The notes below the pieces were generated by a model that made no database searches, was not told where the DNA came from, and saw nothing but the letters and a program-made list of their open reading frames with translations. Source: a virus. From it: a stretch of DNA of 64,000 nucleotides. This document shows, piece by piece, positions 1 to 64,000 of this stretch (within the stretch, counting starts at the first letter, position 1; each line of letters opens with the position of its first letter). The position numbers were made by a program, and so were the translations under genes. The stretch is taken from positions 186,865 through 250,864 of IMG/VR virus record IMGVR_UViG_3300049793_000366; one strand, given 5' to 3'.

Positions 1-774
1 GTTGTTTCTCAATTAGCACAACAATTGGAGAAAGAGATAGCAACAGTAAAAGAATCTAAATTATTTGAAGCAAATGCTCAGGATTCATTAATTGGCGCGA
101 AGGTTATACTTAATATGGTTACTGATAAAATGACCAAGTTGAAGCAAAATTTTGACCAGCAAGTTGCAAAGGCTAAAGATTTAGCTACTAAGAAAGCGGC
201 TGTTAAGAAAGAGCTTAATAATATGTACACTCAATTACAAAATGATATTAAGTCGATTGATATTGATGCACTGGTTAAGGAATATAAAGAGAAGAATAAG
301 ATAGAAGGAAATAAGAATGGTATAATTTTGGACTGGGGTGATGTTGAGATTACATTACAAAGTATGGAAGGTGAAACTAATCCATCTGGTCAGAAATTTG
401 AAATTGGTTATTATAAAGTAGTTAAAACGGGGTCTAAGAAAATATTAGAAAATGACGTTGTTAAGATAACTGGTATTGTTAAGAAGGGTGATAAAGCTAA
501 GTTTACCGAAGTACTAAGAGGTAACAAGCCATTTAAGATTGATAATAAAGACTTCTATGAAACTGGTAATATTGAAAGACTTGTAGTTGATGATAAAGAA
601 GTTACGGAACATAACTTTGGTGGTGAGAATCAAGATCCAAACTCTGACTTGAAATCTAAATTAGCGAAGATTAAAGGTGATGCTGATAAAATGGATGTAG
701 TTAATAATTTAGTTGATAATCTTGACAATCCTGATAAGATGAAACAAGTCGCAGAAATTTTAGATAAAGGATAA
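1..774 (+). CDS. Unknown protein, N-terminus cut off by window edge
   Basis: The frame is open from base 1 with no stop, so the gene begins outside the window; about 257 codons are visible. The visible N-terminal third is Lys/Gln/Ala-rich and looks like coiled coil. The middle is more beta-like and the last 50 residues are Asp/Lys-rich helix. There is no membrane segment. The stop overlaps the next start as TAATG, so the two genes are probably translated together. A coiled-coil virion or scaffold role is possible, but I do not recognise the family. Confidence 0.7.
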   Translation, partial: VVSQLAQQLEKEIATVKESKLFEANAQDSLIGAKVILNMVTDKMTKLKQNFDQQVAKAKDLATKKAAVKKELNNMYTQLQNDIKSIDIDALVKEYKEKNKIEGNKNGIILDWGDVEITLQSMEGETNPSGQKFEIGYYKVVKTGSKKILENDVVKITGIVKKGDKAKFTEVLRGNKPFKIDNKDFYETGNIERLVVDDKEVTEHNFGGENQDPNSDLKSKLAKIKGDADKMDVVNNLVDNLDNPDKMKQVAEILDKG

Positions 775-1034
775 TGATTAAGCAAATTAAAAAAGTAATT
801 AGTGAGCTTGAATTGAAATCAAATGAAAGCTTTAGTGCCTTTTCTGACTACATTGAGAATATGAGAGAGAAGGGTAATTTTGAATTACTTAACAACGCTG
901 TTTCGCGTAAGTTTGGATTTGACTATTATAGTTATAAAGGTATAACTATTGCTGACTATAAGAAAATTGTTTATAATGGATTTAAGAATAATGGTAGACT
1001 TGGTATAGAATCCGTTATTAGAAAAGCTATTTAA
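774..1034 (+). CDS. Small unknown protein (86 aa)
   Basis: The start codon overlaps the previous stop (TAATG), indicating translational coupling. The product is basic and helical at the N-terminus, with a Phe/Tyr-rich middle (GFDYYSYKG) and no membrane segment. The stop shares the four bases TTAA with the stop of the convergent nuclease gene. Not recognised. Confidence 0.65.
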   Translation: MIKQIKKVISELELKSNESFSAFSDYIENMREKGNFELLNNAVSRKFGFDYYSYKGITIADYKKIVYNGFKNNGRLGIESVIRKAI

Positions 1035-1795
1035 TACCAAGAGTGTTCCGGATTCTCTTCGAATATAGAATCTAAATAATTCTCAATAACACTACTCATA
1101 TCTTTTGTTTTATACATTTCAGCAGGACCTTCTGGTCCTATGTGTACTAAGTAACATGAATCTACATTAATACCGTATTGCTTAAGAATAACTTTATATA
1201 AATGTAATTGTATTGAGTATTCGGTTTGATGGTTTTTGTAGAAGTTATCAAATGGTGTTAGTAAATTTTCAGATTTACCCCAATCTGAATCATCTGTTGT
1301 GAATTTCTTATTTGTCTTCCAATCTAAAATAAATATCTTATCGTTGTAGATGAATATAGAATCTATCATACCAGCTATTCTCCATTTTCTTGAGAATATT
1401 CTTTGTTCAAATATAACTGGTGTTAGTTTGTGTAACTTCTGTGCATATAGAATATTGAATTTATTTATTCTCGATGTCACATCTAAATTACTTGGAAGTG
1501 GTTGCCAAATTTGGTTGAAATAATTCTCAATCCAGTTGTGTGTAGCAGTACCTAATTCATTCGCATAATCATTCAGCTTTCTCCATTGTTCTAAGATAAA
1601 TTCTTGAGGAACACCTTGCTCGTCTGCTTTTACTTTTGACCAATGGTCTGTTTCGAATGGTTTGTGAAATTTAGAAATAAGCTGAGTTACTGAAATAAAT
1701 CGCTTACCCTTGTATGTATATTTGTGATATACAGGGTCGAATTTGAAATCAGGATCGTCAAAAACCTCAAGCTTTTTTATAATGTCATTCTTCAC
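1031..1795 (-). CDS. PD-(D/E)XK nuclease (RecB/Cas4-like fold)
   Basis: A 254-residue protein with the motif order of PD-(D/E)XK nucleases: an early GTATHNWIE helix, then IAGMIDSIF (conserved Asp about residue 157), then IFILDWKTNKK (the D-x-K core). This fold cuts DNA using metal ions. In a T4-like phage it could act in recombination, DNA processing or host DNA degradation; the exact role is inference. The start is GTG (1793-1795). It lies alone on the minus strand upstream of two small genes and ends in a 4-base overlap with the plus-strand gene. Confidence 0.8.
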   Translation of the reverse strand: MKNDIIKKLEVFDDPDFKFDPVYHKYTYKGKRFISVTQLISKFHKPFETDHWSKVKADEQGVPQEFILEQWRKLNDYANELGTATHNWIENYFNQIWQPLPSNLDVTSRINKFNILYAQKLHKLTPVIFEQRIFSRKWRIAGMIDSIFIYNDKIFILDWKTNKKFTTDDSDWGKSENLLTPFDNFYKNHQTEYSIQLHLYKVILKQYGINVDSCYLVHIGPEGPAEMYKTKDMSSVIENYLDSIFEENPEHSWY

Positions 1796-1852
1796 TAAAA
1801 TGATATTATAAAAAAGTCAAAAAGTTTATTTAATCCGTTGATTTTTAGGTGA

Positions 1853-2185
1853 TTATTTACCTAAAGTGTCAATTTTGGCTGAATCTTTAACGAGTAATGA
1901 ATCTTTAGGTAGAAAAATAGCTTTGAAGGGCTTTTTCTCTGGTTGTGGAGGTGGTAAGTAGAGTGTGTCGTGTTTCACCACCTCTTTGGGTGGTAAGTTT
2001 GTCATAACAGCTACTATTGAATCCAGTTGCTTTATTCTTATATCCTTTGCCGCTGATTCATTTGTTTTTCGAAACAAGAAGAAACTAAGTAGTGATATTG
2101 TTATTATAATTGCGATGCATACGAATAAAAAAATACCTACTGTCCCTTCGTGTCTTCTGTGATAATTCTGGTGGTTGCTTCTCAT
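1853..2185 (-). CDS. Small single-span membrane protein, Pro-rich C-terminus
   Basis: A 110-residue protein with a basic, His-rich N-terminus, one strong membrane span (about residues 15-39, GIFLFVCIAIIITISLLSFF), a short helical stretch, then a Pro/Lys/Asp-rich tail. The layout (cytoplasmic N-terminus, one span, periplasmic tail) would suit an inner-membrane spanin or envelope protein, but no diagnostic motif is present. Its start overlaps the end of the upstream gene by 4 bases. Confidence 0.6.
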   Translation of the reverse strand: MRSNHQNYHRRHEGTVGIFLFVCIAIIITISLLSFFLFRKTNESAAKDIRIKQLDSIVAVMTNLPPKEVVKHDTLYLPPPQPEKKPFKAIFLPKDSLLVKDSAKIDTLGK

Positions 2186-2493
2186 TTTTTGCGTTTATAG
2201 TACTTGTTATAGTGAGGGTTCGGGAATAGCTTAAGATGTAACCAAATTCTGAATTTAGAAATTTTAGCCATTAACTTAGCCCATGTCCATTTTTCAATCT
2301 TATTTGGTGTAGGCTTTTCTTTCTCACCTAAGATGAAGTCGATTTTACCAACGATTTCTTCGTCTACTGGTATTTCGTCTCCATCTTTTAGAAGATTTCT
2401 AAGCCTATCAAATGGTGCAAGTCTTTGGTCGTCTGGGTTATGCTCATAGTCGTGATATAAACCCTTATACATTTTTTCTGTTTCCTTGTCCAT
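2182..2493 (-). CDS. Unknown small protein (103 aa)
   Basis: A hydrophilic protein, acidic in the first half and strongly basic at the end (HYNKYYKRKK), with Trp-rich helices around residues 68-85 and no membrane segment. It is the first gene after a perfect host-type promoter (2511-2542) with a 17-base leader, and it overlaps the membrane-protein gene by 4 bases. Not recognised. Confidence 0.6.
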   Translation of the reverse strand: MDKETEKMYKGLYHDYEHNPDDQRLAPFDRLRNLLKDGDEIPVDEEIVGKIDFILGEKEKPTPNKIEKWTWAKLMAKISKFRIWLHLKLFPNPHYNKYYKRKK

Positions 2494-2510
2494 AATTGCT
2501 ATATTTTAAA

Positions 2511-2542
2511 CAAATGTACAAAAAAATATGGACATATCCAAA
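2511..2542 (-). promoter_or_regulatory. Bacteroidetes-type housekeeping promoter
   Basis: Read on the minus strand: TTTG (2539-2542), 20 bases, TACATTTG (2511-2518). This matches the TTTG / TAnnTTTG consensus exactly. The spacer carries ATGTCCATA, a box shared with other promoters in the window. It lies 17 bases before the ATG at 2493. Confidence 0.8.
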
Positions 2543-3202
2543 TTACTTTCTCTTAATAAGAATTTCGTCAATTATACCGTATGCTTTAGCTTCTTTAGCT
2601 GTCATCCAGTAATCTCTGTCTGAATCTATGCTTACTTTGTCGAATGGTTGACCAGTGTTGTCGGATAATATTTCAGAAAGCTCTCTTTTTAGAGAATGTA
2701 TGTGTTTTGATTCAATCTCGATATCAGATGCTTGTGCGTAGCCTAAATAGCCAAGTGGTTGGTGTATCATAGTTCTGGCTCTTCTAAGTGATTTTCTCTT
2801 ACCTTTTGTACCGCAAGATAGAATCACAGCAGCCATAGAAGCCGCGATACCAGTATTTATAGTAACTATATCATTTTTAATAAATTCCATTGTATCAACA
2901 ATACCCAAACCATCGTAAATTGAGCCACCGCCTGAGTTTATGTATATTTTGATATCCTTTTCGCTGTCTAATTGCTCTAAATATAGAAGCTGTGCCTTAA
3001 TGACATCAGACATTTCATCATAAATTTCGCCATTTAAGAAAATTATTCTGTCTTGTAGGAGTTTGGTAAATACATCTAAAACCATACCATCAAACTTTTG
3101 ATCCACTATTGATGTTGTTAGATTGTTTTTATATCTGTGTTGTTTAGCTGATGATATACCGGATGATAGCATCCATTTCTTATAGTCTCGTTGGTCGTTC
3201 AT
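2543..3202 (-). CDS. clpP: ClpP-like serine protease
   Basis: A 219-residue protein with the ClpP order of motifs: INSGGGSIYDGLGI, the nucleophile region TGIAASMAAVILSCG (catalytic Ser), MIHQPLGY (catalytic His) and SDRDYWMTAKEAKAYGIID (catalytic Asp). ClpP forms the barrel peptidase that degrades unfolded proteins handed over by Clp ATPases. No Clp ATPase is seen in this window, so it may use the host unfoldase. ClpP-fold enzymes also serve some phages as prohead proteases. It stands between divergent genes without an obvious promoter motif. Confidence 0.9.
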   Translation of the reverse strand: MNDQRDYKKWMLSSGISSAKQHRYKNNLTTSIVDQKFDGMVLDVFTKLLQDRIIFLNGEIYDEMSDVIKAQLLYLEQLDSEKDIKIYINSGGGSIYDGLGIVDTMEFIKNDIVTINTGIAASMAAVILSCGTKGKRKSLRRARTMIHQPLGYLGYAQASDIEIESKHIHSLKRELSEILSDNTGQPFDKVSIDSDRDYWMTAKEAKAYGIIDEILIKRK

Positions 3203-3278
3203 GTTACCCTAATTTTCTTTTTCATTTTACTGTATTTTTTGAAAAAGTTTAGCCTCGATAATTTATGATATTTGAATT

Positions 3279-3288
3279 ATAATATATA
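3279..3288 (+). promoter_or_regulatory. Late-type promoter motif ATAATATATA
   Basis: One mismatch from the recurrent TTAATATATA motif; it lies 19 bases before the ATG at 3308. Confidence 0.5.
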
Positions 3289-3307
3289 ATAAAAATTAAA
3301 ACTCGCT

Positions 3308-3664
3308 ATGAAAACTAAAATAGAAGTAAACGGTTTCGAAATCGAAATACAAGAAAATGAAGAAAATGGTGTAGTATCCATCAATGTTACCAGAGAAGGT
3401 GAATCAGTTGATGAGATGACACTTGACCCATCTGAATTTACAGATGAAGAAGGTTCTAAAGAAGATGGTGAAGGATCATCTGATGATACAGTTAAGTCAT
3501 TTGGTGACTTTGGTGGTGAAGAATCAGACCTAGCTGGTGAAGAATCAGAAGAAGAAACAGAGGAAGAAGAACAAGAAGAACAAGAAGAAGTTGAAGAATC
3601 AGTTAAATCTACTGAGACTAACGAAAGCTTCCACTCATTCCAAGACTTTATTAGCAAGAAGTAA
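3308..3664 (+). CDS. Very acidic small protein, probable head-associated
   Basis: A 118-residue protein with a short beta-like start (IEVNGFEIEIQE), then a long Glu/Ser/Asp-rich acidic stretch (about residues 45-100). The C-terminus NESFHSFQDFISKK resembles, at the other end of a protein, the F-x-x-F peptide found at many N-termini here. Very acidic proteins with such peptides suggest prohead core or internal proteins, which is inference. It follows a late-type motif and ends before a strong terminator. The antisense Ser-rich frame is a shadow of this repeat-rich coding. Confidence 0.65.
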   Translation: MKTKIEVNGFEIEIQENEENGVVSINVTREGESVDEMTLDPSEFTDEEGSKEDGEGSSDDTVKSFGDFGGEESDLAGEESEEETEEEEQEEQEEVEESVKSTETNESFHSFQDFISKK

Positions 3665-3701
3665 TTAATTAGTTTACTAAACATAATCAATGAAGAATCA
3701 T

Positions 3702-3729
3702 AAAAGAGCCTGTAATTCAGGCTCTTTTT
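3702..3729 (+). terminator. Intrinsic terminator
   Basis: An 11-bp stem (AAAAGAGCCTG / CAGGCTCTTTT) with loop TAATT and a run of T. It ends the 3308-3664 gene and is followed directly by a late-type promoter at 3741. Confidence 0.8.
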
Positions 3730-3740
3730 AGTTGCAATAA

Positions 3741-3750
3741 TTAATATATA
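3741..3750 (+). promoter_or_regulatory. Late-type promoter motif TTAATATATA
   Basis: An exact motif 5 bases before the ATG at 3756. At that distance transcription would start at or very near the start codon. Confidence 0.6.
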
Positions 3751-3755
3751 CGAAT

Positions 3756-5045
3756 ATGATTAAAAAATTTGAAGATTATAGCTCATTTCCAAGTGAACCA
3801 AGAAAGGAACTTGTTTATTATAGTTTCGACTGGGATGATAATATTCTACATATGAATACAGTCATACATATGGAAAAGCTTGTTGGTAGTGAATGGACGC
3901 CAGTTGATATATCGACTGAAGAGTTCGCTAAGATAAGAGGTGATAGAGATAATTATAAATTATATAACGAGAATGCTGAAAGTGCTTTCTGTGAATTTTG
4001 TGATAGAGGACCTCGTGGTTCGAGTGCTTTCTTAGAAGATGTTAAAGATTCTGTTAAGAATGGTGGCTTTGCGCCATCGTGGTCTAAGTTTATAGATTGT
4101 ATAGTTTCTGGCTCTTTATTTGCAATCATCACGGCTCGTGGACACGAACCAAATTCTATAAAAGAAGCAGTTAGATGGATTATTGAAACACAACTAACAA
4201 CTGAACAACAGAGTAAATTGGTTAGTAATTTATTAGCTTTTCATAAAGAATTTAATAACGAACCAAAGGAACAAATAATTGAAGATTATTTAGATTTGAA
4301 TTTTTATTTTGGTGTATCATCGAATACATTTATAAATCGTTTTGAATCTGAGTTAAATGTAGCTGATACAGCTATGAATCCAGAAAAGGCTAAAGAAGTA
4401 GCTTTGAAGTTTTTCATTGAGAAAACACACGCTTATGGTAAAATGATTAATGCTAAAGTTAAGATAGGATTCTCTGATGATGATATTAAAAATGTTGAAC
4501 ATATTGAAGAATTAATGAAAGGCGAACTTTCGTTGAAATACCCATTATCTACACTAAGAATATATGATACTTCTGAGCGTGGTTATAGAAAAATAAAAAT
4601 AGAAGAGTCTATGGACGAAAGTATTAATCCTAATTATGAATTCTTTGTTGTATATAGCAATGAACGAATTGTATCTGGTTGGGAATCCGAAGAAAGTGCT
4701 TGGGATGACTATAATAAGCGAGTTGAGAAAAATATGGATATGGAAAATTCCCTATCGGTGTATAGTGTAGAAGAGTGTGATGAGAATGGACTTGATCCAT
4801 TTGATTGTGATAATTGGATAAGTGAGGGTGATAATTTCTTTGAATTTAGTGAAGAAGGAAATGATGAAGAAATCATGGAAAAAAAGAAGTTTAAAAAAGC
4901 AACAAAAGCTACTGAGTCTCAGACTGGTGCGGCTATTGATTTGAAAGATGCTTTACCTAAAGAAGATATGGGTTGTGATAAGGATGATGCTGTTACTGAG
5001 TCTAAATCTCGCTTAAAAACATTTAAAACATTTTCTAAAAAATAA
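3756..5045 (+). CDS. HAD-like hydrolase domain protein with packaging-type peptides
   Basis: A 429-residue protein. It starts MIKKFEDYSS, one of the recurrent F-x-x-F N-termini. HAD-like motifs follow: YYSFDWDDNIL (motif I, D-x-D), FAIITARGHE (motif II) and IGFSDDDIKNVEHI (motif III/IV, acidic pair). The region from about residue 290 is acidic and unrecognised, and the C-terminus SRLKTFKTFSKK again carries F-x-x-F. HAD proteins are mostly phosphatases; the substrate is unknown. The terminal peptides suggest packaging in the head, which is inference. Confidence 0.65.
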   Translation: MIKKFEDYSSFPSEPRKELVYYSFDWDDNILHMNTVIHMEKLVGSEWTPVDISTEEFAKIRGDRDNYKLYNENAESAFCEFCDRGPRGSSAFLEDVKDSVKNGGFAPSWSKFIDCIVSGSLFAIITARGHEPNSIKEAVRWIIETQLTTEQQSKLVSNLLAFHKEFNNEPKEQIIEDYLDLNFYFGVSSNTFINRFESELNVADTAMNPEKAKEVALKFFIEKTHAYGKMINAKVKIGFSDDDIKNVEHIEELMKGELSLKYPLSTLRIYDTSERGYRKIKIEESMDESINPNYEFFVVYSNERIVSGWESEESAWDDYNKRVEKNMDMENSLSVYSVEECDENGLDPFDCDNWISEGDNFFEFSEEGNDEEIMEKKKFKKATKATESQTGAAIDLKDALPKEDMGCDKDDAVTESKSRLKTFKTFSKK

Positions 5046-5067
5046 GCGATTGCTTATAGTTAGAAAT

Positions 5068-5077
5068 TTAATATATA
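5068..5077 (+). promoter_or_regulatory. Late-type promoter motif TTAATATATA
   Basis: An exact motif 21 bases before the ATG at 5099. Confidence 0.6.
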
Positions 5078-5098
5078 ATAAAAAATAGCAATATTCCA

Positions 5099-5692
5099 AT
5101 GAGTTTAAAAGAATTAGTGGATAAGATTAAAGCCGCGAAAGTATCAAAAGATAGTTACATGATTATTAAAGAAAGACAATCTAATGTTTATCAGAGAGTA
5201 GCTAAGGATGCTTTTAGTTTTCTAAATATAACTGGTGCATACCGATATACCTATCCGAATGGTGATATACTTTCTGATAAGTATTCGACACATGGTGATG
5301 TAGTAGCTTTGAGAACACATGGTGTTGGTAAGATAAAATCTGAGAAGACTGATAAAAATATTTGGGATGTTCACGGATTAACCTATAACTCATACATAGA
5401 AGAGTTTGGATTTGTTTCTGATTTATTCGATTTTTATGACAAAGTAGATTCTGGTAAATTTGGAAATAGCGGTGGTGATTTTTCAAATAAAGTGGGTCAA
5501 ATGGTAGTTGAGTGGGAACAACCTACTATTATAACAGATGTTGAAATCATTACGAGTATGCCAACTTTGGAATTTAATGACTCATACGGTCATAAGCACG
5601 TTGGTTCTTATAAATTCCCATTAATTGCTTTTATAAAAGACGAGAAACTTAAAAAAGAATTCTACCTTAAAAAGGTTGATGAAATGAAATAA
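5099..5692 (+). CDS. Unknown protein (197 aa)
   Basis: A soluble mixed alpha/beta protein, rich in Tyr, Asp and Gly in the middle, with a helical N-terminus (MSLKELVDKIKAAKVS). No signal peptide, membrane span or known motif. It follows a late-type motif and precedes a small gene by 6 bases, so the two are probably one message. A virion role is possible but unsupported by domain evidence. Confidence 0.6.
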   Translation: MSLKELVDKIKAAKVSKDSYMIIKERQSNVYQRVAKDAFSFLNITGAYRYTYPNGDILSDKYSTHGDVVALRTHGVGKIKSEKTDKNIWDVHGLTYNSYIEEFGFVSDLFDFYDKVDSGKFGNSGGDFSNKVGQMVVEWEQPTIITDVEIITSMPTLEFNDSYGHKHVGSYKFPLIAFIKDEKLKKEFYLKKVDEMK

Positions 5693-5698
5693 TATATT

Positions 5699-5980
5699 AT
5701 GGATTTAATAGATTTTATATCAGATAAGGATAAGAAGGCAATCTCTGAATTAGAGGTTGGATATCTTATGAGAAGTGTATTTAATATTGATGCCGCTACT
5801 GACGGTACAATTACGCTTGGTATGAGTTACGACCTATTAAATGGTAAGAGAATAGTTATCGATATTGATAACTCTAAGACTGATAAAACATCAGATGATG
5901 GTGGTAGAACAGTTTTAAATAAAGAACAAACAGAAGAATTAATAAAGGCTCTAATCGCTATGCGTAAAGCCTTTGATTAA
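5699..5980 (+). CDS. Unknown small acidic protein (93 aa)
   Basis: An Asp-rich protein with a helical start and a helical end (KEQTEELIKALIAMRKAFD) around a beta-like centre. It is the second gene of the 5099 message. Its stop abuts the stop of thyA exactly (TAATTA), with no room for a terminator. Confidence 0.6.
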   Translation: MDLIDFISDKDKKAISELEVGYLMRSVFNIDAATDGTITLGMSYDLLNGKRIVIDIDNSKTDKTSDDGGRTVLNKEQTEELIKALIAMRKAFD

Positions 5981-7042
5981 TTAATTTGATAAGTCCATCT
6001 TAACTGCTTTGGAACATTTATAGTCGATGAGTTTTATATCATCATATTTAATATCGAATAAGTTTTTATTCGATATTTCTATTTTGGGTAAATCGAATGT
6101 TTCGTTTCTTAATTGTTCCTTAATTGGTTGTATATGGTTTAAGTAGATATGACAATCACCACCAGAGAAAATTAAATCTTCTGGTAACATATTTACTTCA
6201 TTCGCTAATAATTGTAGTAATAGACCATATGATGCAATATTGAATGGTAATCCCAAACCCACATCAACGCTTCTTTGTGTCCACTTTAGACTAATTGTTC
6301 TTCTTGGTATTCTTAAGGTATCTAACTTTTCATGTGTCATATCATCGCCATAGTGAATGCTTTTACCAAGTGATGATGTCCACGTTTTAACTCTTTCTTC
6401 TAATGTAAGTAGTCTTGTATAACATTGAAATCCATAATGACAAGGTGGTAATGTCATATTAGGTAAATCGGCTACGTTCCAAGCTGTAACCATCAACCTT
6501 CTGCTATCTGGATTGTTTTTTAAATCATTTATAAGCATTTTTATTTGGTCGAATGGTTCTTCAAACCAACCTTCTATATCACAAACTACTGGGTTTTCCC
6601 AACGTCTCCACTGTGCGCCATAAACAGGTCCTAATTCTCCGCAAATTCTACAAAATTTTTCGTCTTCTAATATGAGTTCAGCGAATCTTTCAACAGTAAT
6701 CTCGCCATATTTCTGATACATCATTTGTAGTTCACAAATACTACCCTTGTAGTCTTTGTAGCTCATGTATTTCTTGTGAGCATCACCATTCCATATATTT
6801 ACATTGTTTTCAACTAAGTATTTAATATTTGTACTACCAGCTAAAAACCATAATAATTCATGTGCAACACCTTTAAAATATACCCTTTTGCTTGTAAGTA
6901 GAGGAAAGCCATCGCGCATATTGAATCTCATTGTGTAGTCAAATATTGACTTAGTGCCTGTTCCTGTTCTGTCTGACTTCTCTATTCCGTTATGTAGGAT
7001 ATGTTCAACTAATTCTAAATATTGTTTGTCTACTTGATTCAT
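5981..7042 (-). CDS. thyA: Thymidylate synthase
   Basis: Makes dTMP from dUMP using methylenetetrahydrofolate. Motifs: KSDRTGTGT near the N-terminus, PDSRRLMVTAWN, the active site LPPCHYGFQCY (catalytic Cys), VDVGLGLPFNIASYG and the substrate loop GGDCHIYLNH. At 353 residues it is longer than the usual about 265; the extra length lies in two central inserts (about residues 95-150 and 215-245), a known pattern in some family members. It works with FolD (24004) and DHFR (37897) in this window to complete a thymidylate/folate cycle. No clear promoter motif is seen. Confidence 0.96.
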   Translation of the reverse strand: MNQVDKQYLELVEHILHNGIEKSDRTGTGTKSIFDYTMRFNMRDGFPLLTSKRVYFKGVAHELLWFLAGSTNIKYLVENNVNIWNGDAHKKYMSYKDYKGSICELQMMYQKYGEITVERFAELILEDEKFCRICGELGPVYGAQWRRWENPVVCDIEGWFEEPFDQIKMLINDLKNNPDSRRLMVTAWNVADLPNMTLPPCHYGFQCYTRLLTLEERVKTWTSSLGKSIHYGDDMTHEKLDTLRIPRRTISLKWTQRSVDVGLGLPFNIASYGLLLQLLANEVNMLPEDLIFSGGDCHIYLNHIQPIKEQLRNETFDLPKIEISNKNLFDIKYDDIKLIDYKCSKAVKMDLSN

Positions 7043-7059
7043 GATGCTGCTCTTGATTT

Positions 7060-7069
7060 TTAATATATA
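7060..7069 (+). promoter_or_regulatory. Late-type promoter motif TTAATATATA
   Basis: An exact motif 24 bases before the ATG at 7094, divergent from thyA. Confidence 0.55.
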
Positions 7070-7093
7070 CTTAAAATTGAAAGTAAAGTTTAT

Positions 7094-7519
7094 ATGCCAA
7101 TAAAAATGTTTCAGGAGTTTTCTAACGAATCGGTGAATAATATAATAAGCTTCAAATTGCTTGATATTGAACCAATTGAAAAAAGATTATCGGATCTTAA
7201 AACTTCTAATATTGACTATACAATAACGCCTGCTATCTATAACTATTATCAAGGAAAACTGATATCTGTTAAGAGGATTAATCCTAAATTTAGCATGGTT
7301 GATAATCTAAGAGCGATACGAAAGAATGCTGTTGGTGAGATTTCACCAGGATTCAGAATTGATATTAAGATACCAGATTCTACAAAGGATAATACGTGGT
7401 TGTTTGATAAATTAGCATCAATTGAACAAGATTTATCACCAGTATTTAGGTTTGATTCTAAGCAAGACCATGAGGGATATCATGTGGATTTTATATATAA
7501 AACAAAAGAAAAACTTTGA
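7094..7519 (+). CDS. Unknown protein with packaging-type N-terminus
   Basis: A 141-residue protein starting MPIKMFQEFSNES, fitting the recurrent F-x-x-F-x-x-E peptide. The rest looks like an alpha/beta soluble domain (DYTITPAIYNYYQGK, FRIDIKIPDS) with no known motif. It begins an operon of three genes after a late-type motif and overlaps the next gene by 4 bases. Possibly carried in the head (inference). Confidence 0.6.
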   Translation: MPIKMFQEFSNESVNNIISFKLLDIEPIEKRLSDLKTSNIDYTITPAIYNYYQGKLISVKRINPKFSMVDNLRAIRKNAVGEISPGFRIDIKIPDSTKDNTWLFDKLASIEQDLSPVFRFDSKQDHEGYHVDFIYKTKEKL

Positions 7520-7944
7520 TGTATCTAATTATAGCGAATATTATTTTTATACTATATGCTCTAATCGAAGGATTTAGAGAGGGATTTTATTGGTTTTTTA
7601 AGGCTAACTCGCGTAGACAATCAGAGTTTGAAATCCACCCCGTATTTGCTGTTCAAAGAGGTTTGGTGTTGGTATTGATAGCTCTTAATGTATTTATGTT
7701 CACTGATATATTGAGTGCTTCATTGAACTTTTTAAGTAATGCCCTTCTATTTAGTTTCTTTCATAATGGTTGTTACTACTTAACAAGAAACAAATTAGAT
7801 TCTAAGGTTTACCCACTTAAGTGGAAGGATGATTCGAAAACATCAACTGCATTAACTACTAAAATATTTACATATAGAAATAGAACTATATGTGCTGTGA
7901 TTGGTCTTGTTATAACAGTACTTAGTATTCTTTTAATAAAATAA
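7516..7944 (+). CDS. Multi-span membrane protein
   Basis: A 142-residue protein with about four hydrophobic segments (residues 2-20, 50-66, 70-88 and 121-140). The N-terminal half also has an aromatic stretch (FREGFYWFF). The start overlaps the previous stop (ATG inside TTTGATG). It could alter the host inner membrane; no holin or exclusion motif can be named. Confidence 0.6.
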   Translation: MMYLIIANIIFILYALIEGFREGFYWFFKANSRRQSEFEIHPVFAVQRGLVLVLIALNVFMFTDILSASLNFLSNALLFSFFHNGCYYLTRNKLDSKVYPLKWKDDSKTSTALTTKIFTYRNRTICAVIGLVITVLSILLIK

Positions 7945-7954
7945 ATAAAAAACT

Positions 7955-8149
7955 ATGTCACATTTAGAAAAAAGAGGAATTGATAAATCAAGTGGTTTAT
8001 CTGACCAAGAATTAACAATGCTTAGAGAGAAATTCATCAGTGAATATTCTCAGAAAAAAGGATGGGTTAGAGAAACACTAACTACTGAACAATTACTTGA
8101 GATTAAAGAACAGAAGGGTTATAAGACACCTGGAATGATTCTTGGATAA
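7955..8149 (+). CDS. Small unknown protein (64 aa)
   Basis: A charged helical protein (MSHLEKRGIDKSSGLSDQEL) with no membrane segment. Third gene of the 7094 operon, 10 bases after the membrane-protein gene. Its stop abuts the convergent stop in TAATTA. Confidence 0.55.
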   Translation: MSHLEKRGIDKSSGLSDQELTMLREKFISEYSQKKGWVRETLTTEQLLEIKEQKGYKTPGMILG

Positions 8150-8971
8150 TTACAATACTTTATTTAGTGATACTTCTCTGTGTGTTGATTTTATCACACC
8201 GGAGTTGTAATTACTATCATCATCTTCACTATAATGCTCGTCTATGAAATCTTGCCAGTCAGATAGGTCATTGTTATCGAAGATGAAGCCACGAGAGATT
8301 AGATTTTTAAATAGTGAAATATTTCCATCGGTGTCTTCTGCGTAACTATTATATGTCCACCCAATTTTCTCGTAGTCTATTTTTGCTGATTGGTATTCAT
8401 ATTGAATATCTGAGTTGGTTAGCTTTTTTCTTAACTTATTTAAAGAAGATTTACCTCTATTGTATATTTTATCTATTGCTGTACCAGTGAATTCTTTTAC
8501 TTCTATATTAACATACTCTCTTGTGTTGTCTTTGTAGAAAATCTCATTTATGAATGTAAGAAACCCAGCGTTGAATAGCTCCCAAGCAGCATAGAATTCA
8601 TTGTATTCGGTTTTTAATACTTCTTTTGCTAATTCCATATCAACCCTACCATTATCGTCTATAACCCTATCCTTAGTGATTAATAGCCCTGATATGTCAT
8701 ATCCATCAAATCCGCAATAGCCATTTAAAGAACCTATCCATTTATCTTTTAGATCCAAGATAACAATACCATATTGCGATGGTGATAGTGATTCTACATT
8801 CGATTTGTAGGAACTGTTGTTATAACCATTTAAATACTGGTTGATATAGTTTTTATCACCAGTGTAGAATTTAAGAGTTTTTACGAAGCCAGGTAATGCA
8901 TTTGTCCATCGCGATTGCTTATGAATCTTACCATCTTCTTCTCTTATTATAACTCGAATTTGTCCACCCAT
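8150..8971 (-). CDS. Unknown protein (273 aa)
   Basis: A soluble alpha/beta protein. The N-terminal half is Gly/Tyr-rich with a beta-strand start (GGQIRVIIREEDGKIHKQSRW), the second half is charged and helical, and the C-terminus is acidic. It overlaps the upstream membrane-anchored gene by one base and is the last gene of a minus-strand run that starts near 12099. Not recognised. Confidence 0.6.
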   Translation of the reverse strand: MGGQIRVIIREEDGKIHKQSRWTNALPGFVKTLKFYTGDKNYINQYLNGYNNSSYKSNVESLSPSQYGIVILDLKDKWIGSLNGYCGFDGYDISGLLITKDRVIDDNGRVDMELAKEVLKTEYNEFYAAWELFNAGFLTFINEIFYKDNTREYVNIEVKEFTGTAIDKIYNRGKSSLNKLRKKLTNSDIQYEYQSAKIDYEKIGWTYNSYAEDTDGNISLFKNLISRGFIFDNNDLSDWQDFIDEHYSEDDDSNYNSGVIKSTHREVSLNKVL

Positions 8972-9429
8972 TAGTTCAGTAGGTCATTAAGTTTTTCATC
9001 GCGTACTAACTCTGGTGCTTCATCTAACCATTCAACATCCTTAGAATCTATCCAAGAGTTTTCGTATAAATTCTTCATCATTTCTTTATACGAATCTGTT
9101 GAGTATTCGCTTTGGTTGACTTGTATTTCTAATATACCTATTTTGGATTTATCTTTAGACCTTTCAATCTCATATACCTCATAGACAACATCTATATTTG
9201 TTTTTCGTTTCGAGTCTCTATCAGTTGATGAAAGACTTCTCTCCATCAAACCTTTTCTACCAGTACCTCTTAGTTGTACTGGTACGGGTTTACTCGGTAA
9301 GGTTGGTTGTTGTACGGGTTGTGGTTTTTGACCTTCAACCAATAGTTTCAAGTTTTTATTAATGCTTGAGAAACCTTGCATATTGGAGACGATGAAGCCT
9401 CCTATAAATCCTATTAACAAATATATCAT
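8971..9429 (-). CDS. Membrane-anchored unknown protein
   Basis: A 152-residue protein with an N-terminal hydrophobic segment (MIYLLIGFIGGFIVSNMQGF) that should anchor it in the membrane. A Pro/Gln-rich linker (residues 35-55) and an acidic, helical C-terminal domain follow. It lies between the peptidase and the 273-residue unknown with almost no spacing. Confidence 0.6.
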   Translation of the reverse strand: MIYLLIGFIGGFIVSNMQGFSSINKNLKLLVEGQKPQPVQQPTLPSKPVPVQLRGTGRKGLMERSLSSTDRDSKRKTNIDVVYEVYEIERSKDKSKIGILEIQVNQSEYSTDSYKEMMKNLYENSWIDSKDVEWLDEAPELVRDEKLNDLLN

Positions 9430-9430
9430 A

Positions 9431-10582
9431 TTATAAAGAAAGAGTGCGTTTAAATACTGAACCTGGTACGACCTTAGTTGGTAATTCCTCGCGAATATGT
9501 TCTACCGGAATTTCTTCTAATTCTGGTATGTAATTAATCAACTCTGCTCTCGTTCCGATAAATTCGAGAGAACCTTCTTTTGTATTACCCCAGCAAGTAT
9601 TTCCGTTCCAATCAATGCTGTTATAGTCATTGATGTTTAACATCTTTTTGATTAGGTCAACTTCCTTAGCAATCCACGTTTTGGAGATATATGCTTTTAC
9701 ATTATCACCATCTTTGTTGATTACTTTTGTGTAATGCGTTGCTGACCACTCGTTGTAAACGTGTTTGTCTTTATCATAATAACCATAGGTTAAGTATGTA
9801 TCGAATAGTAAATCATCGTCCTCTTCTTCCTCTATGAAATTAGGGTCGCGTTTTACAGGTAATGATTCCCAGTCTACTTTTACTGATGCTCTACATAAGT
9901 TTTGAAGATGTGTGATATCTTGTGATTCATCATATGTGTGTTCATCGTAGTAACCAACAGAGATATTGGTACACTCTGGTATCAATTCCATAAACTGTGC
10001 TGAGTCAGTAACAACACCAGTATCATCTGGTGAGTATTTAAATGTTGACTCCGCATCATTTAATTGTTTACTTAAAGCTTCTGCGAATTCCTCAGAACAA
10101 CAGCGACTATACATCTGATGTGTGATGATTGATTTTGTTCCGCGTCTATCGAATGATATTACTCGGTCAAATGGATATGTTTCCCATTTCTTACTTTCCT
10201 TTTGATTGAAAAAGTATTTAGCGAGTTTTTTAGATCCTTGACAACCGACTTCTTCTGCTAAGAAAAAGAAATAACAACCAGGTACTTCTTTCTCTATCAT
10301 ATAGAGCATTACGACCATACCAGCTTTATCGTCAGCACCGAGAATAGAATTACCATCCGTGATTACGTGGCCTTCTTCAAATTCGTGGTTTACGTTCTTT
10401 TGTGTACAATCGGCTGTGTCGAGGTGACAAGTAAATAGTGTTCTTGATTTTCCTACTTGAATATAGTAATTTCCGAAAGCATCAACTTTATAACCTTTTG
10501 GTAAATATGATTCGAGTTCTTTCTCGTGACCGCTTGGGTATGTCTTTCGAGTAAGTTGTAAAAACTTTCTTAATGGGCGCAT
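9431..10582 (-). CDS. M20/M42-type zinc aminopeptidase-like protein
   Basis: A 383-residue protein. Metal-site motifs are in the right order: TCHLDTAD (His, Asp), LGADDKAGM (bridging Asp), LAEEVGCQGS (Glu pair), ISFDRRG (Asp) and GYYDEHTYDE (late His). Such enzymes remove N-terminal residues from peptides. The C-terminal 110 residues are extra and unrecognised. The frame extends to a TTG at 10642, but a perfect promoter (10607-10638) lies inside that extension, so the ATG at 10580-10582 is preferred. It could recycle peptides or act on a phage or host target. Confidence 0.75.
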   Translation of the reverse strand: MRPLRKFLQLTRKTYPSGHEKELESYLPKGYKVDAFGNYYIQVGKSRTLFTCHLDTADCTQKNVNHEFEEGHVITDGNSILGADDKAGMVVMLYMIEKEVPGCYFFFLAEEVGCQGSKKLAKYFFNQKESKKWETYPFDRVISFDRRGTKSIITHQMYSRCCSEEFAEALSKQLNDAESTFKYSPDDTGVVTDSAQFMELIPECTNISVGYYDEHTYDESQDITHLQNLCRASVKVDWESLPVKRDPNFIEEEEDDDLLFDTYLTYGYYDKDKHVYNEWSATHYTKVINKDGDNVKAYISKTWIAKEVDLIKKMLNINDYNSIDWNGNTCWGNTKEGSLEFIGTRAELINYIPELEEIPVEHIREELPTKVVPGSVFKRTLSL

Positions 10583-10606
10583 GGGTGTCAAATTATTTAT
10601 TTTACC

Positions 10607-10638
10607 CAAATATACGGACATTTTTTCTAATTTGCAAA
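10607..10638 (-). promoter_or_regulatory. Bacteroidetes-type housekeeping promoter
   Basis: On the minus strand: TTTG (10635-10638), 20 bases, TATATTTG (10607-10614), an exact consensus. ATGTCCG directly precedes the -7 element. It overlaps the end of the upstream gene and lies 24 bases before the ATG at 10582, which decides that start. Confidence 0.8.
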
Positions 10639-11142
10639 TCAATCTTCATCATCGAAGATTTGAGTAATCTTCGTGTCTCTTAGAAATTTACGTTGCCATT
10701 CATCCAGAGTTAGTTTTTCCTTGCTTTGCTTGTCTTCTATGAGCTTTTTCTCGCGTGTCTGACAATGATATACAAATTGATTAAAGTTGCTGTAATCAAG
10801 TCCCTGTGCGTTATCACCGACATTTAAAATTATTGGAATGGGTAATCTTTTCAAAAGATTTAAGTCCTTGTTTGTCAAGGTCTTAGACCTACCCCATATA
10901 TCATCGATTATGATTAGGTCTACTCTAAAGGTGTGATTATCAAGAATATCATCCAAATTATTTTTAATTTGAATCATTTTAATTTTAGCTGGTGATAGCG
11001 GGATTGATTTTATGCTATTGTTTGAATAAGTTAGATATAGTATGTTAGCCGCAGAGGCATAAAATGTACACAGGTCAAAAGTTATCGAATTGTCCTTTGG
11101 TGTCTTAGAAAAGAAAACATTTATGTGTCCAAGATTAATCAA
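10639..11142 (-). CDS. Unknown protein with Walker B-like strand
   Basis: A 167-residue protein with a hydrophobic strand ending in acidic residues (VDLIIIDDIWG) and a second strand (IPIILNVGDN), as in P-loop or helicase-like folds, but no Walker A motif. The C-terminal 45 residues are charged. The start appears to be TTG (11140-11142), coupled to the overlapping upstream gene; the next ATG is about residue 55. Possibly a degenerate ATPase; I cannot name a family. Confidence 0.5.
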   Translation of the reverse strand: MINLGHINVFFSKTPKDNSITFDLCTFYASAANILYLTYSNNSIKSIPLSPAKIKMIQIKNNLDDILDNHTFRVDLIIIDDIWGRSKTLTNKDLNLLKRLPIPIILNVGDNAQGLDYSNFNQFVYHCQTREKKLIEDKQSKEKLTLDEWQRKFLRDTKITQIFDDED

Positions 11143-11476
11143 TTATATAGTCTATTTTTAAATCACGTTGATATACTTTTAGTGGTATCTCAATGAATAT
11201 GTTATTTTCTTTCGTAGCATTTAACTTTAGAAAATCAATACTAAGATAAGACGAGTAATTATATTCGGTTATTCCGTTTTGGTTTTCAATACAGTTTAAA
11301 ATCAATAGTGAAGAATCTTCGGGGTTAGTTGATAGAAACATTATATCACCCTCCATTGCTGTTACACACTCAGACTCGTGATAAGAGCAATCATCTTCAT
11401 CGACTGTTACTGATATAGGTATATTAAATTCAAAGTTTGTCTTGAAGATAAATTCTATTTTACTTAAGTTTATCAT
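11135..11476 (-). CDS. Unknown acidic protein (113 aa)
   Basis: A beta-rich acidic protein (INLSKIEFIFKTNFEFNIPI; later LLILNCIENQNG) with no membrane span. It overlaps both neighbours (8 and 17 bases), so it belongs to the same minus-strand message as the retropepsin-like gene. Confidence 0.55.
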   Translation of the reverse strand: MINLSKIEFIFKTNFEFNIPISVTVDEDDCSYHESECVTAMEGDIMFLSTNPEDSSLLILNCIENQNGITEYNYSSYLSIDFLKLNATKENNIFIEIPLKVYQRDLKIDYIID

Positions 11477-11897
11477 TCTTTTTTTGTTTAAAAAGTAAAT
11501 ATCTTGATGTTACATCAACCACGAATTTATTATCAGCGAGAAACTTTCTACCAATTAGTATAGGACATTTCATATTGCTTCTATTTGATAATGTAGCTTC
11601 TATAATGTAACGCTTACTACCCATATCTAAATTGGTCTTAATGAGATATCGAGTTTCAGATTCACCATTGGATGACTTAACTGTGGTTGTTGCAAAGTCT
11701 TTAGTTCTAAATTCTTTATCATTGAGTACATTGAATACTAGTTCATCACCATCTATTCTTATACTATGTGCGTTTATTGATGCTGAGTAAGCACCAGTGT
11801 CTATTTTAGCTTTAAGACCTATTATATCAAAGTCGGGTAACCCAACTTTCTCAGCGCGACCAATAAATTGGTAGTTTATATTCTCTGTTTCTTTCAC
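11460..11897 (-). CDS. Retropepsin-like aspartic protease (RimB-type)
   Basis: Contains LKAKIDTGAYSASINA, the D-T-G-A-x-S active-site pattern of the bacterial retropepsin-like family, followed by a beta-barrel-like sequence with CPILIGRKFL near the end, as in that family. The frame is open to an ATG at 12062, but the overlapping frame carries a convincing signal-peptide gene (11851-12099), so I prefer the GTG at 11895-11897 (145 aa). Alternatives are the long start or fusion to the signal-peptide frame by frameshifting. The substrate is unknown. Confidence 0.6.
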   Translation of the reverse strand: MKETENINYQFIGRAEKVGLPDFDIIGLKAKIDTGAYSASINAHSIRIDGDELVFNVLNDKEFRTKDFATTTVKSSNGESETRYLIKTNLDMGSKRYIIEATLSNRSNMKCPILIGRKFLADNKFVVDVTSRYLLFKQKKNDKLK

Positions 11898-12099
11898 GAT
11901 AGATGAAGTATTTTGGTGGTTCAAGTTTCCCAGTTCGTAAGTTAATTCTAACTCCGAATCCAGTCCATGGTTGCTTCCATCGATAGGGTTGTTGAATAGT
12001 GAATTGTTGTTGTTCATTCTTTCGTAAAAGTATAGACTGCTGTGAGTATGATACTTTAGCAAATATAAGAAAAAATAAAATTAAAGTCAACTTTTTCAT
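11851..12099 (-). CDS. Small exported protein with signal peptide
   Basis: An 82-residue frame starting MKKLTLILFFLIFAKVSYSQ, a good signal peptide with a cleavage site near AKVSYS-QQ. The mature part is basic and aromatic (QPYRWKQPWTGFGVRINLRT). It overlaps the open frame of the protease for 212 bases, so only one of the two starts can be simple. It has no Cys at the cleavage site, so it is not a lipoprotein. An AT-rich late-like sequence lies upstream. Confidence 0.5.
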   Translation of the reverse strand: MKKLTLILFFLIFAKVSYSQQSILLRKNEQQQFTIQQPYRWKQPWTGFGVRINLRTGKLEPPKYFIYRERNREYKLPIYWSR

Positions 12100-12172
12100 A
12101 AGGCATGGACATTTTATTATTATATATCTAAAACACAGTCAAAGTTTAACTTATAGAAAACAATCTTAAAAG

Positions 12173-12186
12173 TTAGAATATAAATT
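12173..12186 (+). promoter_or_regulatory. Possible late-type promoter
   Basis: A TTAGAATATAAATT stretch, a loose match to the late motif, 16 bases before the ATG at 12203. Confidence 0.35.
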
Positions 12187-12202
12187 AAAAATAATAAACT
12201 AT

Positions 12203-12970
12203 ATGAATAATATTAATCCATACAAATTTACCTACATAATTGCTTATAAAAATAGAGCAGATAGGCTGATGAATCTACGCAGAGTACTGGATTGGGTTTC
12301 AGGGTTCGTAGGGATTGAAATTATTATTGTTGAACAAGATAAAAAACCTCAAATTGAGAATTTGGTTTTTAATAGACCAGTTAAATATCATTTTCTAGAA
12401 ACAGATTTACCTTTTAATAAAGCATGGGCTTTCAATGTTGGTACAAAGTACGCAACTACTGATATAATTGTTTTTGGTGATTCTGATATCATAATGGATC
12501 CTAACGATTTCATAAACGCATTGAAAACACTTGAGACTCACGATTGTGTTTCTCCTTATAATAGAGTTATTGATTTACAACCAGAAGAATTATCTTTTGA
12601 TTTAAATGCTATGAATGCTATTACTAGACCAGGTAGAGGCGAGACTGATATTCAGAAGATTTGTTTATGTGGTGGTATCATCATGTATAAGAGAGATGCA
12701 TTGAATAAAATCGGTGGTTGGTGTGAAGACTTCATTGGATGGGGTGGTGAAGATGATGCTCAAAGTTATAAAACTAAAAAGTTACTTAATTGGTCAGAAG
12801 CAACCGCTAAATGTTATCACCTATGGCATAGACCAGAAACACCTATAATGAACTTATATCAGAGAAATTTACAAATTCTGAATCAAATCCAAGCAATGGA
12901 TGAAAATACTTTGAATAAGTATATTCAGAATTCTATCCCAAGAGCGGGACTAAAAAGTAGGTTTGCTTAA
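12203..12970 (+). CDS. Family-2-like glycosyltransferase
   Basis: A 255-residue GT-A-fold protein: start strand YIIAYKNRADRL, IIIVEQDKK, LPFNKAWAFNVG, the metal-binding VFGDSDIIMDP (D-x-D), the acceptor/nucleotide region CLCGGIIMYKRDAL and IGWGGEDDAQSYK, which resembles the galactosyltransferase C-terminal motif. It should move a sugar from a nucleotide-sugar donor. In phages such enzymes modify DNA bases, virion proteins or host surface sugars; which one is unknown. It abuts the next gene. Confidence 0.85.
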   Translation: MNNINPYKFTYIIAYKNRADRLMNLRRVLDWVSGFVGIEIIIVEQDKKPQIENLVFNRPVKYHFLETDLPFNKAWAFNVGTKYATTDIIVFGDSDIIMDPNDFINALKTLETHDCVSPYNRVIDLQPEELSFDLNAMNAITRPGRGETDIQKICLCGGIIMYKRDALNKIGGWCEDFIGWGGEDDAQSYKTKKLLNWSEATAKCYHLWHRPETPIMNLYQRNLQILNQIQAMDENTLNKYIQNSIPRAGLKSRFA

Positions 12971-13762
12971 ATGCTTAAATATACACACAGGATAAAAACA
13001 CCTCTACCGAGTTGTCAGATATCCTATATAGCACATCAAACTCATGATAGTGAGGCTAATAGGAATCAAAGAACTCAACTTAAAAGAGGATTGAAGATTG
13101 ATTGCATTGTTGAGGATAAGGAATACGATGAGTCAGAATTACCTCCATATTTCGAGAGAGATAATTCATTTAGTTCGATGGGTACTATGAGTATTCAAAT
13201 GATGCAAAAGAATGTAAGTTTGAATAACTATTCAGCTACTAATCCTGAAACACATAAATTCGTAACTTGGGTTCAAGAGTTAGAAAGAATAGCACTTGTT
13301 AATTCAGCTTATCTTAGTCAGAGTAGACGTAATATGGATTTGTCGATATCAAGTATAATTAGTGATGATAATAGCACAATTGAAAATATTGATATTCTTT
13401 ATAAGAAAATTGTAACTAGACTTATGCAGTGTTGTAATTACATAGCATCAGAGGGTAGAATAGGTCCGGGTAATGTCGTATTCGTTGGTACAAAAGTAGC
13501 TACACACTTATTGAACTCTAATACTTTTTTGAATAGTATGTCTATGAATACTCTTGGTAAATCAAGAAGGGAACTGGGTAACTGTATGGGTCTTGATTTT
13601 GTGGTAACACCTGAGATAGATTCAGATACCTTTTTAGTTTTTAGGAAAGTTAGTTCTAATATAGAGCCTACGTTGTGTCTTGTTGAACATGAAACAAATG
13701 ATAATAGATGGGCAATTGTAGATTGTGGACAACATTATTGCGTTAGTTTTAAAGTAACCTAA
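12971..13762 (+). CDS. Probable virion protein, possibly capsid-fold
   Basis: A 263-residue protein. The stretch ASEGRIGPGNVVFVGTKVAT recalls the RRGxGNFIVVSxxVA segment of T4-type major capsid and vertex proteins, followed by LGFDF-like text (MGLDFVVTPEIDSDTFLVFR) and a beta-rich end. The first 100 residues do not match. It could be a minor capsid or vertex protein; this rests on a short segment. It starts directly after the glycosyltransferase stop, and its own stop overlaps the convergent stop (CTAA). Confidence 0.5.
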   Translation: MLKYTHRIKTPLPSCQISYIAHQTHDSEANRNQRTQLKRGLKIDCIVEDKEYDESELPPYFERDNSFSSMGTMSIQMMQKNVSLNNYSATNPETHKFVTWVQELERIALVNSAYLSQSRRNMDLSISSIISDDNSTIENIDILYKKIVTRLMQCCNYIASEGRIGPGNVVFVGTKVATHLLNSNTFLNSMSMNTLGKSRRELGNCMGLDFVVTPEIDSDTFLVFRKVSSNIEPTLCLVEHETNDNRWAIVDCGQHYCVSFKVT

Positions 13763-14328
13763 AATGACAATCTTATCTTATTGTGTTTAGCAAATAACTG
13801 ATAAACGTTTAACCACTCTTTTTCTGGATCTTCAACTTGTTTTTCTATCCACTTGTTGTTATTACAAATCTCTACTATCATACCAGGTTTAAGTTCTGAC
13901 TTATCCGTTATGTTCTTATATTGTCTTTGCTCTTTAAATGAGAAAGATAACCCTTGAAAGATGTATGATTTATTCTGTAAATCAGAGTCGTACATATTTA
14001 AGGATAGTGGTTTTTCGTTACCATCCTTGTATATTCTTCTTATTATTGGTTCGTCTCTGTATTTGATAATTATATCATCTTGGTCGAACTGTGATAAAAG
14101 GTATAAAGCATCTTTCTTAAGCTCTTCGTTACCTATCTCTGAATTGTGAGCTAAATATGTGTCTTCCCAATGTCCATTCGCATATCCTCTAAGATGCTGT
14201 ATTGTGTATTCTTTAGAATATAATATCGATTCAAGCTTTGAGCTTCTATTTTCATTCTCAATAGTATTCCTGTCTGCTCTGAAAGCAGAAACAATCATAT
14301 AAGAGCTTCGTATATCCGTAAGATTCAT
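13759..14328 (-). CDS. Unknown protein (189 aa)
   Basis: A soluble, charged protein (MNLTDIRSSYMIVSAFRADR) with Tyr-rich helices and a C-terminal half resembling a small beta-barrel (LKPGMIVEICNNNKWIEKQV). No known motif. It is a single gene under a late-type motif 5 bases before the ATG and shares stop bases with the convergent gene. Confidence 0.6.
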   Translation of the reverse strand: MNLTDIRSSYMIVSAFRADRNTIENENRSSKLESILYSKEYTIQHLRGYANGHWEDTYLAHNSEIGNEELKKDALYLLSQFDQDDIIIKYRDEPIIRRIYKDGNEKPLSLNMYDSDLQNKSYIFQGLSFSFKEQRQYKNITDKSELKPGMIVEICNNNKWIEKQVEDPEKEWLNVYQLFAKHNKIRLSF

Positions 14329-14333
14329 TCTCC

Positions 14334-14343
14334 TATATATTAA
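14334..14343 (-). promoter_or_regulatory. Late-type promoter motif TTAATATATA
   Basis: An exact motif on the minus strand, 5 bases before the ATG at 14328. Confidence 0.6.
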
Positions 14344-14365
14344 ATAAGTCAGAACAAAAACAAAC

Positions 14366-14377
14366 TTAATAAATATA
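14366..14377 (+). promoter_or_regulatory. Late-type promoter motif TTAATAAATATA
   Basis: A variant motif, 6 bases before the ATG at 14384, divergent from the motif at 14334-14343. Confidence 0.5.
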
Positions 14378-14383
14378 ACACTT

Positions 14384-14884
14384 ATGGCAATAATGGCACC
14401 TCAACAACTTAATAACTTTGGTACGTACCATCATACATTATTTGACGTGGATAAGAATATCCCAGTACCTTGCTTGGTTGAAATGGAAATCAATAGTCAA
14501 GCTCAATACGGTGCTGTTGGTGTAAATAACCATCGTCCGGCTATACGCAGAGATGAATTGACTTTAACGGTGACTATCAATGCTGACATTGTACCAGATG
14601 CTACTTGGGCTATGGAATGGATAACAGATACATTTAATGGTGCTGGATCTATGTTTAGTAATAAATATAAACGTTCACTGTTTGTAGCAAACGATAATTC
14701 TTATAACTCTGGTTTGTCTATATATGGTGCTTATGTCAAAACATATAGCAATGTCTGTGACTTCAATAACACAATTAAGCTTGAAATAGGATGCGACCAT
14801 TTCACTGATAGTTTACCAATGGATGGATATTTCAAGTCAATTAGACGGGATGCTCAATTAAATCAATTATTTGATAATTTATAG
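14384..14884 (+). CDS. Probable virion protein (166 aa)
   Basis: A beta-rich soluble protein (CLVEMEINSQAQYGAVG; DELTLTVTINADIVPD; TIKLEIGCDHFTDSLP) of neutral composition, typical of a structural or tail-tube-like subunit, but without a diagnostic motif. It starts 6 bases after a late-type motif. The next gene carries the packaging-type N-terminus. Confidence 0.5.
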   Translation: MAIMAPQQLNNFGTYHHTLFDVDKNIPVPCLVEMEINSQAQYGAVGVNNHRPAIRRDELTLTVTINADIVPDATWAMEWITDTFNGAGSMFSNKYKRSLFVANDNSYNSGLSIYGAYVKTYSNVCDFNNTIKLEIGCDHFTDSLPMDGYFKSIRRDAQLNQLFDNL

Positions 14885-14893
14885 GAATATATA
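14884..14893 (+). promoter_or_regulatory. Late-type promoter motif GGAATATATA
   Basis: An eight-of-ten match, 5 bases before the ATG at 14899; it overlaps the previous stop codon. Confidence 0.5.
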
Positions 14894-14898
14894 CTCTT

Positions 14899-15090
14899 AT
14901 GAGATATATTAAACTATTCGAGGATTTTGAATCTGATAATGCTAGAAAGCTAGATGATTCTATTGATGATAAAGAAAATCTTTACCCTTATGAAGATAGA
15001 AGTGATGAGTGTGAAGGATGTGAGGGAGAGGGATGTCCAGTAGAAGAGGAAGACGAATCTTCTGATGAAGAAACAGAAGACGAAGCGTAA
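14899..15090 (+). CDS. Short acidic protein with packaging-type N-terminus
   Basis: A 63-residue protein starting MRYIKLFEDFESDN, a clear case of the recurrent peptide with Glu at the expected cleavage region. The rest is very acidic with three Cys (ECEGCEGEGCPVEEE). Likely an internal head or core protein by analogy. It overlaps the next gene as TAATG. Confidence 0.6.
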   Translation: MRYIKLFEDFESDNARKLDDSIDDKENLYPYEDRSDECEGCEGEGCPVEEEDESSDEETEDEA

Positions 15091-15464
15091 TGTGGGGAAT
15101 TATACTATTTTTAGTTGCTCGTTTAGTGCAGTGGTTACTTAGTCCGTTGTTTTTTATCTATGCTATCTTAACACTTGGTGACCTCAAAAAGATATCAGCT
15201 TATTTCGGTACAACCGCTCTGAGTATTGACCAATTGGGAAATACAATGGGTGCGCCTTTATTTAATTCAATATTCCTAAAAGATAATCCTAAGGTTTTAT
15301 TTGGTGATCCTGACCAAACTATTAGTTATGTACTTGGTGCAAATTATTTGGATGGTAAATTAACATCATTTGGTAATTTTGTAGTTAAGCTATTGAATAA
15401 GTTGGATGAGAATCATGTACAGAAAGCAGTAGAATCAGAAAATAAAAAAACCCTCGAATTTTAA
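15090..15464 (+). CDS. Membrane-associated protein (124 aa)
   Basis: The N-terminal 30 residues are hydrophobic (MWGIILFLVARLVQWLLSPLFFIYAIL), probably one long span or a hairpin. A conserved-looking soluble part follows (FGTTALSIDQLGNTMGAPLF; ISYVLGANYLDGKLTSFG). Translationally coupled to the acidic gene before it and followed by a bidirectional terminator. Function unknown. Confidence 0.6.
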   Translation: MWGIILFLVARLVQWLLSPLFFIYAILTLGDLKKISAYFGTTALSIDQLGNTMGAPLFNSIFLKDNPKVLFGDPDQTISYVLGANYLDGKLTSFGNFVVKLLNKLDENHVQKAVESENKKTLEF

Positions 15465-15481
15465 TATCCGAGGGTTTTTTG
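15447..15481. terminator. Bidirectional terminator
   Basis: Stem CCCTCG (15451-15456) / CGAGGG (15469-15474), flanked by A7 on the left and T6 on the right. It serves both the plus gene ending at 15464 and dnaK ending at 15484. Confidence 0.85.
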
Positions 15482-15483
15482 TT

Positions 15484-17349
15484 TTACTTCACTTCTTCTG
15501 AATCTATATCAGTTACTTGCTGACCATCATCAGTTGGTGGTGTTTGTTCTTGATACATTCGTGTAGAAACATCATTCCAAACAGTGTTTAGACTTGCTAA
15601 ATGAATATCAATTGCATCGATGTCTTTATTAGAATGAGCAGTTTTCAATTCAGCTAACGCAGTTTCTAATTTACTCTTATCATCTGCTGATAGTTTTTCA
15701 CCAAATTCTTTAATTTGTTTTTCTGTTTGAAATATCATACCATCTGCTTGATTTACTTTATCAATCTTTTCTTTTTCTAAACGGTCTGATTCAGCATTCG
15801 CTTCTGCTTCTTGTTTCATTCTCTCAATCTCTTCTTTTGAGAGTTGTGAGTTTCCTTCAATTCTTATTTTGTTTTCTTTGTTTGTAGCTTTGTCTTTTGC
15901 TGATACAGCGATGATACCATTTGCATCAATGTCAAATGTAACTTCTACTTGTGGTACACCTCTTGGTGATGGTGGAATACCATCTAAGTGAAATCTACCA
16001 AGTGTTCTGTTATCTTTTGCTAACGGTCTCTCACCTTGTATAACATGAATCTCAACAGATGGTTGATTATCCGAAGCTGTTGAGAACGTTTCTGATTTCT
16101 TAGTTGGGATTGTTGTGTTAGCTTCAATTAATTTAGTCATAACACCACCCATTGTTTCAATGCCTAATGATAATGGTGTAACGTCTAATAGAAGAACGTC
16201 TGTAATGTCACCACTTAGTACTGAACCTTGAATAGCGGCACCAATGGCAACAACTTCATCTGGATTCACACCTTTGTTTGGTTTCTTGTTGAAGAATTTT
16301 TCAACAGCTTCTTGTATAGCAGGTATTCTTGTAGAACCACCTACTAATATAATTTCATCAATATCGGATGGTTTTAAACCAGCATTTTTAAGTGCAGATT
16401 TACATGGTTCGATTGTTCTCTTTATTAGAGAGTCGGATAGTTGTTCAAATTTAGAACGAGTTAATGATAGAACAAGATGTTTTGGTGTACCATCTACTGA
16501 TGTGATGTATGGTAAATTAATATCAGTTTGTGATGTTGATGATAATTCGACCTTTGCTTTTTCAGCCGCCTCTTTCAATCTTTGTAATGCCATTGAATCC
16601 TGTTTCAAGTCGAAACCATTTTCTTTTTTGAATTCATCTGCCATCCAATCAATGATAGCATTATCGAAATCGTCACCACCTAAGTGAGTATCACCATCGG
16701 TTGATTTTACTTCAAATACACCATCACCTAATTCTAAAACAGAAACGTCATGTGTACCACCACCGCAGTCGAACACAACTATTTTCATTTCCTTATCTGT
16801 CCTATTTAATCCGAATGCTAAAGCCGCGGCTGTTGGTTCGTTGATAATTCTTTCTACTTTTAATCCTGCAATTTCTCCGGCTTCGATTGTAGCTTTTCTT
16901 TCAGCATCACCGAAGTATGCTGGTACTGTTATAACAGCTCTTTTTATTTCTTGTCCTAAATAATCTTCTGCTGTCTTCTTCATTTTTTGAAGAATCATTG
17001 CTGATATTTCTTGTGATGTATAATTTCTATCACCTATTTTTACAACTGGTACTGTTCCTGTTTTTTCTACAACGTAAGGAACACGCTTTATTTCACTCTT
17101 AATAGAATCAAAACTTCTACCAATGAATCTTTTGATTGAGTATATTGTTTGTTCTGGATTAACAACTGCTTGACGTTTAGCTGTGTCGCCAATTTTTCTT
17201 TCGCCGTCTTTAGAGAATCCAACAATAGAAGGTGTTGTTCTTTTACCTTCTGAATTTGAGATAACAACTGGTTCACCGCCTTCAACAACGGCAACACATG
17301 AATTCGTTGTACCTAAGTCAATACCAATAATGTAGTCTTTTTTGCTCAT
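15484..17349 (-). CDS. dnaK: DnaK (Hsp70) chaperone
   Basis: A full-length 621-residue Hsp70: N-terminal [14 protein letters not shown] phosphate loop, [16 protein letters not shown], second phosphate loop [16 protein letters not shown], adenosine motif [14 protein letters not shown], linker [14 protein letters not shown], beta substrate domain and helical lid with a short Gln/Asp tail. It binds unfolded proteins in an ATP cycle with DnaJ and GrpE. The second loop differs from the usual DLGGGTFDVS by Leu to Cys and Phe to His, while the catalytic Thr and Asp remain. No dnaJ or grpE is seen nearby, so host partners are likely. Rare in phages. Confidence 0.97.
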
Positions 17350-17388
17350 AATGATTTATTTTATTTTTTGGTTTATTATATTTCAATT

Positions 17389-17433
17389 AGTATGCCAAAG
17401 CATATTTAAGGACATTTTACTGTCAGAATGACA
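17389..17433. repeat. Two inverted repeats upstream of dnaK
   Basis: TATGC-CAAA-GCATA near 17391-17404 and TGTCA-GAA-TGACA at 17421-17433. Both lie in the 192-base gap between dnaK and the divergent aminotransferase gene, together with two GGACA/TGTCC boxes (17410-17414 and 17450-17454). They may be operators; no exact promoter consensus is seen for dnaK. Confidence 0.4.
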
Positions 17434-17541
17434 TAAAGTTGGTAAAATTGTCCATAATATTTAATATCTTTTAGTTAAAAGGTTTAAAACTATTAAACTA
17501 ATTATTACTTTTACAGTAGAATTAAAAAATTATTTCTAAAT

Positions 17542-18645
17542 ATGGTTATTCATAAATCAGGTGCTAAGTTTTCTTCAATCGTCACAATAGGCGAAAAATT
17601 AAAAAAATTAAGCACTGAATCAGGGCTAGAATATCTCTACTTAAATAGAGGTGTCAATGCCGTTTGTAATATCAATCTGAAATCTATAATTTCTAAAATT
17701 GATTTTAATTCTGCAAGAATTCAAACTTATCCACCAAATGCTGGATTCCCAGAACTACGCGAAGCGATAAACAAAGATTATTTCAACGGTGAGAGTAAAG
17801 CAGAAAATATCTATGTTGCTCCAGGTGGTATGTCTTGTTTGGATCTTATTCTAAAGACGTTAGACTTAAATACTTTATTTATTTCTAATTACTATTGGGG
17901 TTCTTATAAAGAATTAGCAACCGCACATAAATTAAAAGTATTAACATACGAAGGATTAACGGAGTTAGCTCCTGACAAGACTGGTAAGTATGAGAAGACT
18001 GCAATTGTTATTTGTGAGCCTAATAACCCAACTGGTGATAAACACAACGATGATTACTTATTTCACAATGTAGAAGCATTGTCTGACATGGGTATGACTG
18101 TTATTATCGATTGTCCTTATAGAAAGTTATTCTTTAGTGATTCTGAGTTCTACACTAAATTAATGGCTAATAAAAATGTTATTATAACTGAGAGTTTCAG
18201 TAAGTGTATGGGTTTATCCGGCCAGAGAATTGGATTTGTTCATTCTACAAATGAAGAGTTCAATAACGAGTTGAATATAAACATATTATATTCTACAAAT
18301 GGTACGAATGCGTTTGCTCAAGAATTGGTATTAAATCTATTAACGACAGAAGAAGGAAAAGCAGAAGTAACTAAGTTCAGAGAAAAAACTGCTGGTGACA
18401 TTGCTAAGAATATTTCTTGGTTAAAAACTAATAACTTATTGTATGATAAGTTGTATGAGAATGATCCAATTGGTATCTTTGTCATAGTGAACAAGTCAAC
18501 AGAGGAATTATTGAAGTGTAGAATTGGTAGTGTACCATTAAGCGACTTCTGTAAAATGAGTGAGTGTCCGGATTATGCACGTATTTGTGTATCTGTACCA
18601 CACGAAAAATTTGTATCATTTTTTAAGAATGTTATTAATATATAA
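17542..18645 (+). CDS. PLP-dependent class I/II aminotransferase
   Basis: A 367-residue fold-type I enzyme: YPPNAGFPELREAI near the start, YVAPGGMSCLDLI, CEPNNPTGDKH (the N-P-T-G motif), VIIDCPYRKLFF (the Asp that binds the pyridine nitrogen and a Tyr), ESFSKCMGLSGQRIGF (Schiff-base Lys) and a C-terminal Arg in YARICVSVP. It should move an amino group between an amino acid and a keto acid; the substrate cannot be told. Unlike the DegT type common in sugar clusters, this is of the aspartate aminotransferase type, unusual for a phage. Confidence 0.88.
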   Translation: MVIHKSGAKFSSIVTIGEKLKKLSTESGLEYLYLNRGVNAVCNINLKSIISKIDFNSARIQTYPPNAGFPELREAINKDYFNGESKAENIYVAPGGMSCLDLILKTLDLNTLFISNYYWGSYKELATAHKLKVLTYEGLTELAPDKTGKYEKTAIVICEPNNPTGDKHNDDYLFHNVEALSDMGMTVIIDCPYRKLFFSDSEFYTKLMANKNVIITESFSKCMGLSGQRIGFVHSTNEEFNNELNINILYSTNGTNAFAQELVLNLLTTEEGKAEVTKFREKTAGDIAKNISWLKTNNLLYDKLYENDPIGIFVIVNKSTEELLKCRIGSVPLSDFCKMSECPDYARICVSVPHEKFVSFFKNVINI

Positions 18646-18648
18646 CAC

Positions 18649-18846
18649 ATGATAATAATTAAAATTGAAGAAAGTGGTTCTCTTGAGAAAGCTTTAAAGA
18701 AGTATAAAAGAAAAGTTGATAAAGTCAAACAAGTAAGAGAATTACGCGATAGACAAACTTTTGAAAAACCTTCTGTTAAGAAAAGAGAGAAGAAGAAAAA
18801 AGCGATTTACATCACTGAAAAGGAAAGACAGGAAAATTTAGATTAA
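18649..18846 (+). CDS. Small basic protein (65 aa)
   Basis: A Lys/Arg-rich, helical protein (SLEKALKKYKRKVDKVKQVR) starting 3 bases after the aminotransferase stop. The length, charge and end (KKRE-KKKK) resemble the bS21 ribosomal protein family, whose small basic members are known in large phages; this is a suggestion only. Its last codons form half of a 13-bp hairpin. Confidence 0.55.
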   Translation: MIIIKIEESGSLEKALKKYKRKVDKVKQVRELRDRQTFEKPSVKKREKKKKAIYITEKERQENLD

Positions 18847-18856
18847 ATTTTCCTGT
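18828..18856. repeat. Perfect 13-bp inverted repeat over a stop codon
   Basis: ACAGGAAAATTTA, loop GAT, TAAATTTTCCTGT. The stop TAA of the 18649 gene opens the right arm. No T run follows, so it is not a standard terminator; it may stabilise or process the message end. Confidence 0.6.
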
Positions 18857-18911
18857 TAAACCTGTTTTAGAATGTTTTTTCACGATCCGATTTTCCATCG
18901 GGTATTTTATA

Positions 18912-18921
18912 TTTATATATA
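18912..18921 (+). promoter_or_regulatory. Late-type promoter motif TTTATATATA
   Basis: A nine-of-ten match, 6 bases before the ATG at 18928. Confidence 0.45.
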
Positions 18922-18927
18922 AATTAT

Positions 18928-19182
18928 ATGAAAAAACAGGTCGCAGCATTGATTAAACTATTAGGCATTACCGTCAATGAACTTGTGATGGATGTTGATT
19001 TAGAAGCATTTACATTCAATTCAATTGAATGGGTGCCGGAAGATAATAAAATCATATTACATATATGGTTTGATGTAGAAGATAACGATGGTGAGTTTGA
19101 ATTAGATGTTGACTTTGATACTCTTTCAAATGAAGACCAGAAACTAATATACAATACACTTGCAAAACTTTGTTTAAATTAA
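18928..19182 (+). CDS. Small acidic protein (84 aa)
   Basis: An acidic alpha/beta protein (MKKQVAALIKLLGITVNELV start; ILHIWFDVEDNDGEFELDVD centre). The antisense frame here is a shadow. It precedes the HAD-like gene by 6 bases. Not recognised. Confidence 0.6.
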   Translation: MKKQVAALIKLLGITVNELVMDVDLEAFTFNSIEWVPEDNKIILHIWFDVEDNDGEFELDVDFDTLSNEDQKLIYNTLAKLCLN

Positions 19183-19188
19183 AAATAT

Positions 19189-19695
19189 ATGAAAAGGTTT
19201 ACAGATAAATTAAATGAAAATACTAATGGCATGGGTGCTATTAGTTCTGCTAAATTCAAATTAGGATTAGACTTACACGGTGTAATCGATTCTATCCCTG
19301 AAACGTTCTCATTCTTAACCAATGCTATTGTAAACAATGGTGGTGAAGTTCACATCATTACTGGTGGTTCTCTAACAGATAGTACTTATAATGAGAATAT
19401 AACTGAGCAGTTAAAGAAATTAAACATTGCTTACACTCACGTTTTCTCAATAAGAGATTATCACGATGAAGTTGGTACTGCTAAATTGGGTACTCACCCT
19501 AAGTATGGTTTTCCAACAATTGATGATGATACGTGGGATAGAACAAAAGGTTTGTATTGTAAGCATCACAAGATAAATTTACACATTGATGATACGTTGA
19601 TGTATAATGAATTTTTCAATACACCATTTGCGAGACTTTGGACGCATTCTAATACACCAAAGCCCGCACATAAGGATGTAAGACATCTTAACTAA
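19189..19695 (+). CDS. HAD-like phosphatase with packaging-type N-terminus
   Basis: A 168-residue protein. The N-terminus MKRFTDKLNENTNG fits the recurrent peptide with L-x-E. HAD motifs: FKLGLDLHGVIDSIP (motif I, D-x-H-G-x), VHIITGGS (motif II) and INLHIDDTLMYNEFF (motif IV). The pattern resembles small HAD nucleotidases or polynucleotide phosphatases; the substrate is unknown. The end overlaps a convergent gene by 8 bases. Confidence 0.65.
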   Translation: MKRFTDKLNENTNGMGAISSAKFKLGLDLHGVIDSIPETFSFLTNAIVNNGGEVHIITGGSLTDSTYNENITEQLKKLNIAYTHVFSIRDYHDEVGTAKLGTHPKYGFPTIDDDTWDRTKGLYCKHHKINLHIDDTLMYNEFFNTPFARLWTHSNTPKPAHKDVRHLN

Positions 19696-20026
19696 AAGAG
19701 TTACCTCTACCTGATACCTTATCAGTATTCTTAGACATTATCCATCTATTTACTAATGTATATACTATAATCAATATTGATATAGTTAAAAGTAAGTTGA
19801 ATGATGATACTCCTTCGACTCTGATTGTTTCACATAGCGTTCCTAAGAAACTTGTTACCCAGTTACCAATAACTGTTGCTATTATATGTGGCTTAACAAT
19901 GATAGCCAACGCTACCACTGATGCTATAATTACTTTGCCCCATTTTGAGATAAATCTTCTGAATGAGAAGTCGCCACTTGCTGCATTTGCTATTAATGTT
20001 TCTTGATTCTTTCTTAAGTCTTTCAT
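19688..20026 (-). CDS. Two-span membrane protein (112 aa)
   Basis: A hydrophilic N-terminus (MKDLRKNQETLIANAASGDF), then two hydrophobic segments (about residues 33-60 and 75-98) and a short charged tail. The start overlaps the stop of the coiled-coil gene as ATGA, so the pair likely acts together. Function unknown. Confidence 0.6.
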   Translation of the reverse strand: MKDLRKNQETLIANAASGDFSFRRFISKWGKVIIASVVALAIIVKPHIIATVIGNWVTSFLGTLCETIRVEGVSSFNLLLTISILIIVYTLVNRWIMSKNTDKVSGRGNSFS

Positions 20027-20838
20027 TGTTTATATAATCCATTTTGATTGAAGTACCAACCAGTTTTTTCAACTAGTTGTCTCCAATGTTCATCTTTCGT
20101 TACCATGTAACGTTCACCAGCTAACATCAATAGTGATTTAAATTCATCTACTGATAATGACTTGTCTATTCTGTACTTTTCAAGTTGTTCATCTACTTGT
20201 GATAACTTATCTTCGTACTCTTGTATTTTAGATTCTAACTCAGTTTGGTATGCTTGTTCTGATTTACTTCTTGAACCTAATAGTGATTCTCTTTCAGTGA
20301 TAATCTTTTCCAGCTTTTGTATTTCTAATTTCTTAGCATTTAACTCTTTCTCTTTAGTGTCGAGTTGTCTATCACGTTCATCGTTTTGTTGTCTCGCTTG
20401 TGTGTAGTATTTTTCCTTCTGTGAAAGTTCTGTCTCTCTTTGTTCTAATCTGGTAGACATATCATCCAGTAGTTGCTGTCTTTTATTTAACTCTGCTTCT
20501 AATGCAGTGTTGTTTGTCACCTTTTCGATAACCTTTTCAACTACTTTAGTTTCCACTTTAGCTTTTGATAGATAATTCTCTTCGATGTATGGAACTAACT
20601 TTCTACTTAAGATAGCTGGTGATGGTAGTTTACTCGCCTTCATATAGTCAAGTAAATCTTGCTTCCAGTCGATTGGTTGGAAGAACTCAGGATTATTATC
20701 AACTACATCAATATCTAACTTGTAGATGTCTCCCTTGATGTTTACCTTATAATCCTCTATAAGCAACTTTGCTTTTATTTGAACAACTCGCTTATCAGCG
20801 GTGATGTGTTGATAATCTTTTAATACTCTATGTTTCAT
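20023..20838 (-). CDS. Coiled-coil protein (271 aa)
   Basis: The N-terminal about 95 residues form a small mixed domain (LKDYQHITADKRVVQIKAKL). Residues 100-225 are a long Glu/Gln/Lys coiled coil (RQQLLDDMSTRLEQRETELS), and the last 40 residues resemble a small DNA-binding-like helix bundle but show no diagnostic motif. A divergent pair of AT-rich promoter motifs separates it from the 20892 gene. Possibly a membrane-complex partner of the overlapping two-span protein. Confidence 0.6.
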   Translation of the reverse strand: MKHRVLKDYQHITADKRVVQIKAKLLIEDYKVNIKGDIYKLDIDVVDNNPEFFQPIDWKQDLLDYMKASKLPSPAILSRKLVPYIEENYLSKAKVETKVVEKVIEKVTNNTALEAELNKRQQLLDDMSTRLEQRETELSQKEKYYTQARQQNDERDRQLDTKEKELNAKKLEIQKLEKIITERESLLGSRSKSEQAYQTELESKIQEYEDKLSQVDEQLEKYRIDKSLSVDEFKSLLMLAGERYMVTKDEHWRQLVEKTGWYFNQNGLYKQ

Positions 20839-20860
20839 TATTTAAACTTTTAAGTTTGTT

Positions 20861-20876
20861 TTTATATATTATATAG
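20861..20876. promoter_or_regulatory. Divergent late-type promoter region
   Basis: Sequence TTTATATATTATATAG. On the plus strand it lies 15 bases before the ATG at 20892. On the minus strand a TATAATATATAA reading (20862-20873) lies 23 bases before the ATG at 20838. Confidence 0.45.
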
Positions 20877-20891
20877 TTATTTTCCCTCAAA

Positions 20892-21134
20892 ATGTTTAAT
20901 TGGTTTTGGTCAATATTTAAGAAAAGAGAAACTCCGGTTGAACAAGCAAGGAGATTGGGGAAGAAATACATCAAATTAACAAGAGCCACAACTGGTGAGC
21001 CTGTTATAAAAAACGGGCTAATGTTCGTTATTGACGTAGCCTCAGATACAATGGTGTATATCCCAGTTGAAGAGTACGAGCGTTATAATAAGACATTCTC
21101 AAGAGACCAGAAACTTAACTCTATTTTAGACTAA
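20892..21134 (+). CDS. Small unknown protein (80 aa)
   Basis: Begins MFNWFWSIFKKRETPVEQAR, an amphipathic aromatic start that may touch the membrane, then a small charged domain with IPVEEYERYNKTFS. Not recognised. It stands alone before the glycosyltransferase gene. Confidence 0.55.
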   Translation: MFNWFWSIFKKRETPVEQARRLGKKYIKLTRATTGEPVIKNGLMFVIDVASDTMVYIPVEEYERYNKTFSRDQKLNSILD

Positions 21135-21206
21135 TCATAATTTATTGTTCGGATTTTGAAAACTAATTATAAAATTTCTTTATAATTTAAAAAATAATTT
21201 TATATT

Positions 21207-22352
21207 ATGCCGACATTAGGATTAAGTCAAATTGTGAAGAATGAGGCTCACGTTATAGAAAGGATGTTGAAAACATTAGCTCCAATCTTGGATTATGTAG
21301 CTATCGTTGACACAGGTTCGACTGACGGGACACAAGATATCATACGTAACTTTTGCAAAGAGAATAAAATAGAGTGTGAAGTTATCGATAGACCATTTGA
21401 TAATTTTGAAAATTCAAGAAACGCTGCTATGCAACTTCTTGGACAAAAAACGGATTATGGTATCTGGCTTGATGCTGATGAGCAAATTGTTATAGATCCT
21501 AAATTCAATAAAAAATCTTTAGACAAGGATTTGTATATGATTACAACATATATTGGTCCTATGAAATATACTCGTAATGAGTTATGGAGTACTAAGAAGC
21601 CATTTCGTTGGTATGGTCCATGTCACGAATTTATCGTGTGTGACGACCAAAACATTACCTCTGGTATCATTGACGGTCTTACTGTACAAGTTCAGATGGA
21701 TGGTGGTTCTTGGAAAGGTGATGTATCAGAAAAGTATCGTAAACATTCTCAGTTATTTGAAGACTTTATTCAGACTGATAAGAACAGCCGTTGGTTATTC
21801 TATACAGCTCAATCTTTTCATGATTCTGCTTGTGTACCAAATAACAAAACTGAAAACGATGAGAGATTAAGAAGGTCTATGTATTACTATAAAGAACGAG
21901 TTAATCGTGCTGATGGTTATGAAGAAGAAAGATACTACTCACAATTTCGAGTTGGTACAATTATGATGACTCTTGAAGAGCCTTGGGCTAAGACACAACA
22001 GGAATTGTTGAAAGCTTATACAATGGATCCATTGAGAGCAGAAGCTATTAAAGTAATCATCGATTACTATCACCGCGTTGGTGAATGGCACATGGCTTAT
22101 ATGTATTCTAAATTTGCAAGAACTACATTTCACGGAAACAATCCTTATCCAAAAAAGATTTTATTCGTTGATGAACAGTTATACAACTGGAAGTTTTTAG
22201 AATCTCATGCCGCATCTTGTTTCTACACTGGTAGAAAAGAAGAAGCTAAATTAACATACCAAGAATTGGTAAAAGTTATGAGTCATAATCCTGGTTTCTT
22301 CGGAGAAGGGGATAAACAAAAGATTACAGCTAACGCTCAGTTTTTCATGTAA
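21207..22352 (+). CDS. GT2 glycosyltransferase with TPR-like C-terminus
   Basis: A 381-residue protein. The N-terminal GT-A domain has GLSQIVKNEAHVIERML, AIVDTGSTDGTQDII, FENSRNAAMQL and the metal motif GIWLDADEQIVID. The middle has a WYGPCHEFI acceptor segment. The C-terminal half (about residues 230-370) is made of helix pairs like TPR repeats. This layout is common in family-2 transferases that add sugars to proteins or surface glycans. It overlaps the next gene by one base (TAATG). Confidence 0.85.
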   Translation: MPTLGLSQIVKNEAHVIERMLKTLAPILDYVAIVDTGSTDGTQDIIRNFCKENKIECEVIDRPFDNFENSRNAAMQLLGQKTDYGIWLDADEQIVIDPKFNKKSLDKDLYMITTYIGPMKYTRNELWSTKKPFRWYGPCHEFIVCDDQNITSGIIDGLTVQVQMDGGSWKGDVSEKYRKHSQLFEDFIQTDKNSRWLFYTAQSFHDSACVPNNKTENDERLRRSMYYYKERVNRADGYEEERYYSQFRVGTIMMTLEEPWAKTQQELLKAYTMDPLRAEAIKVIIDYYHRVGEWHMAYMYSKFARTTFHGNNPYPKKILFVDEQLYNWKFLESHAASCFYTGRKEEAKLTYQELVKVMSHNPGFFGEGDKQKITANAQFFM

Positions 22353-22714
22353 TGATTTATAAATGTGGAGTAATTAAATCACCGACAAGTGGAATATATT
22401 TATTTGTTCAGCAAGAAGGAGGGATATCTGATGGATATCCCCTTTCTGATGCTGAAGACATTTATATAACTTTAACGAATAGTCAAATAAGTGTTGGTGT
22501 GGTTGAGTTTCTTGATGGCACTGAGAATGTAGCATTTGAGGATGCTGTTGAAAATGACTTCAATAATATTTTTGTAAAAATAAATGACTATAAATTCGTT
22601 ACCATTCAAAATGAGTTCGGTGAAGACGCAAACATAGTTCAAGTTATCGAAAACGGTGAATTTGAAAGTATGTTACAAGAACTATTTAATGATAATGAAA
22701 TCTACGAAGGGTAA
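22352..22714 (+). CDS. Unknown acidic protein (120 aa)
   Basis: A beta-rich acidic protein (IKSPTSGIYLFVQQEGGISD; ISVGVVEFLDGTENVAFEDA) coupled to the glycosyltransferase by TAATG and overlapping the kinase gene by 20 bases. A perfect 8-bp hairpin (22421-22441) lies inside the coding part. Not recognised. Confidence 0.55.
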   Translation: MIYKCGVIKSPTSGIYLFVQQEGGISDGYPLSDAEDIYITLTNSQISVGVVEFLDGTENVAFEDAVENDFNNIFVKINDYKFVTIQNEFGEDANIVQVIENGEFESMLQELFNDNEIYEG

Positions 22715-23267
22715 ATTAATCACCTTTATGGGCGCACCAGCTAGTGGTAAATCAACACTAGCATCTGCTGTTCATACTGAGTTGAAGAGAAGAGGATTGA
22801 ATTCTATTTTTGTGGGAGAAGCGGCTACTGATTATATAGCTGAATATGGAATCCCTACAACACCAAGTGACCAAATGGTCATATTTTACAAGCAATTAAA
22901 CAGAGAGCGTATGTATCTCGATTCTAAAGAGTATGTAGTATGTGATTCGAGTTCACTATTAAACTATTTTTATTTTAGAACATTGTATAATACGAAGTTA
23001 TCCAATAAAGATATAGCTACTATAAATCATATACAAAAAGAAATATTAAAATCGACTAATAGTTGGGATAATATTTACTATGTACCACCTATTTCAACCA
23101 ATACAGTAGATGGGATTAGATTTCACGATACCGAGCAGATATCCAAAATAGACAGATGGATTAAATCATATCTTGAATTGGAGCAAATACCACACATAGA
23201 TATATCAAGCGTTAAGCTTAATGATAGAATCGAATGGGTAGTGGATGATATACTTAAGAAAGCCTAA
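22695..23267 (+). CDS. P-loop nucleoside/NadR-like kinase
   Basis: A 190-residue protein with Walker A TFMGAPASGKSTLA, a lid/base region (EYVVCDSSSLLNYFYF) and a helical end. This is the layout of small P-loop kinases of the NadR/AAA_28 type. The open frame extends to 22656, but the ATG at 22695 (or 22689) puts the P-loop near residue 12 as usual and reduces the overlap. The substrate is unknown; NAD precursors or nucleosides are possible. Its stop codon lies in the terminator stem. Confidence 0.75.
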   Translation: MKSTKGKLITFMGAPASGKSTLASAVHTELKRRGLNSIFVGEAATDYIAEYGIPTTPSDQMVIFYKQLNRERMYLDSKEYVVCDSSSLLNYFYFRTLYNTKLSNKDIATINHIQKEILKSTNSWDNIYYVPPISTNTVDGIRFHDTEQISKIDRWIKSYLELEQIPHIDISSVKLNDRIEWVVDDILKKA

Positions 23268-23286
23268 TTAATATTAGGCTTTTTTG
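23261..23286 (+). terminator. Intrinsic terminator
   Basis: Stem AGCCTAAT / ATTAGGCT with loop TAAT, then T6. It overlaps the stop codon of the kinase gene and is followed 4 bases later by a late-type promoter. Confidence 0.85.
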
Positions 23287-23289
23287 CTT

Positions 23290-23299
23290 TTAATATATA
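23290..23299 (+). promoter_or_regulatory. Late-type promoter motif TTAATATATA
   Basis: An exact motif 19 bases before the ATG at 23319. Confidence 0.6.
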
Positions 23300-23318
23300 C
23301 TAAAACAATAAATTAATT

Positions 23319-23546
23319 ATGAAGAAATTTACACAAGTTCGCGAAGAAGTAGAAAGTAAGAAATTCTACCAAGCTAAAGCTGAAATAACATTACAAGTAA
23401 CTGCTGAAAACGAAGGTGAGGCTGGATATTTGTTCGATAGAGCATTGGGTTCTATTCAGGAGCAAGTTAATTTCACTCTTCAAAATATCGAAGAGATTCC
23501 TGCTTTAACTGAGAAGAAGACTGAAGAAGAAGGTTCAGCAGAGTAA
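23319..23546 (+). CDS. Small protein with packaging-type N-terminus (75 aa)
   Basis: Starts MKKFTQVREEVESKKF, a looser example of the recurrent peptide, followed by a small alpha/beta part (AEITLQVTAENEGEAGYLFD) and a Glu-rich end. It has its own terminator-promoter module upstream. Its stop abuts rnhA in TAATTA. Confidence 0.6.
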   Translation: MKKFTQVREEVESKKFYQAKAEITLQVTAENEGEAGYLFDRALGSIQEQVNFTLQNIEEIPALTEKKTEEEGSAE

Positions 23547-24002
23547 TTATGATTTAACATACCCAGTATCGGGTATGAGATGTTTTGATTTAGCGGCAGT
23601 TGTCGCTAATACATCACACCTATTATTCTCTACATTACTTGCGTGTCCTTTAACCCAAACAAACTTAACATTATGTTGTTTGTATATGACTAAGAAGCGT
23701 TTCCAAAGGTCTGGATTTTTTACACCAGTGAAGTTCTTTTTTATCCATCCACCAATCCAGTTCTTCTCAACAGAATCAACTACATATTTAGAGTCGGAAT
23801 AAACTGTTACGTTGTGACCACCTGGCTTTAAACATTCCAGTGCCGCTATCACTGATAGCAACTCCATTCTATTATTTGTTGTATATGTGAATCCCTGTGA
23901 TAATTCTTTACGCTTATCACCTGAGATAAGAACTGCACCATAGCCGCCTGGACCCGGATTTCCGCGTGATGAACCATCTGTATAAATTGTAACTTCTGCC
24001 AT
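23547..24002 (-). CDS. rnhA: Ribonuclease HI
   Basis: A 151-residue enzyme that cuts RNA in RNA-DNA hybrids. All four catalytic acids are visible: YTDGSSRGNPGPGG (Asp), NNRMELLSVIAALE (Glu), VYSDSKYVVD (Asp) and ENNRCDVLATTAA (Asp), plus the KGHAS segment. Normal family length. In phage replication it can remove primers or R-loops, the role T4 gives to a different nuclease. It lies one base after folD in the same minus-strand operon. Confidence 0.95.
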   Translation of the reverse strand: MAEVTIYTDGSSRGNPGPGGYGAVLISGDKRKELSQGFTYTTNNRMELLSVIAALECLKPGGHNVTVYSDSKYVVDSVEKNWIGGWIKKNFTGVKNPDLWKRFLVIYKQHNVKFVWVKGHASNVENNRCDVLATTAAKSKHLIPDTGYVKS

Positions 24003-24003
24003 T

Positions 24004-24891
24004 TTATTCGTCTATTGAGTTTTTTACTTTCCAGGCTTCGTATGTATTTAATATCAATCCTGATATAGTCATTGGACCAATACCACCTGGGACTGGTGTT
24101 ATCCATGAGCATTTTTTAGAAACATTTTCGAAATCAACATCACCAACAATTTTATCATCTACTTTGTTTATACCAACATCGATTATAATTGCACCATCTT
24201 TAATCATATCTGTTGTTAGAAATTTTGGTTTCCCAACTGCTACGATAACAATATCTGCTCTTTTGGTTTCTTCGATTAAAAGCTCTCTGGGTGTGTTTAT
24301 GTCACATGATGTAACAGTTGAACGTCCAATGTTAAAGTCGTTACCTAACATTATAGAAACAGGTTTACCGACTATATTAGAACGACCAATAACAACAACG
24401 TGTCTACCTTTTGTTTCAATTTGATAGTATTGAAGTAATTTTAAGATACCATATGCTGTAGCTGGTCTCATAGAACGTTGACCCATAGCCATCTTACCGA
24501 AGTTAAGAGGGTGAAATCCATCGATGTCTTTATTTGGATCTATTTCATTGATAATAGAATCAGCCGTTATGTGAATAGGTAAGGGTAATTGTACAATGAA
24601 TCCATCAATAGAATGATTACTATTCAGTTTACGAATTTCATTTAGTAACTCAATCTTAGTAATAGACTCATCGAATCTAATAAGCTGTGATTTTATATTT
24701 GCTTTCTCACACGCTTTTAATTTAGCCTTAACATATGATTCACTCGCTGGATTATTACCAATTAACACAACAGCCATGCTAGGTGTTGTAGAAGTTAATC
24801 TATCACCTAATTGATTATTGTGAAATTCTATTTTAGCTTTCACCTCACTTATTAAATGATGCGAAACCGATTTACCATCTAGTAGATTCAT
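24004..24891 (-). CDS. folD: FolD: methylenetetrahydrofolate dehydrogenase/cyclohydrolase
   Basis: A 295-residue bifunctional enzyme interconverting methylene-, methenyl- and formyl-tetrahydrofolate with NADP. Motifs: SYVKAKLKACE (catalytic Lys), IVQLPLP, DIDGFHP, the nucleotide-binding VVVIGRSNIVGKP and PVPGGIGPMTIS. Together with ThyA and DHFR it supplies one-carbon units for dTMP synthesis. Its start overlaps the previous stop as ATGA. FolD is seldom reported in phages. Confidence 0.96.
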   Translation of the reverse strand: MNLLDGKSVSHHLISEVKAKIEFHNNQLGDRLTSTTPSMAVVLIGNNPASESYVKAKLKACEKANIKSQLIRFDESITKIELLNEIRKLNSNHSIDGFIVQLPLPIHITADSIINEIDPNKDIDGFHPLNFGKMAMGQRSMRPATAYGILKLLQYYQIETKGRHVVVIGRSNIVGKPVSIMLGNDFNIGRSTVTSCDINTPRELLIEETKRADIVIVAVGKPKFLTTDMIKDGAIIIDVGINKVDDKIVGDVDFENVSKKCSWITPVPGGIGPMTISGLILNTYEAWKVKNSIDE

Positions 24892-25526
24892 TGGTCTAAT
24901 TTATCCTTTAATTCTCTTAACTTATTTTCAAATATTAATTCATCGCGAGAGTTTGTGATACTGGATGCTACTAATAAATAGTCAGCTAATCCATTGTAGG
25001 ATGCTATGTTATCAATAGATACACCAGAAGCAATTGCCATTGGATGATTACCTAAGAAAGAACGCAACTGTTGTATCTTAACTACTGTAGCCGCTTTACC
25101 TGTACCGGGACCGCTTGTTGTTGAAACATCAGTGGATAGAATTGAATCTTTACACGCAGTTTCTAAATCAGTTGGTTGTGGTTGATATTTGAATGCTAAT
25201 CCACCAAAGAATTGACCTCTGAATTCACGAATTGTACTCGCTTCATATGGTGTAATACTTGAATCACACCATAAAGCATCAATTGGTATATCAAGTGCTA
25301 AAGCATCCATCGTAGATTTTCCTAATAGATTGACACCGACCCAAATTTTATATTCTGATTTGATGTCTATTGCATTCTGAATAAGTCTCTCATGTACATC
25401 GGTTAGAGAGCTATTGTGGTCTATTAGAAATACTTTCTTTATACCACAAGATAAACAGGTCTCGATATTAATCTTAACCTGTTCGTCTGTTAGTTTATGT
25501 ATTACTGGTATGATTTCAGTTTTCAT
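24888..25526 (-). CDS. BtpA-like TIM-barrel protein
   Basis: A 212-residue protein. The end of the barrel reads DVSTTSGPGTGKA and MAIASGVSIDNIASYNGLAD, then YLLVASSIT, the phosphate-binding pattern of the BtpA family and related phosphoribosyl-binding barrels; KKVFLIDHNSS lies near the start. The reaction of this family is poorly known. Here it sits in an operon with folD, coupled by ATGA, and overlaps the preceding 59-residue gene by 11 bases. A role in nucleotide or cofactor metabolism is inference. Confidence 0.65.
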   Translation of the reverse strand: MKTEIIPVIHKLTDEQVKINIETCLSCGIKKVFLIDHNSSLTDVHERLIQNAIDIKSEYKIWVGVNLLGKSTMDALALDIPIDALWCDSSITPYEASTIREFRGQFFGGLAFKYQPQPTDLETACKDSILSTDVSTTSGPGTGKAATVVKIQQLRSFLGNHPMAIASGVSIDNIASYNGLADYLLVASSITNSRDELIFENKLRELKDKLDQ

Positions 25527-25695
25527 TCAATAAGATATTTAATGCGGTTTCTCTATTTTGCTTTGTTATGATTTCGTGTATTTGTTCTGTTGAACCACCT
25601 ACATTATACCACTCTGATATTTGTTGACCCCAACCATGCCTATCGGATTCATCCTTTATATAGACACTAAAGTTGGAAATGGTAGTTCTAATCAC
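25516..25695 (-). CDS. Small gene (59 aa) with GTG start
   Basis: A 59-codon frame that begins with GTG sharing its G with the TAG stop of the upstream gene (TAGTG) and ends 11 bases into the BtpA-like gene. It fills an otherwise empty 168-base gap in a tightly packed operon. The product begins (V/M)IRTTISNFSVYIKDES and contains HGWGQQISEWYNVGG; it is soluble and of ordinary composition. Coupling at both ends is the main support. Function unknown. Confidence 0.6.
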   Translation of the reverse strand: MIRTTISNFSVYIKDESDRHGWGQQISEWYNVGGSTEQIHEIITKQNRETALNILLNEN

Positions 25696-26030
25696 TATCG
25701 AATAACTGTTTCGATATTCATGTCACGAATTTCTTCTTGTGTCATTGCTTTGTAGCGAGTCTCTTTGAACTCAAACGGAGCCGCGAAAGAAACTTTATCG
25801 AATTCAGAAGAATCGTGTGATGAATAATAACCTTCCATTAAAACAAAAAGGTTTTCTTCCGGGAAAGAAAATGCAATGTTCCATTCATTACCGTCACCGT
25901 AGTGTTGGTCATAAACAACCTCGTGTTTGTTTTCCATTTCATCATTTGAACCTTCATAATAAAGGTCTCTGAAAAATGATACGTTGTTCTTTTTAATCTT
26001 CTCGATTAGTTCTTGTCTTGTAAATTTCAT
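25695..26030 (-). CDS. Unknown protein (111 aa)
   Basis: A charged alpha/beta protein (MKFTRQELIEKIKKNNVSFF; NEWNIAFSFPEENLFVLMEG). It overlaps the upstream gene by 38 bases and the downstream 59-codon gene by one. Not recognised. Confidence 0.55.
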   Translation of the reverse strand: MKFTRQELIEKIKKNNVSFFRDLYYEGSNDEMENKHEVVYDQHYGDGNEWNIAFSFPEENLFVLMEGYYSSHDSSEFDKVSFAAPFEFKETRYKAMTQEEIRDMNIETVIR

Positions 26031-26712
26031 AATAGTTGTTTTTTGTTATCCAGAATTTCTTATTCCAGTTTGTTATTATATAATCTGCTAACCATATTGG
26101 GTGTAGCCGTGTTACTAAATCCATTTGTGCTTTGTGATATGCTTGTCGATATGGTAGTTTATCACAATATCTCTCTACTGCTAATACATATGACTCTTCA
26201 AAGCACACAGCATCTTTTAATGATTCGCTTAATGCGTTGAATTTATCTTCACTTGGTACAACCCCATCCACTATATTTAAATATGCTGGTGTTGGATTAA
26301 ATATTTTATGAAGGTCGTCATGTGGAATTTCCCTCTTCACATTATCATCAAAGAACTTATTCTCTTCTATTTCAAAATTAGTCCTTTGTTTACTGGTGTG
26401 TACAGATTTCCAATACTCTCTTAGTTCATTTAAAAAACTTTTCTCAATTTCACATCCTTTTATTTGAAAGAAGCGAATGTCTGACATTGTTTTTGCCCAC
26501 TGAATGTCGTAGATAGCGTGTGACACCTTGAGTGTATAGAGTTCATTAGCAGTCATTTCCCTATTTGGCGCACATGGTATGTAATAGTACTCTTCTTGTC
26601 TATTCGATTTCTTTAATTCCGATTGGTCATTAGTTACCCAGTCGAAATCTTTTGGATTTCTAAATTCAGGAAAAATCTTCTTAGTTAATTGTGAGCCAAA
26701 TGGGTATAGCAT
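25993..26712 (-). CDS. Possible nucleotidyltransferase-like protein
   Basis: A 239-residue protein. The start LYPFGSQLTKKIF...DFDWVTND resembles the G-S ... D-x-(D) signature of minimal nucleotidyltransferases, although the second acid is displaced. The remainder is helical, with a conserved-looking YRQAYHKAQMDLV segment. The function is tentative. It overlaps the following gene by 38 bases and lies one base after the 387-residue gene. Confidence 0.5.
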   Translation of the reverse strand: MLYPFGSQLTKKIFPEFRNPKDFDWVTNDQSELKKSNRQEEYYYIPCAPNREMTANELYTLKVSHAIYDIQWAKTMSDIRFFQIKGCEIEKSFLNELREYWKSVHTSKQRTNFEIEENKFFDDNVKREIPHDDLHKIFNPTPAYLNIVDGVVPSEDKFNALSESLKDAVCFEESYVLAVERYCDKLPYRQAYHKAQMDLVTRLHPIWLADYIITNWNKKFWITKNNYYEIYKTRTNRED

Positions 26713-26713
26713 A

Positions 26714-27877
26714 TTAATTCATTATCTTTACAAGGCCCTCTTCTCTATCATCCGATTTAATATCAGCCTTTATTCCGATAAGAAGTTCATTATCATCATC
26801 TTCATACTCCATGATTTTGTCAACAATAACTCCGCGATATACCTTAAGTATGTCGTAGTGAAGTTTGTGGTCTTGGTCTTGGCTTCCGTAATTGGATGGG
26901 CAATATTTAGCATTTAGCCTTGATACGGTGCAGTTAAATCTTGCAAAGTCTGCTAATAGTTTACTGTCTAATTCGTCTACAACTTCGCCTAAGTTTCTGC
27001 TGTAATCACAAGTTTGTTTACCATCAAGTAATGCTTTAGATAACCAGCTACCGATTGTATCTTGTCCTTTGTAGGACTCTCTTCCACCACCGAATAGGCT
27101 AAGTTTAACTCTGAATGCTTTTTCAGTATCATCACCAGCTTCTTCTATTTCTTTTTTATGGTCAAGACGTAGTTGTTTACTTAATTGAACAGCTAAATCT
27201 AACTGACAAGTCTCTTTGTCTTCCTGTGTTAAGTTTGATTTATATGTACCCTTAGATACTGTCGTTAATGCTTCTTCCAATTGTGATGGATGATAGACAC
27301 TTTGGTTTCTATCCTCTTTCCCGTTCTTCATCAGATGCGACCATGTACCATCTGAGTGTACTTCATATTCAGTTGGTATTGTTGAGTTTCGCCAAATTTG
27401 TTTGAATCTTTCGTCACCACTTTCTTCATCTTGTTTAACAAAGCCCATCTTCTCTAACCAATATGGTGTGATGTAAGATTCGGTGTACGAATTTATTTTT
27501 CTACTGCTCATAAAGTCATAAACTTTTCTATGCTCTAAGCCGAATGTGAAGTCTTTATATACTGCTTTCAGTTTACCATCACTACCACGACCAACTGCTG
27601 AGTCGTCAATTATCTCAATGATACTATCGATTTTATCACCAAAGAATTTTTCAATGAATTTTGTTGCTGGGTTATTAACAACATTTTCAATTCTACCATA
27701 ATCATCATAGTCTCCGAATATTGGTAAAAATGCTGGCTCAAACCAGTCGGTTGAGTACGTGACTCCACCTAATTTTGAATCGCTGTATTTCGATTTCTTC
27801 ATGAATACAAGCACAGTTGCGTCACCTGCGTGAATTGGTAATCCGGATATAAATCCGATTTTGTTAAAACATCCCAT
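26714..27877 (-). CDS. Conserved phage-type protein, function unknown
   Basis: A 387-residue protein. The start MGCFNKIGFISGLPIHAGD matches a type of N-terminus I have seen on uncharacterised phage proteins (M-G-C-x-N ... L-P-I ... G-D). The rest is mixed alpha/beta with a Gly-rich GRGSDG and CxxSRL segment. No catalytic motif can be assigned. It lies in the rnhA-folD operon. Confidence 0.55.
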   Translation of the reverse strand: MGCFNKIGFISGLPIHAGDATVLVFMKKSKYSDSKLGGVTYSTDWFEPAFLPIFGDYDDYGRIENVVNNPATKFIEKFFGDKIDSIIEIIDDSAVGRGSDGKLKAVYKDFTFGLEHRKVYDFMSSRKINSYTESYITPYWLEKMGFVKQDEESGDERFKQIWRNSTIPTEYEVHSDGTWSHLMKNGKEDRNQSVYHPSQLEEALTTVSKGTYKSNLTQEDKETCQLDLAVQLSKQLRLDHKKEIEEAGDDTEKAFRVKLSLFGGGRESYKGQDTIGSWLSKALLDGKQTCDYSRNLGEVVDELDSKLLADFARFNCTVSRLNAKYCPSNYGSQDQDHKLHYDILKVYRGVIVDKIMEYEDDDNELLIGIKADIKSDDREEGLVKIMN

Positions 27878-27886
27878 ATATTTATT

Positions 27887-28186
27887 TTAGTTATTGATTT
27901 TCTTTTTTAAGTCTACGAGTTCTAAGATTTTTATACGATTTAACTTATTTAGCTTTTTCTCTAAAATGTTTACTTCGGTTATATCTAAAATTCTTTCTTG
28001 AGCAGCTTCAATCCACATATTCATGTATCTCGCTTTAGTACCTTCGCGCTCAGATAATCCGGCTATAACGCTTTTATATTTTTCCACACGAGAAGAAAGT
28101 TCAGCAATGATTTGTTCATTGGTGAACTTGGTGAAGTCTACCTTTAATTTGGTGTCCACCATTGATTTTATCCTATCAATTGTCAT
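27887..28186 (-). CDS. Small helical protein (99 aa)
   Basis: First gene of the 28.2-23.5 kb minus operon. The start ATG at 28184-28186 (MTIDRIKSMVDTKLKV) is chosen over the longer frame because a host-type -7 element (28209-28216) lies in that extension. The product is charged and helical (LSSRVEKYKSVIAGLSEREG), probably coiled-coil. Not recognised. Confidence 0.6.
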   Translation of the reverse strand: MTIDRIKSMVDTKLKVDFTKFTNEQIIAELSSRVEKYKSVIAGLSEREGTKARYMNMWIEAAQERILDITEVNILEKKLNKLNRIKILELVDLKKKINN

Positions 28187-28208
28187 TAAGAGTCCGGTAT
28201 AATTTGTA

Positions 28209-28240
28209 CAAATATAATAAAAAATGGACAAAAGCACAAC
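28209..28240 (-). promoter_or_regulatory. Host-type promoter
   Basis: On the minus strand: GTTG (28237-28240, one mismatch from TTTG), 20 bases, TATATTTG (28209-28216). The spacer contains TTGTCCA. It lies 22 bases before the ATG at 28186 and drives the eight-gene operon. Confidence 0.65.
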
Positions 28241-28257
28241 TAAAGAACATTTATTTT

Positions 28258-28265
28258 TATAAATA
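28258..28265 (+). promoter_or_regulatory. Late-type promoter, TATAAATA
   Basis: An exact match to the T4 late -10 consensus, 21 bases before the ATG at 28287. Confidence 0.55.
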
Positions 28266-28286
28266 TCTTAAATATAATGAATTAAT

Positions 28287-30176
28287 ATGAATGAATTAAA
28301 AGAGGGAGATGTTATTGTAGGACAAATTGACTTCAATACCAACGGTAACGCTTATCTCAGCGTGGATGGACACGATGATGTGTACATCTATAAAAAGAAC
28401 ACTTTAAATGCTCTACACTTAGATACGGTTGAGGTTCAACTACTTATGAGAGAGGGTAAACTAGAAGGTGTTGTTAAAGAAGTAGTAGGTAGATTTAAAA
28501 CTGAATGGGTTGGAACCGTTCAACGAAATAAGAATCTGGTATTTGTTTTACCAGATAGCAATAAAACCCCCGTAGACTTCTTCATTCCAGAAGATGCATC
28601 AATGGGTGCTAAAGATAAACAAAAGGTCGTGGTGAGACTTATTAAGTGGAAAAAAGGCACTAAATCACCATTTGCTAAGATTATTAAAATTTTAGGTGAA
28701 GTAGGTGATAATAACACCGAAATGAATGCGATTATGTATGAGTATGGCTTGCCTGTTGAATTTCCGAAAGAAGTTGAATTAGAAGCTGAATTGATATCAT
28801 TTGAAATTCCACCTACTGAGATTGCTAAACGTAGAGACATGAGAAGTGTTACTACATTTACAATAGATCCGGTAGATGCGAGAGATTTTGATGATGCATT
28901 ATCAGTTGAGGTTAAAGAAGACCATGTTGAAATTGGTGTTCACATCGCTGATGTAACTCACTATGTTAAACCAGGTACTAAATTAGAAGAAGAAGCAATT
29001 AAAAGAGCTACTTCTGTTTACTTGGTTGATAGATGTGTTCCGATGTTACCTGAGAGATTATCGAATGGTGTTTGTTCACTAAGACCACATGAAGAAAAAT
29101 TGTGTTACTCTGTTATCTTTAAAATGGATTCAGAAGGTAATGTGTTAGATACATGGTATGGTCGTACTATAATCTATTCTGATAGAAGATTTAGTTATGA
29201 AGAAGCACAAGAAATAATTGAAGGCAAGGCTGGTGATTTTTCTGATGAATTAACATTGTTCAATACTCTTGCTAAGAAAATCAGAGGACGTAGAATTAAA
29301 AGTGGTTCATTGGAAATGGATTCAGCAGAAGTGCGATTTAGATTAGATGAACGCGGTAAACCACTTGATGTGTATTTTAAAATACAAAAGGATGCTAATA
29401 AATTAATTGAAGAGTTTATGTTGTTAGCTAATCAAGCAGTTGCTAAGATATTATCTGATAACTCATATAATTCAGTTTATAGAGTTCACGATAAACCAAG
29501 CCAAGAAAAATTAGAGGCACTTACTGGTGTTGCTACTAACTTTGGTTATAAAGTTAATTTATATCAACCAGAGAAAATAAAAGAATCATTGAATAGTTTA
29601 TTGGCCGAAATTAAAGGTAAACCAGAAGAGAATATGATTTCTACTTTGGTTACAAGGTCAATGGCTAAAGCAACATATACAATTAAAAATATTGGGCATT
29701 ATGGATTAGGCTTTACTCACTATTCACATTTCACATCACCTATTAGACGATATCCTGATATGATGTCTCATAGATTACTTGATGATTATTTAACAAAGAA
29801 ACCTAAGGGAAATCCTACTGTTGTTGAACAACAAGCTAAGTGGTCTTCTGAGAGAGAATTAATTGCGGCTAAAGCACAACGAGATTCTATTAAATATAAA
29901 CAAGCTGAATATTTACAAGATAAAATTGGTAAAGTTTTCAAAGGTGTTGTATCTGGTGTTACTGATTGGGGAATGTATGTTGAGATAATTGAAAACAAAT
30001 GTGAGGGTATGATTCGCTTTAAAGATATTGGTGATGATATATTCATACCAGATGTAAACGCATATCAAGTTGTAGGTCATAAGACTGGTCAAATCATAAG
30101 ATTGGGTGATGAGATAATGGTCAGTGTAGCTGGTGTTAATCTTGAAAAGAAGTCGATAGATTTAAAAGTATTCTAA
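28287..30176 (+). CDS. rnr: RNase R-type 3'-5' exoribonuclease
   Basis: A 629-residue RNB-family enzyme that digests RNA from the 3' end. It has an N-terminal cold-shock-like OB region (about residues 1-170), an RNB domain with FTIDPVDARDFDDALSVE (the catalytic Asp cluster), VGVHIADV-like IGVHIADVTHYV, HYGLGFTHYSHFTSPIRRYPD, and a C-terminal S1 domain (VFKGVVSGVTDWGMYVEI). It is shorter than bacterial RNase R, lacking the N-terminal helix-turn-helix and the basic tail. Rare in phages; it could free nucleotides from host RNA or trim phage RNA. Confidence 0.95.
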   Translation: MNELKEGDVIVGQIDFNTNGNAYLSVDGHDDVYIYKKNTLNALHLDTVEVQLLMREGKLEGVVKEVVGRFKTEWVGTVQRNKNLVFVLPDSNKTPVDFFIPEDASMGAKDKQKVVVRLIKWKKGTKSPFAKIIKILGEVGDNNTEMNAIMYEYGLPVEFPKEVELEAELISFEIPPTEIAKRRDMRSVTTFTIDPVDARDFDDALSVEVKEDHVEIGVHIADVTHYVKPGTKLEEEAIKRATSVYLVDRCVPMLPERLSNGVCSLRPHEEKLCYSVIFKMDSEGNVLDTWYGRTIIYSDRRFSYEEAQEIIEGKAGDFSDELTLFNTLAKKIRGRRIKSGSLEMDSAEVRFRLDERGKPLDVYFKIQKDANKLIEEFMLLANQAVAKILSDNSYNSVYRVHDKPSQEKLEALTGVATNFGYKVNLYQPEKIKESLNSLLAEIKGKPEENMISTLVTRSMAKATYTIKNIGHYGLGFTHYSHFTSPIRRYPDMMSHRLLDDYLTKKPKGNPTVVEQQAKWSSERELIAAKAQRDSIKYKQAEYLQDKIGKVFKGVVSGVTDWGMYVEIIENKCEGMIRFKDIGDDIFIPDVNAYQVVGHKTGQIIRLGDEIMVSVAGVNLEKKSIDLKVF

Positions 30177-30177
30177 T

Positions 30178-30212
30178 AAAAAAAGTCTCAAATTAATTTG
30201 AGACTTTTTTGT
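30178..30212. terminator. Bidirectional terminator
   Basis: A near-perfect palindrome AAAAGTCTCAAATT / AATTTGAGACTTTT with A and T runs on both sides, between rnr and the convergent exported-protein gene. Confidence 0.9.
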
Positions 30213-31178
30213 TTATTGTATAATAATTTTCTTGACTTCTATTGTTCTATCTGTGTATTCTATATGTTGAATATACATACCTGGTTTTGTGTCAGTAGTT
30301 TCAACACCAGTTAAGTCATATGTAGTTATCAATTTAACAACTTTTTGTGATTGATTGTCAATAGATATAATACCAGAATATTCGTATTGACCATTGAAGT
30401 CAGTTTGTTTAAGTCTATAATAATTTATAGCATCTTTAATGAACATATAATCTTTGAATGTATAACTCAATAAAGTAGTTGATGTACCAGCACCATCTAT
30501 GTTTGCTACTTTCTCCCAGTTAATACCATCACTACTTCTTTCTATTGTATAGAAGTCATTATTCATTTCGGTTGCTGTTTTCCAAGATAGTAAATTATGC
30601 GAATTATAATTGAAGCCATCGAATGATAATAACTCAATTGGTAGTGGGTTAGAACAATTTATAACGAAGTTATCAAAGTCATAGAAATATACTGCTGTTC
30701 CTGGAGGTCCCGGAGGTCCTGTGACATAGCTGTTTATTGTAGCATTTGTTATTAAACAAAATCTAAATTGTATAATGTTATTAGGTAAACCAGAGTAAGT
30801 ATGCGTAACGCTATTGTATAATCCGGTGTATGTATCTAATGTAGTCCAGGTCGAACCGTTTGTAGTGTATTGAAAGTATAAAAAATCAAATCCATTCTGT
30901 ATGATACCATTGTGTAGAAAGGTTACGGAAAGACCACTGATGCAGTTTGTCATATTTAAAACAGGACTAACCATAGTAACAGTTGCGCTATTTGGGTATG
31001 GTGTTGTGCCTATATTTGTTGTAAGCCAAGAGCTACCACCATATACTTGAATTCCCGCACCATTTGTAACAGACCAGCCGCCTAATCCTGTAAAATTATA
31101 TGTTGTTGGATAAGATATTTGGCTAAATCCAACTAAGCTAATTAAGGATATGAATAAAGTTATTATAAATCTTTTCAT
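30213..31178 (-). CDS. Secreted protein with type IX secretion sorting domain
   Basis: A 321-residue protein with signal peptide MKRFIITLFISLISLVGFS, a beta-rich domain (about 20-170) with a short collagen-like TGPPGPPGT, a fibronectin-like region LPIELLSFDGFNYNSHNLLS...TIERSSDGINWEKV, and a C-terminus (about 275-321) with LITTYDLTGVETTD and KPGMYIQHIEY then KKIIIQ. That order is typical of Bacteroidetes type IX (Por) secretion cargo. It should cross the outer membrane through the host system. A phage could use it to alter the cell surface or block other phages; that is inference. Confidence 0.8.
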   Translation of the reverse strand: MKRFIITLFISLISLVGFSQISYPTTYNFTGLGGWSVTNGAGIQVYGGSSWLTTNIGTTPYPNSATVTMVSPVLNMTNCISGLSVTFLHNGIIQNGFDFLYFQYTTNGSTWTTLDTYTGLYNSVTHTYSGLPNNIIQFRFCLITNATINSYVTGPPGPPGTAVYFYDFDNFVINCSNPLPIELLSFDGFNYNSHNLLSWKTATEMNNDFYTIERSSDGINWEKVANIDGAGTSTTLLSYTFKDYMFIKDAINYYRLKQTDFNGQYEYSGIISIDNQSQKVVKLITTYDLTGVETTDTKPGMYIQHIEYTDRTIEVKKIIIQ

Positions 31179-31182
31179 ATCC

Positions 31183-31192
31183 TATATATTAG
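31183..31192 (-). promoter_or_regulatory. Possible late-type motif CTAATATATA
   Basis: A nine-of-ten match on the minus strand, 4 bases before the ATG at 31178, overlapping the stop of the upstream gene. It may give the exported-protein gene its own message. Confidence 0.35.
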
Positions 31193-31443
31193 GATAGTAG
31201 CTTGTCTATATTCTCTTTTCTTTTTTCCATTTTGATTTGTTCTGCTGTCTTTTTCGGTGGTTCTGAATTTAGCGTTACATCACTCATATATTCTCGTATG
31301 AAGTCTATGTAATAGTCTCTATCATTATAGCCTTCCTCTTCATCATCTGTTCTACTGAATGGGTCATAAATCATATCTTTCCACGTATTTTTCTTCTTTC
31401 CGTTGAACTTATCAAATAAGTTGTTAAAATGCTTATCGTTCAT
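31189..31443 (-). CDS. Small charged protein (84 aa)
   Basis: A very hydrophilic protein, acidic in the centre (TDDEEEGYNDRDYYIDFIRE) and basic at the end. It lies 10 bases before the exported-protein gene and follows a host-type -7 element. Not recognised. Confidence 0.55.
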   Translation of the reverse strand: MNDKHFNNLFDKFNGKKKNTWKDMIYDPFSRTDDEEEGYNDRDYYIDFIREYMSDVTLNSEPPKKTAEQIKMEKRKENIDKLLS

Positions 31444-31469
31444 AGCTTTTGTTTTATTAAATTCTATTG

Positions 31470-31477
31470 CAAATATA
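31470..31477 (-). promoter_or_regulatory. Host-type -7 element TATATTTG
   Basis: A TATATTTG on the minus strand, 26 bases before the ATG at 31443. ATCCA directly precedes it, close to the GTCCA box of other promoters. No good -33 TTTG is seen at 20 bases. Confidence 0.45.
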
Positions 31478-31507
31478 TGGATAAGTTTTTAATTCCGGAC
31501 TTGGGTT

Positions 31508-31517
31508 TTAATATATA
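31508..31517 (+). promoter_or_regulatory. Late-type promoter motif TTAATATATA
   Basis: An exact motif 22 bases before the ATG at 31540. Confidence 0.6.
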
Positions 31518-31539
31518 TGTCAATAAATAAAGGATAACT

Positions 31540-32130
31540 ATGAGAATTAAGAATTTTAGTGAATTTTCAATCAACGAGGATGCTGAACCGTTTAACGATT
31601 CGCCAGAAACATATATTGATATAGCTTTAACTAAGTTGAAGAAGAAGATTGATGGTATGTTTGAAGCTGAAGCTGAGGGTGAAGAGAGCGAAGGTGATGA
31701 TGAAAAACCAGTGGTTACTGAAAAGACACCAGAGCAAGCAAGAGAAGATAAGAAGAAATCTGATGAAACTTCTTTTACTGAGTTGGGTCTTAAACTTGAG
31801 TCGTCTGAGATTAGTAAATACTCTAAATTATATGATTCATTGACTGTAAAATTCTCTGATGAGAAGTATTTATATCACCTTTATGTTATGATGAAATTAG
31901 AAGATGCTATATCTAAAGAGCCTGGTACTGAGATTGAACAATCTGGTGTAGATGAGGCTTACATAGTATTCAAGAAATATGATATACAATCATTGGAAAT
32001 TGTTGGTCAGCTTAGTAAAAATATCAAAACAAGCGAAATCACACAAGATTATATTGTTGACTTAAAACTTGAAGTTGATGAGGCGTTTGGTGATGCTGAT
32101 GAAGAAGAATTTAAGATAGAGACCGAATAA
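31540..32130 (+). CDS. Acidic protein with packaging-type N-terminus
   Basis: A 196-residue protein. The N-terminus MRIKNFSEFSINEDAEP is a strong example of the recurrent peptide, with I-N-E at the likely cleavage site. The protein is very acidic with a Glu/Lys-rich coiled-coil-like stretch (residues 35-75). Its charge and N-terminus suit a prohead core or internal protein. Coupled to the next gene by TAATG. Confidence 0.6.
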   Translation: MRIKNFSEFSINEDAEPFNDSPETYIDIALTKLKKKIDGMFEAEAEGEESEGDDEKPVVTEKTPEQAREDKKKSDETSFTELGLKLESSEISKYSKLYDSLTVKFSDEKYLYHLYVMMKLEDAISKEPGTEIEQSGVDEAYIVFKKYDIQSLEIVGQLSKNIKTSEITQDYIVDLKLEVDEAFGDADEEEFKIETE

Positions 32131-32543
32131 TGAAACACATCAAGCGTTTTGAAAATATCGACAGTAAAGATTACTCAAGAATAGAATCTAGGAATTACGT
32201 CACTTGTGAGGAATGTTCTGGTACAGGTGATGCTCCTGTTGATGGTTCTTGCGAGAATTGTTATGGTAAAGGTCGATATGCTGTTATGCTTGATGATAAA
32301 GAAGTAGTAGATTTTAAAAGAAATGAGAGGCTTTTTAATGAGCTTAAATTGGAATTAAATCCACCACGATATACTGAATTTTGTGTAATAGATGGTGTCT
32401 ATACGCAAGAGTTCATGGTTAAGATTATTTCTGCTGAGAGTCTATCGATGTTACCAAAATACATTAGTATTGGTTTAGATATCTATGTTGTACCAGATAT
32501 GGGTGGAGTTAAAATTAATGTTTCCCGTGATATGGATAAGTAA
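32130..32543 (+). CDS. Zinc-motif protein with packaging-type N-terminus
   Basis: A 137-residue protein. The N-terminus MKHIKRFENIDSKD fits the recurrent peptide. Then CEECSGTGDAPVDGSCENC and YGKGR give two C-x-x-C-x-G-x-G units as in the zinc centre of DnaJ, here only half of the usual four. The C-terminal part is alpha/beta and unrecognised. No J domain (HPD) is present, so it is not a DnaJ. It might bind zinc and protein. Confidence 0.6.
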   Translation: MKHIKRFENIDSKDYSRIESRNYVTCEECSGTGDAPVDGSCENCYGKGRYAVMLDDKEVVDFKRNERLFNELKLELNPPRYTEFCVIDGVYTQEFMVKIISAESLSMLPKYISIGLDIYVVPDMGGVKINVSRDMDK

Positions 32544-32561
32544 TTTATTACTATATAATCC

Positions 32562-33077
32562 ATGTTTAATTTCGTAGCAAGCCAAAGAACCATTTCAAAG
32601 ATAAAGCAGGGTTCAAAATACTTTACACCATACTTAGGTATGGCTTTCACTACTGAGGATAAAGACGGTAGAAAATTCAGAATAAATGATAAAGAAAAAT
32701 TTGCAAAAGATTACTTTGAAAAGAGTGGTCGAATGGCGTATTCACAGGGTAAAATTGGTAGCATAAATTTCTTTGTTGACCACTATATTACTGATAGTTT
32801 AGTTCTTTGTTATTATAATGATGAAGAAGTAGCTTTTGAATATTTAGACCACACAGCTAAAGAAAAGGGAGTAGATGCTTATCTTGGATCTATGATAAAG
32901 AAAGTAGAATCTATTTACGCAGAAGAAGTTACTTCAAAGAAAGAGAATATGACCGAGAGAGATATTAATCAAATGCCTGGTGATGCGAGTAAGTTATATA
33001 CAAATCCTGGTCAAGTTACATATGACGATATTAAGAAGTATATGCAACAAAAGAAAAATGGTGGAACTAAACCTTAG
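32562..33077 (+). CDS. Unknown protein (171 aa)
   Basis: A soluble protein with a basic start (MFNFVASQRTISKIKQGSKY), an alpha/beta middle (INFFVDHYITDSLVLCYYND) and a disordered polar end with Lys/Gly. It ends in a 4-base overlap (TTAG) with the convergent ATPase gene. Not recognised. Confidence 0.55.
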   Translation: MFNFVASQRTISKIKQGSKYFTPYLGMAFTTEDKDGRKFRINDKEKFAKDYFEKSGRMAYSQGKIGSINFFVDHYITDSLVLCYYNDEEVAFEYLDHTAKEKGVDAYLGSMIKKVESIYAEEVTSKKENMTERDINQMPGDASKLYTNPGQVTYDDIKKYMQQKKNGGTKP

Positions 33078-34150
33078 TCAAATATTTCGGCACCAGCATA
33101 TTTGTTCTGAACAAACAAGAATGATACACCAGTTGATTTAAAAAGGTCTTCACCTAAATCCATGATATCTTCATCATCATTGTCATAATACCATCTAACT
33201 TTTGGTAATGTACATTTTTTGAGAAGTTTTATTATATCCAAAACATATTTTTCTGAACCACTACTGATGAAATCTAAAGAGATATCTAATGTTAGGTTCT
33301 GTGGGTTTGTATCGCAATACTCTTTGAACCACTCATAGATTGGTTTCCAGAATTGGTCAGCGTGAGAAGGATATGTGCGACCCTTAATTAAGAAGGTCTT
33401 CGTGCCTACATCAAACTTAATCTCTGGTGTGTAACCAGTGCTTGGTATAAATAATGACTTAAGTTTTTTATCAGTTGTTCTGTCTTCAATTTCACACGTT
33501 ATACGCATTGATGAATTAATCAAACCATAATCTCTTGTTTTGTTCCCTTTAGAATCAAATATCTTAAAGTTTACGTATTGATTGTCTGCTACTAATACAT
33601 TACCGGAAACAGCTTCTTTCCATCTTTCTAAATCGAAAGTGTGTACTTTCAAAATATTTAATGATGCGATGATAGTGATGTTTCTTTTAGCACATAGCGA
33701 ATTGAAGAATTCAATCTGTGCTTGTAATCTATCTTCGAATCCTTTGAATGTTGGACCCAGTATGGTGAATAAGTTTATGGTATCAATGAATAAAAATTCA
33801 ACATTACCAAGCAATTCTACATCAAACCCAAGAGTCATATCATCTAATCCCTTAGAGTTAAACACTATGTTGATTGGGTCTGGTATATCGTAGATGCCAG
33901 TTATAACACCAGCCTTTATATCGTTCAGTGGTTTATTTTCCAATACCGCGTAAATACGCTTTCTCATATATTCATCACTCGAATCGAGTCCGTAGTAGAT
34001 AATATTCTTTTCGTCTTTTACTGCTTTAGCGGCAATGTTAGCAAGTACGGTTGTCTTACCCGATTGATAGTGGGAAGCAACTATATTAAATTTACCTTCA
34101 ACTATATTGAAGTTATGCGTTTCTTCTGTAAGAATTAAGTCTCTACTCAT
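33074..34150 (-). CDS. RecA/DnaB-fold ATPase fused to a SiaC-like domain
   Basis: A 358-residue protein with two parts. Residues about 15-230 form a RecA/DnaB-like P-loop domain: Walker A FNIVASHYQSGKTT, strand IIYYGLDSSDEY, Walker B NVEFLFIDTINLF and sensor strand NITIIASLN. Residues about 236-347 match the SiaC (DUF1987) type: GYTPEIKFDVGTKTFLIKG, QFWKPIYEWFKEY and RWYYDNDDEDIMDLGED. SiaC proteins bind partner kinases or cyclases in bacterial signalling; the usual N-T-S-S phospho-loop reads I-S-S-G-S here. I know of no described protein with this fusion. It is coupled to a membrane protein by a one-base overlap. Confidence 0.7.
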   Translation of the reverse strand: MSRDLILTEETHNFNIVEGKFNIVASHYQSGKTTVLANIAAKAVKDEKNIIYYGLDSSDEYMRKRIYAVLENKPLNDIKAGVITGIYDIPDPINIVFNSKGLDDMTLGFDVELLGNVEFLFIDTINLFTILGPTFKGFEDRLQAQIEFFNSLCAKRNITIIASLNILKVHTFDLERWKEAVSGNVLVADNQYVNFKIFDSKGNKTRDYGLINSSMRITCEIEDRTTDKKLKSLFIPSTGYTPEIKFDVGTKTFLIKGRTYPSHADQFWKPIYEWFKEYCDTNPQNLTLDISLDFISSGSEKYVLDIIKLLKKCTLPKVRWYYDNDDEDIMDLGEDLFKSTGVSFLFVQNKYAGAEIFD

Positions 34151-34599
34151 TAGATAAGATTAAAAAGGTCAAGGTGTAAATGAAAATGGTTCAAAACTAA
34201 AATCATCAATATTGCTGATTTTATTGTTAGATAAATGTATGAGATATATTTGTTTAGGTCGTTACATTTCTTGTTTAGTATTTTACCGATTATGTTTTGT
34301 ATTATCTGTACAAAAAATGCAAAAATAAATAGCATAGCAAATACTTTCCAACTACCTGATATTAAACCCAATATACACCAGATTAATTCTGATAGTGCTA
34401 TAAATCCAGTGAACATACCAGCGTTGTAATCGTCACTTGTTCTATAATCTGCTTTTTTGGGAGAGCGTTTGTTTATTTTCTTAAAGGCTTCTGCCCATTC
34501 TGCTACCTTCCAAGTCTTGTGGTGATTGAAAAGATTGATTAAATCCAATAGGAATATGAATAATCCGATAGCGTAAAATATGTGTCCAAGTGTCTGCAT
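34150..34599 (-). CDS. Multi-span membrane protein (149 aa)
   Basis: Hydrophobic segments near residues 5-22, 60-80, 84-104 and 120-140, and a basic loop with KKINKRSPKKADY. It is the first gene after a perfect host-type promoter and overlaps the ATPase-SiaC gene by one base, so the two are probably made together and may form a membrane-linked pair. Confidence 0.6.
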   Translation of the reverse strand: MQTLGHIFYAIGLFIFLLDLINLFNHHKTWKVAEWAEAFKKINKRSPKKADYRTSDDYNAGMFTGFIALSELIWCILGLISGSWKVFAMLFIFAFFVQIIQNIIGKILNKKCNDLNKYISYIYLTIKSAILMILVLNHFHLHLDLFNLI

Positions 34600-34648
34600 T
34601 ATAATTGTTTTATCTCATTATATAAAATGAGAGTTTATAGTTTACATA

Positions 34649-34680
34649 CAAATATATGGACTTTTTTACTAAACGCCAAA
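34649..34680 (-). promoter_or_regulatory. Bacteroidetes-type housekeeping promoter
   Basis: On the minus strand: TTTG (34677-34680), 20 bases, TATATTTG (34649-34656), an exact consensus. AAGTCCA directly precedes the -7 element; a second box (TTGTCCA on the plus strand, 34685-34691) lies just upstream of the -33 element. Confidence 0.8.
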
Positions 34681-34712
34681 TATTTGTCCAAAATCATATA
34701 GGAGTTCAGTTT

Positions 34713-34722
34713 TTAATATATA
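34713..34722 (+). promoter_or_regulatory. Late-type promoter motif TTAATATATA
   Basis: An exact motif 22 bases before the ATG at 34745. Confidence 0.6.
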
Positions 34723-34744
34723 GAAACAAATCTAACTAACAGCT

Positions 34745-37456
34745 ATGGCAGTGACCCCATTATATAAAGCATTAAAGTCAAATGGTACATCATTCTATGC
34801 TTTTCCTGGTGCAGCAGAAGATATTTCAGCAGCATATCAGAACGAAAATTATAGGATGTATTTCTCAAAATTTGTTCTTCTTAATTTCCCTAAACAGAAT
34901 TTAAATCCAGGAACGATGTCAAACCCAGTACAATGGGATTTTGAGAATAGCTTTGTTAAGTCCAACTTATCGGTTGCTTCTGACTACGCTGACCAGTTAG
35001 TTGAATCTCTTAGAAACTACGTTGCTAACCATGAGGTTACAATCAGAGATTCGAAGTTAAATAATACTGAATTTTTCTATGATAATAATCAATTATCAAC
35101 AACGACTGAGAAGATTTTTTGGAAATGGTGTACTAAATTAAATGTACTTGACTTAGAAAGAGCAGTACCAGGTGATGAGTACTTTGATAATTTACAAGAA
35201 TTTGAAGCTAATAATATTGCGGATGATACATACTTCCCTGAGATACTATGGCGCGAGAGAGAGGTTATTGATTTTAGACCAGTTTATTTTTATCAAACTG
35301 GATATGGTACTTATTCATTAGGTCAGTTTTTAGAGATTGAGTTTCAAGGTTCTACTAACTTTAGAGATGGTGATAAAATAGTATTTAGTGATATTTCAAA
35401 CTCATCTCTTATTGTAGATGGTGTTTATGATGGATTCCAAGTTGATATTTTAAAAGTACTTCCAGCAGGTGCTACCGCTGGTGATAAAATAATTGTTGAT
35501 TTAGTTTATACATCATCAACTGAGATTGAAACGATTGGTACTGCTAAGATAGTTTATAGTAGATTAGTTCAGTATATCGGTGAAGTAAATGGTATAAATA
35601 ACGTACAAGAAGCTAATCGCTCTTATACAGAGGTTTATGCTCACATCCCGGATCACACTGGTAAAACACCGGATATTTTATTTAGAACAAAAGTTGATGT
35701 TAACTATAAGCCGAATATGATTTATCCGATATTACCATCTCAATTTCAACCTGAGATTATCGGAGCAGAAAACTTCAACTCTCCTATTGTTAATACGCCA
35801 CAGAATTATCCAGGTGACTTCTACGGTCAGTTTGATACAGATGATTTCACATATGAAACATCTTCTGGTGACTCTCTTAGAAGAAGCGGTGATTACTTTG
35901 GTGTACAGGGTGATTTAAATGCGCCTATTTATAGCCCATCTACTTTAGATGGTTTATGTGTTGACTTTGATAGAACACATTACGTTAAGATGAATGTTAT
36001 TGACAGAGAACTTAATACGTTCGATGAATTCAATGCTCTTAGTGTAAATGGTCAACCACCAGAAGATTTCGAATTTAATGCTATTCTTTGGTACTACACT
36101 GTTGAAGATGCTGTTAAGGGTGGTATTACTACAAATATGTATGGTATTACATTCTTAAATCATCCTAAACAAAATGTTGCTTATGAAGATGATAAACCAT
36201 TAGTTAGAATAAAGTTACCTTCTTACAAGAAGTTAGTTGCTAATGATGGACAAGATGGTACATCATACGCATTCAGTTTGAATTTGAACTTCAATATCAT
36301 AAATGATAATCCACAAGATACGTATAATCCGACTGCTATAAATTCGTTATTTAGTATGAATTTATTCAACGAGGCTATGAAGAGATTGGCTGAGTCTAAT
36401 GATTCATTCATGAAGCTTAATGCTAATTATACTGGTGTAGTTGAGGATATTGATGGTTTAAGAGGTTTGTTATATACACAAACTGATTTTGCTACAATCA
36501 ATTCGAGAATGTCTTTCTTAGAATCTCTATTGAATGCTTATCAATCAATGCAGTTACAAAGCTCTGATACTATTGAGGTTCAAACGAATTTATCAACATC
36601 ACCGCCTTTGGTTCAGTTGATGTCTAAGGATGCAACTTACTATAAAATTGAAAAAGTTAATACAACTGATTTATATAATACATCAGGTATAATACCTTTA
36701 AATATCAATGTACCAACTAATAAGAATTTCTTAGTTAATATTATTAACAATGACCAAACACAATTCACACTTGCGTCAAACACAAGATTAACAGTTGTTT
36801 TGGATAGAGATTTAGATTATAGACAATCAGTTGATATCGTTATTACTGCTGATGACTTCGCAACACAAAATAAAGAATTGGATATTTATATCAAGTTTTA
36901 TGATGGTTCACCAAACGGCTTACCTGTTGAGACACCATTGATTACTAAAGTTAATTTACCAGTTTTCTATAACCAGTCTACTCAAGATTTATCAATTTCT
37001 AAGAAGTGGGACCAGACTATAATTTACCCAGTATTGGATGATGTAGCAAGACCTATATTAATCAATTCTGATGTAACTATGGATATTCCAGTATCGGTTG
37101 CTAACCTATCTAATATGGTTAAAGCTGGTGATACATTCTTGGTTAATAATTTAATTATTGATCCGATTTCACCGACTGATTATTCTGGACAATATGTGGT
37201 TAAGGCTGTGTCATCAACTATGTCAACATCTACAATTAAATTAGATATTTCTGATAAAGTTGAATTGGTTCAGTATGGTATATCAACATCTCAAATTACT
37301 GGTTATCCAGTTGAGATACATGGTACATCATCAGCATTAGCTTCTATGCCTTCTCTTACTTTCAATAAAGGAGTTAAGTATAGAGTTACGAGAGTTGACC
37401 AATTTGATGCGTCTTCTTTATCGGCTCGTTATTTAATTGAGAAGATTCTAAACTAA
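34745..37456 (+). CDS. Large virion protein, probably tail/baseplate
   Basis: A 903-residue soluble protein, Thr/Ser/Asn-rich and mostly beta, with few Cys and no membrane span. It begins MAVTPLYKALKSNGTSFYAF. A central segment (about 540-600) is helical, and the C-terminal 300 residues look like repeated beta domains (SVDIVITADDF; VDMDIPVSVAN-like text). Size, composition and the late-type promoter point to a virion component such as a baseplate wedge or fibre part. I cannot match a named T4 protein. Confidence 0.6.
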   Translation: MAVTPLYKALKSNGTSFYAFPGAAEDISAAYQNENYRMYFSKFVLLNFPKQNLNPGTMSNPVQWDFENSFVKSNLSVASDYADQLVESLRNYVANHEVTIRDSKLNNTEFFYDNNQLSTTTEKIFWKWCTKLNVLDLERAVPGDEYFDNLQEFEANNIADDTYFPEILWREREVIDFRPVYFYQTGYGTYSLGQFLEIEFQGSTNFRDGDKIVFSDISNSSLIVDGVYDGFQVDILKVLPAGATAGDKIIVDLVYTSSTEIETIGTAKIVYSRLVQYIGEVNGINNVQEANRSYTEVYAHIPDHTGKTPDILFRTKVDVNYKPNMIYPILPSQFQPEIIGAENFNSPIVNTPQNYPGDFYGQFDTDDFTYETSSGDSLRRSGDYFGVQGDLNAPIYSPSTLDGLCVDFDRTHYVKMNVIDRELNTFDEFNALSVNGQPPEDFEFNAILWYYTVEDAVKGGITTNMYGITFLNHPKQNVAYEDDKPLVRIKLPSYKKLVANDGQDGTSYAFSLNLNFNIINDNPQDTYNPTAINSLFSMNLFNEAMKRLAESNDSFMKLNANYTGVVEDIDGLRGLLYTQTDFATINSRMSFLESLLNAYQSMQLQSSDTIEVQTNLSTSPPLVQLMSKDATYYKIEKVNTTDLYNTSGIIPLNINVPTNKNFLVNIINNDQTQFTLASNTRLTVVLDRDLDYRQSVDIVITADDFATQNKELDIYIKFYDGSPNGLPVETPLITKVNLPVFYNQSTQDLSISKKWDQTIIYPVLDDVARPILINSDVTMDIPVSVANLSNMVKAGDTFLVNNLIIDPISPTDYSGQYVVKAVSSTMSTSTIKLDISDKVELVQYGISTSQITGYPVEIHGTSSALASMPSLTFNKGVKYRVTRVDQFDASSLSARYLIEKILN

Positions 37457-37491
37457 TACGATTAAAATTAGTATTTATATAATAAATTTAT

Positions 37492-37499
37492 TATATTTG
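37492..37499 (+). promoter_or_regulatory. Host-type -7 element TATATTTG
   Basis: An exact TAnnTTTG ending 5 bases before the ATG at 37505, so the message would be nearly leaderless. The -33 position is poor (TTAG at 20 bases). GTCC follows directly. Confidence 0.5.
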
Positions 37500-37504
37500 T
37501 CCTA

Positions 37505-37900
37505 ATGTTATATATCATATTAGTTATAATTTTTGTCCGTTCGGCATATGTTCTTTATCAGAATTATCGATTTGATAAATTCACTAAGAACGTCAGCGAA
37601 TTTTTAATTGGTCAGAATTTACATCTTATGCCAAATTTATGGAATTCCAAATCTATGAGAATGGATGAGCTTCCATTGCCAAAATTATCAATAGATAATA
37701 TAAATCTGTGTGATATCATAGTTAAACCAATAGTATCGGAAAAAACCAATACAGTAGAAGCGTATATTTTTACTTGGTCTAAGAAACTTACCAACTTTGA
37801 TATACTTATGGGCTATAACATGACTCATAAGAAGATAGATAGTATAAAACTCGATAAGGGAGAAATTCGAGATAAAAACATTGATAGATTACTGCAATGA
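37505..37900 (+). CDS. Membrane-anchored unknown protein (131 aa)
   Basis: An N-terminal membrane segment (MLYIILVIIFVRSAYVLY), then a soluble part (LPLPKLSIDNINLCDIIVKP; EAYIFTWSKKLTNFDILMGY). It overlaps the DHFR gene by 4 bases. Not recognised. Confidence 0.6.
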   Translation: MLYIILVIIFVRSAYVLYQNYRFDKFTKNVSEFLIGQNLHLMPNLWNSKSMRMDELPLPKLSIDNINLCDIIVKPIVSEKTNTVEAYIFTWSKKLTNFDILMGYNMTHKKIDSIKLDKGEIRDKNIDRLLQ

Positions 37901-38361
37901 TAACATTAATAGCCGCTTGTTCAAAAAATAGAGTTATAGGGAAAGATAACAAGCTCATATGGCACATCCCAGACGATTTAAAGAGGTTTAAGAAGCTTAC
38001 AGGTGGTAATCCTATATTGATGGGTAGAAAGACTTTTGAGTCTATTGGAAGAGCTTTACCGAACAGAGTTAATATCATATTAACGAGAGACAAAACATTT
38101 ACGGCACCTGGTTGTCTAATCTATAATAACTTAGAAGAAGTCATAGCATTATATCGCTCAAATCTTTGGGTTATAGGTGGTTCTGAAATATACAGTCAAT
38201 TACTATCATATGCTGATTGCGTTGAATTAACCTTATTGGATAAAGAGTTTGAGGGTGATTCTTATTTTCCTGAATTACCAAGTGTTTGGAAAATAGATTC
38301 TAAAGAAGACTATTCACACGAAGGTCTTGATTACTCATACATCACGTATAGAAAGTCTTAA
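37897..38361 (+). CDS. folA: Dihydrofolate reductase
   Basis: A 154-residue enzyme reducing dihydrofolate to tetrahydrofolate with NADPH. Motifs: IAACSKNRVIGKDNKLIWHI, PDDLKRFKKLT (catalytic Asp), NPILMGRKTFESIG, LPNRVNIILTR and LWVIGGSEIYSQLL. Normal family length. It regenerates the cofactor oxidised by ThyA. It is coupled to the membrane-protein gene before it and shares its last bases (TTAA) with the convergent gene. Confidence 0.97.
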   Translation: MITLIAACSKNRVIGKDNKLIWHIPDDLKRFKKLTGGNPILMGRKTFESIGRALPNRVNIILTRDKTFTAPGCLIYNNLEEVIALYRSNLWVIGGSEIYSQLLSYADCVELTLLDKEFEGDSYFPELPSVWKIDSKEDYSHEGLDYSYITYRKS

Positions 38362-38957
38362 AGTCTCTGGATGATTGTTGGCACAGTTCCTAATTGAAGT
38401 AATTTATTACCAGTTACCATGTATTCAACATCGATAAAGTCATAGATAAAAGTACACGTAAATTCCTTTGATTGTATTCTTTGATTAGAATAGCTAAAGT
38501 TATTCTCAGATATAGCCTTGAATATAATGTCTTTAAATTTAACTTGATAAATAGCATCGCGGTGTATATCTAAACAAGTCAGTATAAATGGTGCTACATA
38601 TTCGTGGTCTGTATCTAAGTAATGTTTTGCAAAGATATCAAGTAACACAACATAGTTTAAATCAGAATCAACACTTCTGAATGTAATAGTTAACTCATTG
38701 CTCGATACGATATCGTTTATGTTTGTCGTTGGTTTGTAATGTATTTTCTTACCACGTTTTACTCTCTGCTCAGGTGTTTCAATAGAAAATCCAGGAAAGT
38801 TTATTCCTTTTATAGTTGAGTTTAAATAGTCAATTACGTTTTCATATTGTACATAATTCTTCGCCAAAATAGGCGTGAATTCTTTAAGAGACTCACCTGG
38901 TAGAAAGTCACTTGGTAGATTATAAACGAACTGTGATGATTGCGAACTAATTCTCAT
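38358..38957 (-). CDS. Probable tail-tube-like virion protein
   Basis: A 199-residue protein. The text IKGINFPGFSIETPEQ, NELTITFRSVDSDLNYVVLL, AIYQVKFKDIIFKAISENNF and KEFTCTFIYDFIDVEYM follows the strand order of gp19-type tail tube proteins (early outer strand, central inner strands, final F-x-Y strand). This is a pattern judgement only. It follows the 635-residue virion gene by 2 bases. Confidence 0.5.
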   Translation of the reverse strand: MRISSQSSQFVYNLPSDFLPGESLKEFTPILAKNYVQYENVIDYLNSTIKGINFPGFSIETPEQRVKRGKKIHYKPTTNINDIVSSNELTITFRSVDSDLNYVVLLDIFAKHYLDTDHEYVAPFILTCLDIHRDAIYQVKFKDIIFKAISENNFSYSNQRIQSKEFTCTFIYDFIDVEYMVTGNKLLQLGTVPTIIQRL

Positions 38958-38959
38958 GT

Positions 38960-40867
38960 TTATCCTCCGTTATTTCCTGGTTTAACTGGTGTACCCGGTT
39001 TCAATGTTACCTTACGAGTGATGATTGCCGTTTCTTTATTCTTAGATGGATCATCAATAATAGAAGGTACTGTATTAGGAGTAATGGCATCAGTTAATGC
39101 TATTGTATTAAGTGCAGATACATTTGAAGCTGAATCGTATAGTAAGTAAGTTCCGCTATAAATAACAGTCGTTACATTGTTTGCTGTTGCTGTGATATAG
39201 AATACGTTAATACCTGATTCGTATATTCTTCTTACATCGTTTATCTTACTCTTAGTTAATTTGAATATAACTACACCTCTCTCCAAATCAACTTGATTTG
39301 TTTCTAAGTATAATGAAGACTCTACTGCTATTTGTGTATTCTTGATAACCAATTTAACATCACCGTTGTTGATTAAATTCATCAGTGTTATTTGATTGTT
39401 TTCAATTTGAGATGCAAGTTTAAATAATATAACGTTATCGAATGGATATACTAATATTTGTAATTTACCATTACCATACCACACATCTTTCTTAACCTTA
39501 ACTGAATCAGATTTACCAATTACGTTAAATCTATCAACCATTACAGGGAATGGTACTTTAATTTGCTCAATGACAACATTTCCACTTCCGTTACCATTGC
39601 CGCCATTTCCATTACCACCATTTCCATTACCACCATTTCCATTACCGCTACCATCATCACCAAACCCAGATTTACTTCTGTTTTTAGAATCACCTCTTAA
39701 TCTGTTTTGTAAATCAGCTAAGTCACCTACTGCATTTTTAAATGAGTAAATCTTAGGCTTATTAGCATCTTCTAAATTAATTTTAGTTAAGTTAAGTGAG
39801 TATTTAGCAACTTCATCTTGTAACATACCATAAGATGCTCGTCTCAATATTTGAGTACCATCTACTTGGTCAATTAATCTCATTTCAACGTCTATAATAG
39901 CTGTCGTTGTTGAGAATTTTATAATAGGTCTGAATTCAATCTTTTCGTTGAAATTATCGTACTGTATAAAGTGAAAAGTTTTACCTTTGATATTTTGTTC
40001 AAACATAGTAACTACGTATTCGGCATAGTATCTGTTACCTAAGGTGAAAGAGTTATCAATGAATTGTTTGAACTCACCAGCACTATCATTGTACATACCA
40101 TATATCTCAAAGAAATCACCTTGTGTTGATTCTTCGATTTTTACACCAAGTCTTTCGAATTCTGGTGTTTGTGGTGTTGATACTGATACTTTAGGACCAA
40201 GTAAATAAGTTTTAACTTTATTAATGGTCTGTGTAGTATTGATAAATTGAAAATCTATAAAAATAGGTGCTGATAAGCTTAATCCAAAATTATTAGTTAA
40301 GTTAGCATTTACTGAATTTACCTTAGGTTTATTGTTCTCTCTTTGATTAGAAATAGCATTAGCAGAAGGTACGTTAAATGTTAAGTATTTACCCCATAGT
40401 TTCTCTTGAAAGAATAATGGTGGTGCTGAGAAGTCAAGTAATGTAGTAGTTCCGGCATCAGTGAAATCAAAGAAAAATTTACTTAAATAGAATGGCTTTT
40501 TATTGTCAAAGTCATATGTGAATAATTCTACGTGAAATCCTATATGTTCTCCAAATGTATAGTTTGTTGGGAAGTGAAGTTTTACTGTGTCGTATTTAAT
40601 TGGAAATCCGCCAGCAAAGTCTTTTAATTGTAAAAAGTTATAATTATCTACATCGACTAAGCCAAATTTATTTGTTACAGAGTCTAACTGAAATAACTGA
40701 TTTATGCGTGTATTTTTAGTACCTGATGTATCACCAGATAGAAAAGTCCATTCATTTTTCTGGATATCAACCAGTAATTTATATGGCTCTCCGATAAGGT
40801 TATTATCATCATAGATATACTCAAGTAATACATCCCTATCAACTTTAATAAATTTGGAAATTCTCAT
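38960..40867 (-). CDS. Large virion protein with Gly-Asn repeat linker
   Basis: A 635-residue protein. The N-terminal about 380 residues are beta-rich (YTFGEHIGFHVELFTYDF; FHFIQYDNFNEKIEFRPIIK). A linker near 400-425 repeats G-N-G-G-N three times. The C-terminal domain includes FPVMVDRFNVIGKSDSVKVK and ends with Pro/Gly. The layout suits a tail fibre or baseplate decoration protein; no named match. It follows a late-type motif and a terminator. Confidence 0.55.
   Translation of the reverse strand: MRISKFIKVDRDVLLEYIYDDNNLIGEPYKLLVDIQKNEWTFLSGDTSGTKNTRINQLFQLDSVTNKFGLVDVDNYNFLQLKDFAGGFPIKYDTVKLHFPTNYTFGEHIGFHVELFTYDFDNKKPFYLSKFFFDFTDAGTTTLLDFSAPPLFFQEKLWGKYLTFNVPSANAISNQRENNKPKVNSVNANLTNNFGLSLSAPIFIDFQFINTTQTINKVKTYLLGPKVSVSTPQTPEFERLGVKIEESTQGDFFEIYGMYNDSAGEFKQFIDNSFTLGNRYYAEYVVTMFEQNIKGKTFHFIQYDNFNEKIEFRPIIKFSTTTAIIDVEMRLIDQVDGTQILRRASYGMLQDEVAKYSLNLTKINLEDANKPKIYSFKNAVGDLADLQNRLRGDSKNRSKSGFGDDGSGNGNGGNGNGGNGNGGNGNGSGNVVIEQIKVPFPVMVDRFNVIGKSDSVKVKKDVWYGNGKLQILVYPFDNVILFKLASQIENNQITLMNLINNGDVKLVIKNTQIAVESSLYLETNQVDLERGVVIFKLTKSKINDVRRIYESGINVFYITATANNVTTVIYSGTYLLYDSASNVSALNTIALTDAITPNTVPSIIDDPSKNKETAIITRKVTLKPGTPVKPGNNGG
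39600..39649. repeat. 15-bp tandem repeat encoding G-N-G-G-N
   Basis: Three near-identical copies of CACCATTTCCATTAC (39601-39645, first copy with one change) and flanking partial copies, all in frame within the 38960-40867 gene. It codes for a flexible linker and is prone to copy-number change. Confidence 0.8.
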
Positions 40868-40890
40868 TTAGAAATACTAACTTTTAAGCA

Positions 40891-40900
40891 TATATATAAA
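40891..40900 (-). promoter_or_regulatory. Late-type promoter motif TTTATATATA
   Basis: A nine-of-ten match on the minus strand, 23 bases before the ATG at 40867, sitting directly on the T run of the upstream terminator. Confidence 0.5.
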
Positions 40901-40929
40901 AAAAATGCCTGTTGATATTCAACAGGCAT
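40896..40929 (-). terminator. Intrinsic terminator
   Basis: A perfect 11-bp stem ATGCCTGTTGA / TCAACAGGCAT (40905-40929) with loop TAT, followed on the minus strand by a run of T. It ends the 42685-40951 operon. Confidence 0.9.
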
Positions 40930-40950
40930 CCTTAATGTTAGTATTATTTA

Positions 40951-41289
40951 CTATTCTGAAAATAATCCAGCTTCTTTTAGTGATAGAAACAGCGAATCTA
41001 TACTATCGTTTATCTTGGTTGCAACCACATCGGGTACCCCAGACGCACTACCAGCCTTGGTTTGTTCTGGTTTATAATAAAGTGAATTGATTCTTTCTGT
41101 TATTAAATTGCGTAAATCATCGCGCAAATTTATTTCATCCTCGTAATATATTTTATTAGCCATTTCGCAAATATCTTTCAAAGCATCGTCTGGTGTTTTA
41201 GATGTATCAGATAGCATACCAATTGCGGCTACTATTAATTTACCTTCTACACTGGAGGTGTTTATTTTATTAAAATCTATATTAATCAT
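40951..41289 (-). CDS. Unknown helical protein (112 aa)
   Basis: The start ATG at 41287-41289 (MINIDFNKINTSSVEGK) overlaps the upstream stop as ATGA and is preferred to the longer frame. The product is helical and acidic at the end (INDSIDSLFLSLKEAGLFSE). Last gene of a three-gene operon that ends at a strong terminator. Possibly a virion or assembly protein. Confidence 0.55.
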   Translation of the reverse strand: MINIDFNKINTSSVEGKLIVAAIGMLSDTSKTPDDALKDICEMANKIYYEDEINLRDDLRNLITERINSLYYKPEQTKAGSASGVPDVVATKINDSIDSLFLSLKEAGLFSE

Positions 41290-41660
41290 GATAAACTGCT
41301 TTGTATTTCTTTTATTAACTCTTCTTCTGAAGCATCGGGGTATCTCATTTTGATTTGCTCCCAAAGAGCTTCCTCTTCTTTCTTCAACCCTTCTATCTTT
41401 TTATTGATAGGGTCAACAACTTTAAAGATTTTTTGCTGTTCTTCTTCAACTGCACTTAACTTATCAAAAAGCTCTTGTTCAGCACTTTCTTTAGTCTTGT
41501 TGTGTAAGTTTTTATTAAAGCTCTCTAAATCGCTTATAGCGTTGGTAAATACATCAGACATAGCTTTAAGTCTTTCTAAATAGAAGTCTAATGGTTTCAT
41601 TAGTTCTAAATAATCCTTGCGGATTCTCTTAGCAGAATCTATATAAATTTTATCAATCAT
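41286..41660 (-). CDS. Coiled-coil protein (124 aa)
   Basis: Nearly all helix, with a long Glu/Lys coiled coil (residues 45-110: KTKESAEQELFDKLSAVEEE). Coupled to both neighbours by TAATG and ATGA. Small coiled-coil proteins in such operons are often assembly factors; there is no specific match. Confidence 0.55.
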   Translation of the reverse strand: MIDKIYIDSAKRIRKDYLELMKPLDFYLERLKAMSDVFTNAISDLESFNKNLHNKTKESAEQELFDKLSAVEEEQQKIFKVVDPINKKIEGLKKEEEALWEQIKMRYPDASEEELIKEIQSSLS

Positions 41661-42685
41661 TATGATTCCTGTATTTTTTTACGACCTTTCTTTTCAGTCT
41701 TAACTTCTTCTACTTTCTCTTCCACCTTTATCTCAGTAGCCTTTGTCATTTTATTTTCAACTTTGGCTTTAACTTTCTTAGCAGGTGCTTTTTTAACAAC
41801 CTTTTCAACCTTCTTTTCTTCACCATATACAGACTTTCTTAGTTGTGTGATAATTTGGTCTTTTATGTATTGTGGATTGGATAATAGAGCATTTGTAAAT
41901 TCATCTGCTAAAAATTCAATAATAGAAGCTTCGTATGAATCTTCCCACATTGAGATGAAGTCAGGTCTTGGTATTTTGTTATCGAGTTCAAGTTTTACTT
42001 TAAAATCGGTATTTCTTTTGATTCCTTTGAACATCTGTGTTTGTGGATTTTGAGTTTGTTGAGTTTGCTGAGTTTGAGTTTCTACTCTTGTTGTAGTCGT
42101 AGTTGTTACATTTGAATTTGATTGAACTGTATTTTCAACTTCTTCTTCACCTATAAAAACTCTTGTTACTGGAGCGTCATCTTGTGCAGTGGCTACTGGA
42201 GATGGTATTCTAACTTGTGCTTCATCATCTAATAAGTCTTTCAGCTTTTCAGCTTGTGACATCACGGCAGTTGCGTTTGTATTGCCGCTATATTTTGAAA
42301 GTAATTGTCTTTTCTCTTCTTCCGGATCTTCGTGATATACTGGTACTTCTTCTTTGTTACCGTAGAATTGGTCACCATATGGATTCACAGGTGTATTTGT
42401 GTACACACCAGTTTCTACTACTGAGGTTTTACTCTCATTTGTATCTCTTATGTGAGAGTCTGGTATAGATTTAATTCTATCAATGAAACTATTATAAACC
42501 GTAGCATCTCTGTTAAAGAAAGATGATGGGTCAATATTTTCGGTATAGTAAGACGCATCATTAAGTCTTTTTAATGATACTCTTTGACCATTGTCTAATG
42601 CGACAACTTCAGAATCAATTTGTTCAGTTATTCTAACTGTTGATCCGTCAAGATTTGATGTGAATGTTTTGTTAACGTAGCTCAT
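41660..42685 (-). CDS. Probable virion protein with low-complexity linker and basic tail
   Basis: A 341-residue protein. The N-terminal part has IDSEVVALDNGQRVSLKRL, then a Pro/Glu region, a Thr/Gln-rich linker (about 190-215: TTTTTTRVETQTQQTQQTQ), a helical domain with MWEDSYEASIIEFLADEF, and a Lys/Val/Glu-rich tail (KKAPAKKVKAKVENK). The mixed layout suggests a multi-partner assembly protein; the family is not recognised. Confidence 0.5.
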   Translation of the reverse strand: MSYVNKTFTSNLDGSTVRITEQIDSEVVALDNGQRVSLKRLNDASYYTENIDPSSFFNRDATVYNSFIDRIKSIPDSHIRDTNESKTSVVETGVYTNTPVNPYGDQFYGNKEEVPVYHEDPEEEKRQLLSKYSGNTNATAVMSQAEKLKDLLDDEAQVRIPSPVATAQDDAPVTRVFIGEEEVENTVQSNSNVTTTTTTRVETQTQQTQQTQNPQTQMFKGIKRNTDFKVKLELDNKIPRPDFISMWEDSYEASIIEFLADEFTNALLSNPQYIKDQIITQLRKSVYGEEKKVEKVVKKAPAKKVKAKVENKMTKATEIKVEEKVEEVKTEKKGRKKIQES

Positions 42686-42699
42686 TTTTTAAATTCTTT

Positions 42700-42728
42700 T
42701 TTATATAGAAAAGCACCTTATATATTGA
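42700..42728 (-). promoter_or_regulatory. Possible late-type promoter at the terminator
   Basis: On the minus strand, TCTATATAAA (42700-42709) lies 14 bases before the ATG at 42685, and TCAATATATA (42719-42728) fills the loop of the terminator. Either could act as the late motif. Confidence 0.35.
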
Positions 42729-42743
42729 TAAGGTGCTTTTTCC
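42707..42743 (-). terminator. Intrinsic terminator
   Basis: A 12-bp stem AAAAGCACCTTA / TAAGGTGCTTTT (42709-42720, 42729-42740) with an 8-base loop. It ends the gp32-like gene; on the minus strand four T follow the stem. Confidence 0.8.
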
Positions 42744-42764
42744 ATAAAAAACTAAATCACATTA

Positions 42765-43733
42765 TTAAACATCGAAGAAATCGTCCTCATCCGTTACAGA
42801 TGTAGTAGATGCCTGCTTTGAAGTTGCGTTTTCGTTAAAATCAAAGTCTTCTGTTGAAGCGACATTTTCAGTTTTAGTAGTTGTGTTTGAAGAAGTAAAG
42901 TTAGCTGAACTTTTTCCTGTTAAGAATGCGATAATATCATTGATTTTACCATGTTCTTCGTCAGATAATTTCTTAGCTGAAAATTCTTCTAAATCATGCT
43001 CTCTCTCAAGAAGTGCTTTCTTAATAACTTCATGATACTTAGGCTCGATTTTCGCATCAGCACCAACTGGTACAGCTTTGAACTGTCCGTCTTTGTAAAT
43101 TTGTACTGGTGTTGTTTGGCTTGCGAACTGTGACATTTTATAGTCAGGGTAAGTTTCACCACCTGTTTCGATTTCTTTTACGTAAAGAATGAAATCTTTA
43201 CCAGCCGAAAGGTCGAATACGTTGCAAGGAGATCCAGTGATTTCACCTGATTTCTCAGCAGCGATTTTGTCTTTAATAGTTTTACCGTATTGGTAAATCA
43301 TAATTTTTCCTACTGTTTCTGGTTGATTTTCATCTTCCAATACAAGAACGTATGAGTAATACTTCTTAGAGTAGTTAAGACATTTTGCTTTTTCTTGAAG
43401 CATCGCGTTCTTAGAGTTCGCCATTGAATAGTACAACTCAGTAAGTGGACACTTCTCGTTAAAGTTTTTTGGACTATCAAACCATCCGCTAAGTTCTTTA
43501 GGGTTTTTGATATTCACATAATGTGTAATTTTTTCAAGAGCTAATTGCCCAAGAGTTCCCGATTTTGTAAGGTTAGGTAGAAATCTTACTTTCGCTCTAT
43601 ATCCTTTTTTCTTGTCCTTACACTTGGACATATCGATTCTGTAAATGCCGTCTGCACTCACTTGTTTTTTTTCCTCTAAGAAGTTCATCTTGGAGTCCAA
43701 ATTGCCGAATAAATCATCATTCATTTCTGCCAT
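42765..43733 (-). CDS. 32: gp32-like single-strand DNA-binding protein
   Basis: A 322-residue protein with the T4 gp32 plan: a short N-terminal region, an OB core with VRFLPN, LEKITHYVNIKNPK (His) and EKCPLTELYYSM...KCLNYSKKYYSYVLVLEDENQPETVGK, then IMIYQYGKTIKDKI, and a disordered Ser/Thr linker ending in an acidic tail DEDDFFDV. It coats single-stranded DNA in replication and recombination. The acidic tail is where T4 gp32 contacts partners. A 7-bp hairpin lies in the leader, and a terminator follows the gene. Confidence 0.88.
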   Translation of the reverse strand: MAEMNDDLFGNLDSKMNFLEEKKQVSADGIYRIDMSKCKDKKKGYRAKVRFLPNLTKSGTLGQLALEKITHYVNIKNPKELSGWFDSPKNFNEKCPLTELYYSMANSKNAMLQEKAKCLNYSKKYYSYVLVLEDENQPETVGKIMIYQYGKTIKDKIAAEKSGEITGSPCNVFDLSAGKDFILYVKEIETGGETYPDYKMSQFASQTTPVQIYKDGQFKAVPVGADAKIEPKYHEVIKKALLEREHDLEEFSAKKLSDEEHGKINDIIAFLTGKSSANFTSSNTTTKTENVASTEDFDFNENATSKQASTTSVTDEDDFFDV

Positions 43734-43756
43734 AATTGCCGTTTATTTTTTGTTTG

Positions 43757-43795
43757 TCTCTTGTGTTATCAAGAGATTAGTAATTATATTAAAAT
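43757..43795 (-). promoter_or_regulatory. Leader of the gp32-like gene: promoter motif and hairpin
   Basis: On the minus strand, a TTAATATAATTA motif (about 43781-43792) precedes a 7-bp hairpin TCTCTTG / CAAGAGA (43757-43763, 43770-43776) and then an A-rich single-stranded stretch up to the ATG at 43733. T4 gp32 controls its own translation through a structured leader; this could be the same. Confidence 0.45.
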
Positions 43796-43818
43796 GTTTA
43801 AACTTTGTTTATAACTAT

Positions 43819-44121
43819 TTAAGATTTTTTTTGATTATTTCGGACAATAGTATTATATTCCCTTACACGTTTGCATCTAACGGTAAATTCTTTTTCATAA
43901 TACGCTTCTCCATAATCAATTATTATTTTCATAAATACAGCCATAGCGGTTCTTGAATATCCACCATCAACTGAAACATCATAAATATTTTGCATTTGAC
44001 CACGAAGCCAAGAAGTCATTTCTCTGCTGTCTTTAAAAAAGATGGCATAGGGCATTAGGTTAGCTACTGCCGCTCCTGCTTCATCATCGTAATATCCAAA
44101 ATTAAATACACATAATATCAT
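43819..44121 (-). CDS. Unknown protein (100 aa)
   Basis: A helical protein with an Ala/Met-rich centre (GAAVANLMPYAIFFKDSREM; GYSRTAMAVFMKIIIDYGEA) and a basic end. Coupled to the 2H phosphoesterase gene by TAATG. Not recognised. Confidence 0.55.
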   Translation of the reverse strand: MILCVFNFGYYDDEAGAAVANLMPYAIFFKDSREMTSWLRGQMQNIYDVSVDGGYSRTAMAVFMKIIIDYGEAYYEKEFTVRCKRVREYNTIVRNNQKKS

Positions 44122-44642
44122 TATATGCTTATAATAATCTTCTCACCAGAAGTTTTAGAATAAGTTACATTTGATATACCTTTTATTATTAGAGGCTCTA
44201 TTGCTTTGCAATATTTAGGACCCATTCCGGGTTTTACGTAAGCGATTGTTACGTGTGGTTTGTATGTGTAATTGTTGGTGTGTGGTAGTGTTCTTAATCT
44301 TTCGTTGAACGAGTGTATGGTATCAGATGATACGCTTAATTTAACTACATCAAATTCTTTGTTTTGAAAGCATTCTATATGTGTACAATCTATTAGTATG
44401 TCTGAACCAATTATTGTTTTACACAACTCAATGGTTTCATTATCTAATACATCTTCGTGTATTCCGTAGAGTAAAGTAATGTGTGGTTCGGTTTCAACAC
44501 CGTATCTCTCTTCTTCGCAATGATATAAATCATCCACATCGATTGAGTTAATGAATTTTTCCCAGTATTCGTCTGCTAATTCGAGATAAGTGAGTACACA
44601 CCCGTAGTTGTAGTCATTACCGCTATGTTTTTTGTGTTCCAT
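44121..44642 (-). CDS. 2H phosphoesterase, Acb1-like
   Basis: A 173-residue protein with the two H-x-T motifs of the 2H fold: TEPHITLLYGIHED and YKPHVTIAYVKPG, about 80 residues apart. The first region also has YHCEEERYGVETEPH. Both the length and these surroundings resemble the T4-type anti-CBASS protein Acb1, which cuts cyclic nucleotide signals of host defence; other 2H enzymes process RNA ends. It is under a TATAAATA motif. The 2H assignment is firm, the Acb1 role inferred. Confidence 0.75.
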   Translation of the reverse strand: MEHKKHSGNDYNYGCVLTYLELADEYWEKFINSIDVDDLYHCEEERYGVETEPHITLLYGIHEDVLDNETIELCKTIIGSDILIDCTHIECFQNKEFDVVKLSVSSDTIHSFNERLRTLPHTNNYTYKPHVTIAYVKPGMGPKYCKAIEPLIIKGISNVTYSKTSGEKIIISI

Positions 44643-44658
44643 GTTAGAAAGAAAATTA

Positions 44659-44666
44659 TATTTATA
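44659..44666 (-). promoter_or_regulatory. Late-type promoter, TATAAATA
   Basis: An exact T4 late consensus on the minus strand, 16 bases before the ATG at 44642. Confidence 0.5.
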
Positions 44667-44691
44667 TAATTCCTTTTTGAAAAGTTTCTGA

Positions 44692-45135
44692 CTACTTTAA
44701 TGATTCTTTGAATTGGTACCAATCATAGATAGTTTTCGTTTCGGTTTCAATATCTGAGTCTAGTAAATGTTTTTGTATTTTTATTCTACCAGCTTTTGTT
44801 ACTCGTTTAGTAGCATTCGCTACATCTCTAAGTTGTCTAAGAGATTTCTTTGGTGGTAAAGCACCTTCAAATGTTCCTTCTGTTAATGTGAATTTACCTG
44901 GACCATCGACAGTTACAGTATAAACACCATCACCTACTTTGAAGGTTTCTCCAACTAATTTGGAAGTAGGTGTTATTGTTTTAGCATTATCCTCAACTAT
45001 GTAGAAAGCAAGTTCTGTATCTACGTCATTAGCATCTTCTATTATTCTCTTCATTGTAGCCAATGGTTGACCCATTCTACCCATTTTTTCAAATGATTTA
45101 TCTTGAATATATCTAACTGCTATTATCTTCTTCAT
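44692..45135 (-). CDS. Unknown protein (147 aa)
   Basis: A basic N-terminus (MKKIIAVRYIQDKSFEKMGR), a beta-like middle (LVGETFKVGDGVYTVTVDGP) and a helical basic end KTIYDWYQFKESLK, again with an F-x-E-S like tail. Overlaps the upstream gene by one base. Third gene of the 45814 operon. Confidence 0.55.
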   Translation of the reverse strand: MKKIIAVRYIQDKSFEKMGRMGQPLATMKRIIEDANDVDTELAFYIVEDNAKTITPTSKLVGETFKVGDGVYTVTVDGPGKFTLTEGTFEGALPPKKSLRQLRDVANATKRVTKAGRIKIQKHLLDSDIETETKTIYDWYQFKESLK

Positions 45136-45548
45136 TAGTTAACTATTGGATTTAATGTATTTAAATTATTGATACCATTTTCACCAAGCTCTTTTTTAAG
45201 AGTTTGTTCTATATAGGATCCTAATTCTTCTCGTGAGCTAAACTTTTTATTATATCGGTTAAACTCACCAGTATCAAGTTGTTTAATAGAAACAGTCATC
45301 TCGATATCATCCTTTGCTAATAGATAGAATATAATAGTTGTGTAAGTGTCCTTACCCATAAACGTGTATATCTGTGCTTTGTCTTTAAACACAGGATCAA
45401 TAAAGAATGGGAATTCAAACATTAACCAATTTGAAAACGCTACTGGTTCTGTGTTTTCTAAATCAACATCTTTATAAGATGCGTATGATGTTAGCTTTCT
45501 TTTTAATTCTTCGGTATCGAATAATTCGTTGAATTTCTTTAATCTCAT
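45135..45548 (-). CDS. Protein with packaging-type N-terminus (137 aa)
   Basis: The start ATG at 45546-45548 gives MRLKKFNELFDTEELKRK, fitting the recurrent peptide; the longer frame would overlap the upstream gene. The body is alpha/beta (IYTFMGKDTYTTIIFYLLAK). It shares the phrase G-K-D-T-Y-T with the 45551 gene, so the two may be related. Confidence 0.6.
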   Translation of the reverse strand: MRLKKFNELFDTEELKRKLTSYASYKDVDLENTEPVAFSNWLMFEFPFFIDPVFKDKAQIYTFMGKDTYTTIIFYLLAKDDIEMTVSIKQLDTGEFNRYNKKFSSREELGSYIEQTLKKELGENGINNLNTLNPIVN

Positions 45549-45550
45549 AA

Positions 45551-45814
45551 TTATAGTTTTCCTTTTAACCATCTGTCAGCAACTTCAACAAGAAGAATCT
45601 GTTCGATAGCATTAATTTTAGGACCCATTGTATAGGTGTCTTTACCACTTAGTACGTAGCTCTTCGCTGGTTCTGGTAAATTGTCAGTATTCTCCTGAGT
45701 GAAAAATAATTTAATATCATCATTTGATAAACCCTTAAGTTTCTCTATTAAATCCTTTGGAAGCTCTTCAACTTTGCTCTCATTGAATTTTTCAAATTTT
45801 TGAATGTTTTTCAT
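45551..45814 (-). CDS. Small protein with packaging-type N-terminus (87 aa)
   Basis: Starts MKNIQKFEKFNESKVEEL, the clearest example of the recurrent peptide, with F-N-E as likely cleavage site. The body contains YVLSGKDTYTMGPKIN, similar to part of the next gene. First gene of a three-gene operon after an exact late-type motif 4 bases before the ATG. Confidence 0.6.
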   Translation of the reverse strand: MKNIQKFEKFNESKVEELPKDLIEKLKGLSNDDIKLFFTQENTDNLPEPAKSYVLSGKDTYTMGPKINAIEQILLVEVADRWLKGKL

Positions 45815-45818
45815 GTGT

Positions 45819-45828
45819 TATATATTAA
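45819..45828 (-). promoter_or_regulatory. Late-type promoter motif TTAATATATA
   Basis: An exact motif on the minus strand, 4 bases before the ATG at 45814. Confidence 0.6.
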
Positions 45829-45841
45829 AATATTTTTCAGT

Positions 45842-46624
45842 TTACTTCTTAACCATCATAAAGAATGATGCGTTAGTCATACCTTTAATGTATTCAACTA
45901 CTTCTGTTACTTCTTCTTTACCTTGTGAAATCAAATCAGCCGCGTTGTATTTAACACCACCTGGTAAAGTGAAATCAAATCTTCCGTATAAATTACCAAG
46001 TTGTTGTTTAGCTAAACCAGTTACATATTTAATGAACATTGGATCAGCATATAAAGCTTCACATTCTATGTTAGCATAACATTCGATAATCATATTTTCG
46101 GTACCATTAATATTTCCAGTATCACCTCTGCTATTAGCCCCAAGTAAATGAAGTCTATTAGCCATTTGATTATATTGATACTTTATGGTAGTTTTAGAGA
46201 ACTGATTAAGCATATCAGAGAAGTTTCCTAAGATTGCTTTATATACACCCAAATCACCAATTGTCGTAACATATGATGAAACGTATGGTTGATTAGTAAC
46301 ACCCATATTAATTGATAAGTTAGGATTGTTAATACCCAAATTAAATAATGAGATATTACGAATTGGGTAAATCCATGTAATTGTTTGAATTTCACATGGT
46401 AATGTGATGTATCTGTATTTAGTATATTCGTCCGATGTTAAAGCAGCCGCATCCAAATAATAATACATCTTCTGTACAGCATACATATAATTTTGATAGA
46501 ACCATGGTTTTGCTTTGTTTTCAACAAGTCTTCGGATTTCAACATCTGGTAGAGCCTTAGGTAAAGCGCATGATATTGTTAAGTCGCCTTGAATAACATC
46601 TATTAGTTCTTCGATTGTGTACAT
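45842..46624 (-). CDS. Probable neck protein, gp13-like
   Basis: A 260-residue protein. The C-terminal part (YVTGLAKQQLGNLYGRFDFT, LPGGVKYNAADLISQGKEE) has the K-x-Q-x-G-x-N-L ... L-P-G-G-V-x-x-N ... E-E pattern of T4-type gp13 neck proteins; the N-terminal half has YRYITLPCEIQTITWIYPI. Neck proteins join head and tail. The start is the ATG at 46622-46624 (MYTIEELIDVIQ), 19 bases after an exact late motif; the longer frame would run through that motif. Confidence 0.65.
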   Translation of the reverse strand: MYTIEELIDVIQGDLTISCALPKALPDVEIRRLVENKAKPWFYQNYMYAVQKMYYYLDAAALTSDEYTKYRYITLPCEIQTITWIYPIRNISLFNLGINNPNLSINMGVTNQPYVSSYVTTIGDLGVYKAILGNFSDMLNQFSKTTIKYQYNQMANRLHLLGANSRGDTGNINGTENMIIECYANIECEALYADPMFIKYVTGLAKQQLGNLYGRFDFTLPGGVKYNAADLISQGKEEVTEVVEYIKGMTNASFFMMVKK

Positions 46625-46643
46625 AAACTGCTTTATTTTTATG

Positions 46644-46653
46644 TATATATTAA
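46644..46653 (-). promoter_or_regulatory. Late-type promoter motif TTAATATATA
   Basis: An exact motif on the minus strand, 19 bases before the ATG at 46624; it decides that start. Confidence 0.65.
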
Positions 46654-46675
46654 TTTGGACATAGATTAAATTGTA

Positions 46676-46707
46676 TTTGCACAATTCGGACAAATTGCTT
46701 ATCTTTG
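46676..46707 (+). promoter_or_regulatory. Bacteroidetes-type housekeeping promoter
   Basis: TTTG (46676-46679), 20 bases, TATCTTTG (46700-46707), an exact consensus. The spacer has CGGACA. Only 6 bases separate it from the ATG at 46714, so the message should be leaderless or nearly so. Confidence 0.8.
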
Positions 46708-46713
46708 TAACCT

Positions 46714-47448
46714 ATGCGTAAATTTGTACTTGGTGATATACATGGTGGGTATCGTGCTTTAATGGAGTGTTTAAACTCCGTAAAGTTTGATTATCAACTA
46801 GATACCCTCATTTTCTTAGGTGATGTTTGTGATGGTTGGTCTGAATTTATTGAATGTATCGAAGAATTGATGAAGATTAAAAATCTAATTTTCATTCGTG
46901 GGAATCACGATGATTGGGTATTACAATATATTCAAGGTAAATTAACCAAGGTAACATCTTTTACGCAGAGAGTAGTCTTGACCAGTGAAGGTGAGTCGTG
47001 GTCATATCATGGTGGTGCCATCACTAAGAAGAGATTGGATGAAAATCCGGATAAGGTTCCGATGATTAAAAAATTCATTGAGAGTGGTATTAAATATCAC
47101 ATAGATGATAACAATAACCTGTATGTACACGCTGGTTTTGATTCTACGAAACCAATGGAGTTACAATCTCACTATGTATTAATGTGGGATAGAAATATGG
47201 TTTTAGATGCCATTAATAGAAAGCACGTAAATAAGTATAACAAAGTATTCATAGGACATACACCAACTACTTACTTGGGTAATGAGAATCAATTAACACC
47301 TTATACACTTGGTGCTAATATCATTATGATGGATACTAGTGCCGCATATAAGGGTCCACTTAGTATGATGGATGTTGATACTGGTGAAGTTTACCAATCA
47401 AAGCCAGTACATGAGCTATACCCTGACGAGAGTGGAAGAAATCGATAA
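46714..47448 (+). CDS. Metallophosphoesterase (PPP-like phosphatase)
   Basis: A 244-residue calcineurin-like enzyme with all metal-site motifs: GDIHGGYRALME (GDxHG), IFLGDVCDGW (GDxxD-like), FIRGNHDDW (GNHD/E), LYVHAGFDS and FIGHTPTTY (GHT). The layout is that of small phage serine/threonine protein phosphatases and diadenosine tetraphosphatases. It could dephosphorylate host proteins or cleave dinucleotide alarmones. A strong host-type promoter suggests early expression. Confidence 0.92.
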   Translation: MRKFVLGDIHGGYRALMECLNSVKFDYQLDTLIFLGDVCDGWSEFIECIEELMKIKNLIFIRGNHDDWVLQYIQGKLTKVTSFTQRVVLTSEGESWSYHGGAITKKRLDENPDKVPMIKKFIESGIKYHIDDNNNLYVHAGFDSTKPMELQSHYVLMWDRNMVLDAINRKHVNKYNKVFIGHTPTTYLGNENQLTPYTLGANIIMMDTSAAYKGPLSMMDVDTGEVYQSKPVHELYPDESGRNR

Positions 47449-47477
47449 ATATAAAAACTAAATAAAATTTGAAAAAC

Positions 47478-47891
47478 ATGAACACGGAATCAGAAGTTAA
47501 TTACTTTTTCGCTCTGAAACTTTCTAAAATTTTTGAAAGAGAAGACGAGTTTAAAATGCTCAAGTGCTTATATTATAGCTACAAGGACAAAATTATAGAA
47601 TCTGACTTTTTCAACAAAAAGGTTGATGAAATGAAGATTTCTATTATCAAAACAGGAAATCAAGAAGTAGGTACGATTATGCATAGCTTGTTTAAGAATT
47701 ATAGTAAACAAGACGCTACTAATATACTTATCTTACTTTCTGTGATAGAGAACGCAGTTAATCACGAGAACTACGAGGTAGCAAACAAAGCAAAGCAAGA
47801 AATTCTTAACGTTAAAGGTTTAACCGAAGCTGAGTATTTCAAGATGTTCAAATGTTTTGTTACTGATTGCCCTGTGAAATACGACTTCTAA
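47478..47891 (+). CDS. Unknown helical protein (137 aa)
   Basis: Mostly helical (YFFALKLSKIFEREDEFKML; NILILLSVIENAVNHENYEV). The ATG at 47478 is preferred to a TTG at 47469. The last 32 bases overlap the convergent methyltransferase gene. Not recognised. Confidence 0.55.
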   Translation: MNTESEVNYFFALKLSKIFEREDEFKMLKCLYYSYKDKIIESDFFNKKVDEMKISIIKTGNQEVGTIMHSLFKNYSKQDATNILILLSVIENAVNHENYEVANKAKQEILNVKGLTEAEYFKMFKCFVTDCPVKYDF

Positions 47892-48723
47892 AATTCGTAT
47901 TCTCTAATACAAATTTAGCATGGGTATTAACATCAAGTCTAACGCCAAAGTCGCGGTAGATTTGGTCTATAATAAACTTCACTGCAAATTCTTCTTCGAA
48001 GATTACCTTCCAGCCTGATGGGACTTTCTTTTTGAATGTTTCAATAGTTATTGGGAGGTAATTTTCATTCACCTCTCTGCTCCAATTTTCAATATATCTA
48101 TACTTAAGTAAGTAGTGAATAAGTGTTTTGTTATTACTGTCAATCTTACCCCATCTTCTTTCGAATGATTCTAATGTTTCCGGATCTGATTTTCTCTTAA
48201 CCTTTTCAATCTCGGATTCGAAATTCTGACTTTTATATGAGTTCACACTCGGCATCATATCTCTGACAGCTACATACTTAAAGTTATTACCGAATACTTG
48301 TGATTCCCAGAACTTCTTAACTATTTTTGAGTGAGAGTATGAATATACTTCGTGAATAACTGATGATAATAAAAGTAATGGAGCATTGTATTTTTTAAGC
48401 TCAGTTAATACTTCTGTCCAGTTAGTAGTTAATAATACATCACCGCTAACACGCTCCTTTGCTTTATTAAGCATATTTTGGTCTAAATCATAGCCAATTA
48501 TAGCTATATCTGGGTTAGCCTCTCTAATCTTCTGTAAAATGAACCCATTCGCACATCCAAAATCAACAATAACATCAGCTTGTGCTTTATCTAAAAAGAA
48601 CAACTTATCTATGTAGGACATAGCCATACCCTTGTTATAAACATCGTAATCAGCAATTGGTTTCTCACCAACAAGCTCTTCGTTAATAAAACTTAGGAAA
48701 TTATAGATTTTTTTCTTAGACAT
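47860..48723 (-). CDS. SAM-dependent methyltransferase with packaging-type N-terminus
   Basis: A 287-residue protein. It starts MSKKKIYNFLSFINEELVGE, close to the recurrent peptide (F-x-x-F-I-N-E). The methyltransferase domain has motif I ADVIVDFGCANGFIL, motif II IIGYDLDQNML and LLLLSSVIHEVYSY. The class I fold is clear; the target is not. A head-packaged methyltransferase would be unusual. Under an exact late motif 4 bases before the ATG. Confidence 0.75.
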   Translation of the reverse strand: MSKKKIYNFLSFINEELVGEKPIADYDVYNKGMAMSYIDKLFFLDKAQADVIVDFGCANGFILQKIREANPDIAIIGYDLDQNMLNKAKERVSGDVLLTTNWTEVLTELKKYNAPLLLLSSVIHEVYSYSHSKIVKKFWESQVFGNNFKYVAVRDMMPSVNSYKSQNFESEIEKVKRKSDPETLESFERRWGKIDSNNKTLIHYLLKYRYIENWSREVNENYLPITIETFKKKVPSGWKVIFEEEFAVKFIIDQIYRDFGVRLDVNTHAKFVLENTNFRSRISQGNQ

Positions 48724-48727
48724 AACA

Positions 48728-48737
48728 TATATATTAA
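48728..48737 (-). promoter_or_regulatory. Late-type promoter motif TTAATATATA
   Basis: An exact motif on the minus strand, 4 bases before the ATG at 48723. Confidence 0.6.
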
Positions 48738-48753
48738 AGTCTAGCGTTTATTT

Positions 48754-48763
48754 TTTATATATA
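48754..48763 (+). promoter_or_regulatory. Late-type promoter motif TTTATATATA
   Basis: A nine-of-ten match, 5 bases before the ATG at 48769. Confidence 0.5.
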
Positions 48764-48768
48764 GACTT

Positions 48769-50148
48769 ATGAGAAAATATTCTGAGAAATTCTTAAACGA
48801 CCACAACATATTGAAACACGCGATTATCGGGTTCGAATTTGAATTCTTCCTACATAACTTATCTTATTACAAAACATTAGAATTGTTGAATCAATATTTA
48901 TCTCCTGTTAAAGTTTGGGGTTTTAAACAATATCACTCTGACTTTAAACCGGATGCTGAAAACTTTAAGATAGAACCTGACCTTTCTGGTGGTTCATCGA
49001 TGGTTGAGTTAATTACGGGTCCTATGGATTATTATACAGCTAAGTATTACTTAACTAAGATTCTTAGATTTATTAATGAGTATGGCTTCACAACAGATAA
49101 GGCATCTATTCACTTTAACGTATCTTTCAAAAAGGACTCAGATAAGTCATTGAATGATTTAAACGTTTTAAAGCTTATTTTAAATACTGATGAAGATGAG
49201 ATTTATAAGTTATATCCTACGAGAAAGGATAATATCTATGCTAAGTCAGTTAAGAAGATTATCCCATATAAAGAATATGACTTCTTCAACGTATCGATTG
49301 AGACTATTAAAAACTCAATGAGATTACCAAATGATAAATATTATGGTATCAATTTCTTACACACTAACGATGATGCTGGTAGCGCACGTTTAGAATATAG
49401 ATATATTGGTGGTAAAGACTATGATAAAGATCCTGGTCAATTAATGTATTTCCTTGATAAGTTTATTATCAATGTTTGGGGTGCAATTGATGTACCATTC
49501 ACTGATGGCGATGTAGAGAAGTTAGAAGAATATTTAAAAGATAACATTTCGTTATTTAAGAACTTTTCTAAATATGATAATTTCTTAGTTGAATTTCCAA
49601 GTATTGAATTACAGATTGACCAATCTGGCCAATATGATTTAGTTAATGCTTACTATCCTAAAATTTATAATAAATTATTTTCTCTTATTGACTCTGTTGA
49701 TAATTTAAAAGACTGTATTATCAACTATACTACAACTGAACAAAAAATGGAATTAGTAGATGCTACAATAAAAGCACACTTTAATATAAAAGGATTTGAT
49801 TTCATTGGTTGTAAAGTAACTGATGGTATTTATGACAATTGTAGCTTTATTAATGGTGTTGTTACAAACACACAGTTAACGAAGTGTGATGTACATGATT
49901 CGGAAGTTAGTGGTTCTAAATTATTTAAATGCAAGGTTGAGAATTCTGAATTATCGAATTGTTATTTCGTAGAAGGTTATTTAAATGGTCATATGGAGGG
50001 TGGAGTTTTCCGTTCTGGTAAATTGGGGCCTTGGGCTACTCTTTCATCAACAACTAAGATTGTTAGTGAAACGGATAACTTCTTTGCTACTAAGTATGAC
50101 TTAGACCAGAAGTCTGATAAAGAAGGAAAAATTGATGGTTATAAATAA
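48769..50148 (+). CDS. Amidoligase-like protein with pentapeptide-type C-terminus
   Basis: A 459-residue protein. The first half follows the amidoligase pattern of the glutamine synthetase-like fold: HAIIGFEFEFFL, FKIEPDLSGGSSMVELITGP and ASIHFNVSF, which would join an amine to a carboxyl group using ATP. From about residue 355 a repeat-like stretch (FIGCKVTDGIYDNCSFINGV; CKVENSELSNCYFVEGYLNG) looks like a right-handed pentapeptide-type helix. The target is unknown; candidates are peptides of the cell wall or virion. Confidence 0.6.
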   Translation: MRKYSEKFLNDHNILKHAIIGFEFEFFLHNLSYYKTLELLNQYLSPVKVWGFKQYHSDFKPDAENFKIEPDLSGGSSMVELITGPMDYYTAKYYLTKILRFINEYGFTTDKASIHFNVSFKKDSDKSLNDLNVLKLILNTDEDEIYKLYPTRKDNIYAKSVKKIIPYKEYDFFNVSIETIKNSMRLPNDKYYGINFLHTNDDAGSARLEYRYIGGKDYDKDPGQLMYFLDKFIINVWGAIDVPFTDGDVEKLEEYLKDNISLFKNFSKYDNFLVEFPSIELQIDQSGQYDLVNAYYPKIYNKLFSLIDSVDNLKDCIINYTTTEQKMELVDATIKAHFNIKGFDFIGCKVTDGIYDNCSFINGVVTNTQLTKCDVHDSEVSGSKLFKCKVENSELSNCYFVEGYLNGHMEGGVFRSGKLGPWATLSSTTKIVSETDNFFATKYDLDQKSDKEGKIDGYK

Positions 50149-50156
50149 AATATATA
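50147..50156 (+). promoter_or_regulatory. Late-type promoter motif AAAATATATA
   Basis: An eight-of-ten match, 18 bases before the ATG at 50175. Confidence 0.45.
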
Positions 50157-50174
50157 CTAAAAATTAAAATTAAA

Positions 50175-50450
50175 ATGATTAAAAAATATAATGAATTCAA
50201 TCATCACAGCGATGAAATTTCAAACGAGTCTATAAAGAATTTTTCAGATTTTGAATCAAATGATTCTATCACTGAAGATGCTGAATATTATATTTCCAAA
50301 AATGGTGAAGAGATACAAGTTACTAAACACGACTTCATTAAATTGGGTGCTGATAACAATTTTCAACCTAAGTTGAACGGTGAGAAAGGCTTCTCAATAA
50401 AGAAGAGTGACAACAAGATTGTAGCAAAGATAGATGAATCGAAAGATTAA
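50175..50450 (+). CDS. Small protein with packaging-type N-terminus (91 aa)
   Basis: Starts MIKKYNEFNHHSDEISNES, a Tyr variant of the recurrent peptide. The rest is charged (EDAEYYISKNGEEIQVTKHD) with no known motif. Followed by a weak terminator. Confidence 0.6.
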   Translation: MIKKYNEFNHHSDEISNESIKNFSDFESNDSITEDAEYYISKNGEEIQVTKHDFIKLGADNNFQPKLNGEKGFSIKKSDNKIVAKIDESKD

Positions 50451-50458
50451 TGTAAAGC

Positions 50459-50483
50459 CCTCTTAGTCTTAGTGAGGGTTTTG
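50459..50483 (+). terminator. Probable intrinsic terminator
   Basis: Stem CCCTC / GAGGG with an 11-base loop and T4. It is weaker than the other terminators in the window. The following 100 bases up to 50583 hold no recognisable feature. Confidence 0.55.
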
Positions 50484-50582
50484 TCATTTATAGAGGGAGT
50501 GAAAGCCCTATGATATATAGTTTATGGGTTTTAAACAATGAGAAGTGTAATACCTTAGAAATTTCAAAAATAAATAAGTAAT

Positions 50583-50969
50583 ATGAATTTTTTCTGTGTC
50601 TACGTTTCTACTAAGAAGAAGCTGGATAAGTTTATTAAAGTGAATAGGATCCGCAATAAATATGTTATTGATATAAAGAAACTCATAGAAGAGGAAGAGA
50701 TTGATCCAAGCGATAAGACTTATTTAAAAATTATTATCTTCAATAAGGTTCAACAAGCCATCGAGAAGAATAAGGATATCTATTACGTTCCTAATTTTGA
50801 TGACGACTTCTCAATTGAAAAACTACTCAATCTTAAAAAGATTCTCGGTGATAACGCCTTTAATGTTTTAATATTCTACAACGACTTCAGAAAAAACCCC
50901 AAAGTATTAGATGATGTATTCACTAACCTTTCGAAATTCTCCAATAGTCAGATAATAAGAGACTATTAA
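50583..50969 (+). CDS. Unknown protein (128 aa)
   Basis: A Lys-rich alpha/beta protein (MNFFCVYVSTKKKLDKFIKV; NIFNVLIFYNDF-like end). No signal peptide or known motif. It stands alone between the packaging-type gene and the baseplate operon. Confidence 0.55.
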   Translation: MNFFCVYVSTKKKLDKFIKVNRIRNKYVIDIKKLIEEEEIDPSDKTYLKIIIFNKVQQAIEKNKDIYYVPNFDDDFSIEKLLNLKKILGDNAFNVLIFYNDFRKNPKVLDDVFTNLSKFSNSQIIRDY

Positions 50970-50989
50970 TAGTATGTAAACAATAACAA

Positions 50990-50999
50990 TTAATATATA
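50990..50999 (+). promoter_or_regulatory. Late-type promoter motif TTAATATATA
   Basis: An exact motif 19 bases before the ATG at 51019; it should drive the baseplate operon. Confidence 0.65.
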
Positions 51000-51018
51000 A
51001 TCCAAAATATATTCTGTT

Positions 51019-52521
51019 ATGTCATCACCACTGGGTTTAACTACATTTACGACTGGCTCTGCTAACGCAAACAACACGACTAATACAACTGCGACTGCAT
51101 CGCAATCACAGCAAGCCCAGGGTCAAAATAACCAACAGTCTGGTTATAATTACAATTCGTATGATTTTAAGAAATATTCATCTGCTCCTAATGTTAGAAA
51201 TAGAGCAAAGAAATCTATATTTTCAAGTAACACTGCATTCACGACTAAGTTCGAACACAGCAACGACACATACGATATCAGAACTAATTCAATTATAAAA
51301 TATTGCAATAACCCAAGAACTCCTGCTATGAAATTAAAAGCAGAAGATTTCGCGTATTTAAGAAATCTTGGTGTTTACTCAAATAACCGTTTAGTTGTTG
51401 TTAGAAGATTTCCAGCTCCGGTTGGTAACGATTTAACTATAATAAAGGCTACTCCTATATCTACATTGATTTCATGGGTTCCTGATAATGAGAAAAACTT
51501 TCTAAGCGTATCGTTTGGTGAAGAATGGACTAATGCTAAGGCATCATTAAAAGATTTATTAAACGATGTTGGTAATGATTTATCAAGTCCTGAGAATAGA
51601 ACTGGTGGCGGTGGTAAGGGCTTAGGTAATATGCTTGCGGGTGGTTTAAATGCCTTACCATTACCGGGTTTTATGGAAGGTGTTCAATTAAGAATTTTAA
51701 ATAAATTAGGGTATACCGAGAATGATGCGAATTCAATTCCATCTGGTAACCCAAATATTATAAAGAGTGCTAAGGTTAGAAAAACTTTAGATAAAGATGC
51801 TGAGGGTTCTGGTCTTAAATGTAAAATATCAATTGATTTTGAAACTGAATATGAACAGAAGTTTATAGACGGTGTTGACCCGACTCTTGTATATCTTGAT
51901 GTATTATCAACTGTATTGAGATTTGGAACATCTGAATCTAAATTCATTATTAATACTAAATTACAATCACAGGGAGCAGACATTATAAACAAAATTAAAG
52001 CTGGTCAGTGGATAGAAGCAATCGAATTATTTGTTGGTGCGGCTATCGCGGCTATGAAAGAGATTGCGGCTGATTTAATATCAACCGTTGTAGAAGGTTC
52101 TAAAGCTGTTGCTAAGGAAGCAAGTAAAGGAGATTTAGAAGCAACTGTTAATGCAATATTTGATACGTTTTTGAAATCTGCGGCTAGTACGATAATTTCA
52201 AAATATAAAGTAAGACTTGGTGGTATCATGTCAGCATTATCTGGTGAGCCATCTGCACCTTGGCACGTTACGATTGGTAACCCTAAGAAACCAGTTTTTA
52301 GCTCAGGTGATATGTTAGTAGAAGAAGTTAATGTTGACTTGGGTAATATATTATCATTCAATGACCTTCCTTCTAATATTAAAATCAAATTTACACTTAC
52401 TAATGCCAGACCATTGGGAGCGCAAGAAATATTCGAGCGATTCAATACTGGTGCTGGAAGAACATATGCGGCGAAGCCTAATAACTTCGAAGAGAGAGAT
52501 ATAAAAATAGAAAAGAAATAA
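51019..52521 (+). CDS. Baseplate/tail-tube junction protein, gp48/gp54-like
   Basis: A 500-residue protein. The N-terminal 50 residues are Thr/Ala/Gln-rich and disordered. Near the C-terminus SAPWHVTIGNPKKPVFSSGD, FNDLPSNIKIKFTLTNARPL and GAQEIFERFNTGAGRTY form the pattern seen in T4-type proteins that cap the baseplate and start the tail tube. The middle is Ala-rich helix. First gene of the baseplate operon, coupled to the next by TAATG. Confidence 0.6.
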   Translation: MSSPLGLTTFTTGSANANNTTNTTATASQSQQAQGQNNQQSGYNYNSYDFKKYSSAPNVRNRAKKSIFSSNTAFTTKFEHSNDTYDIRTNSIIKYCNNPRTPAMKLKAEDFAYLRNLGVYSNNRLVVVRRFPAPVGNDLTIIKATPISTLISWVPDNEKNFLSVSFGEEWTNAKASLKDLLNDVGNDLSSPENRTGGGGKGLGNMLAGGLNALPLPGFMEGVQLRILNKLGYTENDANSIPSGNPNIIKSAKVRKTLDKDAEGSGLKCKISIDFETEYEQKFIDGVDPTLVYLDVLSTVLRFGTSESKFIINTKLQSQGADIINKIKAGQWIEAIELFVGAAIAAMKEIAADLISTVVEGSKAVAKEASKGDLEATVNAIFDTFLKSAASTIISKYKVRLGGIMSALSGEPSAPWHVTIGNPKKPVFSSGDMLVEEVNVDLGNILSFNDLPSNIKIKFTLTNARPLGAQEIFERFNTGAGRTYAAKPNNFEERDIKIEKK

Positions 52522-53003
52522 TGAACTTTAAATCATTGGATAATCTCAAGAGAGATGACGTTACTAAGTTATACGACTTAACAAAAGCAACATTTATTAA
52601 TCCAAGTGAAGCTTTGTCTATCCCTATTTTTGAATTTGTTGTAGAAGAACATTTTGCTGGTAGAATTGATTTAATTTGTAATGAATTATATGAGACTCTT
52701 GACTACGTTGAGTTCTTATTGAGGTTTAATGATATAGACCATCCATTGAATATACCTAAGGATAGGTCAATATTTTATGTTGAGAAGGAATCTGTTTCTT
52801 TATTTGATTATACTGATATTGAAGTGGAAGCTAAAGATGCAATCAAGCGTTTATCGAATAATAATAAGCGTCAGAGAATTGACAAGAAACGTGAGGCCGC
52901 GATTAATAATCCAACCTTACCACCTACTATATCTGATGACGTAACGGATCCTGTACAAATAAGAGGTAATCAAATTATCATCGGAGAAAATTTATTTAGA
53001 TAA
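52521..53003 (+). CDS. Baseplate wedge protein, gp53-like
   Basis: A 160-residue protein. FEFVVEEHFAGRIDLICNEL, then YETLDYVEFLLRFNDIDHPL and a Pro-rich IPKDRSIFYV match the gp53-type LysM-like segment (V-x-x-x-x-x-G-R-x-D-L-I ... Y ... W/F-L-L-x-x-N-x-I-x-x-P). gp53 links wedges around the hub in T4. Coupled at both ends by one-base overlaps. Confidence 0.7.
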   Translation: MNFKSLDNLKRDDVTKLYDLTKATFINPSEALSIPIFEFVVEEHFAGRIDLICNELYETLDYVEFLLRFNDIDHPLNIPKDRSIFYVEKESVSLFDYTDIEVEAKDAIKRLSNNNKRQRIDKKREAAINNPTLPPTISDDVTDPVQIRGNQIIIGENLFR

Positions 53004-56000
53004 TGGCTAACATTAAAGAAACTGTATTTAAGAGTGTCGCTGATATAGATACGTTCTTTAAAAAGTACGAATCTAACGGGTTTACTGATTGGTTTAATAA
53101 AAATCATGGTGGTAAAAATGGCTTCGCTGCTCAGGGTAATCGTTCTTCAAAGAAGATTACTGCTCCTGATAAATGGACTCAAGTATGGGGTCATATTAAA
53201 GATATATTCAATAGGGATTCTGTTAACTTAGTAGAGTTCTTAGCAATTAATACAATTATAATTAACGAAACTGGTGGGTCATTTAAACCATTATCAGAGG
53301 GTGTTAATAAAAACTCTGCGTCATCACATCCAGGTGTTGCTTATGCCTTTGATGCTATTTCTGGTTTAAAGAAATCTTATAACTCTTTAGGTGGTTTAAA
53401 TAAAACAGCCTATGAATTATATCGCGATGCTGACTTTAAAGCCGCGCATGGTCACAAACCGTATGGTAATATTCTAAAAGATACAACTGATGTTAGATGG
53501 AAGTCTGATACATTTCCAATTGGTTTTAGTGGTGGTTCGGTAGAGAAAGAGGTAGATAGAGATTTGCTAAGTAATACATTCGTAGGTGAGGCGGATTTTC
53601 AGAAATTCAGAGGTCGTGGTTTTATACAAACTACTGGACGTGGTAACTACAAAAAGATTATAGAGTATATAACTACATATAGTGGTACTAATAAAACTAT
53701 TTTAAGTTACAAGAGTAAATGGTCTCAACACGGTACTAACTATGATAAGATTGCTACGATAAGTACCAATAAGGATTGGGATGACCTATTCATAAATAGT
53801 GATTCTATTATTCCTTGTTATGCTGTTTATGTACATGGTAAAGCTGGTGGGTATTTAACAATAAGTGTTTCGAATGACAATCAGGTAAAATCGGGAGTTA
53901 GAAAAGTAGCGAGTAAAATTGCTGGTGCTAATGCTAAAGATTATATTGATTTATTTGAACAAAGAGTTTTGCAACAATTGAATGCTATTGATAGTTCATC
54001 ACCAGCTCCAACTGCGGCAACTGCTTCTCCTGCGGCAACTCCGGCACCTGCGAGTACTGCTGATACGTTCAATACGAATGGTGAAGATCCAGAAGAATCG
54101 TGGTATAAATTCCTTGAAGATACTGGTAGAGAAGAGATATCTGATAATAGCTCTAATAATAACAACAACGGAAATAATAACAATAATTCTGGTGAACAAA
54201 AGGATAGTGGTAGTCAAGGTTCAATTGAGAATGTAATGAAGCCTACTATCAAGATTGACCCAATTACTCTTGAAGTACAAGGCTCAACTACTACAAAAAC
54301 TGATGTAGCTGGTAATCTTGGATTCTTCCCGTTTGTTTGGTATAATGGTATTCAAATCCAATATGCCGACATAACATCTTTCAATTTAACATCGAGTAGT
54401 TTACTACCAACTGTTTCTGTTACATTCTTTGACTCAACTGGTCTTATGGATGAGGCTGGATTTCCGTTAGATGATACAAAGTTGAAAGTGTTTTTAAATC
54501 CGAGAAAGCCAGGATTTAAGCCAATCTTAATTGAATTTAAAATATCTAACTTCGCTATAACTAGTAACAAAACATATGTTATTGAAGGTGTAATGAATGT
54601 TAATAAATTCTATTTAAAGAAATATGAAGCATATACTAATATGTCATCGTATGATGCTTTAGTAGAGTTTTGTAAGAGAGCTGAAATTGGATTTAATTCT
54701 AATGTTAGAAGTACTGATGATAGAATGAACTGGATTTCAGTTGGTGAGTCAGGATTTGATTTTGTAAATAGTATAATTGATTACTCATATGTATCTGATG
54801 ATGGATTCATGTGGGGATTCGTAGATTTTTATTATTGCTTTAATTATATTGATATTGAAACTGAATTTAAGAGACAAATTGATTCAATAGAAGGATTGGA
54901 TGGTTCTGGTGGATTACATCAAGGATTACAATCTACTGTACCAAGTGATACACAGAAGTTATTTTTAACTAATGATAAAGCATTATCTGATTCAAGTAAC
55001 TATTTCTATAATCATACTATTATGAATAACTCAACAGCTATTTCACTTAGAAAGGGTTATTTAAATACTGTTAAGTTTTACGATAGAAACGCAAAAGATT
55101 TCATGGTATTCGATATCGATTCTATTACATCCGAAGGTGATAAGACTATTATTATGAAAGGTTCTCCACAAGATGAAGAATATTTTAAAGAGCATACTAC
55201 ATCAACTTTGATGGGTAAGTTAGACCAGGATAATATGCATAAAAACTATCACTATGCTTGGGTTCAGAATTCTCATAATATTGAGGATTTAACGAAGATT
55301 GGTGTTAAGTTACAATTGCCAAATCCTAACTTCAACTTATATAGATTTCAAAAAATAAATGTTGTGATATCAAATCACACACAGAAGTTTGCAAAAGAAT
55401 TAGTGAACTATCGTCTGAGTGGTGCTTGGTTAATAACTGATATATCATTCATTTTTACAAATGGACAATTTAAGCAAGAGGTTACTCTTGTTAAGAGAGA
55501 ATTAGGATTAAGCCCAGAAGAGGTTAAGAATGAGGGTGCTTCATCAGCAGCTAATAATTCACCAGCTCCTTCTAACGCGAGTCCTGCTGATGGTGGTTCT
55601 AATGGATTAGAAGGTGTTAACTTTGATGATCCAGCTCCGGGTGCTACTCAATCTGATTTAGTATTTACGCCTGAGGGGCCTGCTTATGAATCAGCTACGG
55701 CTTCTGCTACGGCTTCTAATCCACCAGCGGCTACCGCATCTGGCACAGCTTCTACACAAGCGGCTACGGCTTCTGCTACTCCTGCGGCTGTTGAGTTCAA
55801 TGTTAAGTATGTTGACCAATTTACTGCGGTGCTTACTTTAAGTGATGATGCTTATCGTTTAGCTTTTGTTGATTATACATTCAATGATAGTACTGGTAGT
55901 GGTGATAGTTCGTTATATACGTATTCAACACCGAAGAAGGAGAATAAGTGGACATTTGAATTAGCTGACTTCTATGCGAATGGTGTATTGGATAAAGATG

Positions 56001-56122
56001 CTAAGGATGGTGTTCTTAAATTAAACTTCATAGCGAAGAAAGTTGCAACTGATGGTAAAACTTTCTTATCAAGTGGAGATGTTCAGAAGAATAATGTTAT
56101 TTCTTTTAAATATACTAAGTAA
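53003..56122 (+). CDS. Baseplate hub with N-terminal GH19-like lytic domain
   Basis: A 1039-residue multidomain protein. Residues about 60-330 resemble GH19 chitinase/lysozyme: FLAINTIIINETGGSF (likely catalytic Glu) and FRGRGFIQTTGRGNYKKI. A Pro/Ala/Thr linker and an Asn-rich stretch (330-400) lead to a hub-like domain (about 430-830: FPFVWYNGIQIQYADITSFN; YKIS-type strands; GMLTNDK-like text) of the gp27/late-control type. A second Ala/Thr linker (850-935) precedes a beta sandwich end. It would pierce and digest the cell wall at infection, as T4 gp5-gp27 does. Confidence 0.65.
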   Translation: MANIKETVFKSVADIDTFFKKYESNGFTDWFNKNHGGKNGFAAQGNRSSKKITAPDKWTQVWGHIKDIFNRDSVNLVEFLAINTIIINETGGSFKPLSEGVNKNSASSHPGVAYAFDAISGLKKSYNSLGGLNKTAYELYRDADFKAAHGHKPYGNILKDTTDVRWKSDTFPIGFSGGSVEKEVDRDLLSNTFVGEADFQKFRGRGFIQTTGRGNYKKIIEYITTYSGTNKTILSYKSKWSQHGTNYDKIATISTNKDWDDLFINSDSIIPCYAVYVHGKAGGYLTISVSNDNQVKSGVRKVASKIAGANAKDYIDLFEQRVLQQLNAIDSSSPAPTAATASPAATPAPASTADTFNTNGEDPEESWYKFLEDTGREEISDNSSNNNNNGNNNNNSGEQKDSGSQGSIENVMKPTIKIDPITLEVQGSTTTKTDVAGNLGFFPFVWYNGIQIQYADITSFNLTSSSLLPTVSVTFFDSTGLMDEAGFPLDDTKLKVFLNPRKPGFKPILIEFKISNFAITSNKTYVIEGVMNVNKFYLKKYEAYTNMSSYDALVEFCKRAEIGFNSNVRSTDDRMNWISVGESGFDFVNSIIDYSYVSDDGFMWGFVDFYYCFNYIDIETEFKRQIDSIEGLDGSGGLHQGLQSTVPSDTQKLFLTNDKALSDSSNYFYNHTIMNNSTAISLRKGYLNTVKFYDRNAKDFMVFDIDSITSEGDKTIIMKGSPQDEEYFKEHTTSTLMGKLDQDNMHKNYHYAWVQNSHNIEDLTKIGVKLQLPNPNFNLYRFQKINVVISNHTQKFAKELVNYRLSGAWLITDISFIFTNGQFKQEVTLVKRELGLSPEEVKNEGASSAANNSPAPSNASPADGGSNGLEGVNFDDPAPGATQSDLVFTPEGPAYESATASATASNPPAATASGTASTQAATASATPAAVEFNVKYVDQFTAVLTLSDDAYRLAFVDYTFNDSTGSGDSSLYTYSTPKKENKWTFELADFYANGVLDKDAKDGVLKLNFIAKKVATDGKTFLSSGDVQKNNVISFKYTK

Positions 56123-56132
56123 CAACACTCAA

Positions 56133-56142
56133 TTAATATATA
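56133..56142 (+). promoter_or_regulatory. Late-type promoter motif TTAATATATA
   Basis: An exact motif 4 bases before the ATG at 56147. Confidence 0.6.
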
Positions 56143-56146
56143 GTTA

Positions 56147-57835
56147 ATGGCATTAGATAACATCATAGGTAACATTCCTTTTTTCAATCAGGACAAGACT
56201 GGTCAGCAATCTACTGAGAAGAGAAGCGAGTATTTGGAAAATAAAACAAATCCAGAACATCGTGGTTTAGCTAATATAGAAGATTTCTATTTTAATCCTG
56301 ATATACACAAGGAAGACGATAATAGAAGTATCATTGGTCACATATATGATAGAATTGATAAGAGTGCAACGCCATTATCATCGTCTATAACAGACGCTAA
56401 AACTAAAGACCAATCTTATAGAGATACTATTACTCAAGTCTTTAAAGATAAGAAAACTGAGTATTTCAAATACGGTATTTATATCGATGATAGTACTCAC
56501 AACGAAGACCCAACTGTTTTGGGTTTTGACTTAGTTATAGATGTTAATAATTCTCCGCTATTTACAGAGCTACCAGAGTTCTTTAAAGCATTTGCTAATA
56601 TAGATGAAGTAAACAATAGGAAAGACGTTTATACGCAATTTTTAGAAGAATTGGGTAGATATTTTGAAACTGGTATTCCGGGTTCAAATTCTGAGTTCTC
56701 ATCATTCAAAGCTCACTATATTAAGTCTGTATCTGGTTTAGATTTACTCGGAGAGAGTATAAGTGGTGGTTCATTTGATGAGGCTGGTAAAAAACAATTT
56801 ACCGATTATGGTAAAGATTTACTAAAGGTAAACTTATATGAAGATGTTACATTGAGTACATCACACTTAGCATTATTGTATAAAACATTAATGTGGTCAA
56901 AGATTAGTGGTAGATTAGTTATACCTGAGAATTTATTAAGATTTGATATGTATGTTCAGATTTCCGAAATAAGAAATTTCAACGCTGTTAAGAAGTCATT
57001 AGATGGTGATAACGGTGGTGAGATGTTAGAAGTTGTTAGAGCTAATGTATCGAGATATGTTTATAAATTATATGACTGTCAATTATACTTTGATAAGTTA
57101 CCACATGGTGACCAAATATCAATTGCTGAATCTAAGGCTATCGATGGTTTTGATTTTCAAATTAAATATAAATTCTCTACTGTTCAATTTGAAAGATTCA
57201 TGCAACAGAATGATGTAATTAATAGAAGTATTGGTTCTGGTCCAAACGACCTTACGAGTAGAACAACAGATTGGGAAACATATTTAACGTCTCAACGAAA
57301 GTATATTACGAATGAGGATTTATTCCCATTGTCTGTTAATATATCAGGTTATGATGATTCAAGTGGTACGTCATCAAGTGGTGACCCTAATATGGGTAAT
57401 AAAGCTGAGTATTTAATTAGAAGAAGACCAGTTGAACCACAAGCATACTATCAATATACTGGTCAGGATAAAAAAGTTCCTGAGGCAGAAAAACAAGGTA
57501 GTGCGGCAGAAGTTGAGAAGAATACTTTTGGTGATAAGCTAAAAGATGCAGTTAGTGATTCTGTTGGTAATAGTATTGAGAGTTTGAAAAAATCAGCAAT
57601 GAATTTAGCAAAACAAAAGGCAAACGAATTGATTGGTTTAGTTAATTCAACTCTTGGTAAAGTGCTATCAAATGCTGGTCTTGGTAAGGGTATCTACGAC
57701 CCAAGTAACGTTTATGATAAACAAGGACCTCTTGAGAAATTAGTTAAATCTGAATTTAGAAAGTTTGGTAACTCTACTCTTAACTCAGTATTGGGTGTGG
57801 GTCAAAACGAGTTGAAAAATTTATTTAAGAGATAA
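56147..57835 (+). CDS. Virion protein, probably baseplate/tail-tube fold
   Basis: A 562-residue protein. LGFDLVIDVNNSPLF, LVIPENLLRFDMYVQISEIR, YVYKLYDCQLYFDKLPHGDQ and FDFQIKYKFSTVQFERFM have the strand rhythm of tail-tube-like proteins of contractile systems, with a Y-x-L-x-D-C-Q centre. The C-terminal 100 residues are helical and Lys-rich. Position between hub and spike genes supports a baseplate role. Coupled to the spike gene by TAATG. Confidence 0.55.
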   Translation: MALDNIIGNIPFFNQDKTGQQSTEKRSEYLENKTNPEHRGLANIEDFYFNPDIHKEDDNRSIIGHIYDRIDKSATPLSSSITDAKTKDQSYRDTITQVFKDKKTEYFKYGIYIDDSTHNEDPTVLGFDLVIDVNNSPLFTELPEFFKAFANIDEVNNRKDVYTQFLEELGRYFETGIPGSNSEFSSFKAHYIKSVSGLDLLGESISGGSFDEAGKKQFTDYGKDLLKVNLYEDVTLSTSHLALLYKTLMWSKISGRLVIPENLLRFDMYVQISEIRNFNAVKKSLDGDNGGEMLEVVRANVSRYVYKLYDCQLYFDKLPHGDQISIAESKAIDGFDFQIKYKFSTVQFERFMQQNDVINRSIGSGPNDLTSRTTDWETYLTSQRKYITNEDLFPLSVNISGYDDSSGTSSSGDPNMGNKAEYLIRRRPVEPQAYYQYTGQDKKVPEAEKQGSAAEVEKNTFGDKLKDAVSDSVGNSIESLKKSAMNLAKQKANELIGLVNSTLGKVLSNAGLGKGIYDPSNVYDKQGPLEKLVKSEFRKFGNSTLNSVLGVGQNELKNLFKR

Positions 57836-59409
57836 TGACAAATCGCGATGATTTGAAGAATAGAACTTTTATTGCCATTGTTGAAGATAACGAAGATCCT
57901 AAAAAGATAGGTCGTATTAGAGCAAGGGTATTGGATGTATTTGATGAGATTCCTGCTGACCAAATACCTTGGGCATCGCCTTGGAAGGACTTAAACGGTA
58001 ACTCATTCAATATTCCAGACAAAGGTAAAGTTGTAACTGTTATTTTCGAAGATGGTAATATTTACTCACCTGAGTATATCTATGCTGACCACTATAATAT
58101 AAATTTAGCGACTAAGTTAAATGAATTGAGTGGTGCGAATTATACTTCGATGAAGTCTATAATTTTTGACCACAAGACACAATTATATGTTAATGATAAA
58201 GAAGGATTGAAGTTTGACTATAAGTTCAATAATATAAATATTAAAGATACTGAGATTAATATTAACTTAAAAGATAACTTTTCTAAGGTAAATATTGGTA
58301 CAGCTATCGCTTCACAGAGAGCAATCTTAGGTGACCACTTTTTAAATTGGTTTGATGATTTCGTAGATAACTTATTGGGTTCTAATGCGGGTCCATACTT
58401 GGGAAACCTTGGTGCGCCAGTAGTTGCTAACCCTACATTCATTAATTGTCTTTTAAAATACAAAGCTCTTAAAGAGCCTAAGTTTCTATCACATCATATT
58501 AATTTGGTAGATAATGAAGACGTTGAGAAGCTTGACCGTGTTTGTAATTCACAAATTGGTGATAAGTGGAAATCAACCGTTCGTAAGAATGATTTAGTTT
58601 CTAAAGAACCAGTTAAGTATAAACCAAAAGCTGGTCAATCAACAGATCCGGCATCTGGTGAGGTTACACCACCTACTGATGATAATGGTAATCCAGTACA
58701 AACACAACCAAATACAGCCGCACAGAGTCAACCAGAAGTTGAGCCGAGTGTACATGATGATATCAATAAGATATTTGAGGCTATGAAGGCTAAGGGTTAT
58801 AAGATATTGGATAGACCATATGAAATAAACATAGTTGGTATTCGTAGACAATATGAAGGTATGGCTTACTCAAACTCATATATGGATTCTCTATATGCTA
58901 TCTATAAAGATGATTCTGGTAACTGGGCTAAATCTACATACCCTATTTCTACAATTCCTGGTTTGAGTATTAAAGATCCACAGACTAAGAAAATGGAATC
59001 TCTTAAGAAGTATAAGAAAGATAAGGCTACTAATTCATTGGTAGCAAGAAGACCATTCATCGGTACTTTACAAGAAGCACAATATCTTGACGTATTCTAT
59101 ATTGGTGAGCATTTGGATTCACCAGCGATGAAAACTAAAGGTAAACAAAAAGCATATCGTGATGAGAACTTATCTGAGAATGTAATCACTTATACGAGTA
59201 AGAATAATGAAGGTAACTTTGGTATGTTAATTCATAAGGGTTATGTTAAAGGTACATCAAGTGCGGTTAATAACTGGTCAGAAGGTTGTCAGGTATTCAG
59301 AGATGAAGCACATTTAACACATTTCTTCGACCTATGTAATAAGCACAAAGCTAAGTATGGTAATACTTTCAACTATACATTGATGCTTGCTAAGGATGTT
59401 AATCTATAA
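57835..59409 (+). CDS. gp5-like spike with OB-fold and C-terminal SxGC domain
   Basis: A 524-residue protein. The N-terminal OB-fold reads FIAIVEDNEDPKKIGRIRAR, then QIPWASPW and NIPDKGKVVTVIFEDGN, typical of gp5/VgrG-type spike bases. A Pro/Gln linker lies near 270-305. The C-terminal domain ends MLIHKGYVKGTSSAVNNWSE then GCQVF, an H ... S-x-G-C pattern as in L,D-transpeptidase-like or cell-wall amidase folds. It probably caps the tail tip and may act on the cell wall; the catalytic role is inference. Confidence 0.65.
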   Translation: MTNRDDLKNRTFIAIVEDNEDPKKIGRIRARVLDVFDEIPADQIPWASPWKDLNGNSFNIPDKGKVVTVIFEDGNIYSPEYIYADHYNINLATKLNELSGANYTSMKSIIFDHKTQLYVNDKEGLKFDYKFNNINIKDTEININLKDNFSKVNIGTAIASQRAILGDHFLNWFDDFVDNLLGSNAGPYLGNLGAPVVANPTFINCLLKYKALKEPKFLSHHINLVDNEDVEKLDRVCNSQIGDKWKSTVRKNDLVSKEPVKYKPKAGQSTDPASGEVTPPTDDNGNPVQTQPNTAAQSQPEVEPSVHDDINKIFEAMKAKGYKILDRPYEINIVGIRRQYEGMAYSNSYMDSLYAIYKDDSGNWAKSTYPISTIPGLSIKDPQTKKMESLKKYKKDKATNSLVARRPFIGTLQEAQYLDVFYIGEHLDSPAMKTKGKQKAYRDENLSENVITYTSKNNEGNFGMLIHKGYVKGTSSAVNNWSEGCQVFRDEAHLTHFFDLCNKHKAKYGNTFNYTLMLAKDVNL

Positions 59410-59934
59410 GTAATCAACGTAGAACGGGTAACCTCTAATTGGCTTTTCTTTTATTCCCCTGCTTCTTGCGCTTGCTCCTACATAATCCTTCGGATTGTAT
59501 ATTGCTATGTGAAAACTTATTTTATCTTTAATTGATTGTGGAAGTGCATTCAAGTAATCAGCCAAATCTTCTATACTTGTTGGTAATTCTTTAGTACTAC
59601 CACCGCCTTTATTTGTAAGATTTGTTACTCTCGCTTGTGCTATTAATCCGATATCTCTGTGCATACCATTAAACCTTTTAATGGCTTGATGTGCTAACTT
59701 TGATACCTCTTCGAATTTATCAGTATTGGTTACACATTCTATATCTACGCTATTTACTTCTTCTGTTGCTTTATCTGTCTTGTATCGATGACCAAGTGAT
59801 TTAAAGCTGTAATAATCTAACTCTTCTAATAGTGAAGAGAATACATATTCTAACTCTTTTTTAGTCAATTCCAATGCTGAATAAGCAATCTTTGGTTCTG
59901 AGAGATAATCTTTGAACTTCTTAAGTAACTTCAT
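59404..59934 (-). CDS. Unknown protein with packaging-type N-terminus
   Basis: A 176-residue protein starting MKLLKKFKDYLSEPKIAY, a basic variant of the recurrent peptide with L-S-E. The body is alpha/beta with Thr/Lys (IECVTNTDKFEEVSKLAHQA; KISFHIAIYNPKDYVGASAR). Single gene under a late motif, overlapping the spike gene end by 6 bases. Not recognised. Confidence 0.6.
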   Translation of the reverse strand: MKLLKKFKDYLSEPKIAYSALELTKKELEYVFSSLLEELDYYSFKSLGHRYKTDKATEEVNSVDIECVTNTDKFEEVSKLAHQAIKRFNGMHRDIGLIAQARVTNLTNKGGGSTKELPTSIEDLADYLNALPQSIKDKISFHIAIYNPKDYVGASARSRGIKEKPIRGYPFYVDYL

Positions 59935-59939
59935 ATAAA

Positions 59940-59949
59940 TATATATTAA
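59940..59949 (-). promoter_or_regulatory. Late-type promoter motif TTAATATATA
   Basis: An exact motif on the minus strand, 5 bases before the ATG at 59934. Confidence 0.6.
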
Positions 59950-59966
59950 AAAGTGTGTTTAAAAAT

Positions 59967-59976
59967 TTTATATATA
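59967..59976 (+). promoter_or_regulatory. Late-type promoter motif TTTATATATA
   Basis: A nine-of-ten match, 21 bases before the ATG at 59998, divergent from the previous motif. Confidence 0.5.
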
Positions 59977-59997
59977 CTATACAAAAATATAAACACT

Positions 59998-60297
59998 ATG
60001 AAACACTTAAAAACATTTGAACACTTTACATTTGAAGGAAGTGTTGAACTAGAAAACTCTATTTCTGAAAAGAAGAAACTTCCAGAAGCTCTTCAAAAGG
60101 CTATTGACGCTAAGAAAGACAAAGCTGATAAGAAGGATGATGATAAAGAAGAAAAGGACACTGATAAATCTAAGAAGTCTAAAAAAGACGATAAGGATGA
60201 TAAAGACGAAAAAACTGAGACAAAAGGTTTAACTGCCGCTCAGAAAAAGTTACCTGCTGGTCTACAAAAGGCAATAGCAGCTAAGAAGAAGAAATAA
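59998..60297 (+). CDS. Lys/Asp-rich small protein with packaging-type N-terminus
   Basis: A 99-residue protein. The ATG at 59998 gives MKHLKTFEHFTFEGSVELEN, a strong example of the recurrent peptide; the longer frame would run through the promoter. The body is a Lys/Asp/Glu repeat. A KKLPEALQKAIDAKK unit is echoed by KKLPAGLQKAIAAKK at the end. Likely an internal, nucleic-acid-associated head protein (inference). Confidence 0.65.
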   Translation: MKHLKTFEHFTFEGSVELENSISEKKKLPEALQKAIDAKKDKADKKDDDKEEKDTDKSKKSKKDDKDDKDEKTETKGLTAAQKKLPAGLQKAIAAKKKK

Positions 60298-60301
60298 AAA
60301 C

Positions 60302-60330
60302 AAAACCCAGTTAATTTAACTGGGTTTTTT
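60302..60330. terminator. Bidirectional terminator
   Basis: Stem AAAACCCAGTT / AACTGGGTTTT with a short A/T loop and A and T runs on the two sides, between the plus gene ending at 60297 and uvsW ending at 60332. Confidence 0.9.
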
Positions 60331-60331
60331 G

Positions 60332-61948
60332 TTATATGTTAATTTGAGTAACATCGATAGGGTATTTCCTTTTGATGTAGAACTTCTCACGCTCATTGTA
60401 GTGTTTCAATAGTGTATTCATTGGACCATTAATATCTAAGATATCAACTAAATCATATATTGTAGCTTCTACTTTACCTTCATATAAACGCAAAGCACGA
60501 CCAATAGATTGAATGATTACTTGTTCTGATTTGAATGAATCCGCGAATATAACATTGAATATCGAGTTAATAGATACACCCGTTGATAAAGTACCAAAAG
60601 ACGCAACAAGTATCTTCTTCTTATCTGTTCTATTCATGTGTTCGATAATAATCTGTCTCTCTTTATTTGACACAGACCCATCGATGTAATACACTTCTAT
60701 ATCATCATCAATTTCTGATATTTTATTAAATAATCTCTGACCATATTCAATTGTGTGAAATAAAACTAACGTATTATTTTGACATTTCTTATCAACCAAT
60801 TTTTTAATAAATTCTAATCTCTTCTCATTCTGTTGAATCCAATCCTTTTCGAATTGATAGATATCTCTACCATTATTTGGATTTCTTGCTGACTTAAGCT
60901 TTTGATTTAATTCAGTTTCGTTGTAATTTAACTTCAACGTCTTTATTTTCATTGGAGTTATCTTACCTTGCTTAACTAATAGGTCGGCTTCGATTTGAGT
61001 CACTTTAGGACCCAATACAGACTGTATGGTGAGTATTTCACACGAATCATCAACTGGGAATGTACCAGATACTCCAAATCGATTATAAGCAGTTCCATAC
61101 GTTCTTTCTAAGATATCAGTTATGGTTTTAGCTTTTGATTGATGTGCCTCATCACAAGCTACTGTATGAAACTGTTTAAAGAATTCTTTTGGCCATTTCT
61201 CTAATGATTGATAGCATCCAATATAAATATTAGGATCACTAACGCCAGAATATTTACGTGGCTTATCAGACATTATCTCTTCTATCCTAAGGTCACATAC
61301 TGGATATTTACTATCGTTTATTATAGCGTCTATTTTAGAGTCTCTAACGGCTTGCATATTATTCTCACCATAATTGTATTCCATAATATTATCATAGAAT
61401 TGTGTAACAAGTGATATAGACGGAACAATAATTAATATTTTAGCATTTGGGTCAATCTTATGAAGTGTGTATAGAATAACAATTGATATTACTAATGATT
61501 TACCACCTGATGTAGCAACCTCAGCCATACAGTACCTATTCTTCATTATCTTATAGGCAGTTTCTATCTGGTAGTCATATGGTGTGAATGACTTCCACTC
61601 ATTTGTTTTCTTATCTAAAACTTTGTGATTTTTGAAAAATTCAGTACAAAATTCTTGCACTGATTCGAGTGTGATATCTCTATTAAGCGGGAAGTCTTTT
61701 TTATTTTCAATGTCGAATTTAACACCTATTTCCTTAGCAGCTAATAAGCATTCCTTCCATAATCCGAGATTAACCTTACCGGCATCGAAGTATGTTATAT
61801 TACCATCCCACACGCCCATCTTAACAGCGGGCATGAATTTCCAACCTTTGGGTTTTCTCGTCAACCAAATATCCAACTGGTGGTACTCGATTCTTGTTGC
61901 TGACGATAAGATTAATTTTTCTTTTTCTGCATCATATCTGAATATCAT
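60332..61948 (-). CDS. uvsW: UvsW-like superfamily 2 DNA helicase
   Basis: A 538-residue helicase with the UvsW N-terminal part (WLTRKPKGWKFMPAVKMGVW), Q-like YDYQIETAYKIM, motif I EVATSGGKSLV, motif Ia IIVPSISLVTQFYD, DEAH motif VACDEAHQSKA, motif III FGVSGTFP, motif V FGTLSTGVSINSIFN and motif VI IIQSIGRALRLYEG. T4 UvsW unwinds branched DNA and ends origin-primed replication. A CAATATATA motif lies 23 bases before the ATG. Confidence 0.92.
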   Translation of the reverse strand: MIFRYDAEKEKLILSSATRIEYHQLDIWLTRKPKGWKFMPAVKMGVWDGNITYFDAGKVNLGLWKECLLAAKEIGVKFDIENKKDFPLNRDITLESVQEFCTEFFKNHKVLDKKTNEWKSFTPYDYQIETAYKIMKNRYCMAEVATSGGKSLVISIVILYTLHKIDPNAKILIIVPSISLVTQFYDNIMEYNYGENNMQAVRDSKIDAIINDSKYPVCDLRIEEIMSDKPRKYSGVSDPNIYIGCYQSLEKWPKEFFKQFHTVACDEAHQSKAKTITDILERTYGTAYNRFGVSGTFPVDDSCEILTIQSVLGPKVTQIEADLLVKQGKITPMKIKTLKLNYNETELNQKLKSARNPNNGRDIYQFEKDWIQQNEKRLEFIKKLVDKKCQNNTLVLFHTIEYGQRLFNKISEIDDDIEVYYIDGSVSNKERQIIIEHMNRTDKKKILVASFGTLSTGVSINSIFNVIFADSFKSEQVIIQSIGRALRLYEGKVEATIYDLVDILDINGPMNTLLKHYNEREKFYIKRKYPIDVTQINI

Positions 61949-61971
61949 TAAGTTACTTATATCATTTTAAG

Positions 61972-61981
61972 TATATATTGT
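61972..61981 (-). promoter_or_regulatory. Late-type promoter motif ACAATATATA
   Basis: An eight-of-ten match on the minus strand, 23 bases before the ATG at 61948. Confidence 0.45.
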
Positions 61982-62018
61982 TTTTGTTCAGTTTTATACG
62001 AGGGAGAAGACTATTACG

Positions 62019-62028
62019 GATATATAAA
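62019..62028 (+). promoter_or_regulatory. Possible late-type promoter GATATATAAA
   Basis: A loose match 17 bases before the ATG at 62046. Confidence 0.35.
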
Positions 62029-62045
62029 AGAAAAATCTAAAAATC

Positions 62046-62441
62046 ATGGAATTTTTAAAGAAAATAGCGAAATGGTGGAACGAAGACGTTAGAGGAAAAA
62101 AATGCACGGATGCTACGAAGTGTACCGAAAGTACAACTTGTTGTGCTGAAGTTAAGTTAGAAGCTCCTGTTGCTGAAACTCAAGTTGTTGAAGAAATCAA
62201 AACTGGGTTACCTATCGAGAATTATATTCCACAGGTAGAAGATGAGGCTAAGGAAGTTATCACGATGTCTCCTGTTTCTGTAACTGAAACACCGGCTGCT
62301 GAGAATGAATTATCTCCTGCTGAGAAAGTAGAAAAGAAGAAATCAGCTTCTCCTGCTAAAGCACCAGCTAAAAAGAAGAAGCCTTCTAATAAGAATAAGG
62401 CTAAGAAATCCCCTACACCTAAGAAGCCAAAAGCAGAATAA
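62046..62441 (+). CDS. Small protein with histone H1-like basic tail
   Basis: A 131-residue protein. The start MEFLKKIAKWWNEDVRGKKC is an amphipathic helix, followed by a Cys-bearing TDATKCTESTTCCAE and an acidic middle. The last 40 residues are Lys/Ala/Pro/Ser-rich (SPAKAPAKKKKPSNKNKAKK), like a histone H1 tail. It may bind DNA. The stop abuts the convergent stop in TAATTA. Confidence 0.6.
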   Translation: MEFLKKIAKWWNEDVRGKKCTDATKCTESTTCCAEVKLEAPVAETQVVEEIKTGLPIENYIPQVEDEAKEVITMSPVSVTETPAAENELSPAEKVEKKKSASPAKAPAKKKKPSNKNKAKKSPTPKKPKAE

Positions 62442-63929
62442 TTACTCTGCTTCTGCTTCGGCGGTAGGTTCTGGTACAGGAACTTCCTCAACGGAAGTTT
62501 CCATGTCCGGGCTCAATGCTGTTTCTAACGTTGTTAGTGCGGTATCTAACCAAGTAGATGCTCTACTTCTCCTTCGAGTAGTTCTTGCTGGTCGAGCTTG
62601 TTCTTGAGACCTTTCATATTCTATCTCATTAGTTCTTTGCTCAAGGTAGCTTGTCATTATTGATATGATATCACTACGCTCGTGTATGGTTCTATAATGA
62701 TTATTTAAGATGTCAATAATCTCACCTTCAGTGATGATTTTATTTTCAATCTTTTCCAATTCTTCTTTAACAACCTTATCACGATTTTTGATAGCATCAA
62801 GTCTTTGATTTATCAATTCTCGGTCATTGAATTCTTCGAAGTTTTCATTGAAAATGTAATCATCAAATTCTCTGATGAATTCAGAATCATCACGCAATAA
62901 ATAACAATCATTTATAGAAGACCAGTATAAATTGCACTCTGCTGTATTAAACGGTTCTTCTTTGGATTTATAGTGAAGATTTTTCAGCAAATCTTTATGC
63001 TCATAGGCATCTGTTAGACTATCTACACCCAATGATCCTGCGTATCGATTAACAGAACCATCACCAGAGATAAGAACTTTAATGTTGTTCTCGTTATCTG
63101 GTTTGTAGTTGAATAACTCACCAGTCTCAGTATTTATCCATTTGAACGTATCAACATATGGATAGTATTCAAATGAGAAATTCTTAAGCTTAAGTGAAAG
63201 TTTTTGACGAACTTGTTTACCATTTGATTCTAAATGATAAGTCCAGTTCCAATTCTGTTTGGCTTTGTATAGAAACCCATTCTTATTAGCCCATTGTTTG
63301 AAGTAATAAGACCACTGTTCATCATTGATAGTGTAAATTCTATCCATGACCTTATGTGATTCTAATTCCCACAATAACGCTCTACCAATTAACTTATCAT
63401 CAGAGTCGAGAGCTATTAGCATTTTAACTGACTCTGGATTCTGTGTGTATAGTTCTAAGAATTTACCACAACCATCGTGCTTCATACAAGACTGTCCTAA
63501 TGTACCAGCCTGGTCAGCATATGATGTATAGTGATAGAATTCCGGGATTTCATCGCCAGAAACAACCTTGAATTGTAAGTCTCTTTGTCCTACTACTGAA
63601 CGTAATAGGTTTGAAAACTTTTCAACTTCTCTGTTATCGAAGCAGTTGAAAATTTTATTTACGAACGAACCATATTTTGTATGGTATCGCGATGGTGATG
63701 TCCAAACATCTTCATCATTCTTCTGAATCTTCTCAACACGTTCTGGTGTTAAGTATGATATTTTATACGGGTCGTCATTAGAGATAGATAAAAAATCAAT
63801 ATGATTTTCTACTAATCTACTCGCATCTATATTCTGAGAAGCGAGTAGGGCGGCAATCGGTGAATCTTCTTTTATTTGCTCTAAGTAGCGGTGAAAAGAA
63901 TCAGAAATGTAAATGTGCTTAGACTTCAT
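62442..63929 (-). CDS. Large conserved-type phage protein, function unknown
   Basis: A 495-residue protein. The most distinctive part is GTLGQSCMKHDGCGKFLELY followed by NPESVKMLIALDSDDKLIGR and ALLWELESHKVMDRIYT, a pattern I associate with uncharacterised proteins of large phages. Helices follow, and the tail carries Arg-rich ARTTRRRSRA and Glu/Pro. The ATG at 63927-63929 is preferred to an upstream TTG because the promoter -7 element overlaps the TTG. It may be the first gene of an early message. Confidence 0.6.
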   Translation of the reverse strand: MKSKHIYISDSFHRYLEQIKEDSPIAALLASQNIDASRLVENHIDFLSISNDDPYKISYLTPERVEKIQKNDEDVWTSPSRYHTKYGSFVNKIFNCFDNREVEKFSNLLRSVVGQRDLQFKVVSGDEIPEFYHYTSYADQAGTLGQSCMKHDGCGKFLELYTQNPESVKMLIALDSDDKLIGRALLWELESHKVMDRIYTINDEQWSYYFKQWANKNGFLYKAKQNWNWTYHLESNGKQVRQKLSLKLKNFSFEYYPYVDTFKWINTETGELFNYKPDNENNIKVLISGDGSVNRYAGSLGVDSLTDAYEHKDLLKNLHYKSKEEPFNTAECNLYWSSINDCYLLRDDSEFIREFDDYIFNENFEEFNDRELINQRLDAIKNRDKVVKEELEKIENKIITEGEIIDILNNHYRTIHERSDIISIMTSYLEQRTNEIEYERSQEQARPARTTRRRSRASTWLDTALTTLETALSPDMETSVEEVPVPEPTAEAEAE

Positions 63930-63935
63930 ATTTGA

Positions 63936-63967
63936 CAAATGTATATAATTTAATCCTAATTACCAAA
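63936..63967 (-). promoter_or_regulatory. Bacteroidetes-type housekeeping promoter
   Basis: On the minus strand: TTTG (63964-63967), 20 bases, TACATTTG (63936-63943), an exact consensus. It lies 6 bases before the ATG at 63929, so the message should be leaderless. ATGTCCG lies just upstream of the -33 element. Confidence 0.8.
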
Positions 63968-64000
63968 TTTTACGGACATAAAACTGGTTCAAATTTTCCC

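Follow-up and report, generated by a model that had tools for sequence, protein, structure and literature searches.

Can a huge phage send a protein of its own to the surface of its host through the host's type IX secretion system (T9SS)? The question is raised by a 321-aa open reading frame (ORF) in virus record IMGVR_UViG_3300049793_000366, of which we analysed one stretch of 64,000 nucleotides (bases 186,865-250,864 in the 507,910-bp record), called the window below. A sequence-only reading had described the product as phage-encoded T9SS cargo with a signal peptide, beta-rich domains and a C-terminal sorting domain of the kind used in Bacteroidetes type IX secretion. The reading that we favour, and hold to be reasonably probable, is that of a phage protein exported by Sec, recognised by the T9SS via a short CTD and displayed on the host surface.

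The gene and its surroundings

The coordinates and strand previously given for the ORF match exactly what we find in the ORF list. The gene and its neighbours are as follows.

30213-31178, minus strand: ORF for a putative surface protein of 321 aa (from the ORF list; stop codon 30213-30215, coding 30216..31178)
28287-30176, plus strand: RNase R-like gene (rnr), convergent with the 321-aa ORF, tail to tail
30179..30210, between rnr and the 321-aa ORF: hairpin with A-run and T-run flanks (folding versus shuffles)
31189..31443, minus strand: 84-aa ORF, function unassigned, directly upstream of the 321-aa ORF with a 10-base gap
31470..31477, minus strand: TATATTTG, candidate -7 element, upstream of the 84-aa ORF at a distance of 26 bases

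The hairpin folds at -16 kcal/mol (z -6.92; 0/200 shuffles equally low) and reads as a terminator for rnr and the 321-aa gene alike. On the other side, the 84-aa and 321-aa ORFs probably form one transcription unit. TATATTTG matches the motif TAnnTTTG, which we take to be the Bacteroidota-type -7 element. The motif occurs 100 times across the whole window versus 93.3 expected, i.e. not above chance, and is enriched only within 60 bases upstream of window ORFs (14 versus 3.9 expected); as a promoter element of the 84-aa ORF, TATATTTG is a weak lead. Shine-Dalgarno (SD)-like motifs were found upstream of only 3/84 window ORFs, which we counted in favour of surface display in a Bacteroidota host.

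Secreted proteins of bacterial type are unusual in phages, and the sequence-only reading had itself raised the possibility that host DNA was fused to phage DNA through an assembly error. G+C is uniform around the 321-aa ORF, its codon usage lies near the median (rank 47/71 versus other window ORFs), and its relatives are found on phage records with hallmark genes. Since the hairpin is common to this gene and the neighbouring rnr, the hairpin, the median codon usage and the uniform G+C together make an assembly insertion of host DNA very unlikely, to the point that host contamination, rejected on the hairpin and the codon usage, is nearly refuted. The record itself encodes a gp23-type capsid protein (PF07068, 92.4 bits) and a large terminase (PF03237, 74.1 bits), which together place it among T4-like huge phages. 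The phage origin claimed for the gene is thus upheld by these hallmark genes, by its ordinary codon usage, by the relatives in other phages that the homolog search proposed beforehand has now found, and also by a second cargo gene that is syntenic in three huge phages (see below).

Some other window ORFs, named by reading their translations, make a rather cell-like set for a single phage window: ClpP (2543-3202), thymidylate synthase (5981-7042), DnaK (15484-17349), FolD (24004-24891), RNase R (28287-30176) and dihydrofolate reductase (37897-38361). By eye, window 48769-50148 resembles L006:7768-9132, which ties the phage to LR756504, and window 21207-22352 resembles L007:7667-8839, which ties it to LR756502.

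Domain architecture of the predicted protein

The predicted protein is divided into the following segments.

31122..31178, minus strand: signal peptide, residues 1-19 (model helix 2-19, rule-based test; presumed cleavage site)
30648..31115, minus strand: MAM-like jelly roll, about residues 22-177 (model and fold search)
30348..30647, minus strand: FN3 domain, about residues 178-277 (model and fold search)
30216..30347, minus strand: short CTD-like tail, residues 278-321 (profiles, alignment, model)

The signal peptide proposed earlier is borne out by a rule-based test, by a helix in the structural model and by Gln20, the predicted first mature residue, which is invariant in 29/29 aligned family members. 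A Gln after the signal peptide fits the Bacteroidetes Q-rule as described in the accessible text of PMC5837995 and PMC10653852. When the rule-based test demanded a signal peptide followed by Gln, the 321-aa ORF was the only one to pass among the 84 window ORFs of at least 60 aa, and 65 of the 74 viral family ORFs with a closed 5' end passed as well (44/49 of the non-redundant ones).

An AlphaFold2 model of the 321-aa protein, built on a 29-row family alignment, reached a mean pLDDT of 79.2 and a pTM of 0.52, at which the relative placement of domains is unreliable. It starts with the signal-peptide helix, continues with a jelly roll and an FN3 domain, and closes with three strands; model and fold search together confirm the beta-rich domains. 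The jelly roll matches MAM-like domains of meprin, reelin and Elapor1 in the fold search (Z 10-12, rmsd 2.8-3.8), although this assignment is a fold match without a sequence-family match, in a domain of mixed pLDDT. A collagen-like GPPGPPG (residues 154-160, window 30699-30719) lies in a jelly-roll loop that is modelled with low confidence. The best rows for the FN3 domain have Z 10-12 and rmsd 1.9-2.5 over 85-92 residues, and Pfam FN3 gave no match in the 321-aa protein. The tail had no separate match among the fold-search rows shown (only residues 22-277 are well tested by the search), and the model is therefore the sole source for its fold. The 321-aa protein gave nothing convincing in PHROGs (best E 0.18), and a PDB sequence search with the whole family gave no match. 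Judged from the fold alone, the payload suggests binding and not catalysis.

Phage particles often contain FN3 and jelly-roll domains, and the fold search also returned the FN3 domain of the T1 tail tip (9l9p_S, Z 10.9) along with phage tail proteins, as one might see for a virion or tail decoration protein. A signal peptide, however, is unexpected in a virion protein, and among viral proteins the top fold matches are unnamed or FN3-like, with one named for a secretion sorting domain, so that we regard a place in the virion as highly improbable.

The C-terminal tail

The tail is about 44-50 aa long, depending on the chosen start. Its strands in the model span residues 281-288, 300-308 and 313-320 (pLDDT of the blocks 78-85), and it holds the segments YDLTGVETT (residues 287-295), GMYIQHIEY (300-308) and KKIII (316-320), on which the sequence-only reading had based its sorting domain. 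Within these, Y287...G291 is motif B-like, G300-M-Y-I303 motif D-like, and K316 K317 motif E-like.

The curated models do not bear out a standard type A sorting domain. PF18962 (Pfam) had no match in the 321-aa protein up to E=10, and NCBIfam TIGR04183 scored the whole protein at 15.6 bits and the isolated tail at 18-18.6 bits, all below the cut-off of 23; in place of the seven-strand beta-sandwich CTD, the structural model has three strands from residue 281 on. With PF18962 and TIGR04183 both failing, the protein was dropped as a type A member; short CTD is the better description of its tail. The broader claim of T9SS cargo remains well supported by inference, but the type A evidence cited for it fails.

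A short-tail profile built without the window protein found the tail with 26.6 bits (E 2e-7) as its sole match among 765 window frames, versus a maximum of 8.9 bits for shuffled versions of the last 60 residues (1,933 scored). Compared with cellular long CTDs, the viral short-tail profile scored 22.1 (E 4.6e-5, probability 68.6%), and 100 column shuffles of the same comparison reached 13.5 at most. This similarity to full CTDs is partial, with 27 columns aligned, and the aligned portion is the CTD half with the LGQ-type and GxY-type motifs. Cellular short tails versus cellular long tails gave a weaker probability of 24.3%. These profile comparisons show the tail to be statistically related to true CTDs, and as far as sequence can tell the short-tail family resembles half a normal type A CTD. 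Against PDB the short-tail profile had weak matches only (7jvi_A, E 0.023; the solved CTD 8glj_D, E 0.56). TIGR04183 detected 3/55 viral short tails at E 1 or better, versus 63/63 cellular long tails. Three relatives that share a payload group, namely L010, L011 and L014, lack the last strand with motif E, which counts against the tail as a required signal.

The wider family in phages and cells

A single-sequence search of IMG/VR with the 321-aa protein found no relative, and when three family members were compared by tblastn with 50,697 phage records, only four uncultured genomes of 462-642 kb were found. A five-row alignment of the window protein and proteins from four huge phages (L005-L008) was used for both the viral and the cellular collections, and yielded 217 viral loci, of which the best 80 were kept. 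Both the viral and the cellular set were ranked by similarity to the window protein, itself short-tailed, and cut to the best 80; they were gathered through FN3-domain patterns.

Tail length was taken as the number of residues after the last YYRLxQ-like motif. Among the best 80 of the 217 viral loci, 79 proteins have at most 75 residues after this motif and no YPNP-like motif; the 80th (L009) lacks the YYRLxQ-like motif by the pattern used, yet ends short too. Among the best 80 of the cellular matches listed, the same FN3 domain precedes a long tail (76-130 residues after the motif) in 64, whereas 11 end short like the viral ones, one ends short but has YPNP, three are open-ended and one is without the motif. 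After redundancy removal the 80 viral ORFs gave 53, of which 52 have the tail motif (L009 dropped). For module clusters, 54 proteins were reduced to 52 (L059 and L072 dropped), with 51 payloads of at least 40 aa. L111, a near-duplicate of L110, was omitted before alignment and scanning, which left 63 of the 64 cellular long tails, and L122 was omitted from the cellular short set.

The 51 payload regions fell into nine groups, no two of which were linked by BLAST at E 1e-3, whereas all FN3+tail modules (52/52) formed a single cluster, and the module therefore acts as a common C-terminal part. In cells, the short-tail profile hit 2/198 Bacteroidota genomes at E 1e-6, one being the seed genome; 1-6 short-tail copies were found in 6/7 chosen Bacteroidota genomes, five of which had been picked for having a short tail. 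One Bacteroidota genome has five large ORFs in a row (574-1425 aa), all short-tailed (G033:C58:33253-47482), and the module may stem from such a cellular cluster. The relative in LR745206 (L005:4760-6438) is split over two frames, with a PKD-containing front and an FN3+tail back, due to either sequencing error or decay.

A rival reading would have the protein exported by Sec only, for a periplasmic role or for release at lysis, with the tail a structural extension of FN3 instead of a sorting signal. This would explain why the tail fails the sorting models and why it always stands behind the same FN3 domain in our set, although the FN3-based patterns used to gather the set mean that distribution does not separate the two. 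Such an extension fits poorly with the long tails behind FN3 in most of the cellular loci listed, with the match of every scanned cellular long tail to the type A model, with the alignment of the short tail to the CTD part bearing the LGQ-type and GxY-type motifs, and with the three strands that the model places beyond FN3. We rate Sec-only export as unlikely.

Standard T9SS domains on the same phages

We surveyed 34 records, namely our own, 29/31 of the IMG/VR contigs >50 kb among the 80 (L021 and L024, which nearly duplicate L022, were omitted) and four LR genomes. Terminase or gp23 was above cut-off in 24/34 (terminase 18, gp23 21), and neither was found in the other 10, including the contig of L009, the closest relative. 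A standard T9SS sorting domain was above cut-off in 15/34 records, ours included (PF18962 in 11, PF13585 in 9). Among 14 control genomes, PF18962 was above cut-off in none, with a sub-cut-off match in one, and PF13585 had no match. One of the type B domains (CHU_C, PF13585) lies at L014:10639-10887 on the minus strand; LR745206 has four PF13585 matches and LR756502 has three.

Outside the window, our record has a second cargo gene (G000:C1:298493-299062, i.e. L192:2494-3063), whose 190-aa product has a signal peptide, a full type A domain (48.8 bits versus a cut-off of 27) and a payload without a recognised family. Counterparts with 30-34% identity are found in LR745206 (L190) and LR756502 (L191) at the same position, between a DnaJ-like gene and a large opposite-strand gene (in LR756502 a 68-aa ORF intervenes). 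This syntenic gene is the clearest evidence that T9SS cargo has an established place in such genomes.

Relatives of the 321-aa gene in the five loci examined have unrelated gene contexts, none of them showing synteny with rnr, and the tails of L010, L011 and L014 are shortened. Like the split copy in LR745206, this is compatible with captured host cargo that does nothing for the phage and is merely carried along in a very large genome, where it drifts and at times loses its tail. Phage-typical codon usage, signal peptides kept in most members and the conserved position of the second cargo gene in the three diverged huge phages point instead to retention, and we find a mere passenger distinctly unlikely.

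Proposed role and significance

For display through the T9SS, a phage of a presumed Bacteroidota host would make the 321-aa protein during infection, and the signal peptide would direct it to Sec, leaving a mature N-terminal Gln. The host T9SS would then recognise the three-strand short CTD and take the protein across the outer membrane, and sortase cleavage and anchoring would follow, with the protein either staying on the cell surface or being shed from it. There, the MAM-like jelly roll and FN3 could serve as an adhesive or masking layer and, as a guess, alter binding to the infected cell, e.g. by keeping other phages off. Surface export of the protein is likely. Receptor masking, phage exclusion and altered adhesion are all candidate functions at the level of guesses; superinfection exclusion was dropped as an assigned function because nothing in the analysis pointed to it, and the results do not distinguish between adhesion, gliding and exclusion.

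A bolder and more tentative proposal, which may well be wrong, is that FN3 and the short CTD form a surface-display cassette, rare in cells and with swapped payloads, and that huge phages add type A and type B cargo to it and rebuild the surface of the infected cell via the host T9SS.

If short tails work, annotation misses most such phage proteins, as the rate of detection by the NCBI model (3/55 tails at E 1) indicates, and phages that act on the host surface are undercounted. The related viruses carry many short-tailed proteins and may therefore redecorate the exterior of infected cells. The phage tails are also a natural set of short CTDs, usable to probe the minimal T9SS signal. For other bacteria, phage genes that alter the host surface are a classic subject.

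Comparison with known systems

Phage-encoded T9SS cargo is already in print. In the open literature we found T9SS cargo of Bacteroidota phages only in PMC7468147 and PMC6949934, both accessible in part, and we found no paper joining phage T9SS cargo with short CTDs in a search of open literature largely without subscription papers and preprints. What looks new here is that a short CTD missed by the standard models is shared by a widespread phage family.

According to the accessible text of PMC7468147 (2020), cryophage genes carry type A sorting domains, and hijack of the host T9SS with superinfection exclusion was proposed. Those domains are on an endoglucanase, a GH39 protein and a PA14 protein, whereas here a sub-cut-off short tail is found on a MAM-like/FN3 protein of a huge phage. 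In a crAss-like phage, the parts of PMC6949934 available describe a T9SS sorting domain near and on BACON ORFs; like ours, these phage proteins combine a sorting domain with domains of carbohydrate-binding type, and the difference is BACON repeats there versus MAM/FN3 here. The uncultured Caudovirales phage protein A0A6J5M2J1, named 'Secretion system C-terminal sorting domain', has a similar fold (rank 10 in the fold search, E 1.8e-6).

With the standard type A domain (PF18962/TIGR04183), the tail has in common its C-terminal position, the second-half motifs and a distant profile similarity, while the first half (YPNP and the following strands) is absent and the curated cut-offs are not reached.

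A further likeness is to the short CTDs of Prevotella intermedia. In the accessible text of PMC11969387, 48 short CTDs of 43-55 aa are predicted in this species, the only one reported with both long and short CTDs; cleavage sites were determined for five, and cleavage and glycan attachment were shown by mass spectrometry. They are predicted there as a single three-stranded sheet, and their AlphaFold models bind PorV like long CTDs. The paper also cites work on Hbp35, of which only the last 22 residues were strictly indispensable to the secretion and attachment of GFP. Its rules ask for Gly and Tyr in motif B, GxY then Ile in motif D and a basic residue in motif E, and the window tail conforms in length (<60 aa) and in motifs (Y287, G291, G300-M-Y-I303, K316/K317, with small gaps), and in the model also as a single three-stranded sheet. 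No PT/GI cleavage-site consensus was seen before the tail in a reading by eye. The P. intermedia short CTDs are cellular, and the window tail, which is likened here to their written description, may be a counterpart encoded by a phage.

Follow-up and report, generated by a model that had tools for sequence, protein, structure and literature searches.

A phage gene that joins a truncated DnaB/RecA-type ATPase to a SiaC domain and is coupled to a membrane protein gene

We found that a single gene of a huge phage joins a shortened ATPase of the DnaB/RecA type to a C-terminal SiaC domain. The gene lies in a 64,000-nucleotide stretch of DNA (here called the window) that is part of a 507,910-base (~508-kb) IMG/VR virus record. 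The ATPase-SiaC architecture is established, and as a provisional but quite possible reading of it we propose that the fusion protein is a membrane-linked nucleotide switch whose SiaC output domain docks on a partner-switching protein of the host. The features on which the argument turns are as follows.

33074..34150, minus strand: fusion gene, 358 aa, mini-DnaB/RecA ATPase plus SiaC (DUF1987) domain (profile searches, structure match, codon usage)
33464..34150, minus strand: N-terminal DnaB/gp41-like RecA ATPase domain, residues 1-229 (profile and structure matches, alignment)
33119..33448, minus strand: C-terminal SiaC domain, residues 235-344 (profile and fold)
34150..34599, minus strand: 149-aa membrane protein with a C-terminal NHFHLHLD motif (hydrophobic spans, TAATG overlap, relatives)
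34649..34680, minus strand: Bacteroidota-type promoter TTTG-N20-TATATTTG, which precedes the membrane gene by 57 nt

The window comes from a relative of the Mahaphages

The structural protein encoded at 34745-37456 showed 54-56% identity to its counterparts in LR756502 (642 kb) and LR745206 (about 635 kb) and was more distantly related to proteins of 636- and 735-kb genomes, and a second protein (38960-40867; 50-53% identity to its LR756502 and LR745206 counterparts) ranked the relatives in the same way. The window phage thus shares structural proteins with these 634- to 735-kb genomes, which correspond in size to the four largest members of the Mahaphage clade; for members of at least 634 kb, replication in Bacteroidetes has been predicted (PMC7162821). 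The phage carrying the fusion gene probably infects Bacteroidota, and such a host fits with the TTTG-N20-TATATTTG promoter and with the enrichment of TANNTTTG upstream of the phage genes, described below.

One uninterrupted frame encodes both domains

The fusion gene begins with ATG at 34150 and runs for 358 codons with zero internal stops, in agreement with the preliminary description, which had read it as one frame joining the two domains. In this common frame, the codon-preference log-odds were +0.30 and +0.34 for the two halves, in line with phage codon usage, and the other frames were negative; the two halves were also equal in G+C (0.335 and 0.344). No ATG, GTG, or TTG is present at the SiaC boundary (L230, where stand-alone SiaC proteins begin), and the nearest ATG, at codon 215, is without a ribosome site. 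A frame error splitting two genes, which the preliminary description had named as a finding that would overturn it, was thus rejected on the basis of the single frame, the matched codon use, and the lack of a junction start codon. That the fusion is known from one record only would also suit an assembly chimera or frame error that fused two unrelated genes, but the same three observations, together with the fact that the upstream half occupies the site of a homologous mini-ATPase in a relative, make such an artifact highly improbable.

The C-terminal part is a SiaC domain with an altered phosphosite

Pfam family PF09345 (SiaC) covered residues 235-344 with 96.7 bits (E=9.4e-28), about four times the gathering cut-off of 24.5 bits, which bears out the SiaC assignment proposed from the sequence. 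The fusion protein also scored 57.8 bits against the NCBIfam SiaC equivalog NF038265, which is below the 150-bit cut-off of that model. Among solved structures, the P. aeruginosa SiaC chains 6k4f and 6kko were the sole convincing matches in the PDB (E=2e-10). An AlphaFold2 model of the fusion, built with 36 cellular SiaC sequences, placed residues 231-350 at a pLDDT of about 89-97, and a Foldseek search returned SiaC exclusively at E<0.001 (7e6g, TMt 0.89, rmsd 1.7 A). The structure prediction proposed earlier as a check therefore yielded a SiaC fold for the C-terminal part. The PHROGs search gave no match to a phage family of the SiaC type.

In P. aeruginosa, SiaB adds a phosphate to SiaC at T68 and SiaA strips it off again (PMC8457831, PMC7647112, PMC7278518). 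Unphosphorylated PaSiaC contacts the stalk of the SiaD cyclase through Y65, N67, T68, S69, and I71, and an N67A/T68A/S69A triple mutant loses SiaD binding (PMC8457831, PMC7647112, PMC7278518); phosphorylation of T68 by SiaB likewise prevents SiaC from binding SiaD (PMC8457831, PMC7647112). The structure of SiaC relates it to the STAS antagonists (PMC8457831, PMC7647112), and phospho-switched docking is what it has in common with the STAS partner-switching proteins SpoIIAA/RsbV and with HsbA and BgrV, which modulate diguanylate cyclases, although SiaC forms a separate Pfam family.

The phage domain resembles the cellular SiaC proteins of P. aeruginosa and Bacteroidota (PF09345/DUF1987; NF038265) over the full length of the domain, in its predicted fold, in having a phosphosite residue, and in the acidic WYYD-DDED segment, which is retained together with the pocket Trp (W320); the sequence at residues 320-335 is WYYDNDDEDIMDLGED. 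The phosphosite motif was correctly noted beforehand as altered: it reads ISSGS (residues 295-299), and the equivalent of PaSiaC T68 is S297, so that a phosphorylatable hydroxyl is retained. Among 81 cellular SiaC sequences, this position is Thr in 74 and Ser in 7. The phage residues at PaSiaC Y65, N67, T68, S69, and I71 are F294, S296, S297, G298, and E300, respectively, and S262 stands in place of Glu33. The phage domain thus differs from its cellular counterparts at PaSiaC E33, Y65, N67, S69, and I71, and three of the residues replaced (Tyr65, Asn67, and Glu33) are invariant in the 81 cellular sequences. Because contact residues are altered and the PaSiaC triple mutant loses SiaD, the canonical partners may go unbound.

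These substitutions bear on the main rival to a switch that docks on a host protein. The SiaC domain could have been repurposed inside the phage to provide docking or dimerization for a phage protein such as the membrane protein, leaving the host SiaB/SiaC pathway untouched. We regard this as possible in view of the substitutions at partner-contact positions that do not vary among cellular SiaC proteins, the great length of the phage branch, the absence of SiaB and SiaA from the phage, and the dimeric state of PaSiaC when bound to its target (PMC8457831). The retention of the phosphosite hydroxyl, the fold, W320, and WYYD-DDED, on the other hand, suggests a maintained interaction surface. The branch in question measured 2.4 changes per site in our tree, against a median of 0.12 for end branches, and its placement was without support, so that a recent capture of SiaC from a Bacteroidota host was not supported. 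Searches of the phage record gave no match to SiaB (DUF6272) or to a SpoIIE phosphatase (SiaA), which would fit a partner in the host without proving that there is one.

The N-terminal part is a truncated and eroded DnaB-like ATPase

The preliminary description had assigned the N-terminal part to the DnaB/RecA-type ATPases. This held for the RecA core, with its Walker A motif (SGKTT, residues 30-34) and Walker B motif (FLFID, ending at D123), with the qualification that the domain is truncated and its catalytic residues are eroded. In PHROGs, residues 17-84 matched phrog_19, the T4 gp41-type helicase family (E=2e-8), and Pfam DnaB_C matched residues 18-84 with 19.7 bits, below the gathering cut-off of 27. 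Comparison of the ATPase part with four gp41 proteins by hhalign gave p=6e-8, a mixed alignment that included gp41 rows was in register at Walker A and Walker B, and residues 16-222 were collinear with the DnaB-like helicases of Mahaphages (p=1e-5). In addition to the collinear core, Walker A, and the Walker B Asp, the domain shares the RIxAxLxxxPxxDI helix with the RecA domain of DnaB_C and T4 gp41. It differs from them in being only about 230 aa long, in having a shortened middle segment, in lacking the N-terminal helicase domain (about 12 residues precede the core), and in carrying D56 at the position of the catalytic Glu (SLEMS segment) and N165 at that of the sensor-strand Gln.

The predicted fold of the full-length protein was poor in the ATPase half. 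A second model, of the ATPase half alone, matched RecA, DnaB, and KaiC folds with a mean pLDDT of 55; it constitutes weak independent evidence because its confidence is low and it was built on the gp41 rows.

These features bear on whether the ATPase functions in replication or recombination (as a helicase or RecA-like enzyme) under regulation through phosphorylation of the SiaC domain. The similarity to DnaB and gp41 speaks for such an enzyme, as does the fact that no DnaB-type replicative helicase distinct from the fusion was detected across the 508-kb record. Yet the protein lacks the helicase N-terminal domain and has other residues in place of the catalytic Glu and sensor Gln, and the gene is placed between tail-type genes. 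Moreover, a separate DnaB-like helicase of 447-454 aa is encoded by each of four relatives, and the record, at 508 kb against 634-642 kb for the nearest two relatives, may lack part of the phage genome and so merely miss the helicase gene. We consider a working enzyme of this kind very unlikely; as the eroded catalytic residues and the separate helicases of the relatives indicate, the fusion ATPase is unlikely to be the phage's replicative helicase. The Glu-to-Asp and Gln-to-Asn changes point instead to slow hydrolysis, as in a nucleotide switch.

The fusion gene is coupled to a membrane protein gene

The fusion gene overlaps the upstream gene by 1 base (TAATG), and the 149-aa product of that gene has 3-4 hydrophobic spans, in keeping with the predicted coupling to a multi-span membrane protein. 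The host-type promoter upstream of the pair belongs to a class that looks real: TANNTTTG occurred at most 90 nt upstream of 15 of 84 genes, whereas a control offset gave 4 of 84. Expression of the pair may be early, as the preliminary description suggested. Beyond the TTTG and TANNTTTG boxes, the promoters at 10607-10638 and 34649-34680 (minus strand) have a common extended block, A(5-6)-(T)GTCC(A/G)TATATTTG, which is possibly a phage-specific promoter element.

The two genes form a cassette that lies between structural genes, on the opposite strand, with its own host-type promoter. An accessory, patchy cassette in such a place would suit a counterdefence or superinfection exclusion system, in which the membrane protein and ATPase block later infection or a host defense and the SiaC domain is a target-specific adaptor. 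We think this unlikely, since it is inferred solely from gene placement and the membrane protein has no similarity to known exclusion proteins in Pfam, PHROGs, or NCBIfam.

Several other genes of the window were identified in passing. A complete RNase R/RNB exoribonuclease (RNB E=3e-111) that includes cold-shock and S1 domains is encoded at 28287-30176 (plus strand), FolD (THF dehydrogenase/cyclohydrolase) at 24004-24891 (minus strand), a DHFR-like protein, recognized by eye, at 37897-38361 (plus strand), and a gp32-type single-strand binding protein at 42765-43733 (minus strand). The 321-aa protein encoded at 30213-31178 (minus strand) looks secreted, with an N-terminal signal-like stretch; its C-terminal half is of the Bacteroidota surface-protein type (LPIELLSFDG...YYRLKQTDFNGQYEYS) with a possible T9SS-like tail, and no Pfam or NCBIfam family matched it above the cut-off. 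Several neighboring phage proteins begin with a similar motif, M-K/R-x-I-K-x-F-x-x-F-x-x-N/K-E, both in the window (31540-31590 and 32130-32170) and in other records (L008:8849-8790, L009:8260-8200, L197:6287-6230, and L198:5838-5780); it recalls N-terminal targeting tags, for instance, the T4 capsid targeting sequence.

Relatives keep the membrane gene without SiaC

Searches of other phages for the fusion and the adjacent membrane gene, which had been suggested as a check, recovered the membrane gene in four relatives and the fusion in none. The membrane gene occupies the same position in LR756502, LR745206, and two IMG/VR contigs, adjoining a 900-aa structural protein gene on the opposite strand, and its product ends in NHF(H/Y)LH(L/I)D in the window phage and the relatives alike. 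LR745206 and the two contigs have the membrane gene alone, with neither ATPase nor SiaC. In LR756502, it is followed by a gene for a 154-aa stand-alone P-loop mini-ATPase (L197:5435-5899) with the same one-base TAATG overlap. No SiaC was found in the four huge relatives.

The mini-ATPase resembles the fusion in place, strand relation, and gene overlap, and both the Glu-to-Asp and Gln-to-Asn changes are common to the two proteins and present in 0 of 8 helicases in a joint alignment; it differs in lacking the SiaC domain and in its weak pairwise similarity to the window ATPase (shuffle ranks of 2/500 to 54/500 depending on the scoring scheme, which is marginal and not significant). The two ATPases are likely to be homologous, a conclusion that we draw from position, gene coupling, and the common substitutions, the pairwise similarity alone being marginal. 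A two-row profile of the mini-ATPases found no further copy in seven related records, its remaining weak matches being mostly the relatives' helicases. The small neighbors of 196 and 171 aa did not match the 147-aa neighbor in L008.

Because the relatives keep the membrane gene, in one case with a SiaC-free mini-ATPase, SiaC can be seen as an add-on to the pair of membrane protein and mini-ATPase, which appears to have gained this output domain in the window phage. The parsimonious history is that the membrane protein came first, that the mini-ATPase was coupled to it in one branch, and that SiaC was added in the window phage.

SiaC is a stand-alone protein in the bacteria examined

As the preliminary description had stated, SiaC is a stand-alone protein in bacteria: all 80 of the cellular SiaC genes that we recovered encode small separate proteins, their open frames being no longer than about 190 codons, as do all 37 SiaC matches in 396 Bacteroidota genomes. 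Two apparent long SiaC frames, L103 and L104, were rejected, SiaB and SiaC being parted by a stop in each. SiaB-like kinase genes adjoin SiaC in 65 of the 80 bacterial loci, and records whose titles name Bacteroidota account for 61 of the SiaC loci. Most cellular SiaC genes thus lie beside a SiaB kinase gene, whereas the phage domain forms one protein with an ATPase, and the phage has neither SiaB nor SiaA. One Bacteroidales MAG (G005, the genome of L076) has 17 separate SiaC matches, a count that suggests that SiaC-type switching has expanded greatly in some gut Bacteroidales.

The earlier statement that no other such fusion was known also withstood a wider search. No ATPase-SiaC fusion was present among the approximately 80 cellular SiaC loci or in the 396 Bacteroidota genomes, a genome scan with the full-length fusion protein returned no match, and 50,697 phage records contained no SiaC of any kind at E values up to 1. 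Short peptide patterns revealed no further phage SiaC or fusion in IMG/VR, which is weaker evidence of absence because distant copies can escape such patterns.

A possible switch acting on the host

In the proposed membrane-linked switch, the membrane protein and the mini-DnaB ATPase form a cotranslated pair, as is evident from the coupling of their genes, which recurs in a relative. The ATPase would bind ATP and, judging from the Glu-to-Asp and Gln-to-Asn changes, hydrolyze it slowly or not at all. Sequence and predicted fold indicate that it gained the SiaC domain as an output, which may dock on a protein of host partner switching. The most likely target is a SiaB-type kinase, which the domain would occupy as a decoy substrate; the alternative is the protein normally controlled by host SiaC. 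The ATP state and the membrane position would set the timing of docking. The frequent occurrence of SiaB-like genes beside SiaC indicates that a host partner would be commonly available. Because the phage SiaC branch is so long, the function may have drifted, and with no other phage found to carry the fusion, function can draw no support from conservation of the architecture. The more specific version, in which a membrane-tethered ATP switch with a hijacked SiaC domain takes part in bacterial partner switching by capturing or misdirecting, in the course of infection, the SiaB-type kinase or SiaC target of the host, is somewhat unlikely.

SiaC-type partner switching is widespread in Bacteroidota, where its targets are largely unknown. 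A phage SiaC protein could flag a pathway worth attacking and serve as a probe for its partners. Here, a huge phage pairs a degenerate helicase-like ATPase with a signaling domain, and the relative that keeps the ATPase alone at the same site offers a natural before-and-after comparison.
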